The notes under the pieces are model-generated. The model made no database searches and had not been told where the DNA came from. It saw only the letters and a program-made list of their open reading frames with translations. A stretch of 33,177 nt of DNA from the IMG/VR virus record IMGVR_UViG_3300030430_003147, positions 1 to 33,177 of that record. One strand, given 5' to 3'. This DNA comes from a virus. The translations under genes and the position numbers were made by a program. Below are positions 1 to 33,177 of the stretch, in pieces (the stretch's first letter is position 1; each line of letters begins with the position of its first letter).

Positions 1-100
1 GTTGCTTAAAGTTACTTCATTGTTATTCATAATTTAATTTATTTAATCAGTACAATTTTTAATAATCGTTCAGTATATTCACTTATTGATTCGTCTGTAG
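1..100. repeat. Terminal direct repeat, left copy
   Basis: Bases 1-100 repeat at 33078-33177. The first 98 bases are identical, base 99 differs (a here, t in the other copy) and base 100 agrees. On the minus strand the copy contains the first ten codons of the SSB-like gene (30 down to 1) and the last 20 codons of the gene ending at 39. The repeat lets the gene order close into a circle of about 33,077 bp. Overlap left by assembly of a circular or circularly permuted genome is the simplest reading; a true short terminal redundancy is the alternative. The mismatch falls in the third position of an Ala codon (GCT/GCA), which suggests population variation. Confidence 0.95.
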
Positions 101-392
101 CCGGTATCTTTCCGGAAGTAGCAAGATCAATTGCCCCTTTAAAAGCGACTGCACGTGAAATTCTATAATCTTTAATATCTAAATTTGAAGTAGATCCAAA
201 ATACTCTTTAGCAGAAATTAATTTTGCCGTTTTATATTTTGCATTACTAACTTCATATTCAATTGTATCTCCAACTTTAGCTTCGAATTTAGTAAAAAAT
301 GTATATTCGCCCCCTTTTTCTAAAACGACTTTCCATTTTGGGCGTTCCTTGTAAAAGCCATCGTCTGTTATTTTAAGTACCTTATCTTTCAT
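39..392 (-). CDS. Unknown early protein upstream of SSB-like gene
   Basis: Predicted 117-aa protein starting at the ATG at 392. A longer reading from a TTG at 440 is possible but would run deep inside the upstream gene, so I prefer 392, which overlaps that gene's stop by 11 nt. The N-terminal half is rich in alternating beta-like stretches, possibly an OB-like fold. The C-terminal half carries a RAVAFKGAIDLATSGKI segment followed by a charged helix, a pattern I associate weakly with phage ssDNA-binding or recombination accessory proteins. It ends 8 nt before the SSB-like start once the circle is closed (position 30, equal to 33107), so the two are probably co-translated. Function is not established. 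Confidence 0.75.
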   Translation of the reverse strand: MKDKVLKITDDGFYKERPKWKVVLEKGGEYTFFTKFEAKVGDTIEYEVSNAKYKTAKLISAKEYFGSTSNLDIKDYRISRAVAFKGAIDLATSGKIPATDESISEYTERLLKIVLIK

Positions 393-555
393 TTTCCCAA
401 GTGTTTGTTGTAGTATAGCCTTTCGAAGTTTTATATTCAATATACTCTTGTTCAGATTTTACTTCAAGTTGAGCTTCTAATACTTCTATTCTACCCGATA
501 AAATTGATACTTGATTTGTCAAGGCGTCTATCCTTGCTCTTAAATAATCACTCAT
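382..555 (-). CDS. Small coiled-coil protein, first gene of early unit
   Basis: 57-aa ORF with an ATG at 555, too short for routine gene finding. Residues 5-36 form a heptad-like helix (leucine, isoleucine and valine spaced among A, E, Q and R), followed by an acidic stretch (VKSEQEYIEY) and a polar Thr-rich tail. It is the first gene after the hairpin at 616-648 and the early dyad at 588-611, and its end overlaps the next gene by 11 nt, so it looks like the leader gene of the unit that runs on into the SSB-like gene. A protein-protein contact role is plausible, but no family function is recognised. Confidence 0.7.
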   Translation of the reverse strand: MSDYLRARIDALTNQVSILSGRIEVLEAQLEVKSEQEYIEYKTSKGYTTTNTWENER

Positions 556-587
556 ATTTTAAAAGTTTTAAAGTTTCTATTAAGCTA

Positions 588-611
588 ATTTATGAAATAT
601 ATTTGATAAAT
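588..611 (-). promoter_or_regulatory. Early dyad motif, copy 1
   Basis: Perfect 6-bp inverted arms ATTTAT and ATAAAT separated by 12 nt. On the minus strand it reads ATTTAT-CAAATATATTTC-ATAAAT. It lies 32 nt upstream of the ATG at 555 and just downstream of a terminator-like hairpin. It has the same architecture as the copies at 21457, 22653, 29621 and 32729. The half sites resemble DnaA boxes (TTATCAAAT). Operator or promoter function is inferred. Confidence 0.55.
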
Positions 612-615
612 AAAA

Positions 616-648
616 GTAAAGGGGCAAGAAAAATTCCTACCCCCTTTT
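616..648 (-). terminator. Probable terminator after NinG-like gene
   Basis: On the minus strand an AAAGGGG arm (647-641) pairs with CCCCTTT (624-618). The loop between them can add a weaker inner stem, and an ACTTTTATTT stretch follows. It lies between the stop of the NinG-like gene (693) and the start of the next early unit (555), where a transcript end is expected. The T-tract is interrupted, so it may be leaky. Confidence 0.55.
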
Positions 649-692
649 GAAATAAACAATAAAACTTCCTTATGAGAAGTGTAGCAAATATA

Positions 693-1088
693 CTATTTTA
701 ATTTTGATAATTTATCTTTATATCTATTAATTATATCTTCAATATCATAATTCATTAGCTTGACTACCTTTTTTGCTAATTGCATTAGCTTTTCGCTTGT
801 ACCTTTTCCGTATTTTTTATCAAGATATAAACCAAATTTGTATTGTTCTCCATAATTAAAAACGTTGCATCTTGAACATTGAACTTGACAATTTGTTTCG
901 TCCCACCTAGTATTATAGAATTTACGGCTTTGAAAATGACCGCATTGTAATTTTTTCCAATGATCTACTTTACCACAAGTAAAACATTCAGTTACGCCAA
1001 GCCCATTAGCATATCGCTTTCTAATATATTCGCTGAAAATTTTATCGGCTTTTTTAACAAGCTTGGATCTTGTTAATTTTCTTTTCAT
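693..1088 (-). CDS. ninG: NinG/Rap-like recombination protein
   Basis: 131-aa protein matching the phage lambda NinG (Rap) layout. It has a basic N-terminal helix, then CFTCG at residues 35-39, CGHFQSR at 49-55, and C67, C71 and C74 in a short Cys/Asn-rich segment, followed by a helical Lys-rich tail. The paired cysteines plus the GHF histidine suggest a zinc-bound HNH-like core. Lambda Rap is a structure-specific nuclease acting on recombination intermediates, so a role in phage recombination or Holliday-junction processing is likely. Its start overlaps the stop of the upstream 90-aa gene, so the two are co-expressed. It sits after the lysis genes, away from the other recombination genes, and may be read late. 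The family call is fairly secure; the biochemical role is inferred from the family. Confidence 0.82.
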   Translation of the reverse strand: MKRKLTRSKLVKKADKIFSEYIRKRYANGLGVTECFTCGKVDHWKKLQCGHFQSRKFYNTRWDETNCQVQCSRCNVFNYGEQYKFGLYLDKKYGKGTSEKLMQLAKKVVKLMNYDIEDIINRYKDKLSKLK

Positions 1089-1360
1089 TATCCTTGCAGA
1101 CTATCTCTTAATAACGATTTACCTAACTCGTAGTCGTATTCTTTTATAATTCTAAATATAAATCTTGAAGTTAGATCAGCTTGATACCACTCTTGTTTTG
1201 TGCTATCAATACCCATATTACAATACTGATTAGCATTTAATTCAAGCAGTTTATCTATTTTCGTTTTTTTATTTATATTTTGCCGGTTTTTTATATTTAT
1301 TGCTTGTTCTCTATACATATCATTTATTTGCTCAATTAAATCAAAACTTGATTTTTTCAT
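1088..1360 (-). CDS. Conserved small phage protein, function unknown
   Basis: 90-aa, largely helical, charged protein. The middle segment (LLELNANQYCNMGIDST, about residues 38-54) and the ADLTSRFIFRIIKE helix resemble short proteins I associate with other Bacteroidota phages, but no function attaches to that pattern. The ATG at 1360 follows an AT-rich leader. The stop codon overlaps the start of the NinG-like gene, which implies coupled translation with it. No catalytic motif, membrane segment or metal site is visible. Confidence 0.72.
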   Translation of the reverse strand: MKKSSFDLIEQINDMYREQAINIKNRQNINKKTKIDKLLELNANQYCNMGIDSTKQEWYQADLTSRFIFRIIKEYDYELGKSLLRDSLQG

Positions 1361-1400
1361 AATTTTTTAATAACTTCGTTAATTAAAGATAATATATTTA

Positions 1401-1419
1401 TTCGCTTTTCAAAAAAGCG
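1401..1419. terminator. Perfect 8-bp hairpin after holin gene
   Basis: TCGCTTTT and AAAAGCGA are perfect inverted repeats around a 3-nt loop. The hairpin lies in the 91-nt gap between the holin stop (1452) and the next gene (1360). No uninterrupted T-tract follows on the minus strand, so it may be a weak terminator or an mRNA-stabilising stem. The rest of the gap is AT-rich and I see no other feature in it. Confidence 0.45.
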
Positions 1420-1451
1420 ATAATAATTTGTAATAAAAAAGGCGTATTATA

Positions 1452-1907
1452 TTATTTTTTAATCGCTTGAAATTTCTCCGCACCACGACTTCCAAAATAA
1501 GCTATATATACTGTTACTAATAAAGTTTGCAACAGATCTATCCATTCAGCTCCAACATTAAATTGTATCTCCAAACTATCTAGCAATATCAATATAACCA
1601 TACTTAAAGTTAGAAACATAAGTGAAATTGGTCTAGTGTTTTTAGATAACCAACTATCACTTGACATATCTGCCTGCCAACGTTTGCTCACCTCTTGCAT
1701 TTCAACCATATCTTGTTCTAATAGCTTCAAAGCCATTTCTTTATCTTGTGGTGGCAAATTTTCATCTTTTGTTATTAGATTTTTTACAATACCTAATACT
1801 CCTTTATCCGGCAATGCATCGCCAATGTTGTCTATTATATTAGATCCAGTACCTAATAAAAACTTTCCGACTTTAGTTTCTTTGAATTTTTTTTTGGGTT
1901 TGCTCAT
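1452..1907 (-). CDS. Holin, 3TM-superfamily type
   Basis: 151-aa protein with a basic N-terminus, a long amphipathic first half and two clear hydrophobic segments near the C-terminus (about residues 93-111 and 121-139). Just before the first segment is SRWQADMSSDSWLSKNTRP, which I recognise as the hallmark of the phage/GTA holin 3TM family (W-Q-A-D, SWL, NTRP). Holins form inner-membrane lesions that release or activate the endolysin. It lies downstream of the amidase gene, with two small ORFs between them, forming a lysis cassette. Its start overlaps a 45-aa single-span membrane protein by 35 nt. Confidence 0.85.
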   Translation of the reverse strand: MSKPKKKFKETKVGKFLLGTGSNIIDNIGDALPDKGVLGIVKNLITKDENLPPQDKEMALKLLEQDMVEMQEVSKRWQADMSSDSWLSKNTRPISLMFLTLSMVILILLDSLEIQFNVGAEWIDLLQTLLVTVYIAYFGSRGAEKFQAIKK

Positions 1908-2010
1908 ATAATTTAATTATACTTATTCCTATAATTGCTATTAATATAATTGTAAATATGTTAGGGTGCGATTCGCCACATAGCCCTAAAAAGTGTTTTA
2001 ATCTTTCCAT
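1873..2010 (-). CDS. Small single-span membrane protein in lysis cassette
   Basis: 45-aa ORF with an ATG at 2010, two nt past the stop of the basic 42-aa protein. It has a short N-terminal stretch (MERLKHFLGLCGESHPN), then one strong hydrophobic segment at about residues 17-33, and a short polar, basic C-terminal tail. Its 3' end overlaps the holin start by 35 nt. The position between amidase and holin, plus the single transmembrane span, fits a holin partner, antiholin or spanin-like component. No lipobox is present. Function is inferred from position only. Confidence 0.65.
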   Translation of the reverse strand: MERLKHFLGLCGESHPNIFTIILIAIIGISIIKLYEQTQKKIQRN

Positions 2011-2012
2011 AA

Positions 2013-2141
2013 TTATTTTCTACCTTGTCCTCTATATTTTTTTTTAAAGGCGTTTTGTTTTCTACTTGCATTTTTGCTATGAACGTTAGGGCGTTTCTTA
2101 CGCCTTTTCTTTACGTAGGTATATACAAGCTTCCTCGCCAT
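2013..2141 (-). CDS. Highly basic 42-aa protein ending KYRGQGRK
   Basis: 42-aa ORF whose ATG (2141) shares a base with the amidase stop (TAATG). It is extremely Lys/Arg-rich, with a KKRRKKRPNVHSKNASRK core and a KKKYRGQGRK end. I recall small proteins with the same GVHSK and KYRGQGR pattern scattered through Bacteroidota phage genomes, usually near structural or lysis genes. Strong basicity suggests nucleic-acid or envelope binding, but no role is known to me. The coupling to the amidase start/stop supports real translation. Confidence 0.68.
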   Translation of the reverse strand: MARKLVYTYVKKRRKKRPNVHSKNASRKQNAFKKKYRGQGRK

Positions 2142-2578
2142 TAGATCTGCTTGCTAATCCACTCGTATTCGCTTTTAGCGTCAAAACTCGGACAAGCTTT
2201 ACTGCTAAAATCTCTATGCCCATAAACAATTGCTTTTGGATATTGTAATTTTAAGCTACATAATAATTCCTCTAAAGCTTCTTTTTGTTCAATTGTCCTT
2301 GTATCTTTTGCAGTCCATCCACCCTCTTTATTTCTTTCGGCTTCAACTCCACCTATATAACATATTCCTATAGAACAATAATTTTCTCCTTTTGTATGTG
2401 CACCCGTTTGTTCAATTGGTCGCCCCTCATTTATCTCGCCATTAAGTTGTATAACGAAATGATAGCCTATGTCTCTCCACCCTCTTTTCAAATGCCATCT
2501 CCTAATCGTATCTACACTATAATCTTTTCCCTCTCTCGTTGCTGAACAGTGAACAATTAGTTTAGTTATTGATCTCAT
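2141..2578 (-). CDS. N-acetylmuramoyl-L-alanine amidase (T7 lysozyme-type endolysin)
   Basis: 145-aa amidase_2/PGRP-fold protein. The zinc ligands expected for T7 lysozyme are all present at matching spacing: H10 (IVHCSAT), H121 (YGHRDF) and C129 (KACPSFD). Y39 (DIGYHF) and K127 correspond to the catalytic Tyr and Lys. GAHTKGEN and SIGICYIGG (about 59-76) are typical core segments. It cleaves the amide bond between N-acetylmuramic acid and L-alanine in peptidoglycan. There is no signal peptide, so release depends on the neighbouring holin. T7 lysozyme also inhibits T7 RNA polymerase, but no such polymerase is seen here. Start ATG at 2578. Confidence 0.93.
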   Translation of the reverse strand: MRSITKLIVHCSATREGKDYSVDTIRRWHLKRGWRDIGYHFVIQLNGEINEGRPIEQTGAHTKGENYCSIGICYIGGVEAERNKEGGWTAKDTRTIEQKEALEELLCSLKLQYPKAIVYGHRDFSSKACPSFDAKSEYEWISKQI

Positions 2579-2690
2579 TTAATTTTTCTAATTCATTACT
2601 AAATTTCTCTATATCTTCTTCCGTAAGAATATCTTTATTGTTTAATAAATCAATTAGCTGACTTTTTCTATTCCAAATAAAATTTGCCAT
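2562..2690 (-). CDS. Small acidic helical protein before amidase
   Basis: 42-aa ORF whose ATG (2690) shares a base with the fibre gene's stop and whose 3' end overlaps the amidase start by 17 nt. It has an N-terminal WNRKSQLIDLLN helix, then an acidic helix (LTEEDIEKFSNELEKL). No membrane segment or catalytic motif is present. The tight coupling on both sides suggests it is translated. I cannot assign a role. Confidence 0.6.
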   Translation of the reverse strand: MANFIWNRKSQLIDLLNNKDILTEEDIEKFSNELEKLNEINN

Positions 2691-4093
2691 TATGATAATG
2701 TTTTGTCGGTTGTGCTTGCAAATGCAGTAGCGTTAATTAGTTTATATTTAATCTTTAAATAAACATTGTAATTTGGTCGAGTTTCCATAACTCCATTTCC
2801 TGGTCTGTTTAAATTTTTCAAAAATAATTGTGGCATAAAACCGGCTCTAAAAGTTAGTGTTTGGTTTTCTGTTACTAAATCATATTTTAAAGTTTTGTTT
2901 GTAACATACAATCCATCGTTTTCTCTATACTCGCCTAAAGACATATTCCAAATTTGTGCCGGATCTAATTGACCGGTTGTAATATATATATACGGCTCCT
3001 CGTCTGTACCACCATAACCTCCACGAACTGGTGGGTAATTAGGCTGATCTGAAAAGATTTGAGCCCGTCTTAAATACTGAACTTCAGTTATCACAACTAT
3101 TTGTGCTGCTCCTATTGTAAAATTAAATAAGTTTCCGGCTCCTTTCCAACCCGATCCACCATTGTTTGCACCCCAATAGCTTGGACTAATTTGTATTGTA
3201 AATATCTTTTCATCTTCAATTAAATTTCCCTCACTACCTACTGCAAGAGTATATTTTGGATTCCACTTATAAGCATTATCAGGATCTGTTTTTTGTGCGA
3301 TTGTAGGAACGTTTCCCGTACCGGAACTTAAAGTTGAACTGCCATAATTGCCTAGTTTAATTGAATTATTAAAACCAACAGTCTCAATTGCTCCATTATG
3401 AAAATTTACTCTACCGGATATTCTACCGGCTCCCAAACACTCAAAAGCTATAGTAGGGTTGCTTGTTCTAATACCTAATCTTGCATTACTTTCGGTTAAG
3501 TTTAATTGATTTGCACTCCCCGTAACATCAACATTACCATTAATTATTGTATCTCCGTTGAGTTTACTTTTTCCGCCTATATCAAAATCAATACCCGTTG
3601 TATTTTCACTTACTCCAAACCCCCCTTTACCTTGAAATAATACGCTTCCGTCTCCGGTTAAATCTTCTGTAAAATTTACTTTGCTTTCTACTTGTATTGC
3701 ATCTTCATCATTACCCGATATGTTTGCAATTTGATCTACTTTTAATTCGTTCTTTATAGTTGTGGTTCCTATAGTATCTCCAGTTTTACCTTTGATTTCT
3801 GTAATATCACTTTTTATTACAGTCTCCGTGCTAGTATCAATTAGTAACTCGGGTGTTGTTATTGATAAATCTCCGTCTTGATCCTCAATTTCAGGCGTTT
3901 TAACTTTGTCTGCCGTAAGATCTCCACTAATTGTAGCCCCATTACTTGTTTTCCCTAAACTTAATGCACTTGTATTGCCAACCCCGTCCTCAATACTCGT
4001 TTGCCCCGAACTTGGTAGCCCCGTTGTACTATCGGAAGTTTTTAATAGTCCGTCATAAGTGTCTTTAATTTTATTACCAGTAAGTGTGCTCAT
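2690..4093 (-). CDS. Tail fibre/appendage-like structural protein
   Basis: 467-aa protein. Residues 1-200 are low-complexity, rich in D, G, T, S, I and N, with repeating short beta-turn units such as GDLTADKV, DGDLSITTPELLIDT and GDTIINGNVDVTGSA. This pattern is typical of phage fibre stalks and trimeric beta-helical or beta-prism appendages. The C-terminal 200 residues are more globular and aromatic-rich (SYWGANNGGSGWKGAGN, YPPVRGGYGGTDEEPYIYI) and could form the receptor-binding tip. It sits after the portal/connector genes and before the lysis genes, a usual place for adhesion proteins. No chaperone autocleavage motif is recognised. The structural call is fairly secure; receptor binding is inference. 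Confidence 0.65.
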   Translation of the reverse strand: MSTLTGNKIKDTYDGLLKTSDSTTGLPSSGQTSIEDGVGNTSALSLGKTSNGATISGDLTADKVKTPEIEDQDGDLSITTPELLIDTSTETVIKSDITEIKGKTGDTIGTTTIKNELKVDQIANISGNDEDAIQVESKVNFTEDLTGDGSVLFQGKGGFGVSENTTGIDFDIGGKSKLNGDTIINGNVDVTGSANQLNLTESNARLGIRTSNPTIAFECLGAGRISGRVNFHNGAIETVGFNNSIKLGNYGSSTLSSGTGNVPTIAQKTDPDNAYKWNPKYTLAVGSEGNLIEDEKIFTIQISPSYWGANNGGSGWKGAGNLFNFTIGAAQIVVITEVQYLRRAQIFSDQPNYPPVRGGYGGTDEEPYIYITTGQLDPAQIWNMSLGEYRENDGLYVTNKTLKYDLVTENQTLTFRAGFMPQLFLKNLNRPGNGVMETRPNYNVYLKIKYKLINATAFASTTDKTLS

Positions 4094-4212
4094 TTTTTAT
4101 TCTTTAATTTTTGTTTCTTAATAAATTTGTTAAGCAATTCAACATTCTTTTTTTTCGGCTTACTCTTTCTTTTCATAAACTCAATAGCGTTATTTCCAAA
4201 ATGTCCTATCAT
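4090..4212 (-). CDS. Small basic protein between connector and fibre
   Basis: 40-aa ORF with an ATG (4212) overlapping the connector stop (ATGA) and a stop overlapping the fibre start (ATGA). The composition is dominated by lysine (KRKSKPKKK, KKQKLKNKK). No recognisable domain. The two four-base overlaps argue that ribosomes pass through it and that it couples its neighbours. It may simply be a coupling ORF. Confidence 0.55.
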   Translation of the reverse strand: MIGHFGNNAIEFMKRKSKPKKKNVELLNKFIKKQKLKNKK

Positions 4213-4721
4213 AATACCCAACCTTGAAAAGTAGCATCACGATCAGGGTACATATCTTCATTTTGATTTTGATTATACTCCGGAAATTTAGAATTATTAA
4301 AATTCATAAAGTCGATAAATCTCCTTGTATAAAATTGAGCAAATTCCCTATGACGATCCACTAATGTATTTATTTCCTCTACGCTTGCAGTAGATGAATT
4401 TTCGCTGCTTTGTTTAAATACCCCTCCATTACTTACTTGAAAAGCTGCAAAAGGTAAATAATCAACCATTGCGTAATGAATTAACATATCTTTTAAATGA
4501 TCTCGTATAAGGTTTTTATAGTTTCTATATCCACTATTGTTTATTGTTCCATTAGTTATTAAGTTGCTAATTTTATTATATAAAGCCCCACCTAAATAAT
4601 TTTGAATATGAATTTCTTGAGCAATTTTAATGAAGTATATAAACTTATCTGCATCAACAGATCCGTCAATCAGTGTATTTTGTTTTAAATCTTTTGTTGT
4701 TATGAATAAAGCCGTTGCCAT
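4209..4721 (-). CDS. Head-tail connector-like structural protein
   Basis: 170-aa mainly alpha-helical protein. The N-terminal segment (FITTKDLKQNTLIDGSVDAD, then KFIYFIKIAQEIHIQNYLG) is a pattern I associate with a connector/adaptor-like family of Bacteroidota phages encoded next to the portal. The centre has HLKDMLIHYAMVDYLPFAAF, and the C-terminus has an RHREFAQFYTRRFIDFMN helix. Members of such adaptor families stack under the portal to join head and tail. It starts 4 nt after the portal stop. The function is inferred from position and helical content; the exact ring it forms cannot be told from sequence. Confidence 0.6.
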   Translation of the reverse strand: MATALFITTKDLKQNTLIDGSVDADKFIYFIKIAQEIHIQNYLGGALYNKISNLITNGTINNSGYRNYKNLIRDHLKDMLIHYAMVDYLPFAAFQVSNGGVFKQSSENSSTASVEEINTLVDRHREFAQFYTRRFIDFMNFNNSKFPEYNQNQNEDMYPDRDATFQGWVL

Positions 4722-4724
4722 TTT

Positions 4725-6587
4725 TTATCTCCTTTTTTTCGTTTTACCTTTTTTCGCTTTTGATTTAACACTAGCTATCCAATTTGGGTGGTGTCCCCCA
4801 TACTCGCCCATATCTACCGGTGCAATACTACTATCTCTAAAACCATATGGTGTTGGCATATAACTTTTAGGAATAGATCCCGTTTCTTGATAATTTCTTA
4901 AATACTTGCTCGGCTTCGTTTTGTCTTTTAAGCGATATAAGACGGCTTCCCAAACGTGATGACAATATGGTCCACCTTTCCAACGAAACAAGTCGTAAGG
5001 GGCTTGTTTGTGTCCGAAACGCTTATTTACGCCTTTTCTACTTGCTTCATCTATATCTTCAATTCTATATACTGCCGGTTTCCCGTCTGATCCTCTACGC
5101 TTCATCATATTTGTGCAAAACTCTCTTGAGTTACCACTTGGTCTTACTTCCTTATATCTATATCTTACTTTGTAAAAAGATTTATCCAAATAACTAAATG
5201 TATTCTCATTTTTTTTAGCGTTCCTTGGAATTACTTTGCCGGTTAATTGTTGTAGTAAATTTTCTTTCGGCTCGATACAAATTGTAGCCCAATCCTCGTG
5301 GCTCATCATATCTTCTGTAACATCTCTTTTATCAACAAATTGCCATTCATCTGTAATGTTATCTGCTTTTAAAAGATCCAAAATGTTTCTCCCGTCATCA
5401 TCTGATAATTCAATAGGCTCTTCAGACATTTTTACTCCGGTCTCTTCCTCTTGTGTTTCATCGTCTACCAAATCGCTATCTATTTCAGTGAACTCTAGAG
5501 GTTGTAGAGTTCTAAAATAAAGGTTTAATGATATTCCGTTTACTGCCAAAATTTTATCAAAAGCGTCAATTAACATTTCTTGAAATGGTCTAATTACAGT
5601 ATTATCCATAAGCGTTGAAGCGACTTTTAGCTCGTCTGCATTATTACCTAGTCCCGTTTGATCTTTAATTCCTAAAAGCATTGGAGATACAACCCTATGA
5701 GATACCATTATTTTTTTCATTGATTCGCTTGATAAAAACTCATATTGTTGGTGGGCATCGCTTAATTGTACTGCTTCAATAGAAGCTTCATTATCTTTAC
5801 TATCATTAAATGAAAGAATGAAACGACCTGCGTTGCTAGATCCGGAGTATTTTTCATAAATTCTCCTTTCAATTAATTCTCTTTCCTCCTCATTTGGTAT
5901 TCCGTTATTAAACGAAATTAACATTGAGGGGGCTAAACCATTCAGTATATTCGAATTATGATAATTTGCTATTTCCTCCTCTAATTGACAATACTGTAAA
6001 CCACCTTGATAATCTACTGGGCTAAAATAATAGTGTCCCGCAACATAAGGTTTTACATAAAGGATCTCGATGCTTTCGTTACTGCATTGAAAAGCCGGTA
6101 TTTTAGTTGGTTCATCTCCCCTTTTTATATTCGCCCAATCGTGATGATAATAAAAAGCTTTTACTTCCCCGTCATCTTCATCGCATTTTTCCATTGCTAA
6201 AGTTTCAACGGGCATATGCTCTACTTTTGCAATTCTCTTTCTATCTTTTGAATAAATAATTTGGATCGCACATTGTCCCATTAGCTTTAAATCATATACA
6301 AGTTTTCTAATGCAATCTGCTTTTAACAAGCTTATCATTTGTGCATACTCACTCGGTTGTTTATTGCTATCTGTAGCATCTAAACCTTTTCCGTAAATCA
6401 TTTGGCTTATTCCGTTTATGATAGCATTGTTAGTTGGACTGCCGGAATATCTATCTAATAAATATCTAAAGTACTCATTGTTATCTCCGTATGTTACAAA
6501 ATCTTTTGTCTTTTGAACTTTTATATCGGGTGATACGTAGTTCGCTAGATTAACAATGTTTATTTTGCCTTGTTTTTTCTTTCTCAT
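4725..6587 (-). CDS. Portal protein with extra C-terminal domain
   Basis: 620-aa protein. Residues 1 to about 400 have the portal-family layout: an N-terminal wing (YFRYLLDRYSGSPTNNAIINGISQMIYGKGL), an extended central part, then helices around SMKKIMVSHRVVSPMLLGI and GNNADELKVASTLMDNTVIRPFQ, which resemble the stem and crown region. An acidic linker (DDETQEEETGVKMSEEP) joins an additional domain at about 470-600, with FYKVRYRYKE, SREFCTNMM, YRIEDIDEASRKGVN, FRWKGGPYCHHVW and a Lys-rich end. I think this C-terminal part resembles segments appended to capsid-associated proteins in other Bacteroidota phages, and it may be a minor head or internal protein. The portal ring is the DNA entry channel and docks the terminase. 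It follows the 127-aa gene with a 4-nt overlap. The portal call is strong; the tail domain's role is unknown. Confidence 0.85.
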   Translation of the reverse strand: MRKKKQGKINIVNLANYVSPDIKVQKTKDFVTYGDNNEYFRYLLDRYSGSPTNNAIINGISQMIYGKGLDATDSNKQPSEYAQMISLLKADCIRKLVYDLKLMGQCAIQIIYSKDRKRIAKVEHMPVETLAMEKCDEDDGEVKAFYYHHDWANIKRGDEPTKIPAFQCSNESIEILYVKPYVAGHYYFSPVDYQGGLQYCQLEEEIANYHNSNILNGLAPSMLISFNNGIPNEEERELIERRIYEKYSGSSNAGRFILSFNDSKDNEASIEAVQLSDAHQQYEFLSSESMKKIMVSHRVVSPMLLGIKDQTGLGNNADELKVASTLMDNTVIRPFQEMLIDAFDKILAVNGISLNLYFRTLQPLEFTEIDSDLVDDETQEEETGVKMSEEPIELSDDDGRNILDLLKADNITDEWQFVDKRDVTEDMMSHEDWATICIEPKENLLQQLTGKVIPRNAKKNENTFSYLDKSFYKVRYRYKEVRPSGNSREFCTNMMKRRGSDGKPAVYRIEDIDEASRKGVNKRFGHKQAPYDLFRWKGGPYCHHVWEAVLYRLKDKTKPSKYLRNYQETGSIPKSYMPTPYGFRDSSIAPVDMGEYGGHHPNWIASVKSKAKKGKTKKRR

Positions 6588-6967
6588 ATTATTATATAAT
6601 CGTTATTGCTAGTGCTATTTTCAATATATTCTGAATCGTTTATTGAATAGGTTTCATTAGCCACTTGATCAATCGTTTGATCGGTAACAAAAATCTTATC
6701 TTTATAAACACAAAATAAATCTCCTCCACCTGCCGGTCTGTCAAAAACTTTAAATGTATAATATCTGCCCTCTTTTAAGCCGGAAATTTGTAATGCTAAT
6801 CTATGATAATCTCCTTGTTCAGCAAACCCTACACTATATGATAAATTTTGTTTAGTAATATCGTCTGTTACTTCGATTAAATTATCTGTATTGCTCGTAT
6901 CTGTATTAAATGGTCGTTTAATAATAAATACATCGGAAGCATCATTACTTGTTGTTCTTACAATCAT
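6584..6967 (-). CDS. Putative structural protein (beta-rich), upstream of portal
   Basis: 127-aa protein from the ATG at 6967. A longer reading from a TTG at 7012 would run through the terminator hairpin and promoter, so I reject it. The sequence is beta-strand-like throughout (DVFIIKRPF, YHRLALQISGL, GRYYTFKVFDRP, GGGDLFCVYKDKIFVTDQ) with a polar, Asn/Ser-rich tail. It could be a head decoration or minor tail protein. It is the first gene of the portal-to-lysis unit, directly behind late promoter element 6972-6998, and overlaps the portal start by 4 nt. No specific family recognised. Confidence 0.65.
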   Translation of the reverse strand: MIVRTTSNDASDVFIIKRPFNTDTSNTDNLIEVTDDITKQNLSYSVGFAEQGDYHRLALQISGLKEGRYYTFKVFDRPAGGGDLFCVYKDKIFVTDQTIDQVANETYSINDSEYIENSTSNNDYIII

Positions 6968-6971
6968 ATCT

Positions 6972-6998
6972 ATATAACGTAAAAATAAAGATTTTTTG
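6972..6998 (-). promoter_or_regulatory. Late-type promoter element, portal/lysis unit
   Basis: On the minus strand: a CAAAAA box at 6998, then ACGTTATAT starting 18 nt after its first base, and an ATG four nt after that. The same two boxes with the same spacing occur at 9265, 12179 and 28064, and a near match at 20188. It directly follows the terminator at 7000-7026, so this unit must initiate here. With the TTATAT as a -10 box, the transcript would start at or near the ATG. Confidence 0.6.
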
Positions 6999-6999
6999 C

Positions 7000-7026
7000 A
7001 AAAAAAAAGCAACCTTACGGGGTTGC
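7000..7026 (-). terminator. Rho-independent terminator after tail-tube/decoration gene
   Basis: Minus-strand stem GCAACC/GGTTGC (7026-7021 with 7014-7009) around a 6-nt loop, followed by a run of nine T (7008-7000). It lies in the gap after the stop at 7064. It is a textbook intrinsic terminator closing the scaffold-capsid unit. Confidence 0.88.
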
Positions 7027-7063
7027 CTCTTTTCCAAACTAATCAAATTATGAAAAAACTATC

Positions 7064-7606
7064 TTAAATATCACTTATATCTGATCCAGTTACCACTGTT
7101 ATACCTACTCCACTGAAACCACCTTTTAAAAAGTTAGCCGGTTTCTTTTCCATTCCTTGTAGTGTTAATGAGTATCCACTCATATCACCCATCGCTGCTC
7201 CAGTCGCAACAGTACCCCCGTTTACATCACAACCAAATTCTAAACCTGCCATAAAGATATTTCCGTTATTATCTTCTATTGCAACGTGTGGTCTAGCTAC
7301 TGCAATTAATGCTAATTGATCGTGTGATTCAGGACTTAATTTTTTAAAATTTAATGTTAGTACTTGGTCGTAGAACGTTGTGCCGTTTTCTCTTGAACTC
7401 GTCACTGTTTGTTCTAGTCCACTATTTCCTCTTACTTGATACTTATAAGCGTTTATTGTGCTTTCGCTAAAGTCGTTTATTTCATCACTCGAAGTTTCGT
7501 AAGTCGCTGACCCTAATGTTCCGAAATCAATAAAATAAACGGCTTGAATACCACCTACTGTATCTTTGCAAGGTTCTGTTCTTCCTTTATTTATTAAACA
7601 AGCCAT
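7064..7606 (-). CDS. Structural protein beside capsid gene; tail tube or decoration candidate
   Basis: 180-aa beta-rich protein with no membrane segment. The N-terminal GRTEPCKDTVGGIQAVYFID, the central TSSRENGTTFYDQVLTLNFKKL and the later VEDNNG-type turn followed by MSGYSLTLQGMEKKPANFL are segments I associate with virion proteins encoded next to the capsid gene in Bacteroidota phages. The ENGTTFYDQ and GYSLTLQG stretches are compatible with a tail-tube-like beta-barrel, but a head decoration protein is equally possible. It lies 49 nt downstream of the major capsid gene, with a hairpin between them, and ends at the terminator at 7000-7026, as expected for an abundant virion protein. Confidence 0.65.
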   Translation of the reverse strand: MACLINKGRTEPCKDTVGGIQAVYFIDFGTLGSATYETSSDEINDFSESTINAYKYQVRGNSGLEQTVTSSRENGTTFYDQVLTLNFKKLSPESHDQLALIAVARPHVAIEDNNGNIFMAGLEFGCDVNGGTVATGAAMGDMSGYSLTLQGMEKKPANFLKGGFSGVGITVVTGSDISDI

Positions 7607-7625
7607 ATTATTATATATTTATTAT

Positions 7626-7647
7626 TGGGGGCTTTTTCATACCCCCA
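7626..7647 (-). terminator. Hairpin between capsid gene and next structural gene
   Basis: Six-bp G/C stem (TGGGGG and CCCCCA) with a 10-nt loop, followed on the minus strand by A/T-rich DNA without a clean T-run. Lying in the 49-nt gap after the major capsid gene, it may act as a partial terminator or RNA-processing/stability stem that sets the ratio of capsid to downstream transcript. Confidence 0.5.
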
Positions 7648-7655
7648 TTATTTTA

Positions 7656-8651
7656 TTATAAACTTTGTAAAACTAGATCTGATCCAATTCCATACTGAAT
7701 ACCTGCAGTATATCGCATTACGATTCTCACATTCTGCGATCCGTCGATATCAGCCATATCAATAACTTTCACTTCATTATGATCTGCGAGCAGACCTGTT
7801 CCGAAGTATAAATTACTTGCTTGACCGGCAACGATATTTGTTGTTGGTAGTCCGGGTGCTGCTTGAAGCTTAATTCCCTCAAAACTTAAAGCGTTGCCCA
7901 TATTATACCATTGTGATCCTTGATCATTTGTACCGGCTGCTCCTAAACCACTAGCCCCAAAACCTCCAAGAGATCTTATATAAGCTTGCATTACGTTTGT
8001 TGGAACATAAATAGTTAAATCTTCTTTTCCGTATACTGCACTTGGGATTGAATCAACAACATTACCTAATAGATCTACAATGTTACTAGAGCTATAAGCT
8101 GATTGAGTTGATCCGGCACTATCTGTAACGGCTGCATCATTTACGTCTGAATCAGCTGCCATTAAAGTTGTAAAGCCGTTAAACTCTCCCGTGTTATTTG
8201 CATCTCCTTGCCAAATGTTTTGTTCTGTCTTTTCTGCCACTTTAGCAATTACGTGTCCTAATAGGAAATCGCTAAATTTTGGTGGTAGATTTTTGTAAGC
8301 AGAATAACCCATTTCGATTGCTTCCCAATCCTTTACAAAATCTTTCTTACATAGTTCAAGGTTAACTTGAAATTCTCTTGGCTCAAGTACTCTTTCCTCT
8401 AGAGATACTGCATCTGCCGTTGCTGAAAAATCACAACCTGCATCAACTATGAAAGAAGCTTCGTCTTTTAATTTCTTTAAAACTTCTTTATAAGCTACGT
8501 TTGGCTTAATTGTAATAGACCCGTCATTAAGGGTTTTTCCCGATAGTAAAGCTGCAGAAATATACTTACCTGCAAACTCACCAGCGTATGTGGACGTAAT
8601 CGTTTTTACCGATGCAGTCCCGTCGTATAAATTTACTTTTTTTGTACTCAT
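7656..8651 (-). CDS. Major capsid protein, HK97-fold type
   Basis: 331-aa protein with the organisation of phage major capsid proteins. An N-terminal arm precedes LKDEASFIVDAGCDFSAT. EERVLEPREFQVNLELCKKDFVKDWE (in short segments about residues 85-110) resembles the E-loop/P-domain transition. A Gly/Ala-rich region (GGFGASGLGAAGTNDQGSQW) comes before the A-domain strand LYFGTGLLADHNEVKVIDM, and the closing strands are NVRIVMRYTAGIQYGIGSDLVL. It lies 7 nt downstream of the scaffold gene and next to another virion protein gene, which fixes the assignment. It assembles the icosahedral head. No maturation cleavage site is obvious at the N-terminus, consistent with a separate scaffold. Confidence 0.85.
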   Translation of the reverse strand: MSTKKVNLYDGTASVKTITSTYAGEFAGKYISAALLSGKTLNDGSITIKPNVAYKEVLKKLKDEASFIVDAGCDFSATADAVSLEERVLEPREFQVNLELCKKDFVKDWEAIEMGYSAYKNLPPKFSDFLLGHVIAKVAEKTEQNIWQGDANNTGEFNGFTTLMAADSDVNDAAVTDSAGSTQSAYSSSNIVDLLGNVVDSIPSAVYGKEDLTIYVPTNVMQAYIRSLGGFGASGLGAAGTNDQGSQWYNMGNALSFEGIKLQAAPGLPTTNIVAGQASNLYFGTGLLADHNEVKVIDMADIDGSQNVRIVMRYTAGIQYGIGSDLVLQSL

Positions 8652-8658
8652 CTTTTTT

Positions 8659-9243
8659 TTATTTATTTAATTTATCAAAAACTACATCTAATAGTCCTTT
8701 TCGTTTATTTGTGGCAAAATTCATAATTTCTTTTTTCGCACTTTTTTCGGGCGAGTGTTTGAAAGGCTGAACTGCCGGTTTACTTAATTCTGCATTTAAT
8801 TCAGATTTTTCCTCAACTTCTTCTGTTGTATCTTCTGCTTCTGTTGATGACATTTCCTCGTGATCTTTCATTTTGTCGTATCCTGCTTTAACCTCATCAA
8901 TCATAGCTTTAATTTCCTCTAAAGCTGCTGAAAATTCTTCTTTACTTACGTATTGAGCTTCAACTTCCTTTTCCTCTTTTTCATCTTCTTCAACTTCCTC
9001 GTGTTCGTCAAGTTTAGCTATAACGCCCTCTTGCTCGACTACTAAAATTTTGTTGTCTTCTAATTCATAAGATCCAATAGGTAGTGCCACTCTTTCATCT
9101 TCGGTAACAATAAAAACTGATTCACCGGCTTCAAATTTATCTGCTTCTAGCAAAGTTCCGTTCTCTAGTTTTAATTGCTCCATTTTAATTTCAAGACCTA
9201 AAACTGCCTTTACTTTTTTTAATGTTTCTTGTGCATTTGCCAT
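8659..9243 (-). CDS. Putative head scaffold protein
   Basis: 194-aa, very acidic, Glu/Lys-rich protein. Residues 35-75 are beta-like; about 78-150 is a highly charged coiled-coil region (EEVEEDEKEEKEVEA, FSAALEEIKAMIDEVKAGYDKMKD), and the C-terminus is short and basic (KKEIMNFATNKRKGLLDVVFDKLNK). An acidic coiled coil ending in a basic capsid-binding segment, encoded directly before the major capsid gene (7-nt gap), is the usual scaffold signature. The scaffold guides procapsid assembly and is then removed, possibly by the XkdF-like protease at 10696-12174. First gene of its unit, behind the promoter element at 9265-9291. Confidence 0.72.
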   Translation of the reverse strand: MANAQETLKKVKAVLGLEIKMEQLKLENGTLLEADKFEAGESVFIVTEDERVALPIGSYELEDNKILVVEQEGVIAKLDEHEEVEEDEKEEKEVEAQYVSKEEFSAALEEIKAMIDEVKAGYDKMKDHEEMSSTEAEDTTEEVEEKSELNAELSKPAVQPFKHSPEKSAKKEIMNFATNKRKGLLDVVFDKLNK

Positions 9244-9264
9244 AATAAAAATTATTTTTTGTTA

Positions 9265-9291
9265 ATATAACGTTTGTTGATAATTATTTTG
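9265..9291 (-). promoter_or_regulatory. Late-type promoter element, scaffold/capsid unit
   Basis: Minus-strand CAAAAT box at 9291 and ACGTTATAT 18 nt later, with the same spacing as the copies at 6972, 12179 and 28064. Here the ATG lies 21 nt after the -10-like box rather than four, so the scaffold/capsid message would carry a short A/T-rich leader. That difference fits the need for strong capsid translation, though this is inference. Confidence 0.6.
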
Positions 9292-9301
9292 CGTTTAAGA
9301 A

Positions 9302-9454
9302 TTAAACTTTCCCAACGCCTTGTGCTTGTAAAGATCCATCGCAACATTTTATACTGTATGTTCCGTCTTTGCATAAACAAGCTCTACGCCCACCTTTTGG
9401 GCTAGTCCTACTTGGAGTTTTAAACCCAAGATTTCTTTTAATATATTCAATCAT
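9302..9454 (-). CDS. 50-aa Cys-rich protein with CLCxDGTYS..CCDG motif
   Basis: Small ORF with an ATG at 9454. A basic N-terminal helix (MIEYIKRNLGFKTPSR) precedes GGRRACLCKDGTYSIKCC (about residues 21-38) and DGSLQAQGVG. The four-cysteine CxC...CC pattern followed by DGSL-QAQG-G is, to my recollection, a recurring short module in Bacteroidota phages and at the ends of some larger virion proteins. It could bind a metal or form disulfides in the virion. It sits between the LamG-like protein and the scaffold promoter, inside the structural module. Confidence 0.62.
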   Translation of the reverse strand: MIEYIKRNLGFKTPSRTSPKGGRRACLCKDGTYSIKCCDGSLQAQGVGKV

Positions 9455-9463
9455 AAAGCCGAA

Positions 9464-9589
9464 TTACTTTTCTAAATTTTCGCATACACATTTTGACTTC
9501 ATACTTTCTAATCTAGCGTTCCACCAATTGTGTAAATTACAATTTAATCTTTCTAACCAATTTGCTAATTTTCTTAAACTTTTAATCAT
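9464..9589 (-). CDS. Small Trp/Cys-containing helical protein
   Basis: 41-aa ORF with an ATG at 9589, six nt past the LamG-like gene's stop. An amphipathic helix (IKSLRKLANWLERLNCNLHNWW) is followed by a short tail containing CVC. No recognised family. It is immediately followed by the 50-aa Cys-rich ORF at a 9-nt gap, and both carry a CxC pair, so they may work together. Reality is supported by spacing and gap filling only. Confidence 0.55.
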   Translation of the reverse strand: MIKSLRKLANWLERLNCNLHNWWNARLESMKSKCVCENLEK

Positions 9590-9594
9590 ATCTT

Positions 9595-10533
9595 TTATAC
9601 TATGTTACCCCTTATATTAAAACTTGTGCTGAATTGAGAAGCTGCCAATGCATCTGCCCCACTTCCGTTACTCGCATTAGGGAATGTTACAACCCCGTTA
9701 TTAACAGTGAAATTGTCTCCAAATCTATACCAACCCGTAATAAGACTGTATAACGGATCTTGTGATAAATCTAAACGAGGTGAATTGTTATTAAAATACC
9801 TATCTCCAAGCCCCTGATATGAGTTTGTTGATGCTGAATTACCTAGGACCCAAAGTGATACCTCATCTATATTACCCCTGAAAGCTTGTGCAGATTGTCC
9901 GGCATCACTCGTATTACCAAAAACTAAATCTTGTCCAACACCCGTATAACTCATAGAAGTTGGAGAATAATTCTTTTCTACATCAACATAATTATTTGCG
10001 TTTATGCCGTTTTGATAAACTCTTAAGTTTTGTACCCTTTGTGAATTTGCATTTATAGAATATACGCTTGCTACTACTAACATAGGAAGCGAGGAACTAT
10101 AATTATTTAAGTTTACGATACAACTACTATTTACTCTTGTTTGACCGGTTCTCTTAAAAAACCAATTCATAGTTACATTTCCGGCACTTGTCTTTCTCAT
10201 AAAAATAGAATAGCCCTTTCCGTCTGCAGTACTAAATATATTACTTGATAAATCTACAATCATTCTTTGATCGTAACTCGAGCCGGTAAACATTGATGCA
10301 TCGGGCTTGATCCAAGCCATTATAACAAATTGTTCGTTGCCACCTACTTCAAAAGGGTTTTTAGTTACTGATATTGCTCTATTTGTATTATCGTTTATAT
10401 AGTATACTGATTTAGAATTAGTGAATCCACCCGATCCTGAACAATCTGCTATATCTCGATAAATCGTTCCATAAGTAGTAGAATCACAAACATTGCCCCA
10501 CCAAGTAGATTTATATATTTCTCCGTAACTCAT
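9595..10533 (-). CDS. LamG/concanavalin A-like virion protein
   Basis: 312-aa protein with the jelly-roll pattern of LamG/ConA-like domains: FVIMAWIKPD (about 69-78), then the GYSIFMRKTSAGNVTMNWFFKR strand pair, LRVYQNGINANNYVDV, and FRGNIDEVSLWVLGNS (about 218-233), the DEVSLW motif being characteristic of this fold. The remaining C-terminal part contains GWYRFGDN, also common in this fold. Such domains bind carbohydrate or proteins and occur as capsid decorations or tail appendages. It sits between the head protease and scaffold genes, which favours a head-surface protein. The ligand cannot be told from sequence. Confidence 0.7.
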   Translation of the reverse strand: MSYGEIYKSTWWGNVCDSTTYGTIYRDIADCSGSGGFTNSKSVYYINDNTNRAISVTKNPFEVGGNEQFVIMAWIKPDASMFTGSSYDQRMIVDLSSNIFSTADGKGYSIFMRKTSAGNVTMNWFFKRTGQTRVNSSCIVNLNNYSSSLPMLVVASVYSINANSQRVQNLRVYQNGINANNYVDVEKNYSPTSMSYTGVGQDLVFGNTSDAGQSAQAFRGNIDEVSLWVLGNSASTNSYQGLGDRYFNNNSPRLDLSQDPLYSLITGWYRFGDNFTVNNGVVTFPNASNGSGADALAASQFSTSFNIRGNIV

Positions 10534-10535
10534 TT

Positions 10536-10694
10536 TTATTTATTTTTTTCTTTTGACATTATCCACCACCTATGCATTGTATAACCAAGTGTTGCTAATA
10601 ATACTAAAACTTTTAATATCAATTCTATTTCCGTTAGTGATATTCCCAACGCTCCAAAGTTCAAGCCGTATAATTTCAAATCTTCTAGTTTCAT
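10536..10694 (-). CDS. Small membrane protein within head module
   Basis: 52-aa ORF with an ATG at 10694, one nt past the protease stop. An N-terminal amphipathic half (KLEDLKLYGLNFGALGISL) is followed by one hydrophobic span (about residues 22-40, IELILKVLVLLATLGYTM) and a basic Trp-rich tail (HRWWIMSKEKNK). A membrane protein in a structural operon is unusual. It might be a second holin-like component or a DNA-ejection protein. Function unknown. Confidence 0.62.
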   Translation of the reverse strand: MKLEDLKLYGLNFGALGISLTEIELILKVLVLLATLGYTMHRWWIMSKEKNK

Positions 10695-10695
10695 T

Positions 10696-12174
10696 TTATT
10701 TTCTTGTTGATTTCGGGTGCTTCTTTGGTAAAAGATCGTAGTCCGTTATATATTTCGCTGATTCCGGTCTCCCGTTTTTAACCAAATACAAATAAGCGTT
10801 TACCCTTGCAAATGCCCATTGTGAAGCTGATTTAACTGCCGGAGAGTGAGATACATTGAAAGCCCCCAAACCTCTTTGATAAACCGACTTTAATTGTCCT
10901 ACTGTTACACCATATCCTAATTTATCTTTATATCGTTTATTAAAATCGTCTGCTTTTTTTTTCAAGGTTGCTTCATCTTTCTTTGATACCTTTGCACCTC
11001 TTGCACCACTTGCATCACCTTTTGCCGTTCCTTGTCCTTTTGGGTTTCTATTTGGGGTATCACCTGCCGGTGCTTTAGGGCTTTTACGTATTCCCCCCCG
11101 TTCTCCTACTTCAGCGAGTGCGTGTTGTTTACAAGGCATAAACCACTCTTTGTCATCTTCCTTATGTACGTGATAGCCCTCGCACCCAATATCTTCTGCG
11201 ATTTTTTCTGCTTGTTCTTTTGTTGAATAAGCTAATCTATCATTTATTATTGCGTAATTTTCATCTACCGGAATATACTCTAAACTTTCTTTGTCAATTT
11301 GTTTTAGTTTTCTAATAGCCCACTCTACGCCTGCAGATCCTCCCCAAGCGTCCCACATAATACCACCGCAACCCTCATCGTAGGGTACATCTTTATTTTG
11401 CTCGTGTCTTTTAAAGCTTGCCATTCGAGCAATCGTGGATCTTGAAATCTTTTCTTTTCTACTCAATTGTCCGGCTCTCGTCCACCCAATAGGCGTTCCA
11501 CAACTTGTTCCTTTTTCCTCTTTATATTTAATTGCTCGTTTTGCATTATTTACGGCTGCTTCCGGATAGTCATTAAACGTTTCCAATTTAACGCCCTCTA
11601 ACGCTTGTTTTAATTCATTTAATAGTTCGGTAGCCAAGTCCTCGTTTTCGTCCCTTACATCAGCCCTATCAACGAAATAGCCCTCTATACTAAACCCTTT
11701 CACTTTTCCCGTTTTAACAAAATTGTTCCAAATGTCATCATTATCAACTTTTATTGCCCCTGCCCAAGTTCCTTTTGGTAGATCCATTCCGTAAAGTTTT
11801 GTTTTGTCCATTTCCGGATCATCAACTATCCAACTTTCAACTAATGTTAAGCCGTTTATTTTAGCTTCGTGTTCTAAAGTTGCAGAAGCTTGAAAACCTT
11901 TTTTAAGATATAATTGACTTGCTTTCCTTACAGTATCACGTGAGAAGTAAATATAATAATCTTCTTCTGCATTACGTCTAAATATCGGTTTGTTAGGAGT
12001 TAAGATAGCCCCAACTAATAATCTTTTTTCCTCGTCTTGTTTTGCAAAGGTATATTCCTTTTGCTCGTTTTTTAATGCAACAAAATCTTCTTCAATAGCC
12101 GGATGCTCAACCACGCTGATTGCTTCTATAAAATTCTCTTGCTCATCGTCTAGTATAAGTTCTACTACTTTCAT
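10696..12174 (-). CDS. XkdF-like prohead protease fused to three further domains
   Basis: 492-aa protein. Residues 1 to about 170 match the XkdF-like/S78-type prohead protease: LLVGAILTPNKPIFRR, YYIYFSRDTVRKA, H102 in TLEHE, ESWIVDDPEMDK, LPKGTWAGAIKVDN and S162 in KGFSIEGYF, with H102/S162 as probable catalytic residues. About 205-290 is a second domain (NAKRAIKYKEEKG, SFKRH, GCGGIMWDAWGGSAG) seen as a recurrent phage module. About 305-352 is a short CEGYHVH...WFMPC-H segment. After a Gly/Lys linker, about 400-485 resembles DUF5824 (GQLKSVYQRGLGAF, WAFARVNAYL, DYDLLPKKH). The protease processes scaffold or head proteins. The unit starts four nt after a late promoter element. The fusion may be cut into separate virion parts. 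Confidence 0.8.
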   Translation of the reverse strand: MKVVELILDDEQENFIEAISVVEHPAIEEDFVALKNEQKEYTFAKQDEEKRLLVGAILTPNKPIFRRNAEEDYYIYFSRDTVRKASQLYLKKGFQASATLEHEAKINGLTLVESWIVDDPEMDKTKLYGMDLPKGTWAGAIKVDNDDIWNNFVKTGKVKGFSIEGYFVDRADVRDENEDLATELLNELKQALEGVKLETFNDYPEAAVNNAKRAIKYKEEKGTSCGTPIGWTRAGQLSRKEKISRSTIARMASFKRHEQNKDVPYDEGCGGIMWDAWGGSAGVEWAIRKLKQIDKESLEYIPVDENYAIINDRLAYSTKEQAEKIAEDIGCEGYHVHKEDDKEWFMPCKQHALAEVGERGGIRKSPKAPAGDTPNRNPKGQGTAKGDASGARGAKVSKKDEATLKKKADDFNKRYKDKLGYGVTVGQLKSVYQRGLGAFNVSHSPAVKSASQWAFARVNAYLYLVKNGRPESAKYITDYDLLPKKHPKSTRK

Positions 12175-12178
12175 AATT

Positions 12179-12205
12179 ATATAACGTTATATTCTTTTTA
12201 TTTTG
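12179..12205 (-). promoter_or_regulatory. Late-type promoter element, protease unit
   Basis: Minus-strand CAAAAT box at 12205 and ACGTTATAT 18 nt later; the ATG follows four nt after the box. The core is the palindrome ATAACGTTAT. It lies in the 34-nt gap between the tape-measure stop (12209) and the protease ATG (12174), and slightly overlaps the end of the tape-measure gene's stop region upstream. Confidence 0.6.
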
Positions 12206-12208
12206 CAT

Positions 12209-14833
12209 TTACTCGCTTATCGTTGCCGTTTGATTTGTATTTCGATCTAAAGCTTGTTGAGTTGTAACATCATTTGCTACAACATAAGTTTTAATTGGTT
12301 GCTGACTTTGTCCCCCTATTGCTTCTGCTAATTGATTCGTATTATCAGATCCAATTACATTAAAGGCTGGAGCAGTACTACCAACACCGGCTTCATCTAT
12401 TGCAGATGCCATTGAATCTGCAGTTGGTCTTGCCGGAGTAGATATGTTTGGGGCGTTTCCACCACTTGCTGATCCACCACTTTTTGATACGGCACTTTTA
12501 ACACTTTTAATAATTGATATTCCTTGCCCAATCGCTGCTGCTATCGTAATTATATTTTGTGGAAAACCAATTGTTGAAGATTTAGAAACGTTTGTACCTG
12601 CATCAATAGCTGCTTCGCCAATAGCTTTTTTACCTTTGAATGTAATCTTTTTAAGATCCATTATCATTTCTTTCATTTGAAGCATTTGTTTTGCTATAAG
12701 TAAAGCTTTTCCAACTCCCGTTTCTGCACCGGCTAAACCAACGATTGCATCTAATGTTGCCATTTTTGCTTTTACTTTATCGTCCTCAAGTTTTTGTTCG
12801 GCTTTATTAATATCATTTAAAGCTTCTAATTTTTGTTCCTCACTTAATAGTTCATCGTCCTTTATAGCTTGTCTCCTTTCCTCAAGTATTGCACGCCTTT
12901 CCTCAAATTGTAATGCTTCAAACTCCTTATCAAGTTCAAGTTCTTTTAATCTTTCCTCTTGTTTTTTCTCTTTTTCAGCTGCTTCTTTTTCCTCCTCTTG
13001 TGTTTTTTTCTCCTCGTCTTTTGCTTCGGCTTCCGCTTCAAGCTGATCAAAAAATGCATTTAAATTAAGTTGGGCTTGTTTCTTTTCCTCGTTTGTTAAT
13101 TCTAAAGCGTCCAACTCCTCTTGTGCCCTTTCTCTTTTACGTTGGGCTTTTTCTAATGCCGTTGTATCGTCTAAATCTTGTTGGGCTCTTAAATACTTTT
13201 TCTCTAAATCTCCTAATTTTTTTAGTTGTCTTTCTCTTTCTTTCGCTGCTTCCTCGGCTGCTTTTTTCTGCTCCTCGGTTTGTTGTTGTTGTAACTCCTC
13301 TAATACTTTGTTTTGTTTTTTCTGTTCTATTTCTAAAGCTTTCGTTTCTTGCGATTTTTGGAAACGTAGCATAAAAGTTTGATCTTTAACATATTGCTCT
13401 TGAAATTTCTTTCTACCCTCTCTTATTTTTGCTTCAGCGTCATCAATTGTTTTCGCTGCTTCATTTACTCGCTTTTGAGCTGCTGCGACATCAATGCTAG
13501 ATCCAATTATTGGGATCTTTGAAAATTGTATTAAAGCTAGATTTGCAAACTTTTTTATTTGTCCCCCAAGCCACATTAAGCTACCGGCTATTACATCGCC
13601 ACTTGCAGAAGCAACGTTTTTCATTCCGTCCCAAGCATCTTTAAAAGCGAAGCTTAAAAATTGTATTATAGTTTGGAGACCTTGTATACCTCTTGTGAGT
13701 GCTTGAATTGCCCCCCTTTGTATTTTCATTATTAGTCCGTCTCCGTCCTCTATTGAAAGTAAGAAGCCCTCCCAAGCCGATGATAATGCTAATGTATCTC
13801 CCTCTATATTATCAAATCTAATTGCTGAAATTGCTGCTGCTGCTCCGTCAAACTTTTCTCCCCCTTGCTCAATTGTATCGCTTGCATTATTAAACGTTTC
13901 TTCAAGTTCCGCAATCTTGTCTCCACTATTTGCTAAATTCAAAAGAGATTTTGCCCCTACGATACCAACCAATTCGGTTGCAGTTCCTAATTGATTTGTA
14001 GAAGTTCTAACTTTTTCCATTGCTTCATCAAGTGATAAGCCCTCCTCGTTAAGCTTCATAAATACTTTTGATAGCCCCGTACCCGCAATAGATCCTTTCA
14101 AACCAGTATCAGCCAAAACACCTAACATAGCAGCCGTTTTTTCAATATCTTGTCCGGTTGCTTTCATAATAGGAGCAGCCATCTTTAACGATTCCGTAAG
14201 TGAACTAAAATCAAGTGCAGATGTTGTTGTTGATAAGGCGAAAACATCTACCACTCTTTGTGTTTCGCTTGCATCTAAACCAAAAGCCCTAATTTGAGAT
14301 CCTGCAAAAGAAGCAGCTTCAGCAAGTGATACATTCAAAGATGAAGCTAAATTAAGTATTGAGGGAGTAGCTTGTTGTATCTCGCCTGCAGTAAAACCAA
14401 GCTTTGCTAACTCGGTTTGTAACTCGACAACTTGACTTGCAGTAAATATAGTTGTAGATCCTAATTGCTTTGCTTGTTGTGTTAATACTGCAATTACCTC
14501 GGACGATTGTCCACTAATCGCTTGTAAAGTGCTAACGGCTTTACTAAACTCTTTAGCTTTTCCACTAGCTTTTGCCACTACGGTAACTAATGCTCCTACT
14601 GCAACAACAAGTGCACCTACACCGGTAGAAATTAAAGCAGCCGTAAATAAACGTAGTGCAGGTATTGCACCCAGTATAGCCCCTTTTACTCCGTTGAATG
14701 CACCTGCCATTAATGCACCTTGGGTTCCGACTGTCTTTCCCGTTTTTTTGCTTGATTTATTAAGTCCACCTAAAGATTTAGTAGCAGACGTTGTATCAAT
14801 TTTAATTCTTATAATTTGTTCTTCACGTGCCAA
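12209..14833 (-). CDS. Tail tape measure protein, TP901-type core
   Basis: 874-aa protein. An N-terminal Gly/Ala-rich membrane-like stretch (about 45-90) precedes the TP901 tape-measure core (about 100-290), with ATSL-type helices and the hallmarks GSTTIFTASQVVELQTELAKLG, SLNVSLAEAASFAG and MLGVLADTGLKGSIAGTGL in short succession. About 480-690 is a long Glu/Lys/Gln coiled coil, followed by hydrophobic helices and a Ser/Thr/Asn-rich C-terminus. Tape measures set tail length and enter the cell during DNA ejection, so a non-contractile siphophage tail is implied, roughly 120-130 nm if the usual 0.15 nm per residue holds. The only plausible start is a TTG at 14833, since an in-frame stop lies three codons upstream. 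It overlaps the 51-aa ORF by 25 nt. Confidence 0.92.
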   Translation of the reverse strand: MAREEQIIRIKIDTTSATKSLGGLNKSSKKTGKTVGTQGALMAGAFNGVKGAILGAIPALRLFTAALISTGVGALVVAVGALVTVVAKASGKAKEFSKAVSTLQAISGQSSEVIAVLTQQAKQLGSTTIFTASQVVELQTELAKLGFTAGEIQQATPSILNLASSLNVSLAEAASFAGSQIRAFGLDASETQRVVDVFALSTTTSALDFSSLTESLKMAAPIMKATGQDIEKTAAMLGVLADTGLKGSIAGTGLSKVFMKLNEEGLSLDEAMEKVRTSTNQLGTATELVGIVGAKSLLNLANSGDKIAELEETFNNASDTIEQGGEKFDGAAAAISAIRFDNIEGDTLALSSAWEGFLLSIEDGDGLIMKIQRGAIQALTRGIQGLQTIIQFLSFAFKDAWDGMKNVASASGDVIAGSLMWLGGQIKKFANLALIQFSKIPIIGSSIDVAAAQKRVNEAAKTIDDAEAKIREGRKKFQEQYVKDQTFMLRFQKSQETKALEIEQKKQNKVLEELQQQQTEEQKKAAEEAAKERERQLKKLGDLEKKYLRAQQDLDDTTALEKAQRKRERAQEELDALELTNEEKKQAQLNLNAFFDQLEAEAEAKDEEKKTQEEEKEAAEKEKKQEERLKELELDKEFEALQFEERRAILEERRQAIKDDELLSEEQKLEALNDINKAEQKLEDDKVKAKMATLDAIVGLAGAETGVGKALLIAKQMLQMKEMIMDLKKITFKGKKAIGEAAIDAGTNVSKSSTIGFPQNIITIAAAIGQGISIIKSVKSAVSKSGGSASGGNAPNISTPARPTADSMASAIDEAGVGSTAPAFNVIGSDNTNQLAEAIGGQSQQPIKTYVVANDVTTQQALDRNTNQTATISE

Positions 14834-14964
14834 CTTATCTCATTTTTAATTTGTGTAAACCCCTCTTTAATCGTTTCAGGTAATTTATATTTACCTTTAG
14901 CAATTCTAATGTTTTCTGTATCTCCCCCAACCATTGGGAGTAACGATATAATTTGTTCAATCAT
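14809..14964 (-). CDS. Small protein overlapping tape measure start
   Basis: 51-aa ORF with an ATG at 14964, one nt beyond the stop of the 757-aa gene, and an end overlapping the tape-measure start by 25 nt. The sequence is mixed (MIEQIISLLPMVGGD, GKYKLPETIKEGF, SWHVKNKL), with no domain recognised. It probably couples translation between two large tail genes. It may instead be the continuation of a tail-assembly function, but nothing in it shows this. Confidence 0.58.
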   Translation of the reverse strand: MIEQIISLLPMVGGDTENIRIAKGKYKLPETIKEGFTQIKNEISWHVKNKL

Positions 14965-14965
14965 T

Positions 14966-17239
14966 TTAAGTATTTCTAACGATTATATTTATCAATTCCA
15001 TTTGACTTTCTCCCGTTTGTAAATTTGTTGTAACTTTATTTATATTATATTCCTCGCCTTTGTAAACTATTCTATCAGATAACGTTAATTTTAAATAAAT
15101 TTTTAAAGGTAAATAAGCTTTTATTTTAATTAATCTTCTACGCTTATTAAATATATCTGTTATATAAGTTTCATATTCCTCAATAAATAATGAGTTTGGA
15201 AATGTACTTTCCCTTGTCCATTCGCTAATTTCAGATCCAAAATGAATTGTTGTAACCGGATCTGTTGTAGATTGTTCTAATGCATAATGATTAGAAGCCG
15301 TAATATAACGCCTTAATGTTTGATGATTAGTTCCAATATCGGGGTTGTCAATATCTACTACATTCACTACTGATAACCTTTCTGAAGTTAATGCCCCACT
15401 ATCAACTCTAATCGGATAAAATAATAACGCTGCTCCTTGATAAGCGTTTTGGCTTTCGTTTACATTGTAGCCATACATTATTTTAGTTCTTGGATCTGCA
15501 CTAGTATCAAAAGCGTCATCTAATCTTTCAAACTGCATATGCCCAAAAGGCACTTCAACTTTATATAATCTACCCTCAATTTCTTTTAAGCTTGGTTCGG
15601 TATAATTAACTTCGCCCCAAGTTTTATTTGCTAACTGCCTATATCGTTCTGCAAGAAAGGTTTTTGTGTCTTTATATTTAAATAAAACTTTTTTGTAAGG
15701 TAATGCAACGTCAACGGCTTCTTTATTTAGATCCGTATATTCATCAATATCATAAGTATTATATGAAGCGTAATAATCATCAAAAGGTTTTACTGTAATA
15801 ATAGCATCGTTTTGATCAATAGTACCCGTGCTTTGTGAAGCCGGATCTACATAAGCTACAAGATTAAACATTTTAAATAGCCCCGTTAAAAGATCTATAA
15901 TTTTAAGTTCCGGTATTTGTTGTGTAGGAATAAATCTAAAAACAGATGAAGTAGCAAAATTAGTTGAACTTACGCTTGCAATAAACGTATCATCAATTCC
16001 AAACTCCTCATCTTCTGATTCTGTATCTCCCTCAAAGGTTACAGTGATTTGCCCACCTCCACCAGTAAAATTTATTACAGATGATGAAATAACTTTAATT
16101 TGATAATTAGATCCAAGTTGCCAAGTATCATCAAAATTTGATGGGTTTAAACTACTACTGCCACCCGTTCTAACCCAAGTTGTTGTTTGATCTCCCGTTA
16201 CAACTCCACTTAAAAAAACAGGCGTTTCGTCAAAATCTTTATATAAGCCATATCGGTAAGAATCAGTTTCATTTGTATTAGGTTTCATTCTAATTCTAAC
16301 TTCATTAATTTGAAAATCTTCATTGATGCTTCCGAATGGTCCAAGTGGGAAAGGTGGTATTGCAAAAAGAGTATCTGTAGCTAAAAAACCCATATCATAA
16401 GGCGTTTGATTAAAAGTTCCGAAGCCGTCTACAATACTTGTATTTTCTGTTGTGTTATTTAAGTTTTCTACGTGTCCCGATTTACGATGCATCCACATAA
16501 ATAAATTATGCATTTTTGTAATCGAAGTGTTGTTAAAAAAGTCGTTGCTAAATTTTAGATTTACTGGATAGCCATTTAATACTTTATATTTGTCTTCAAT
16601 CGCTTCAATGATTGTATTAACTCTAATTGCGAATTTTAATTGATTCCACCTTACGCCCCTTATCACGTTTGGATCATAATGACAATTACCAGTTTGTGCT
16701 TCTGTATCTGACGGGTTGCTATCAAAAAACAAACGTTGCGAATGAGTTATTAAAGGCGTGACAACATTTGTACTATCAGTAAAATTATTTGTCAATTTAC
16801 CTAAAATCGTTCCTGGTCCATAGAATAGTACATTATCATTTAGTTTTGGTAATGCACTTAATTTGTCTTCCCCTAATATATCTTTTAATTCAACTGCTGA
16901 TCCAAAGAAAGTTACTTTGTATGCATACGGCTTTCGGTTTCTTAATTCTACCCCGTTTAATTGTAGCTTACCATTTTTAAAAGGTTGTGAATTTAATTCT
17001 AAATTTGCATTTACTTTTTGTCTAGCATCAAAGCCCCCGACCACATTAAAATTATAGTAGTGTTTAAAGATCTTATTATTAATTCTATCTGCCGGAAGTG
17101 TAAAAGTTTTTGTAAACTCCGTAAAAATTTTAGCAATATCTTTTACGTCCTTTAGAGTTTGTGTAATTGATACTGTTTCATCTTTGAAAAGATTAACTTT
17201 TTCGCCCTCAATAAATAGCTCTAAATCTAATTTTGCCAT
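14966..17239 (-). CDS. Large tail/baseplate protein
   Basis: 757-aa protein. The N-terminus (LDLELFIEGEKVNLFKDE, then SITQTLKDVKDIAKIFTEFT and KTFTLPADRINNKIFKHYYN) is a strongly recognisable start shared, to my recollection, by tail proteins of flavobacterial siphophages. A beta-rich body follows, with YAYKVTFFGSAVELKDILG at about 107-125, and a C-terminal IYLKLTLSDRIVYKGEEYNI / TGESQMELINI pattern typical of distal-tail/baseplate hub domains. It lies immediately upstream of the tape measure and overlaps the 382-aa gene's stop by 1 nt. I infer a distal tail or baseplate component; enzymatic motifs are absent. Confidence 0.65.
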   Translation of the reverse strand: MAKLDLELFIEGEKVNLFKDETVSITQTLKDVKDIAKIFTEFTKTFTLPADRINNKIFKHYYNFNVVGGFDARQKVNANLELNSQPFKNGKLQLNGVELRNRKPYAYKVTFFGSAVELKDILGEDKLSALPKLNDNVLFYGPGTILGKLTNNFTDSTNVVTPLITHSQRLFFDSNPSDTEAQTGNCHYDPNVIRGVRWNQLKFAIRVNTIIEAIEDKYKVLNGYPVNLKFSNDFFNNTSITKMHNLFMWMHRKSGHVENLNNTTENTSIVDGFGTFNQTPYDMGFLATDTLFAIPPFPLGPFGSINEDFQINEVRIRMKPNTNETDSYRYGLYKDFDETPVFLSGVVTGDQTTTWVRTGGSSSLNPSNFDDTWQLGSNYQIKVISSSVINFTGGGGQITVTFEGDTESEDEEFGIDDTFIASVSSTNFATSSVFRFIPTQQIPELKIIDLLTGLFKMFNLVAYVDPASQSTGTIDQNDAIITVKPFDDYYASYNTYDIDEYTDLNKEAVDVALPYKKVLFKYKDTKTFLAERYRQLANKTWGEVNYTEPSLKEIEGRLYKVEVPFGHMQFERLDDAFDTSADPRTKIMYGYNVNESQNAYQGAALLFYPIRVDSGALTSERLSVVNVVDIDNPDIGTNHQTLRRYITASNHYALEQSTTDPVTTIHFGSEISEWTRESTFPNSLFIEEYETYITDIFNKRRRLIKIKAYLPLKIYLKLTLSDRIVYKGEEYNINKVTTNLQTGESQMELINIIVRNT

Positions 17240-18387
17240 TATCTAACATTTTGTATTCTGTCAAATGCATAATCGAAATCTAAAGTATATTGTATATTCG
17301 CCTTATCATTAACACCAATTTTTCTTTCTTGACTAGCCGTCTTGACAACTACCGGTAAAACTTTTAAAGCTTCATCTTCCAACCAAATTTGTTCTGCCAT
17401 TAATAGTTGCTCTATAGGCTCATTTAAACACTCATTTAGAAGCGTTGTATTTAATTTAATACTATCGTTCCCTAAAACGTCAAAACGCTTTATATTGTGC
17501 TTATATTGATTGTAAGACATAGTTGTCTCGCTAAAAGTGTTTGCTTTGTAAGTACTGCTTTTAGTTTTTAAAGCCGTTGTTGATTTATTCGGGAACCAAA
17601 AAGATTGTAAAGCCCCAAACTTATTGTAAAATATAGCCCTATAATTCTCATATTTTGGTAAACAAATCTCCTCTAAAGTTAATGTAACTGATTGAGCAGT
17701 CCCCGTTGTAGAGGATATTGTAATTGTATCTCCCGTTTGAGCATTATCTGTAGTGATATTTAGATATTGTATTTTGTCTGCACTATCATTACTATCTGTT
17801 ATTGATTGTGTCGTGCTTGTATCGTTCCAATTAGAATCTTCAACGTTCCAAAACTCGTCAACGAACTCCCACATACCTGAAGTTGAATCTGTTGTAGCCG
17901 TTGGATTGGTTTCGCTAAATACCGGTATTTTAATATCTCGCCCCCTTACGAAAGGTATACAAGTATTTGATTGTAATACCATTGGCGTAAAACTAGCAAC
18001 GCTTGGAAGTATTGATTGCCTTGGGTTTGCTCCCTCGTCAAAATCTCCGTAGCCGTCAATAGCTAAATAATCAGATGATATAACATCTCCTAATTGAGAT
18101 CCAGTTGCGTCTTTTAATATCGCATCTACTTCTACCCAAACTGCGTCAACTGCATTAGTAAAATACTCGGTTTCTAAATAATCTCTAATTAAACTTGATA
18201 TATCAAATACAACGAATTGAGTAGAAGCAGTCCTTGTATATTTGGTTAGTGTATAAGTTGGCGTTGATGGTTTTGCAGTTGTGAAAACACCCGAGTAAAT
18301 AAATATACTTATATTGGCAAATCTAACGTTACTTTCCTCGTCAAACTTAATAAAATAAGGGCTTCTTGCATTTATTATTGTACTCAT
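17239..18387 (-). CDS. Tail/baseplate structural protein
   Basis: 382-aa beta-rich protein. The N-terminal half has repeated short strands (FIYSGVFTTAKPSTPTYTLT, QFVVFDISSLIRDYLE), the middle is Ser/Thr/Asp-rich (about 165-245), and the C-terminus has IFYNKFGALQSFWFPNK and NIQYTLDFDYAFDRIQNVR. It shares 1 nt with the 757-aa baseplate gene's start and its own start overlaps the previous gene by 4 nt, so these proteins are made together, likely as adjacent layers of the tail tip. FNIS-type and LIRDYLE signatures look like conserved tail-fibre-attachment folds, but I cannot name the family. Confidence 0.6.
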   Translation of the reverse strand: MSTIINARSPYFIKFDEESNVRFANISIFIYSGVFTTAKPSTPTYTLTKYTRTASTQFVVFDISSLIRDYLETEYFTNAVDAVWVEVDAILKDATGSQLGDVISSDYLAIDGYGDFDEGANPRQSILPSVASFTPMVLQSNTCIPFVRGRDIKIPVFSETNPTATTDSTSGMWEFVDEFWNVEDSNWNDTSTTQSITDSNDSADKIQYLNITTDNAQTGDTITISSTTGTAQSVTLTLEEICLPKYENYRAIFYNKFGALQSFWFPNKSTTALKTKSSTYKANTFSETTMSYNQYKHNIKRFDVLGNDSIKLNTTLLNECLNEPIEQLLMAEQIWLEDEALKVLPVVVKTASQERKIGVNDKANIQYTLDFDYAFDRIQNVR

Positions 18388-18944
18388 TTCTTAATTTTTT
18401 TATTTGCTATTTTATTTTCTTTCTCCGTTTCTTTTGCAATTTTTTTAATTTGAGTTGCTATATCTTTTCCTACTGCTAATGCTAATTTTGGCATTATATA
18501 TTTGTATGATAAATCTAAAGTCCTAGTAAAAAATAATCTAGCTTCTATTCCTTTATCTCTAATAGATCTTGCAATTACAAAACCAATTGATGCATAATTA
18601 CCTTTTGCAAAAGTTCCGTCCTCGTTTCTAAATCTTATATTACGTTTTTTTGCCCATTCAGCAATTGTCTCGGGTGGTGGCATAGAATTTTTAAATCTAT
18701 ATGGGGAAAGAGCCGTTCCGATTGGCGAAGCTATTTTACCCCTTACTCCTTTATCAAGGAACTTACCATAATCAAGCATTTTAAATAAGATCTTTGGGCT
18801 TTGATCTTTTATATAATCGCCCTTAATACTATTATATAGATCTCTTGAAACGTTGCTTTTACCTTTTGTTAATCTTGTCCTAGATTGTTGTTGTAGATAT
18901 TTAGCCCACAATTTAGCTGCTTTATTTACCTCTACGAATTGCAT
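18384..18944 (-). CDS. Neck/tail-completion protein, HK97 gp10-like
   Basis: 186-aa protein with the layout of HK97 gp10-type tail completion proteins: an N-terminal helix (NKAAKLWAKYLQQQ), a basic strand region (LYNSIKG), then LFKMLDYGKFLDKGVRGKIASP (about 54-75; YG-FLDKGV is the diagnostic turn), a variable loop, and RLFFTRTLDLSYKYIM with a long Lys-rich C-terminal helix. These proteins cap the tail or join it to the head. The gene overlaps the tail-terminator-like gene by 13 nt and the 382-aa gene by 4 nt, as is usual in neck modules. Confidence 0.68.
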   Translation of the reverse strand: MQFVEVNKAAKLWAKYLQQQSRTRLTKGKSNVSRDLYNSIKGDYIKDQSPKILFKMLDYGKFLDKGVRGKIASPIGTALSPYRFKNSMPPPETIAEWAKKRNIRFRNEDGTFAKGNYASIGFVIARSIRDKGIEARLFFTRTLDLSYKYIMPKLALAVGKDIATQIKKIAKETEKENKIANKKIKK

Positions 18945-19429
18945 CTGTCAATGTTGTTTCTTACGATTATATTAAATTCAAAAGTCCAACCGGCTAGTGT
19001 ATTTTCAAATCTATCTCTAAAAGGTATAGCCGTAGCCGTTTCTTTATTCACGTAAAAGTTCCCGTCATATTTATCGCCTTTAAATAATTTATCAGTTAAG
19101 TGATTGCCGATATTTAAAGTTGTGTTATGAACATATAGTTCGGTACTACCTTGATATAAGCTAGGCTCTTTTTCATCGTCAAGATCATCGTGAACAACAT
19201 CCATTATTAATACGCTAATTTTGTAATTTATTGTTCCCCCCTCAAACGTTGCATTGCCAACGATTATATGAGCAAGGGGAAATATAGTTTGTTTATCTAA
19301 ATCAACGTCCCCTATATCTCCATTTGTAACAGTATTTATATTGGGGTTTGCTAATAGTATATCTCTAATCTTTTCAATTACCTTAAAATAGTTTTGAGCC
19401 CCCAAATTTTGATCTATACTTACACTCAT
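18932..19429 (-). CDS. Tail terminator-like protein
   Basis: 165-aa alpha/beta protein. It has an N-terminal helix (YFKVIEKIRDILLAN), central strands (IFPLAHIIVGNATFEGG, YKISVLIMDVVHDD), a helix around HNTTLNIGNHLTDKL, and a C-terminal strand (AGWTFEFNIIVRNNID). This order resembles tail terminator (gpU-like) proteins, which stop tail tube growth. Its neighbours are a gp10-like protein and the tail chaperone. The ATG at 19429 shares a base with the stop of the chaperone's frameshift extension (TAATG), which further supports that extension being translated. Confidence 0.55.
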   Translation of the reverse strand: MSVSIDQNLGAQNYFKVIEKIRDILLANPNINTVTNGDIGDVDLDKQTIFPLAHIIVGNATFEGGTINYKISVLIMDVVHDDLDDEKEPSLYQGSTELYVHNTTLNIGNHLTDKLFKGDKYDGNFYVNKETATAIPFRDRFENTLAGWTFEFNIIVRNNIDRCNS

Positions 19430-20183
19430 TATCTAAATTTCTTTTTTATGTTTTTATTTTCTTCTGCAATCTTTTCTTTTTCAAAAGCCAAATACGTCAA
19501 ACATTGATTCATTCCAAGCTTCGTTACTTCTTCAAATCTCCTAATATCTCCCTTTGAAATTGCGTAAAGTTGTTGATACCAACCCCACTTCTTACCAAAC
19601 CAGTCAATTGTTCCGGTATCTCCTCCTTGGGTAAATAACTCATCATAACGCTTGATAAGTCGATCCCTAAATGATAAAAAAAAACAATTGAACTTACTAC
19701 TGCGTCCATTGGCATATCCAATAAGGTTTCGTGTAGCAGATCTCCCTCATAAGCTTGTATTGTATATTTGTCTCCGACTTTCTTTTGGATCGGTCTATAT
19801 AATACTGCCATTGCTTTTTCAATTTCTTGTATCTTACCAATATAAGTATCTAAATCAATATACTCACCAAATGTCATTTCCTCTAAATTAGGAATGAAGC
19901 CAAATTCTCTTTCGCCTAATTTAAACGTTCTAACTAATTTAGGTTGTTGTTGTAATATATCAACTAAAGTTTCAATTACTCTTTGAAAATCAACAAGCGT
20001 CATTCCGGCTGCTTCCTCATAAGTTAAACCACAAAATATCTCTACCATTTTAAGCTGCAGAAATCTTTCGCTATTTGGATCTTCTGTATTTGCATTTAAA
20101 ATTTTATCATATTTTTTATACTCACGTAGCGTAATGTCTGATAAATCTTGTGGAATACTAATTTTTACTTTTATGGTTTTCAT
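19429..20183 (-). CDS. Tail assembly chaperone with -1 frameshift extension
   Basis: The unshifted product is 219 aa (20183-19524): REYKKYDKIL, FCGLTYEEAAGM, FQRVIETLVDIL, FGFIPNLEEMTFGEYIDLDTY and the C-terminal FYHLGIDLSSV, a gpG-like helical protein. In the -1 frame an ORF stays open past the stop and ends at 19429. If ribosomes slip on T9 at 19676-19684 after codon 169, they add 82 aa beginning LSFRDRLIKRYDEL, then DWFGKKWGWYQQLYA, KGDIRRFEEV, NQCLTYLAFEKEK and a Lys-rich end, giving about 251 aa. This parallels lambda gpG/gpGT, in which the extension recruits the tail tube or tape measure. The extension looks protein-like and conserved, and is coupled to the next gene's start. First gene of the tail unit. 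Confidence 0.78.
19676..19684 (-). other. Probable programmed -1 ribosomal frameshift site (T9)
   Basis: A run of nine T on the minus strand spans codons GTT TTT TTT T of the tail chaperone. Slippage back by one nt gives TTT TTA TCA, opening the reading frame of the 82-aa extension. It satisfies the X XXY YYZ rule (T TTT TTT). I did not find an obvious stimulatory stem by eye in the next 15 nt. Note that homopolymer runs are also prone to sequencing indels, so an assembly error is the competing explanation. Confidence 0.7.
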
Positions 20184-20187
20184 ACTT

Positions 20188-20216
20188 GTATAACGTTATG
20201 TTGAAAAAAATTTTAG
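20188..20216 (-). promoter_or_regulatory. Late-type promoter element, tail unit
   Basis: Minus-strand TAAAAT box (from 20215) and ACGTTATAC about 19 nt later, with the ATG four nt after. The -10-like core is the palindrome ATAACGTTAT. The -35-like box is one base off the CAAAAT of the other four copies. It lies just downstream of the terminator at 20226-20257, so tail transcription must start afresh here. Confidence 0.58.
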
Positions 20217-20225
20217 AATAAATAT

Positions 20226-20257
20226 AAAAAAAAAGGGGCTAGATAACTAAACCCCCT
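20226..20257 (-). terminator. Intrinsic terminator closing the small-gene cluster
   Basis: On the minus strand AGGGG and CCCCT pair, with a possible inner TAG/CTA stem around TTAT, followed by a run of nine T (20234-20226). It separates the accessory small-gene run from the tail unit. Confidence 0.82.
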
Positions 20258-20285
20258 AAAAAAACTGCTTCTGTAATTTTGCCGT

Positions 20286-20333
20286 TTAGGACTCGGTATA
20301 TGTTGATCCTAATGGTCTATGAATCTCTCGCAT
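20286..20333 (-). CDS. Possible 15-aa micro-ORF
   Basis: ATG at 20333 giving MREIHRPLGSTYTES, then a stop, in the 84-nt gap between the 77-aa gene and the terminator. A tiny peptide just before a terminator could be a regulatory leader or simply chance. There is no start signal beyond the A-rich sequence upstream. Low confidence. Confidence 0.22.
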   Translation of the reverse strand: MREIHRPLGSTYTES

Positions 20334-20341
20334 AGGTTTTT

Positions 20342-20575
20342 TTAATATATCTCTTTTTCATATTTGCTATACTCTTTCCAACCCTCGATATTTATTTGAT
20401 AAAATATACCATTCATACATACTGGCACATCATTGTCAAGTTGCATTACTTCTACTCCTTTTCCTTTATTTATCGGTACTGTAATTCGCCTAGCAAGTAA
20501 TTGTAAAAAATATATGTGTTGTTCCGGTGTAGTACTATTGTGAAAATCTACTACTTTTTCAAAAGCTTTTTCCAT
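20342..20575 (-). CDS. Small unknown protein
   Basis: 77-aa soluble protein with an N-terminal amphipathic helix (EKAFEKVVDFHN), PEQHIYFLQLLARRITVP, then beta-like VCMNGIFYQINIEGW and an acidic/aromatic end. No known motif. The ATG shares a base with the stop of the 49-aa gene (TAATG). It is the last sizeable gene of the accessory small-gene cluster before its terminator. Confidence 0.62.
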   Translation of the reverse strand: MEKAFEKVVDFHNSTTPEQHIYFLQLLARRITVPINKGKGVEVMQLDNDVPVCMNGIFYQINIEGWKEYSKYEKEIY

Positions 20576-20724
20576 TATCTTATATTATATATTATTGTTC
20601 TTGCTTCTTGCTCTTTGTTTTCCCAATATCTCCATTTTTTAATATCGGCTTCCTCAATTGCTATTTTTTTGTTTATCTCGCATAATCTAATTTCTGCTTT
20701 TAGATCGTCTAATTGTGTTCTCAT
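20575..20724 (-). CDS. Small helical protein
   Basis: 49-aa ORF with an ATG at 20724. Almost entirely a charged helix (LDDLKAEIRLCEINKKIAIEEADI, with Trp at 31 and 34). Coiled-coil-like heptads are visible. It lies 11 nt after the 80-aa gene and is joined to the 77-aa gene by TAATG. No function recognised. Confidence 0.58.
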   Translation of the reverse strand: MRTQLDDLKAEIRLCEINKKIAIEEADIKKWRYWENKEQEARTIIYNIR

Positions 20725-20735
20725 AATTTTAGTTT

Positions 20736-20978
20736 TTAAATAAATTCTTTGTATTTGTTTAGATCCATTCGGAACTTATATTCCTCTTTTGTTACTACTT
20801 CGCAACCCCATTCGCTTGCAACATAATTTATATGTTTGCTAGTTGTCGGGCTTGTTTTTCTGCCACCAACGTTCCAAGGCACTTTAACTAAATAAGCGTC
20901 TTTCTTTTCGGCTACAAGTGTATCATATGAATAAACCTTGTCCCCCTCTACTCGTAAGTTTTGTTTATATCTTTTCAT
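20736..20978 (-). CDS. Small conserved phage protein with KTSPTTSKHIN motif
   Basis: 80-aa protein, basic and beta-rich: RVEGDKVYSYDTLVAE, then YLVKVPWNVGGRKTSPTTSKHINYVA and a C-terminal helix. I recall the YSYDTLVA + TSPTTSKHINYVA arrangement from small proteins in phages and plasmids of diverse hosts, none characterised. The TSKH segment looks like a possible nucleic-acid contact. It follows the 52-aa ORF by one nt. Confidence 0.65.
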   Translation of the reverse strand: MKRYKQNLRVEGDKVYSYDTLVAEKKDAYLVKVPWNVGGRKTSPTTSKHINYVASEWGCEVVTKEEYKFRMDLNKYKEFI

Positions 20979-20979
20979 C

Positions 20980-21138
20980 TTATTTAGATTTTAAGGTTAT
21001 TAGTAGAGATACAACCGGCAAAGCATTCATTTCCGGTACAGTCTTATTTTCTTTGTGAAGTAAATAATCTTGGTATTTTTTTAAAGCGTCAAGATCCCAA
21101 TTCATAAAGAGATCCGTAAGTAAAGTTGTGTTTCTCAT
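20980..21138 (-). CDS. Small helical protein
   Basis: 52-aa ORF with an ATG at 21138. Sequence: MRNTTLLTDLFMNWDLD, then KKYQDYLLHKENKTVPEMN and a short hydrophobic tail (VVSLLITLKSK). No motif recognised. It lies 12 nt after the previous gene and 1 nt before the next, with coding-like codon use (A/T-ending codons, no stops). Confidence 0.55.
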   Translation of the reverse strand: MRNTTLLTDLFMNWDLDALKKYQDYLLHKENKTVPEMNALPVVSLLITLKSK

Positions 21139-21150
21139 TGTTTATTGTTT

Positions 21151-21411
21151 TTAAAAGTTATCTATACAAGCGTTGCCAAGTTCTTTTTGAGTGCAAGGCG
21201 ATATGCCGAATGCACAACCAAATTTTTCTCCGGCTATTGTTTTTGCTTGATCTTGTGATCCGTCTATCCAAAATAATTGGTTGCCGTCCCAGTCAGTTAA
21301 AGGCATCCAAACTTTTTCGAAGCCATTGTGTAAAAATGTTATCCAAACTTTTTCCGGTACTATTATTCCCTTTTCAGTTTTTCTTGTTGTTACTTTAAGT
21401 GTTGATTTCAT
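21151..21411 (-). CDS. Small unknown protein of first accessory unit
   Basis: 86-aa protein from the ATG at 21411. An upstream ATG at 21432 would lie within the leader that aligns with the leader of the 22606 gene, so I prefer 21411. Predicted beta-rich (KVTTRKTEKGIIVPEKVWITFL, FEKVWMPLTDWDGNQLFWI), then a Cys-containing C-terminus (FGCAFGISPCTQKELGNAC). No family recognised. It is the first gene downstream of the early dyad at 21457-21480. Confidence 0.62.
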   Translation of the reverse strand: MKSTLKVTTRKTEKGIIVPEKVWITFLHNGFEKVWMPLTDWDGNQLFWIDGSQDQAKTIAGEKFGCAFGISPCTQKELGNACIDNF

Positions 21412-21456
21412 TGTTTTATCGTTTATTATCATACTGCTAATTTACAACTATATTTT

Positions 21457-21480
21457 AGTTATACAAAATTTTTGATAACT
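21457..21480 (-). promoter_or_regulatory. Early dyad motif, copy 2
   Basis: Minus strand AGTTAT-CAAAAATTTTGT-ATAACT: perfect 6-bp inverted arms with a 12-nt spacer. The downstream TATAGTT and TAAATTAG are also shared with the copy at 22653. It lies 45 nt upstream of the preferred ATG at 21411 and 5 nt after the stop of the 64-aa gene. DnaA-box-like half sites (TTATCAAAA; TTATACAAA on the other strand). Confidence 0.62.
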
Positions 21481-21485
21481 TTTTT

Positions 21486-21680
21486 TTAAATAATTTCAAA
21501 TTTTTTTGCTCCTCTCGGGGCAAGTTGTTCTGCTTTTAATATAGCTTGACGGGGGCTAATAGCTTTTACCTTTACTCTATCGTAGTCATAGCCCATATCT
21601 ACGTCCCCGATAAAGTTAAGATACCAAAATTCAACTTCATATGTTTTGGATCTTTTTGCCTTTTCTTTTACTATTTTCAT
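21486..21680 (-). CDS. Small unknown protein
   Basis: 64-aa basic protein: a Lys/Arg-rich N-terminus, a beta hairpin (YEVEFWYLNFIGDVDMGYDYDR), then VKVKAISPRQAILKAEQLAPRGAKKFEII, which reads as strand-helix-strand. No function is assigned. Overlaps the preceding gene by 4 nt (ATGA). It is the last gene before the early dyad at 21457. Confidence 0.62.
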   Translation of the reverse strand: MKIVKEKAKRSKTYEVEFWYLNFIGDVDMGYDYDRVKVKAISPRQAILKAEQLAPRGAKKFEII

Positions 21681-21895
21681 TTGCTAAATAATTTAGGTGA
21701 ATTTTTAATTTTCGTTTCGGCAAACTTCATTACATCTTTTTCAGTTTTAAATTCTTGTGAGTGAATTTCTTGTGCCTTTCTTCCGTAATCGCTGAACCAA
21801 TATAGTACATAGATCTTACGTCTTTCATTAAAAAATAATTTTGGTTTCCAAAAATAATCTTTGTTTTCAGCTTTTTCTAAATAATTAGTTTTCAT
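21677..21895 (-). CDS. Small unknown protein
   Basis: 72-aa protein, basic and aromatic-rich: EKAENKDYFWKPKLFFNERRKIYVLYWFSDYGRK, then a helical C-terminus (EKDVMKFAETKIKNS). Overlaps its neighbours by 4 nt on both sides. It might be a small nucleic-acid-binding or host-takeover protein, but nothing demonstrates that. Confidence 0.6.
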   Translation of the reverse strand: MKTNYLEKAENKDYFWKPKLFFNERRKIYVLYWFSDYGRKAQEIHSQEFKTEKDVMKFAETKIKNSPKLFSK

Positions 21896-22098
21896 ATTTC
21901 TCTTATTAGTTTTTCAATTTGTTTAAATTCGTCAAGCTCTTTTCTACATTGATCTATTTCACTTTCTACGATCAATAATAATTTGGGACTAGCATCAGCC
22001 CACATTTGCTCGTTTTTAACTCTTTGTAGCCGGTTTATACAATTAAGCAGTATAAGTTGGTTGTCAAGATTTTTGTGAAGTTTAGTTTGTTTTTTCAT
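21892..22098 (-). CDS. Small coiled-coil protein
   Basis: 68-aa, mostly helical: KNLDNQLILLNCINRLQRVK, then LLLIVESEIDQCRKELDEFKQIEKLI with heptad spacing of hydrophobics. No known motif. Joined to both neighbours by 4-nt overlaps. Confidence 0.6.
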   Translation of the reverse strand: MKKQTKLHKNLDNQLILLNCINRLQRVKNEQMWADASPKLLLIVESEIDQCRKELDEFKQIEKLIREI

Positions 22099-22244
22099 TC
22101 GTATTTACTTTTAAATTTATTAGCTAATTTATTAATTGCTTCTTTATCCTCGCTATCAAGACTTTCTGAATTTTGATAGGCGTAGTATTTTAATATATGT
22201 TGTACTGATATACAATCGCTTTCTGTTAATTTTACTTTTCTCAT
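22095..22244 (-). CDS. Small helical protein
   Basis: 49-aa ORF with an ATG at 22244, two nt past the stop of the 119-aa gene, and a stop overlapping the next ATG. MRKVKLTESDCISVQHILKYYAYQ, then SLDSEDKEAINKLANKF: two helices, acidic then basic. No recognised function. The overlaps support translation. Confidence 0.58.
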   Translation of the reverse strand: MRKVKLTESDCISVQHILKYYAYQNSESLDSEDKEAINKLANKFKSKYE

Positions 22245-22246
22245 TT

Positions 22247-22606
22247 TTAATATCCTTTTAATTCTACTATGTATCTTGAATAGCCGTAGCCCTCGTTGTT
22301 TACTAAAAAGGTTTGATTACCTCTTTTGACAACATATATGTATTTGTTGTCCTCGCTATCTAATTCTCTTGGGAATATATAATCAAATGCACTAGTGTGA
22401 ATACTAACTTCTAAATTAGGAGCATTGTATACTGCTTGTATTTGATCGTAAGTAAGATCCGTAACGTTAACGATAGTTCTGCAATCGTCAAAATCAGTTT
22501 TTCTCTCAAACGGAATAGTAAAATATCCGTCTTTGTTTAAAGAAGCTATTTGCTCATAGTTTCTTTCTCTATTTACTTTTTGGGGGTTTAAATAATTTGT
22601 TTCCAT
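22247..22606 (-). CDS. Unknown early/accessory protein
   Basis: 119-aa protein, first gene of the small-gene cluster behind the early dyad at 22653-22676. The N-terminus is basic; strand-like segments (GYFTIPFERKTD, TIVNVTDLTYDQIQAVYNAPNLEVSIHT) and a final beta hairpin (YIYVVKRGNQTFLVNNEGYGYSRYIVEL) suggest a compact alpha/beta fold. No catalytic motif. First in line from its own promoter, it could be a host-takeover or anti-defence protein; this is speculation from position. Confidence 0.6.
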   Translation of the reverse strand: METNYLNPQKVNRERNYEQIASLNKDGYFTIPFERKTDFDDCRTIVNVTDLTYDQIQAVYNAPNLEVSIHTSAFDYIFPRELDSEDNKYIYVVKRGNQTFLVNNEGYGYSRYIVELKGY

Positions 22607-22652
22607 TTTTTTATTGTTTAAATTTCTGATACTAATTTAGAACTATATAATA

Positions 22653-22676
22653 AGTTATACAACTTTTTTGATAACT
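22653..22676 (-). promoter_or_regulatory. Early dyad motif, copy 3
   Basis: Minus strand AGTTAT-CAAAAAAGTTGT-ATAACT, perfect 6-bp arms. It is followed by TATAGTTCTAAATTAG, nearly repeated at 21457. It lies 46 nt upstream of the ATG at 22606, in the 118-nt gap after the terminase. It is the clearest example of the family. Confidence 0.65.
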
Positions 22677-22724
22677 TTTTTTGTTTTTTTTTGCTCTACA
22701 GATTAAAAAAATTTAAAAAAAATT

Positions 22725-23882
22725 TTAATTAATTGCGTAAGTTCCGTAGTTGGGACGGCTTAAACGATTTACAACGCTATATCGTAATGCATCTAGCCCG
22801 TGATTAAAAGCGTCTACCGGCTTGTTTGTTAATTGCCCGTTTTTATCTTCTATGTATTTATAGTTCCTTAACTCTTTGATGAGGTTTATAGATCTTTCAG
22901 TAACGAATAATTTATATCTCCTAATCATATCTATTCCTATATTAACAGATCCTTTTATTGTCGGCTTTACGTTCCAACCCATTCGGTATATTTCCTCTAT
23001 TGATTTAGGTTCAGCACTATCGCAAAATACTTCTTCTCTACGATCTATTCCAATTGTTTGTAATTGTTTAGCAATATCTTGATTTGTCATACCCGTTCTG
23101 TATAACAACTCATTTACATACATATTATCTCCCTCAATAAAAGTTTCTACAATTGCAGTTGGATCGTTTGTATAGCCGAAGTCAAGCCCTTTTGCAATTA
23201 GCTTTGCCGTAGTCGGAATATCTTTAATTGTTCTAAAAGTGAATACAAGTGAACGGCTTTTCCCCCTTTCGCCTAGACCATAAACACGCCAATAGTTTTC
23301 ATCTATATCTTGCAGTCTTTCTATCTCCTCAACTACAACTTGATTTAAAAATGGATTGTCTTTGTAAGTGGTTTGAAAAAAATGAACATCGTCCCTTGTC
23401 AATACTTTATCATAGATCCAATGAAATTCTTCAGACGGGTTGTAGTCAATTACAATCTTTTCGGTTGTTCTAAAAATCAGTTGTTGCCAATCTTCAAACG
23501 TTAATTCATTACACTCGTTGATAAACAATAATTCTCTTTTACGCCCACGTATCTTTGTTGGCTGATCTAATGAAATAAATTCTACTCGGTTTCCGTTTAT
23601 CCAATACTCGTGAGTTGTCTTGTAGTGTAGTTCTTCATAGTAGATATTATGAGATTTAAGTATGTCAAAAAAATCTCGCATCACTGTTCCCCTAACTGCC
23701 GGAAACGTTTTTCTAACTATTGTAATTGTTTTATCTGTATTTTGGCTACAATAACTTAACAAGATCCAAAGAAGTATATTATAGGTCTTACCACTTCTCG
23801 TCCCCCCTTGTTCTACTACAATCTTTTTTTTAGAATTAGTAAGGTGTTCAAATACAACGTTTGTTTTAATCTTCTTTATCAA
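22725..23882 (-). CDS. terL: Terminase large subunit, Terminase_3/PBSX-type
   Basis: 385-aa packaging motor and nuclease. ATPase motifs: Walker A GGTRSGKT (26-33), Walker B LLFINECNE (118-126, with the catalytic Glu), and a TTYKDNPFL coupling segment (171-179). RNase H-like nuclease: GLDFGYTNDP (D234), FCDSAEPK (D288) and DAFNHGLDALRY (D357/D364). These three acidic clusters are the metal-binding sites expected in this family. It pumps DNA through the portal and cuts it. The only available start is a TTG at 23882; no in-frame ATG lies upstream before a stop. It overlaps the small subunit gene by 17 nt and is the last gene of the modification/packaging polycistron. Confidence 0.95.
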   Translation of the reverse strand: MIKKIKTNVVFEHLTNSKKKIVVEQGGTRSGKTYNILLWILLSYCSQNTDKTITIVRKTFPAVRGTVMRDFFDILKSHNIYYEELHYKTTHEYWINGNRVEFISLDQPTKIRGRKRELLFINECNELTFEDWQQLIFRTTEKIVIDYNPSEEFHWIYDKVLTRDDVHFFQTTYKDNPFLNQVVVEEIERLQDIDENYWRVYGLGERGKSRSLVFTFRTIKDIPTTAKLIAKGLDFGYTNDPTAIVETFIEGDNMYVNELLYRTGMTNQDIAKQLQTIGIDRREEVFCDSAEPKSIEEIYRMGWNVKPTIKGSVNIGIDMIRRYKLFVTERSINLIKELRNYKYIEDKNGQLTNKPVDAFNHGLDALRYSVVNRLSRPNYGTYAIN

Positions 23883-24219
23883 GGTTTTTTATTATTTCAA
23901 CCTCAAATAATTTAGTACCCTCTACTCCGGTATGTTCTGTTCTTTCAACATACCCCCTTTGTTTGCCTTTCGTTTTTAAATAAAATATAGTAGCACTAGT
24001 ATTGTTTTCGGCTATTTGTCTATGCAATTGACTTTCAGCGAAATCTAAAGCAACGTTTTCTAATTCATCTACTTTCTTTGCAAACTCCGGATCATTATTA
24101 TACCAATCATAATAAGTTGTTCTGCCTACTCCTACATTTTTACAAGCCGAAGTTACTACCCCTAATGATTTTTCAAGGGCTTTAAGTAACGCCTTTTTTA
24201 TGTGTTCGGTTTTGTTCAT
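23866..24219 (-). CDS. terS: Terminase small subunit
   Basis: 117-aa protein with an N-terminal helix-turn-helix (about 18-45: GVVTSACKNVGVGRTTYYDWYNNDPEF), followed by a long oligomerisation helix (AKKVDELENVALDFAESQLHRQI) and KGKQRGYVER, the classic C-terminal transition in phage small terminases. It binds the packaging start site and recruits the large subunit. The ATG overlaps the kinase stop (ATGA) and the stop lies inside the large-subunit start region, so it is coupled to both the DNA-modification and packaging genes. Confidence 0.9.
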   Translation of the reverse strand: MNKTEHIKKALLKALEKSLGVVTSACKNVGVGRTTYYDWYNNDPEFAKKVDELENVALDFAESQLHRQIAENNTSATIFYLKTKGKQRGYVERTEHTGVEGTKLFEVEIIKNLDKED

Positions 24220-24731
24220 TTCTCGATAAGTTTAATTATATAATTTAATATGTCTTTTGCTTCTGTTTGATTATTGTTTGGCATTAAAGTTACATTATTT
24301 TTATTTATTATATTTTGTATTTTAGTTTGTTTAGATTTTTTAAACCTTTCAGTTTGTGTATCGTTTCGTTCTACGTGCCTACTTTCAATAACCTTGCTAT
24401 CTGTTTCAAGTATTATTTTTTCGCATTTTACTTTGTCAAATAAAGATTGGTTAAATAGCCGATCTCCCTCAAATAAAAATGTGCCACGTGGAACTTTCTT
24501 TATTAGTTCAATAAAGTGTGGTTGTACTGCCATACTTAATTTATCCGTCCCACTAAATAATTCGTTTGTATATATTCCAATAATGTATATATTCTTTTGT
24601 CTGTTATACAAACCTTGAACCAATTTATATTTAAACGTTTTTAAGGGCATATAATGTTTTATTATATTTCGCATCAATGTAGTTTTCCCACTTGCCGGAA
24701 TGCCCCCTATTGCTATAATTCTTTCAGCCAT
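24216..24731 (-). CDS. P-loop kinase, probable 5-hydroxymethyl-dU DNA kinase
   Basis: 171-aa P-loop nucleotide-kinase fold. Walker A GGIPASGKT (9-17), Walker B-like strand with acidic residues FLFEGDR (85-91), and an arginine-rich lid (SRHVERNDTQTERFKKS, about 117-133). The size, the P-loop form and the position next to the helical partner gene match the DNA 5-hmdU kinases predicted in thymidine-hypermodifying phages, which phosphorylate 5-hydroxymethyluracil in DNA to create a leaving group. Overlaps the helical-protein gene by 19 nt and the terminase small subunit by 4 nt. A generic polynucleotide or nucleotide kinase is the alternative. I rate the substrate as likely because of context. 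Confidence 0.78.
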   Translation of the reverse strand: MAERIIAIGGIPASGKTTLMRNIIKHYMPLKTFKYKLVQGLYNRQKNIYIIGIYTNELFSGTDKLSMAVQPHFIELIKKVPRGTFLFEGDRLFNQSLFDKVKCEKIILETDSKVIESRHVERNDTQTERFKKSKQTKIQNIINKNNVTLMPNNNQTEAKDILNYIIKLIEK

Positions 24732-25582
24732 TTTTCTTGATAAGTTTCTTTACGGAAGTCCCACAATACAGACCAGTCCACCCCGTTATCTACATTGTTT
24801 TCCATTTTTTCTATTTCTTTTCTTTGTCTTTCAATATAATATCCAATATAACGTTTTCCCTTTCTAAATTTTTTATAGGCACATAAAGTTGTTTCTATAT
24901 TCCAAATGTTTTTATGTTCAATATCTAGTTTTTCAATCTCCTCTTGCAGAAGTTTAAATTGATATTGTAAATATCGGATCTGTCTCGGGTGTAATTTTTT
25001 ATCTATTCCGTGTGTGTCTAATTCGTAATTGCCTAGATAATACACTAAACCATTACGACAACTTTCAGCATTTTTAAGATCTAAATAAGTCGGCTCGAAA
25101 TCATAGCCCGTTAAAACGTTTACCATTTCAAGATATATAAACATAGTGAATCTGCCGAAATTTTTAATTTGTAAAAGATCTTTATAGCAATTATCATATG
25201 TCATTTGTTTCGTTGGTTGTTTTAGTGATTTAAAATAATCTTCTTGTTTAAAATCTCCTAATAAGTTTTTGTAGCTTTCAAACGTTTCAACAAATCTGTT
25301 TTGTGTTTTTACTCGCAGACGATCTGTTTGAAATAAAGTTTTATCTTTGTTCGCATCCCACCACCTTTGTAATCTATCAACATTTACATTTTCGTAATCA
25401 GGGAATTCATTGTAAACATAATATACCATTGTTGCGGAATAGCAAGTTCCAAACAAAAAAGCCAACCAGTAGCGTTGTTCTATATTTAATTCAAAGCGAT
25501 CTGCCACGTATCTTAAACAATCGTTGCTCGGATCAATGTCTTTCGCTTCACTAGATTTAATATGATAGTCTATGTAATCCAA
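24713..25582 (-). CDS. 5-hmdU-kinase-associated helical protein (aGPT-pyrophosphorylase-type family)
   Basis: 289-aa all-helical protein. RYWLAFLFGTCYSATMVYYV (37-56), RLQRWWDANKDKTLFQTDRLR (70-90), FGRFTMFIYLEMVN (142-155) and LDLKNAESCRNGLVYYLG (168-185) match the helical family that accompanies 5-hmdU DNA kinases, also described as alpha-glutamyl/putrescinyl thymine pyrophosphorylase-like. The rest (about 195-280) is charged helices. In known systems the family acts with the kinase in converting 5-hydroxymethyluracil to hypermodified thymine. The start is a TTG at 25582; no ATG lies in frame upstream. It overlaps both the GNAT gene (13 nt) and the kinase gene (19 nt). Confidence 0.75.
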   Translation of the reverse strand: MDYIDYHIKSSEAKDIDPSNDCLRYVADRFELNIEQRYWLAFLFGTCYSATMVYYVYNEFPDYENVNVDRLQRWWDANKDKTLFQTDRLRVKTQNRFVETFESYKNLLGDFKQEDYFKSLKQPTKQMTYDNCYKDLLQIKNFGRFTMFIYLEMVNVLTGYDFEPTYLDLKNAESCRNGLVYYLGNYELDTHGIDKKLHPRQIRYLQYQFKLLQEEIEKLDIEHKNIWNIETTLCAYKKFRKGKRYIGYYIERQRKEIEKMENNVDNGVDWSVLWDFRKETYQEKWLKEL

Positions 25583-25974
25583 TATATATTTTGTTTTTCT
25601 CCTTTTTTTGTAATAGTTACTCCGGCTTTAGTCATTCCCATTTTTAAATAGAATTTATTGCCAACTACATTATCCTCGTTGCATTTTAAAAATATAGGTT
25701 TTTTTAATCTATTAAATAAATCTTTTCCTACCCCTTTTTGAGTTGAGCCGTTTTTTACTGCTATCTCATATATAACATTAGCTTTATATTTCTTACTATA
25801 ACCATATCTAATAAAGCCGTGTTCTTCATATATCTCGTAGGTGTATGGTGTATTGCCCTCTAAAAATTTATCCCAAACCCAAAACAAATTAAAATTACCT
25901 ATGTGCTTTTTATGTTGTTTGTGTAACTCTTTTATAAAAGCTTCATCGTCTTTTGTTGCCTTTCTAATCTTCAT
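25570..25974 (-). CDS. GNAT-family N-acyltransferase in modification cassette
   Basis: 134-aa GNAT fold. Motif A is visible as YEIAVKNGSTQKGVGKDLF (69-87), where QKGVGK (79-84) is the acyl-CoA pyrophosphate loop (Q/R-x-x-G-x-G/A). Further C-terminal, NKFYLKMGMTKAGV (106-119) is the usual FY-K-GF-type motif B. It would transfer an acetyl or other acyl group from CoA to an amine. In this neighbourhood the amine could be on a modified base, but a protein or small-molecule target cannot be excluded. Overlaps the glutamine amidotransferase gene (11 nt) and the helical-protein gene (13 nt). Confidence 0.85.
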   Translation of the reverse strand: MKIRKATKDDEAFIKELHKQHKKHIGNFNLFWVWDKFLEGNTPYTYEIYEEHGFIRYGYSKKYKANVIYEIAVKNGSTQKGVGKDLFNRLKKPIFLKCNEDNVVGNKFYLKMGMTKAGVTITKKGEKQNIYWIT

Positions 25975-26578
25975 ATAATTGATTTGGTTTTAATTGTTCC
26001 GGTTGAAACGATTTATCAACCCTTTTAAATATATCTTTTGTTGATGCGTAGAAAATTGCATTAGAATGACTTAATCTCCATAAAGGTCTATTACTATTCC
26101 TTATTGCTAAAAGTTCATTAGAAGCCGTTAAAATAAGCCCTGCGAACGATCCTTTGATATTTCCAATATAATCTTTTAATAGATCTTTATTAGCCCCGCA
26201 CTTTTGTAAAATTATCTCGCCATCGTTATATGTTTGCATTTTAATTCCGTAATGTAATTCCATTTCTACTTTTGTTCTCATATCTAATACGCCATTAAAT
26301 ACAAGAGAAAGATTATTATTTGCAATTGGTTGGTTGTTTATATGGTCTTGATAATCTCCACTCGTTGCATATCTATTATGGAAAACAATTTTATTTGCTT
26401 GTGGCAATACAACCTCGTCTACATTGTGATATTTTCGTGTTGTTAATTTATTGTTAAGACAATATGAATATCCAAAACTATGTAGCCCTCTAATTTTGCT
26501 TTGATAAATTAGCTTATGTAAAATACTATAATGTTCGTCAATCGGATCTTGAGAACTATAACCTACAACTCCGCACAT
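25964..26578 (-). CDS. Class II glutamine amidotransferase (GATase_6-like)
   Basis: 204-aa Ntn-hydrolase. Cys2 after Met1 (MCGVVGY) would become the nucleophile when Met1 is removed. IRGLHSFGY (29-37), HNRYATSG (67-74, the glutamine-binding Arg/Thr/Gly segment), VFNGVL (93-98, the oxyanion Asn-Gly) and NDGEII (118-123) complete the class II signature; GSFAGLIL (143-150) is the usual core strand. Class II enzymes release ammonia from glutamine, normally for a fused synthase, but no synthase domain is fused here. Glutaminase proteins of this type are reported in phage base-modification clusters. It abuts the TET/JBP gene stop directly. Confidence 0.87.
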   Translation of the reverse strand: MCGVVGYSSQDPIDEHYSILHKLIYQSKIRGLHSFGYSYCLNNKLTTRKYHNVDEVVLPQANKIVFHNRYATSGDYQDHINNQPIANNNLSLVFNGVLDMRTKVEMELHYGIKMQTYNDGEIILQKCGANKDLLKDYIGNIKGSFAGLILTASNELLAIRNSNRPLWRLSHSNAIFYASTKDIFKRVDKSFQPEQLKPNQLYED

Positions 26579-27475
26579 TTAGTTGAGTTTAGATCCACGT
26601 ACCCTTGTTTTTGCTCTAATCATTTCCTCCTCCGAAGTACCACAACTTTTCATTTGTTCCCTATAATACATCACTAGTGATATTCTTTTCGCATCATCGT
26701 CTATTTTATTGATTGGCGTATTACCGTGCCATTGGTGGACATCACATAATAAGAGATCACAATTTTGTAAATCAAAAGCCACCCCCCATTTTGGAATCAC
26801 AAAATACCCACCGGTATATCTGCCACGCCTTAATGCGACTAAATTACCAAAGCCCTCTTGAAAATCTCCTTTGTCTGTATGAACTGCCGTTTGCCAATTT
26901 GAGTTTACGGTAACAGTCGTAAAAGCCGTATTCTTAATTACAAAATCTTGTGAGGTTTTATCTGCCACCTTTCTTTGCTTTTCATAATAAGTTGGCATTA
27001 ATTCCTCGTATTTTGAATCTACAAATTTTATTATCGGGTAAGCTTTTTTAAACTTACTAAATTGTTTTTCATTAAAAGCCGTTTGCCTACAATATGGAAA
27101 TCTAGCGTTGCGATCAAAATAACCTATGATACCACTATTAACACTTGTCATTGCTTGGTTTGTTTTAGATCTTTTCCCATCTTTACGTAATCTGTATTGA
27201 GTTGTATTTCCCTTTTCATCAAACTCGCCACCGGAAAATGGACGATTATTAGTTGGTTTGGCTGCTCCCTTTAAATTGTCAAATGCTTCTTTTGCTATGT
27301 TATTAGGAATTACTTTTTTACGAAATTTTGCTATTGGTTTGTTGCTTACTGCACAATATACGTCTGCATCGTAGGTTATTAAAGTATTGTAATCACTTTC
27401 GTTTAATAGCGTTCCGGCTAGTTTTTTTGCTTGTTCATCGGTTAATCGGGGTTTAATATATAATTCAGCTGCCAT
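26579..27475 (-). CDS. TET/JBP-family 2-oxoglutarate/Fe(II) DNA dioxygenase
   Basis: 298-aa protein with the TET/JBP double-stranded beta-helix signature. FPYCRQTAFN (126-135) and FSKFKKAYPIIKFVDSKY (139-156) precede the core: NTAFTTVTVN (182-191), AVHTDKGD (197-204; H199-x-D201 metal ligands), GGYFVIPKWGVAFDL (222-236) and CDVHQWHGNTP (244-254; H247 or H250 as third ligand), then KRISLVMYYRE (263-273) with R264 for 2-oxoglutarate. JBP enzymes hydroxylate thymine in DNA to 5-hydroxymethyluracil; TETs oxidise 5-methylcytosine. As no cytosine methyltransferase or dUMP hydroxymethylase is seen, thymine is the likelier substrate. Located between the ParB-like and GATase genes. Confidence 0.85.
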   Translation of the reverse strand: MAAELYIKPRLTDEQAKKLAGTLLNESDYNTLITYDADVYCAVSNKPIAKFRKKVIPNNIAKEAFDNLKGAAKPTNNRPFSGGEFDEKGNTTQYRLRKDGKRSKTNQAMTSVNSGIIGYFDRNARFPYCRQTAFNEKQFSKFKKAYPIIKFVDSKYEELMPTYYEKQRKVADKTSQDFVIKNTAFTTVTVNSNWQTAVHTDKGDFQEGFGNLVALRRGRYTGGYFVIPKWGVAFDLQNCDLLLCDVHQWHGNTPINKIDDDAKRISLVMYYREQMKSCGTSEEEMIRAKTRVRGSKLN

Positions 27476-28058
27476 TTTTTATTTTATTTATATCTTCTAT
27501 AGCCCTATAAATAGTATCTGTTAGGTTATCGCTTTTGTAATGTTTTCTTAAATTTAATTCCCATTCTCTAAAGTTCGGCTCGGTAGTTGTATCTAAAAAC
27601 AATTGCACCATTTTAACGTGGCTTTGTTCGGCTTCATCTTCGGGGTAGTCGTACTCTCCAGTATCTTCTATTTCAGAATTAAAAGCCGTATCTTCCCATT
27701 TAGGAATATCCAAGCCCCACTCTTTTAAATAATCTACATTCCACTCGTTTGCTAAAACGTCCCAGTCCCAATCGCCAAAACTTGAATTATCTTTAATAAT
27801 AAATTCTTTTTCTTGATCCTCGTTTAGATCTACTTCGTGTATCCAAACTTGTTTAATACCGGCTTCAATACAAGCTTTTAATCTCATATTACCACCTAAC
27901 ACTACCATATCTTTATTTACAACGATTGGTCTAATAGATAGCATTTCCGGAAATTCTTTTACGCTTTTTACAAGCTTCTTGAATTTATAGTCTTTAATAA
28001 TTCTTGGGTTATTCGGGTTTTCCTTAACCTCTTTAATACTTACTTTTTTAGGTTTCAT
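27465..28058 (-). CDS. ParB/Srx-like N-terminal domain protein
   Basis: 197-aa protein. Residues 1-95 form a ParB-type domain: NPNNPRIIKD (14-23), KLVKSVKEFP (28-37), then RPIVVNKDMVVLGGNMRLKA (43-62), where GGNMRLKA replaces the canonical GxRRxxA, and WIHEVDLNEDQEKEFIIKDN. The C-terminus (about 120-190) is acidic (YDYPEDEAEQSH), then a helix, with no helix-turn-helix of plasmid ParB. Phage versions of this domain commonly neighbour DNA modification genes and may have nuclease or nucleotidase activity or help target enzymes to DNA. First gene of the polycistron, behind the late promoter element. It overlaps the dioxygenase gene by 11 nt. Confidence 0.8.
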   Translation of the reverse strand: MKPKKVSIKEVKENPNNPRIIKDYKFKKLVKSVKEFPEMLSIRPIVVNKDMVVLGGNMRLKACIEAGIKQVWIHEVDLNEDQEKEFIIKDNSSFGDWDWDVLANEWNVDYLKEWGLDIPKWEDTAFNSEIEDTGEYDYPEDEAEQSHVKMVQLFLDTTTEPNFREWELNLRKHYKSDNLTDTIYRAIEDINKIKNGS

Positions 28059-28063
28059 TTTAT

Positions 28064-28090
28064 ATATAACGTTTTTAATTAATTATTTTG
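28064..28090 (-). promoter_or_regulatory. Late-type promoter element, modification/packaging unit
   Basis: Minus-strand CAAAAT box at 28090, ACGTTATAT 18 nt later, then five nt to the ParB-like ATG. Same layout as 6972, 9265 and 12179. It overlaps the last codons of the DnaA-like gene's stop region (28079), so this gene's end and the next unit's promoter are fused. Confidence 0.6.
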
Positions 28091-28513
28091 TTCGTCTGCA
28101 GGCAAAATCTCGGTATGTAAATTATTTATGTATTTAAAATCTACAAGTTCTGCAATCTCTTTTATATCTTTTTCGTTTAACATTTGCATTTTTCGGGCAA
28201 CCATTTTTGTTGTCATTCGTTTGTCAAATTTATCACTGGAAATTATATCTTCCAACCAACCATTTAAATTAGTGTTGTGAAAAGAATATAATTCAAAGTT
28301 TCTTAATGAATGTAAGATCGTAGAATGATCGCTTGTTTTCCCTTTTGTTTTTAAAAATTTTGCAATTTCATCAAACGTTAATAAAAAGTATTTATAGGCT
28401 ACAAAATTAAACAAGCTTCTTGCTTCTATTGTTGCCCTTTTTCTAGTGTTTTCATATATATCAACGGAAGCTAAAGAATTAACTTTCTTCCCTAATAGTT
28501 CTAATCGTTTCAT
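28079..28513 (-). CDS. DnaA domain IV-like DNA-binding protein
   Basis: 144-aa helical protein. Residues about 27-75 resemble the DnaA C-terminal helix-turn-helix: ARSLFNFVAYKYFLLTFDEIAKFL, then TSDHSTILHSLRNF, where D62-H63-S64-T65 aligns with the D-H-S/T-T-V signature that reads DnaA boxes. The AAA+ ATPase of DnaA is missing. The remainder is a helical C-terminus (TKMVARKMQMLNEKDIKEIAEL). It could mark the phage origin, recruit the helicase encoded at 31781-32695, or compete with host DnaA. The early dyad copies contain DnaA-box-like TTATCAAAA, so it may also be the early repressor. Overlaps the exonuclease gene by 4 nt. Confidence 0.72.
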   Translation of the reverse strand: MKRLELLGKKVNSLASVDIYENTRKRATIEARSLFNFVAYKYFLLTFDEIAKFLKTKGKTSDHSTILHSLRNFELYSFHNTNLNGWLEDIISSDKFDKRMTTKMVARKMQMLNEKDIKEIAELVDFKYINNLHTEILPADEQNN

Positions 28514-29292
28514 AATAATAGTTTTATATAATAATTGTCCAAGTCTACTTCATCGCCAGTAAACCACTCCTCATATCTTTGAATGCCTAATTCAGTTTTT
28601 TCTTTTCCGGATAAATAAAATTCTTCAGTACATTCTGCAACGGCTATATCACAACTCCCCTTGTCAATAACTAAAAATTTAAAATCAAAATAATTTGCGT
28701 TAAACAATTGACAATAGATATAACATTGAATATCGTAGCCGTATTTCTTTGAACTATATTTAAAGCCCTTTATATCTGTTGTTGTTTTAATATCAATTAT
28801 AGTTTTGCCTTTTGTTAGTATATCTGCTTTTCCTCTAAAGATCCACTCGCCAATATAATCTATAGCCGGAACTTCAAATTGTGATCCGGTTAATAAAGTT
28901 TGTGCCATATCGTTTTTTAATAGTGCATCTGCCAACCTTTCAGCGTCCTCTTTTTCTTTTTGAGTATATACTATATCGTGTTCTAATAAAGCTTCTCGGT
29001 ACTTTTTTGTATTCTTACTTTGAACGTCTACAAATTTAAGCTGATCCCATTTAGTCGGCTCTAAAATTAACATATGCAATAATCTCCCGTCTCGTAGTCC
29101 TTGTGTTTCTAGTTTTGCATAATTAGTAACGTAATGATATTTTTTAGGGCTATCCACTAATAGTTTTATAGCACTACTGCTTAAAGCTTTTGATCCAAGT
29201 TCCCCGTAATAAAATTCATCGTCATATAATTTTTTAATTATATCTTTTTCTCTATATTCTGTCCCGTCTAGGAGTGTAATTATTTTGCTCAT
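28510..29292 (-). CDS. RecE/exonuclease VIII-like PD-(D/E)XK exonuclease
   Basis: 260-aa protein with an N-terminal helical segment (KALSSSAIKLLVDSPKKYHY, 35-54) and GRLLHMLILEP (69-79), the Gly-x-Leu-x-His signature of RecE/exonuclease VIII-type phage proteins. The nuclease core is GKADILTKG (154-162, D157), IIDIKTTTD (165-173, D167-x-K169) and a YDIQCYIYC helix (186-194, Q189/Y191). Such exonucleases resect dsDNA ends during recombination-dependent replication. Annealing partners (RecT/Erf) are not recognised nearby; the SSB-like gene or the unknown 117-aa protein might help. Overlaps the coiled-coil gene by 4 nt. Confidence 0.82.
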   Translation of the reverse strand: MSKIITLLDGTEYREKDIIKKLYDDEFYYGELGSKALSSSAIKLLVDSPKKYHYVTNYAKLETQGLRDGRLLHMLILEPTKWDQLKFVDVQSKNTKKYREALLEHDIVYTQKEKEDAERLADALLKNDMAQTLLTGSQFEVPAIDYIGEWIFRGKADILTKGKTIIDIKTTTDIKGFKYSSKKYGYDIQCYIYCQLFNANYFDFKFLVIDKGSCDIAVAECTEEFYLSGKEKTELGIQRYEEWFTGDEVDLDNYYIKLLL

Positions 29293-29600
29293 ATTTTGAC
29301 TATTTTTTTAAGTTTTATTATTTCTTTGTTTAGTTTTTTTACTTCTTTTTCTTTCTCTTGCTTCTCTAATATAGCTTGGTTTTTTTCGTACCTATATTCG
29401 CTTATTGCTTGTTTGTGCAATCTTAATTCTTGACATTTAGTATTGACGTAAAAATGCACATCAGCCCAAGCTTTTGAAAGTGCTTTTATTTCTTCGTTGT
29501 CGGGTTTAGCTTTAGACCATTTCAATACCAGTTCGCTTACTAAAATATACGAAGCGTAATACTCCATATCCTTTAAATTCTGAATTTTGTCTACTTCCAT
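29289..29600 (-). CDS. Coiled-coil protein, first gene of recombination subunit
   Basis: 103-aa helical protein. Residues 10-60 are helical with Trp and Tyr residues (YYASYILVSELVLKWSKA); about 65-103 is a strong coiled coil (YEKNQAILEKQEKEKEVKKLNKEIIKLKKI). No known function. The ATG at 29600 lies 20 nt after the early dyad at 29621-29644, and its stop overlaps the exonuclease start, so it is made with the exonuclease and DnaA-like protein. A replication accessory or loader role is possible but unproven. Confidence 0.65.
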   Translation of the reverse strand: MEVDKIQNLKDMEYYASYILVSELVLKWSKAKPDNEEIKALSKAWADVHFYVNTKCQELRLHKQAISEYRYEKNQAILEKQEKEKEVKKLNKEIIKLKKIVKI

Positions 29601-29620
29601 TATTGTTTATTTTGCCACTA

Positions 29621-29644
29621 ATTTATCAACTTTTTTGGATAAAA
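29621..29644 (-). promoter_or_regulatory. Early dyad motif, copy 4
   Basis: Minus strand TTTTAT-CCAAAAAAGTTG-ATAAAT. The arms are imperfect (TTTTAT vs ATAAAT) but the 12-nt spacing and core are kept, and TTATCCAAA is a good DnaA-box-like site. It lies 20 nt upstream of the ATG at 29600 and fills most of the 49-nt gap after the nuclease gene. Confidence 0.52.
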
Positions 29645-29649
29645 GCAAG

Positions 29650-30069
29650 TTATTCGGTTTTATTGATAATACTTGCTAAATCTTCATCAAGCATATAAAC
29701 CTTTTTTTCAATTCTATGTTTTCGCCAAAAAGTTGTAGCCGGACACTTTTGACTAATTATTTCCATATCTTTTAATTTATTGAGCCAAAAATAATACGAT
29801 CCTTTTGGATCTGAAACGTAATATATTTTCACCACATCTTGTGGAAGTTTCATTAATCTATCAAGCTTATCTTTCTCAATTAATTTAGTTTTGTAATACT
29901 TTTTCCTAAATTTCATTTCAATTACGCACTTATGCCCTTTTGGTGTTACGCCTTTTGCATCATAACATAGGTTTTTGTCTCCAACCCACTCTAATTTCCA
30001 CCCGTCAAAGCCATTTAAAAACCATACTAAAGCCCGTTCAAATTTATTAGTTGCCGTTATCTTCCGCAT
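29650..30069 (-). CDS. Putative PD-(D/E)XK nuclease, resolvase-like
   Basis: 139-aa protein. A basic N-terminal helix (FERALVWFLNGFDGWKLEW) precedes CYDAKGVTPKGHKCVIEMKFRK (35-56), which gives the D37...E51-x-K53 pattern of the PD-(D/E)XK fold, then basic helices (YYKTKLIEKDKLDRLMK) and a beta segment. Phage proteins of this size with this motif are often Holliday-junction resolvases or endonucleases. Assignment to a subclass is not possible by eye. Overlaps the 68-aa upstream gene by 23 nt. Confidence 0.6.
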   Translation of the reverse strand: MRKITATNKFERALVWFLNGFDGWKLEWVGDKNLCYDAKGVTPKGHKCVIEMKFRKKYYKTKLIEKDKLDRLMKLPQDVVKIYYVSDPKGSYYFWLNKLKDMEIISQKCPATTFWRKHRIEKKVYMLDEDLASIINKTE

Positions 30070-30253
30070 ACTTATTATTTAATTGAGCAATCCAAGTTTT
30101 AATAGTATGTGGTCTGCAAGTGCAGGGCTTGTAATACGAGTGCTTATAGTATTTAGCGTGTAGCTGACATATTAATTCGAATTGTTCTTTTGTTATTTTA
30201 TTTATGTGATTTTCTCTAAAGTGCTTCCAGTCTATTTTGTCCAATTCTTCCAT
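30047..30253 (-). CDS. Small CxC protein (YYKPCTCRPHTIKTW)
   Basis: 68-aa basic protein. A helical N-terminus (DWKHFRENHINKITKEQFELICQLHAKYYKH, read in parts) is followed by YYKPCTCRPHTIKTWIAQLN, in which CTC then R-P-H looks like a half zinc ribbon. Similar tiny C-x-C proteins are, to my recollection, common in Bacteroidota phages. It overlaps the preceding 57-aa gene by 22 nt. Function unknown. Confidence 0.6.
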   Translation of the reverse strand: MEELDKIDWKHFRENHINKITKEQFELICQLHAKYYKHSYYKPCTCRPHTIKTWIAQLNNKYAEDNGN

Positions 30254-30405
30254 TTGTCGCCTATATTAAGTTCTATGTCATTCCATTCGTCTCGTCTGCG
30301 ATCGCAACCGCAATCGTCAATACCGAATAATTTTGTAACACGCTTTGTAACCCAACGTATTCCGGTATATTTTGTAAAATAATATACTAAATCTCCTAGT
30401 TTCAT
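30232..30405 (-). CDS. Small protein with CGCDRRRDEWN motif
   Basis: 57-aa ORF with an ATG at 30405. LGDLVYYFTKYTGIRWVTKRVTKLFGI, then DDCGCDRRRDEWN (30-42) and a short tail. The GI-x-x-C-x-C-x-x-R-x-x-x-W-N pattern matches, to my recollection, a recurrent small phage motif of the form GIKPC-GCKRRQ-WLN, again with paired cysteines. It probably binds zinc or acts as a clamp, but this is unproven. Overlaps neighbours by 4 nt and 22 nt. Confidence 0.6.
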   Translation of the reverse strand: MKLGDLVYYFTKYTGIRWVTKRVTKLFGIDDCGCDRRRDEWNDIELNIGDKWKNWTK

Positions 30406-30542
30406 CTGCCAAATTTTTCTCCTTTATTTACGTTTTTTGTTCTTTGTGTTTTCACGTGAGGCTCATAATGTATAAAACCTTTTTCGTGAAAGTAATTATC
30501 ATTAAGATAATTTAAATACTTATTTTCTTTTTCGTTTTTCAT
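30402..30542 (-). CDS. Small basic/His-containing protein
   Basis: 46-aa ORF with an ATG at 30542: KENKYLNYLNDNYFHEKGFIHYEPHVKTQ, then a basic tail. No recognised motif. It overlaps the next gene by 4 nt (ATGA) and the previous one by 23 nt, which is typical of the compact early region. Confidence 0.5.
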   Translation of the reverse strand: MKNEKENKYLNYLNDNYFHEKGFIHYEPHVKTQRTKNVNKGEKFGR

Positions 30543-30654
30543 ATACTATATAATTATTTTCTTTTAGTAATTCTTTCGCTTTTTCAATATCTTTTAATTT
30601 TTGTCTAATAGCGTGAAATATCTGATTCTCAAAAGGGTGTATTTCTTGTTTCAT
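30520..30654 (-). CDS. Small helical protein after nuclease
   Basis: 44-aa ORF whose ATG overlaps the nuclease stop by 4 nt (ATGA). HPFENQIFHAIRQKLKDIEKAKELLKENN is a continuous charged helix; the end is YEKRKRK. No family. The coupled start supports translation. Confidence 0.52.
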   Translation of the reverse strand: MKQEIHPFENQIFHAIRQKLKDIEKAKELLKENNYIVYEKRKRK

Positions 30655-31160
30655 AATAAAGTGCTTATTGGTTTCAGATCCTCTATTTTAATTTCGAAGC
30701 CGGTTGCTTTTAGTTTAAATTTAGATCCATCGTCCCTAGTCCTATAAGTTCCTTTCTTAAATTTTGTTGCTTTCTCAAAAAAATCTTCTTTAGTTATCCA
30801 CCCGTCAATTGTCAATTCGTAAGTTTGTCTATTAAGGGTGCAAAAGATATAAGCATCACAATCAAAATCTTTTTGAAATGCAATTAAATTATGCACGTAC
30901 CATTCTCTAGGTGGTACTTTTCTGCCGGTAGTTTTAACATCTATTTTCATTCCTTTATATTCAAAGTCCCAACCCCCGTCAAAACCCTCTTTTAGATCCG
31001 GCTCTAGTCCAAATCTCCTTTTTATACAATACTCTCCTAATATACCAGTATAAGTTTCGGCTTGATTCCCGTTTGCTCCTTTATGTCTATTTCCAACATT
31101 ATTATTTTTTACAAAGTCCCAAACTTTATATTTTGTATTATCATCTATTTTAAGCTTCAT
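30651..31160 (-). CDS. PD-(D/E)XK endonuclease-like protein
   Basis: 169-aa protein. GILGEYCIKRRFGL (39-52, with E43), then EGFDGGWDFEYKGMKIDVKTTGR (58-80): D65, D74-x-K76 and a following basic residue give the E...D...D-x-K catalytic pattern of the PD-(D/E)XK superfamily. The remainder is beta/alpha with DCDAYIFC and a Lys-rich C-terminus (RDDGSKFKLKATGFEIK). Likely an endonuclease that processes phage or host DNA. Overlaps the sigma-factor gene's end by 4 nt. Distinct from the exonuclease at 28510 and the resolvase-like protein at 29650. Confidence 0.68.
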   Translation of the reverse strand: MKLKIDDNTKYKVWDFVKNNNVGNRHKGANGNQAETYTGILGEYCIKRRFGLEPDLKEGFDGGWDFEYKGMKIDVKTTGRKVPPREWYVHNLIAFQKDFDCDAYIFCTLNRQTYELTIDGWITKEDFFEKATKFKKGTYRTRDDGSKFKLKATGFEIKIEDLKPISTLL

Positions 31161-31645
31161 TTTATTAATTTTAAGTTTAACAATTTTTCTATTTTATTTT
31201 TTGTTCTATAAATCGAGTAATAATCTATTCCCGTTTTTTTCGAAAGTTCTAACATTGAGTATCCCTCTTGATAAATTAACTCGTAAATTTTACGATCATA
31301 TAAGTGCCAACTTTCTATTTCTTTTTTTATTGATTCTAATTTTTCTGCATATTCAATTGGCTGATCGTTTGTTATTTTATCTTTTTGATATTGTAGCCGT
31401 GTTTTCTTTTTATCTATTCTCATTTTATCTTGGAATAAATTTTTTAAAACCACAAAAACAAAATAGTAATTTACCTCCTTATCATTATACATTAGTGTTT
31501 TATTGTATTTGCCTTTCCAATTATGAATTTTAATATACATATCTTGCACTAAATCTTCGGCTTCAGAAGTAAGCCCAAAAGATTTTGCAATCCTTAACCA
31601 TTTATTATGTTCTTTCGCTAGTATTTCCAAAACATTTACCACCAT
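31157..31645 (-). CDS. Sigma-70 family RNA polymerase sigma factor
   Basis: 162-aa protein from the preferred ATG at 31645 (a longer 172-aa start at 31675 lies inside the upstream small ORF). Region 2 is recognisable as SEAEDLVQDMYIKI (27-40), the E-D-L-x-Q-x-x-Y helix that contacts RNA polymerase, followed by VNYYFVFVVLKNLFQDKMR, an amphipathic -10-recognition helix. A linker (residues 80-110) leads to region 4 (about 112-155: YDRKIYELIYQEGYSMLELSKKTGIDYYSIYRTKNKIEK, read in parts), a helix-turn-helix for -35 recognition. It would redirect host RNA polymerase. The five ACGTTATA elements are candidate targets. The compact size fits ECF-like or phage sigma factors. Confidence 0.82.
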   Translation of the reverse strand: MVVNVLEILAKEHNKWLRIAKSFGLTSEAEDLVQDMYIKIHNWKGKYNKTLMYNDKEVNYYFVFVVLKNLFQDKMRIDKKKTRLQYQKDKITNDQPIEYAEKLESIKKEIESWHLYDRKIYELIYQEGYSMLELSKKTGIDYYSIYRTKNKIEKLLNLKLIK

Positions 31646-31779
31646 ATAATTTGAATACCAATAATAAAAAAACATATAGTAAGCTTTTTTTGAGCCACAT
31701 CAAAAATTCTCTCCTCATCATAAAGACAACCAACTAAAACTCCGGCTATAAAAACTTGTCGTATATGTATTCCGTTCAT
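31636..31779 (-). CDS. Small membrane-associated protein upstream of sigma gene
   Basis: 47-aa ORF with an ATG at 31779, one nt past the helicase stop, and an end overlapping the sigma ATG by 10 nt. GIHIRQVFIAGVLVGCLYDEE, then DVAQKKLTICFFIIGIQIIWW, whose final 14 residues are hydrophobic enough for a membrane span. It could couple helicase and sigma translation, or be an anti-sigma-like partner; the latter is pure speculation. No known motif. Confidence 0.5.
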   Translation of the reverse strand: MNGIHIRQVFIAGVLVGCLYDEERIFDVAQKKLTICFFIIGIQIIWW

Positions 31780-31780
31780 A

Positions 31781-32695
31781 TTAAAAAGGCATTTTATCGG
31801 GGTTTTTTAAATCTATGTCATAAAGTTTTTTTCCTTGAAATTGAAAACCAACATTATTAGGAATGCTTGTTAGTTTTAATGGATCCTCAATTGGAGTTGG
31901 TCGTCCACCCGTTTCAACTTCTTTAACCTTTCTAACGTGAATTAAGCTATTGATCCACTCGCTTTCGTGTTGCAAGTATCTATGTATAACCCAAAAATCA
32001 TCAGCCCTATTTACAAATTTACCTCCTCCCTCAACATCACTTGCTAAAGGTGGAATTGGGTGTCCTTGAAAATGATGTCCAATAGGGTGTTTCATTCTTA
32101 ATGCGTTTGTATTTGCGTGAGTATTTAGCCAAACACTAACTTTTCTTTTCTTGCAGAAAACTCTAATTTCACTTGTAGCTTGATAATCGTACTCGTGAGA
32201 TCCTACGCCTTTCATAAGTTCGTGATCTTTTATTAAACTATTATATGGATCAATCAACATACCTTGATAGTCCCAAGCGTCTTTCGTTGCATTAGCCATT
32301 TCCAATAAACTTTTATATGAATATAACTCTTGAGTGTCAATTATTTTAAAATATCGGTTTATATAGTCAATATGTTTTTTATAGTTTTCCTCGCTTACTT
32401 TGTTTAATGGGTTGAGATCTAAAAATTCTATTAGCTTTCGCATAATTGAATAGGGTTCGTTCTCACTTGAAAATATAAGCCAACGAAGATTATGCTTTTT
32501 AGTATACAATAACATTAAATATAATATCAAGGTTGTTTTACCTACGTTAGCGTGTCCTAAAATAACATTAAAATTTGCAGGCTTAAATCTTATATATTGA
32601 TCTATTTCGCTTATATCTAATTTTAAACCCTCTTTTATTTTACCACTCCTAATATCGTCTAAATATCTAGTAGTGTTTTTTACATCTATCAGCAT
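31781..32695 (-). CDS. RecA/DnaB-type replicative helicase or ATPase
   Basis: 304-aa P-loop ATPase. Walker A GHANVGKT (47-54), then LRWLIFSSENEPYSIMRKL (70-88), the RecA/DnaB strand with the catalytic-Glu-like SENE, and Walker B QGMLIDPYNSL (144-154, D149). Later VSVWLNTHANTNALR is the sensor strand, and the C-terminal PIPPLASDVEGGGKFVNRADDFWVIHR and VRKVKEVETGG resemble DnaB-like DNA-binding loops and arginine finger. It has no primase or N-terminal hexamer-collar domain, so it needs host or other phage primase. First gene of its unit, 33 nt after the early dyad at 32729-32752. Confidence 0.8.
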   Translation of the reverse strand: MLIDVKNTTRYLDDIRSGKIKEGLKLDISEIDQYIRFKPANFNVILGHANVGKTTLILYLMLLYTKKHNLRWLIFSSENEPYSIMRKLIEFLDLNPLNKVSEENYKKHIDYINRYFKIIDTQELYSYKSLLEMANATKDAWDYQGMLIDPYNSLIKDHELMKGVGSHEYDYQATSEIRVFCKKRKVSVWLNTHANTNALRMKHPIGHHFQGHPIPPLASDVEGGGKFVNRADDFWVIHRYLQHESEWINSLIHVRKVKEVETGGRPTPIEDPLKLTSIPNNVGFQFQGKKLYDIDLKNPDKMPF

Positions 32696-32728
32696 ATGAA
32701 TTATTTATTATTGTTTATTTGGGCTATA

Positions 32729-32752
32729 AGTTATGAAAGTTTTTTGATAAAA
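32729..32752 (-). promoter_or_regulatory. Early dyad motif, copy 5
   Basis: Minus strand TTTTAT-CAAAAAACTTTC-ATAACT, with a 12-nt spacer. The left arm is degenerate. It lies 33 nt upstream of the helicase ATG (32695). Its outer arm overlaps the T-tract of the terminator at 32749-32778, so terminator and promoter/operator are packed back to back. Confidence 0.52.
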
Positions 32753-32778
32753 AAAAATGGGGCTAAAAACAAGCCCCA
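32749..32778 (-). terminator. Intrinsic terminator after SSB-like gene
   Basis: Minus-strand TGGGGCT/AGCCCCA 7-bp stem (778-772 with 764-758) with a 7-nt loop, followed by at least nine T (757-749). It closes the early unit whose last gene is the SSB-like gene, 33 nt downstream of that stop (32811). Confidence 0.9.
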
Positions 32779-32810
32779 AATTTCTAAACCAAACCTATAA
32801 ACCAATCTAC

Positions 32811-33107
32811 CTAAAATGGTAAATCATCTTTACTTTCTTGTCTATCCGGCATATGCTCGTGAGTTGATACCGGCTCGGTATATTTTGGGTTGATCCAAGT
32901 TGATAATGTTGCATATCTTTTGTTAGGATCTTTTTTGCTTTGTTTGATAGATATTCTGCCACGCCCCTTATTGCTTTCAAAAACTTTTTTATGTGTCAAT
33001 AAAGTTTGTGCTAATTCTTTAGCATCAAAAACTAAATCAAAATCTATCCAACTCTTTTCATTGTCATTTACGAAAAAGTTGCTTAAAGTTACTTCATTGT
33101 TATTCAT
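32811..33107 (-). CDS. SSB-like ssDNA-binding protein
   Basis: 98-aa protein whose acidic C-terminus (QESKDDLPF) closely matches the DD-I/L-P-F tip that recruits partner proteins in SSBs. The central part has strand-like and basic segments (SWIDFDLVFDAKELAQ, GRGRISIKQSKKDPNKRYATLSTW), compatible with a small OB fold. It is shorter than bacterial SSB. Its start lies within the terminal repeat, so the first ten codons are also present at 30-1 at the other end. In circular reading it follows the unknown 117-aa gene by 8 nt and ends at the terminator 32749-32778. It would coat ssDNA during replication and recombination. Confidence 0.72.
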   Translation of the reverse strand: MNNNEVTLSNFFVNDNEKSWIDFDLVFDAKELAQTLLTHKKVFESNKGRGRISIKQSKKDPNKRYATLSTWINPKYTEPVSTHEHMPDRQESKDDLPF

Positions 33108-33177
33108 AATTTAATTTATTTAATCAGTACAATTTTTAATAATCGTTCAGTATATTCACTTATTGATTCGTCTGTTG
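33078..33177. repeat. Terminal direct repeat, right copy
   Basis: Right-hand copy of the 100-base repeat at 1-100, with t at 33176 where the left copy has a at 99. It carries the 5' end of the SSB-like gene (33107 to 33078) and, at 33116-33177, a partial copy of the gene that is complete at 39-392 (its last 20 codons with stop). Confidence 0.95.

Follow-up and report, generated by a model that had tools for sequence, protein, structure and literature searches.

Phages M6, ViI and phiW-14 proceed from 5-hydroxymethyl-dU (5-hmdU) via 5-phosphomethyl-dU (5-PmdU) to an amino acid adduct, with a thymidylate-synthase homologue making 5-hmdU before replication. The 5-NmdU route of PaMx11 uses a glycinyltransferase (PDB 8z2m) and a flavin-dependent lyase (PDB 8z2o). 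In Rhodococcus phage Tonitrus, ParB, a TET-like J-binding protein, an amino acid:DNA transferase (ADDT; aGPT-Pplase2) and a 5-hmU DNA kinase are encoded in one cluster, for which a role in thymidine hypermodification has been predicted (PMC11955845). Related TET proteins are present in the clusters of Melnitz and Nonlabens phage P12024L; the former contains a C5-methyltransferase and lacks an ADDT, and the latter contains a TET-associated glycosyltransferase. Finally, glutamine-derived ammonia has been proposed to serve phage DNA hypermodification in the case of CmoY-type ligases that contain a glutaminase domain (PMC12783734).

The stretch of DNA analyzed here (the window; all 33,177 nucleotides of IMG/VR record IMGVR_UViG_3300030430_003147) contains a cassette of six genes (Table 1). 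It shares a homologous kinase and ADDT with M6, ViI and phiW-14, but those phages have no TET, and a glutaminase-ADDT pair was not found in them. Tonitrus, whose complete genome also lacks a thymidylate-synthase homologue, has the ParB, TET, ADDT and kinase in common with the window, but its cluster, itself known as a prediction, has no annotated glutaminase or GNAT and contains another protein, gp8, instead. As for the PaMx11 route, the ADDT of the window has the 8z2m fold and homologues of both enzymes are present in sister phages of the window, whereas the window itself has a glutaminase and a GNAT and no lyase. Unlike the CmoY type, in which an AMP-forming ligase acting on carboxymethylcytosine is fused to the glutaminase, the glutaminase of the window is free-standing and located beside an ADDT. 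The original prediction that the cassette is a distinct branch of base hypermodification holds in part: the combination of ParB, TET, ADDT and kinase had already been predicted (PMC11955845), and it is the obligate glutaminase-ADDT pair, which had not been singled out, that looks distinctive.

Organization of the cassette

All six predicted overlapping or abutting open reading frames are present on the minus strand. Successive genes overlap by 11, 0, 11, 13 and 19 bases, and the kinase gene shares 4 bases with the small terminase gene. The same gene order was found again in dozens of separate contigs, and hence the cassette is far beyond what chance would produce. The ParB-like gene adjoins the cassette in nearly all relatives. 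Its predicted identity is borne out by the PHROG ParB families, while the Pfam ParB_N match remains under the cut-off.

Table 1. Genes of the cassette and the neighboring terminase genes in the window.
Feature	Coordinates	Strand	Product	Best evidence
ParB-like domain protein, first gene of the cassette	27465..28058	(-)	197 aa	ParB_N 4.8e-4; phrog_620 2.7e-24
TET/JBP Fe(II)/2-oxoglutarate dioxygenase	26579..27475	(-)	298 aa	Tet_JBP 2.8e-27
Free-standing class II glutamine amidotransferase (glutaminase) domain	25964..26578	(-)	204 aa; Cys2 nucleophile	GATase_6 7.6e-9
GNAT acyltransferase, optional member	25570..25974	(-)	134 aa	Acetyltransf_10 3.3e-4
Short-form ADDT (ADDT-A), amino acid:DNA transferase family	24713..25582	(-)	289 aa; TTG start	PF18724 6.6e-20
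P-loop kinase, 5-hmdU DNA kinase kind	24216..24731	(-)	171 aa	phrog_800 2.8e-12
Small terminase subunit, neighbor outside the chemistry	23866..24219	(-)		PHROG small terminase 1.2e-8
Large terminase subunit, neighbor outside the chemistry	22725..23882	(-)		Terminase_3 4.1e-22

The TET protein and the source of the hydroxymethyl group

The 298-aa protein contains a Tet_JBP domain scoring 95.4 bits against a cut-off of 34.9. Its residues H199, D201 and H250, forming the H-x-D...H iron ligands, and the 2-oxoglutarate arginine R264 are invariant in all 42 sequences compared. A search of the PDB by sequence gave no convincing relative, but the predicted structure (mean pLDDT 82) resembles TET2 (Z 21.3, rmsd 3.4, 263 residues aligned). 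Judged by its sequence and predicted fold, the protein is, as had been proposed, a genuine member of the TET/JBP family, and as such would oxidize the methyl group of T or 5-methylcytosine in DNA. Position 204, adjacent to the iron ligands, is occupied by either D or N.

The original prediction also stated that neither a thymidylate-synthase homologue nor a cytosine methyltransferase was to be seen. The former statement is upheld: such a homologue (PF00303) is absent from the window and from 22 records of relatives, all of them linear fragments outside of which missing genes could lie, and none was found in 18 further virus records. The latter needs some qualification, because a C5-methyltransferase is mostly absent, but scattered partial matches exist among the relatives (one partial match in 23 records and, among 15 more virus records, short matches in 2). 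Among phages containing an ADDT, M6, ViI, phiW-14, Vibrio 207E48.1 and D506 have the synthase homologue without a TET, and Tonitrus, LilMcDreamy and the window group have a TET without the synthase homologue. Thus, the two largely replace each other; Cr30 contains a TET and an ADDT together with a canonical-looking thymidylate synthase. This replacement supports the predicted in situ hydroxylation, and since the TET appears genuine, the synthase homologue is missing and C5-methyltransferase matches are only scattered and partial, hydroxylation of thymine in situ is the best reading of these sequences.

The predicted helical partner appears to be an ADDT

The 289-aa protein had been labeled a helical partner of the 5-hmdU kinase, and this label appears to be wrong. 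No model of the 5-hmdU-kinase-associated helical family matched it in Pfam at E values up to 1; instead, it scores 72.2 bits against a cut-off of 26.2 as an ADDT (PF18724) and also matches aGPT-Pplase3 (1.3e-5). The expected product changes with this re-identification as an amino acid:DNA transferase. Neither the sequence of ADDT-A nor its own profile led to a solved relative, which was reached via the profile of the other subtype, ADDT-B, and by fold. The two subtypes have the DIDP and ETxLC signatures in common. The ADDT-A model (mean pLDDT 96) matches the 5-PmdU glycinyltransferase 8z2m with Z 19.4 (rmsd 3.2, 253 residues aligned), compared to Z 9.8 for the next fold. Because this match is so far above the next one, a 5-phosphomethyl-uracil is the likely substrate base, and the pathway points at thymine.

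The glutaminase is paired with the short-form ADDT

The assignment of a class II glutamine amidotransferase was confirmed by the GATase_6 match, the MCG start of the protein and the conservation of site residues (C2, R69, N95, G96 and D119 are invariant in 31 sequences); in the PDB, PurF is a match (1.2e-5). A single-sequence query returned one locus containing this gene, and an alignment query 80. The short-form ADDT is encoded directly downstream of the glutaminase for 77 of 77 distinct proteins, across rearranged operons, and an ADDT follows 144 of 144 glutaminase genes, not counting the window locus, which ends at that point, although the relatives in these counts are not statistically independent. 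At the ADDT-B loci, a glutaminase was found in none. This pairing suggests a PurF-like transfer of ammonia to 5-PmdU, and with such a partner the nucleophile used by the ADDT may be ammonia and not an amino acid.

Kinase and GNAT

The kinase falls under the cut-off of Pfam Ploopntkinase3 (1.1e-4). However, its family phrog_800 also includes M6 gp54 (2e-39), the 5-hmdU DNA kinase of that phage, and its profile aligns with those of the M6, Tonitrus, Cr30 and Melnitz kinases (hhalign, 99.9%, 2.2e-32). G10, G15, K16 and the EGDR motif are invariant among relatives. The predicted GNAT gives a GNAT-like match, but at 21.1 bits it remains below the curated Pfam cut-off of 23.6. Its gene is missing in several relatives, and hence it is an optional member of the cassette.

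Proposed pathway and alternatives

In the pathway we propose, TET would hydroxylate the thymine methyl group in already replicated phage DNA to give 5-hmdU, which the P-loop kinase, by homology to phage 5-hmdU DNA kinases, would convert to 5-PmdU. According to the chemistry of its family, whose fold is matched by the model, the ADDT would then let a nitrogen nucleophile displace the phosphate. The glutaminase would supply glutamine-derived ammonia in a PurF-like manner, giving 5-aminomethyl-dU; where a GNAT is present, the new amine would be acylated. The product would be expected to block host restriction nucleases. Taken whole, the statement that the operon makes a hypermodified thymine via TET, kinase, ADDT, glutaminase and GNAT is, as a compromise, reasonably probable; the thymine-TET-kinase-ADDT core is highly probable, and the step from glutaminase-derived ammonia to 5-aminomethyl-dU is tentative. 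If true, TET would be shown to start thymine hypermodification on finished DNA, small phages without a nucleotide metabolism of their own could make armored bases, and glutamine ammonia would be a new nitrogen source for DNA chemistry.

Alternatively, the ADDT could, like its counterparts in known phages, attach glycine, glutamate or glutamine to 5-PmdU, with the glutaminase acting on the attached amino acid or its precursor by hydrolyzing or exchanging its amide, and the GNAT capping the product. The ADDT fold, being that of a glycinyltransferase, favors this possibility, and so does the existence of class II glutaminase folds that are stand-alone amidohydrolases, such as EgtC. We nevertheless regard it as rather unlikely, because by itself it leaves unexplained why the glutaminase invariably goes with one ADDT subtype and never occurs with the other, and because no ATP-using synthetase accompanies the free-standing glutaminase here, with which it could amidate a carboxylate.

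A different objection concerns the whole proposal: a TET-kinase pair can serve cytosine, as Melnitz combines an HhaI-type C5-methyltransferase with a TET and a related kinase, and known phage TETs are said, after work by Burke in 2021, to act on 5-methylcytosine. The TET might then oxidize 5-methylcytosine made by a host or an unseen phage methyltransferase, and kinase and ADDT would decorate 5-hydroxymethylcytosine. This is improbable given that a C5-methyltransferase is absent from the window and most relatives, that the ADDT and flavin lyase relatives belong to the uracil/thymine pathway, and that Melnitz itself has no ADDT. Outside Melnitz, the searches made for such a cytosine route yielded nothing beyond the partial matches described above. 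That the cluster does not modify DNA at all, and acts for instance on tRNA or small molecules, would agree with the weak Pfam scores of some members. It is, however, hardly credible in view of catalytic residues that are invariant in dozens of relatives, a conserved gene order and the folds of DNA-acting enzymes.

Sister phages and gut prophages

The sister phages share the ParB, TET, kinase and terminase genes of the window, but have ADDT-B and a relative of the flavin-dependent lyase. The ADDT-B profile matches 8z2m (7e-52) and the lyase relative matches 8z2o (1.4e-6); as far as these matches indicate, they are the enzymes of the thymidine pathway leading from glycine to 5-aminomethyl-dU. 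The exchange of an ADDT-glutaminase module for one of ADDT and flavin lyase, with TET and kinase kept as the constant core, would allow testable product predictions for each sister phage.

Related gut prophages, found in two bacterial genomes, lack a TET and contain a radical SAM enzyme, for which there was no close solved relative; when viral contigs were searched with the gut ADDT, a single short match was returned. A scheme in which glutaminase and ADDT homologue form a PurF-like two-part enzyme transferring ammonia to 5-PmdU in DNA once TET has hydroxylated thymine in place, with a radical SAM enzyme replacing the oxygen-dependent TET in prophages of anaerobic gut bacteria, is speculative and, in its entirety, doubtful. 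The carriers of the cassette are a group of aquatic phages, probably with Bacteroidota as hosts; among cultured phages, a similar portal occurs only in P12024S and P12024L.

Identity and organization of the cassette

The six genes described in the original prediction all lie on the minus strand at the coordinates claimed for them (see table), with successive genes overlapping by 11, 0, 11, 13 and 19 bases, and the terminase genes directly continue the cassette. Family scans identified the six proteins as a ParB-like protein, a Tet_JBP dioxygenase (TET), a class II glutamine amidotransferase (GATase_6, hereafter glutaminase), a GNAT (weak match), an amino acid:DNA transferase (ADDT) and a P-loop kinase. 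Only one of them had been misnamed: the protein previously labelled as a 5-hmdU-kinase-associated helical protein is the ADDT. The cassette is real and conserved.

The predicted model of the window ADDT, which is of the short form named ADDT-A, has a mean pLDDT of 96. Its best structural match is 8z2m, a 5-phosphomethyl-2'-deoxyuridine glycinyltransferase (Z 19.4, rmsd 3.2, 253 residues), and the runner-up entry scored 9.8. The TET model (mean pLDDT 82) aligns to TET2 with a Z of 21.3, which, together with the Tet_JBP family match, bears out the proposed TET/JBP identity.

Coordinates of the window cassette and of the loci compared with it
Feature	Coordinates	Genome
Six-gene cassette, variant A; middle: glutaminase, usually GNAT, ADDT-A	24216-28058	window
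Variant B; middle: 240-aa ADDT-B and FAD-type protein		relatives
Variant C; middle: 241-aa ADDT-B, nothing else		relatives
ADDT-B with flavin lyase relative, or sole ADDT-B, replacing glutaminase/ADDT-A	L002:8888-10386; L011; L022; L033:4791-5516	sister phages
Gut cassette with radical SAM protein	L188:5869-11115; L197:6722-12373	Prevotella-family
Partial C5-methyltransferase-like ORF	L040 (G006:C1:10483-10845)	one relative
TET, then TET-associated glycosyltransferase and N6/N4 methylase	L041:16409-18674	Nonlabens phage P12024L
Consecutive ParB, TET, FkbM methyltransferase	L042:6973-9195	Pelagibacter phage HTVC112P
HhaI-type methyltransferase, TET and related kinase, without ADDT	L045:4010-8090	Methylophilales phage Melnitz
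gp54, 5-hmdU-kinase type	L046:13686-14249	phage M6
TET, ADDT, Asp/Asn beta-hydroxylase-like protein, kinase	L131:855-4333	Mycobacterium phage LilMcDreamy

The middle of the cassette is exchanged between related phages

A TET that is 65-79% identical to that of the window was found in 38 viral contigs. Where the relatives' contigs cover the whole locus, the positions of ParB, TET, kinase and terminase are constant, and the middle varies among the three variants listed in the table. The FAD-type protein of variant B matches the flavin-dependent lyase structures 8z2o (1.4e-6) and 8z79 (1.1e-5), and a joint profile built from ADDT-B and the proteins of M6, Tonitrus and Cr30 hits the glycinyltransferase 8z2m (7e-52) and the ADDT 25qc (1.6e-87). 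DIDP, Y57, R88, G143, A172, G178 and ETxLC are common to ADDT-A and ADDT-B, yet many positions conserved inside each type differ between the two.

A glutaminase accompanies the short-form ADDT

The set of ParB, TET, ADDT and kinase of phage Tonitrus has already been published as a predicted thymidine hypermodification system (PMC11955845). The core of the window cassette is of this described sort; its distinguishing part, and an unusual feature, is the glutaminase-ADDT pair. Using models built from the window genes, and counting related sequences and not independent events, we found a glutaminase immediately upstream of the short-form ADDT gene for all 77 distinct proteins, an ADDT following the glutaminase gene in 144 of 144 cases (setting aside the window locus that ends before the ADDT), and a GNAT accompanying 48 of 81 distinct ADDT proteins. 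The pairing is kept in a rearranged lineage with the order ParB, small kinase, glutaminase, ADDT, TET, and also in gut prophages (see below). No glutaminase is present immediately upstream of the four long-form myophage ADDTs (ViI, Cr30 and two of Vibrio), and none was found in any of the ADDT-B loci compared.

The closest solved relatives of the glutaminase by sequence are PurF enzymes, in which ammonia displaces pyrophosphate. Because of this kinship and the tie to ADDT, we propose a transfer of ammonia onto 5-phosphomethyl-dU. Glutaminase and ADDT would thereby generate an aminomethyl product, and variant B would reach the same product via glycine and the lyase. The partial occurrence of the GNAT fits an optional final step. 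Ammonia from a glutaminase has already been suggested for a different phage modification (PMC12783734), and a glutaminase-QueC enzyme is known from phage 9g.

Thymine as the probable target base

The ADDT relatives and the lyase relatives are thymidine-pathway enzymes. In phages M6, ViI and phiW-14, 5-hmdU is thought to enter the DNA at replication and to be phosphorylated afterwards in DNA. These phages have an ADDT like the window but, as also seen in Vibrio 207E48.1 and D506, they combine it with a thymidylate-synthase homologue and lack TET. The lack of such a homologue noted for the window was upheld, and none was found in the 22 records of relatives, in 18 further virus records, or in LilMcDreamy, MementoMori, Ottawa, Tonitrus, P12024L, HTVC112P and Melnitz. 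The contigs of the relatives are fragmentary, so that gene absences among them lend support without being conclusive; the records of Tonitrus and LilMcDreamy are complete. Phage Cr30 contains TET, ADDT and a canonical-looking thymidylate synthase together.

Matches to C5-methyltransferases were scarce and partial except in Melnitz, whose gene set is likely a cytosine version. One relative contains a partial ORF of this type (L040). The window cassette is best read as a thymine hypermodification system started by TET.

Gut prophages encoding a radical SAM protein

A prophage from a Prevotella MAG (L188) and another genome of the same family (L197) encode, one after the other, ParB, glutaminase, ADDT, kinase, GNAT and a radical SAM protein; TET is present in neither genome. 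L197 encodes an additional protein that, by reading of its sequence, is a putative SAM synthetase. The radical SAM protein is possibly an oxygen-free stand-in for TET. Since it shows weak similarity to M6 gp53 (E 0.001), it may instead be a tailoring enzyme acting on the product.

Host and observations on other phages

The only match of the window portal was to that of the Nonlabens phages P12024S/L (37%), the large terminase is closest to those of Parabacteroides phages, and the regions upstream of genes are mostly AT-rich, with no obvious ribosome-binding motif. For these reasons, the window phage probably infects Bacteroidota. Among cultured phages, P12024L has the portal closest to that of the window, and its TET is followed by the glycosyltransferase and the methylase given in the table. 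The FkbM methyltransferase of HTVC112P might O-methylate hydroxymethyl bases. In LilMcDreamy, the TET-ADDT locus adjoins the large terminase gene. Proteins of the 5-hmdU-kinase type (phrog_800) are often labelled as small terminase subunits, as is the case for M6 gp54 and LilMcDreamy gp5.
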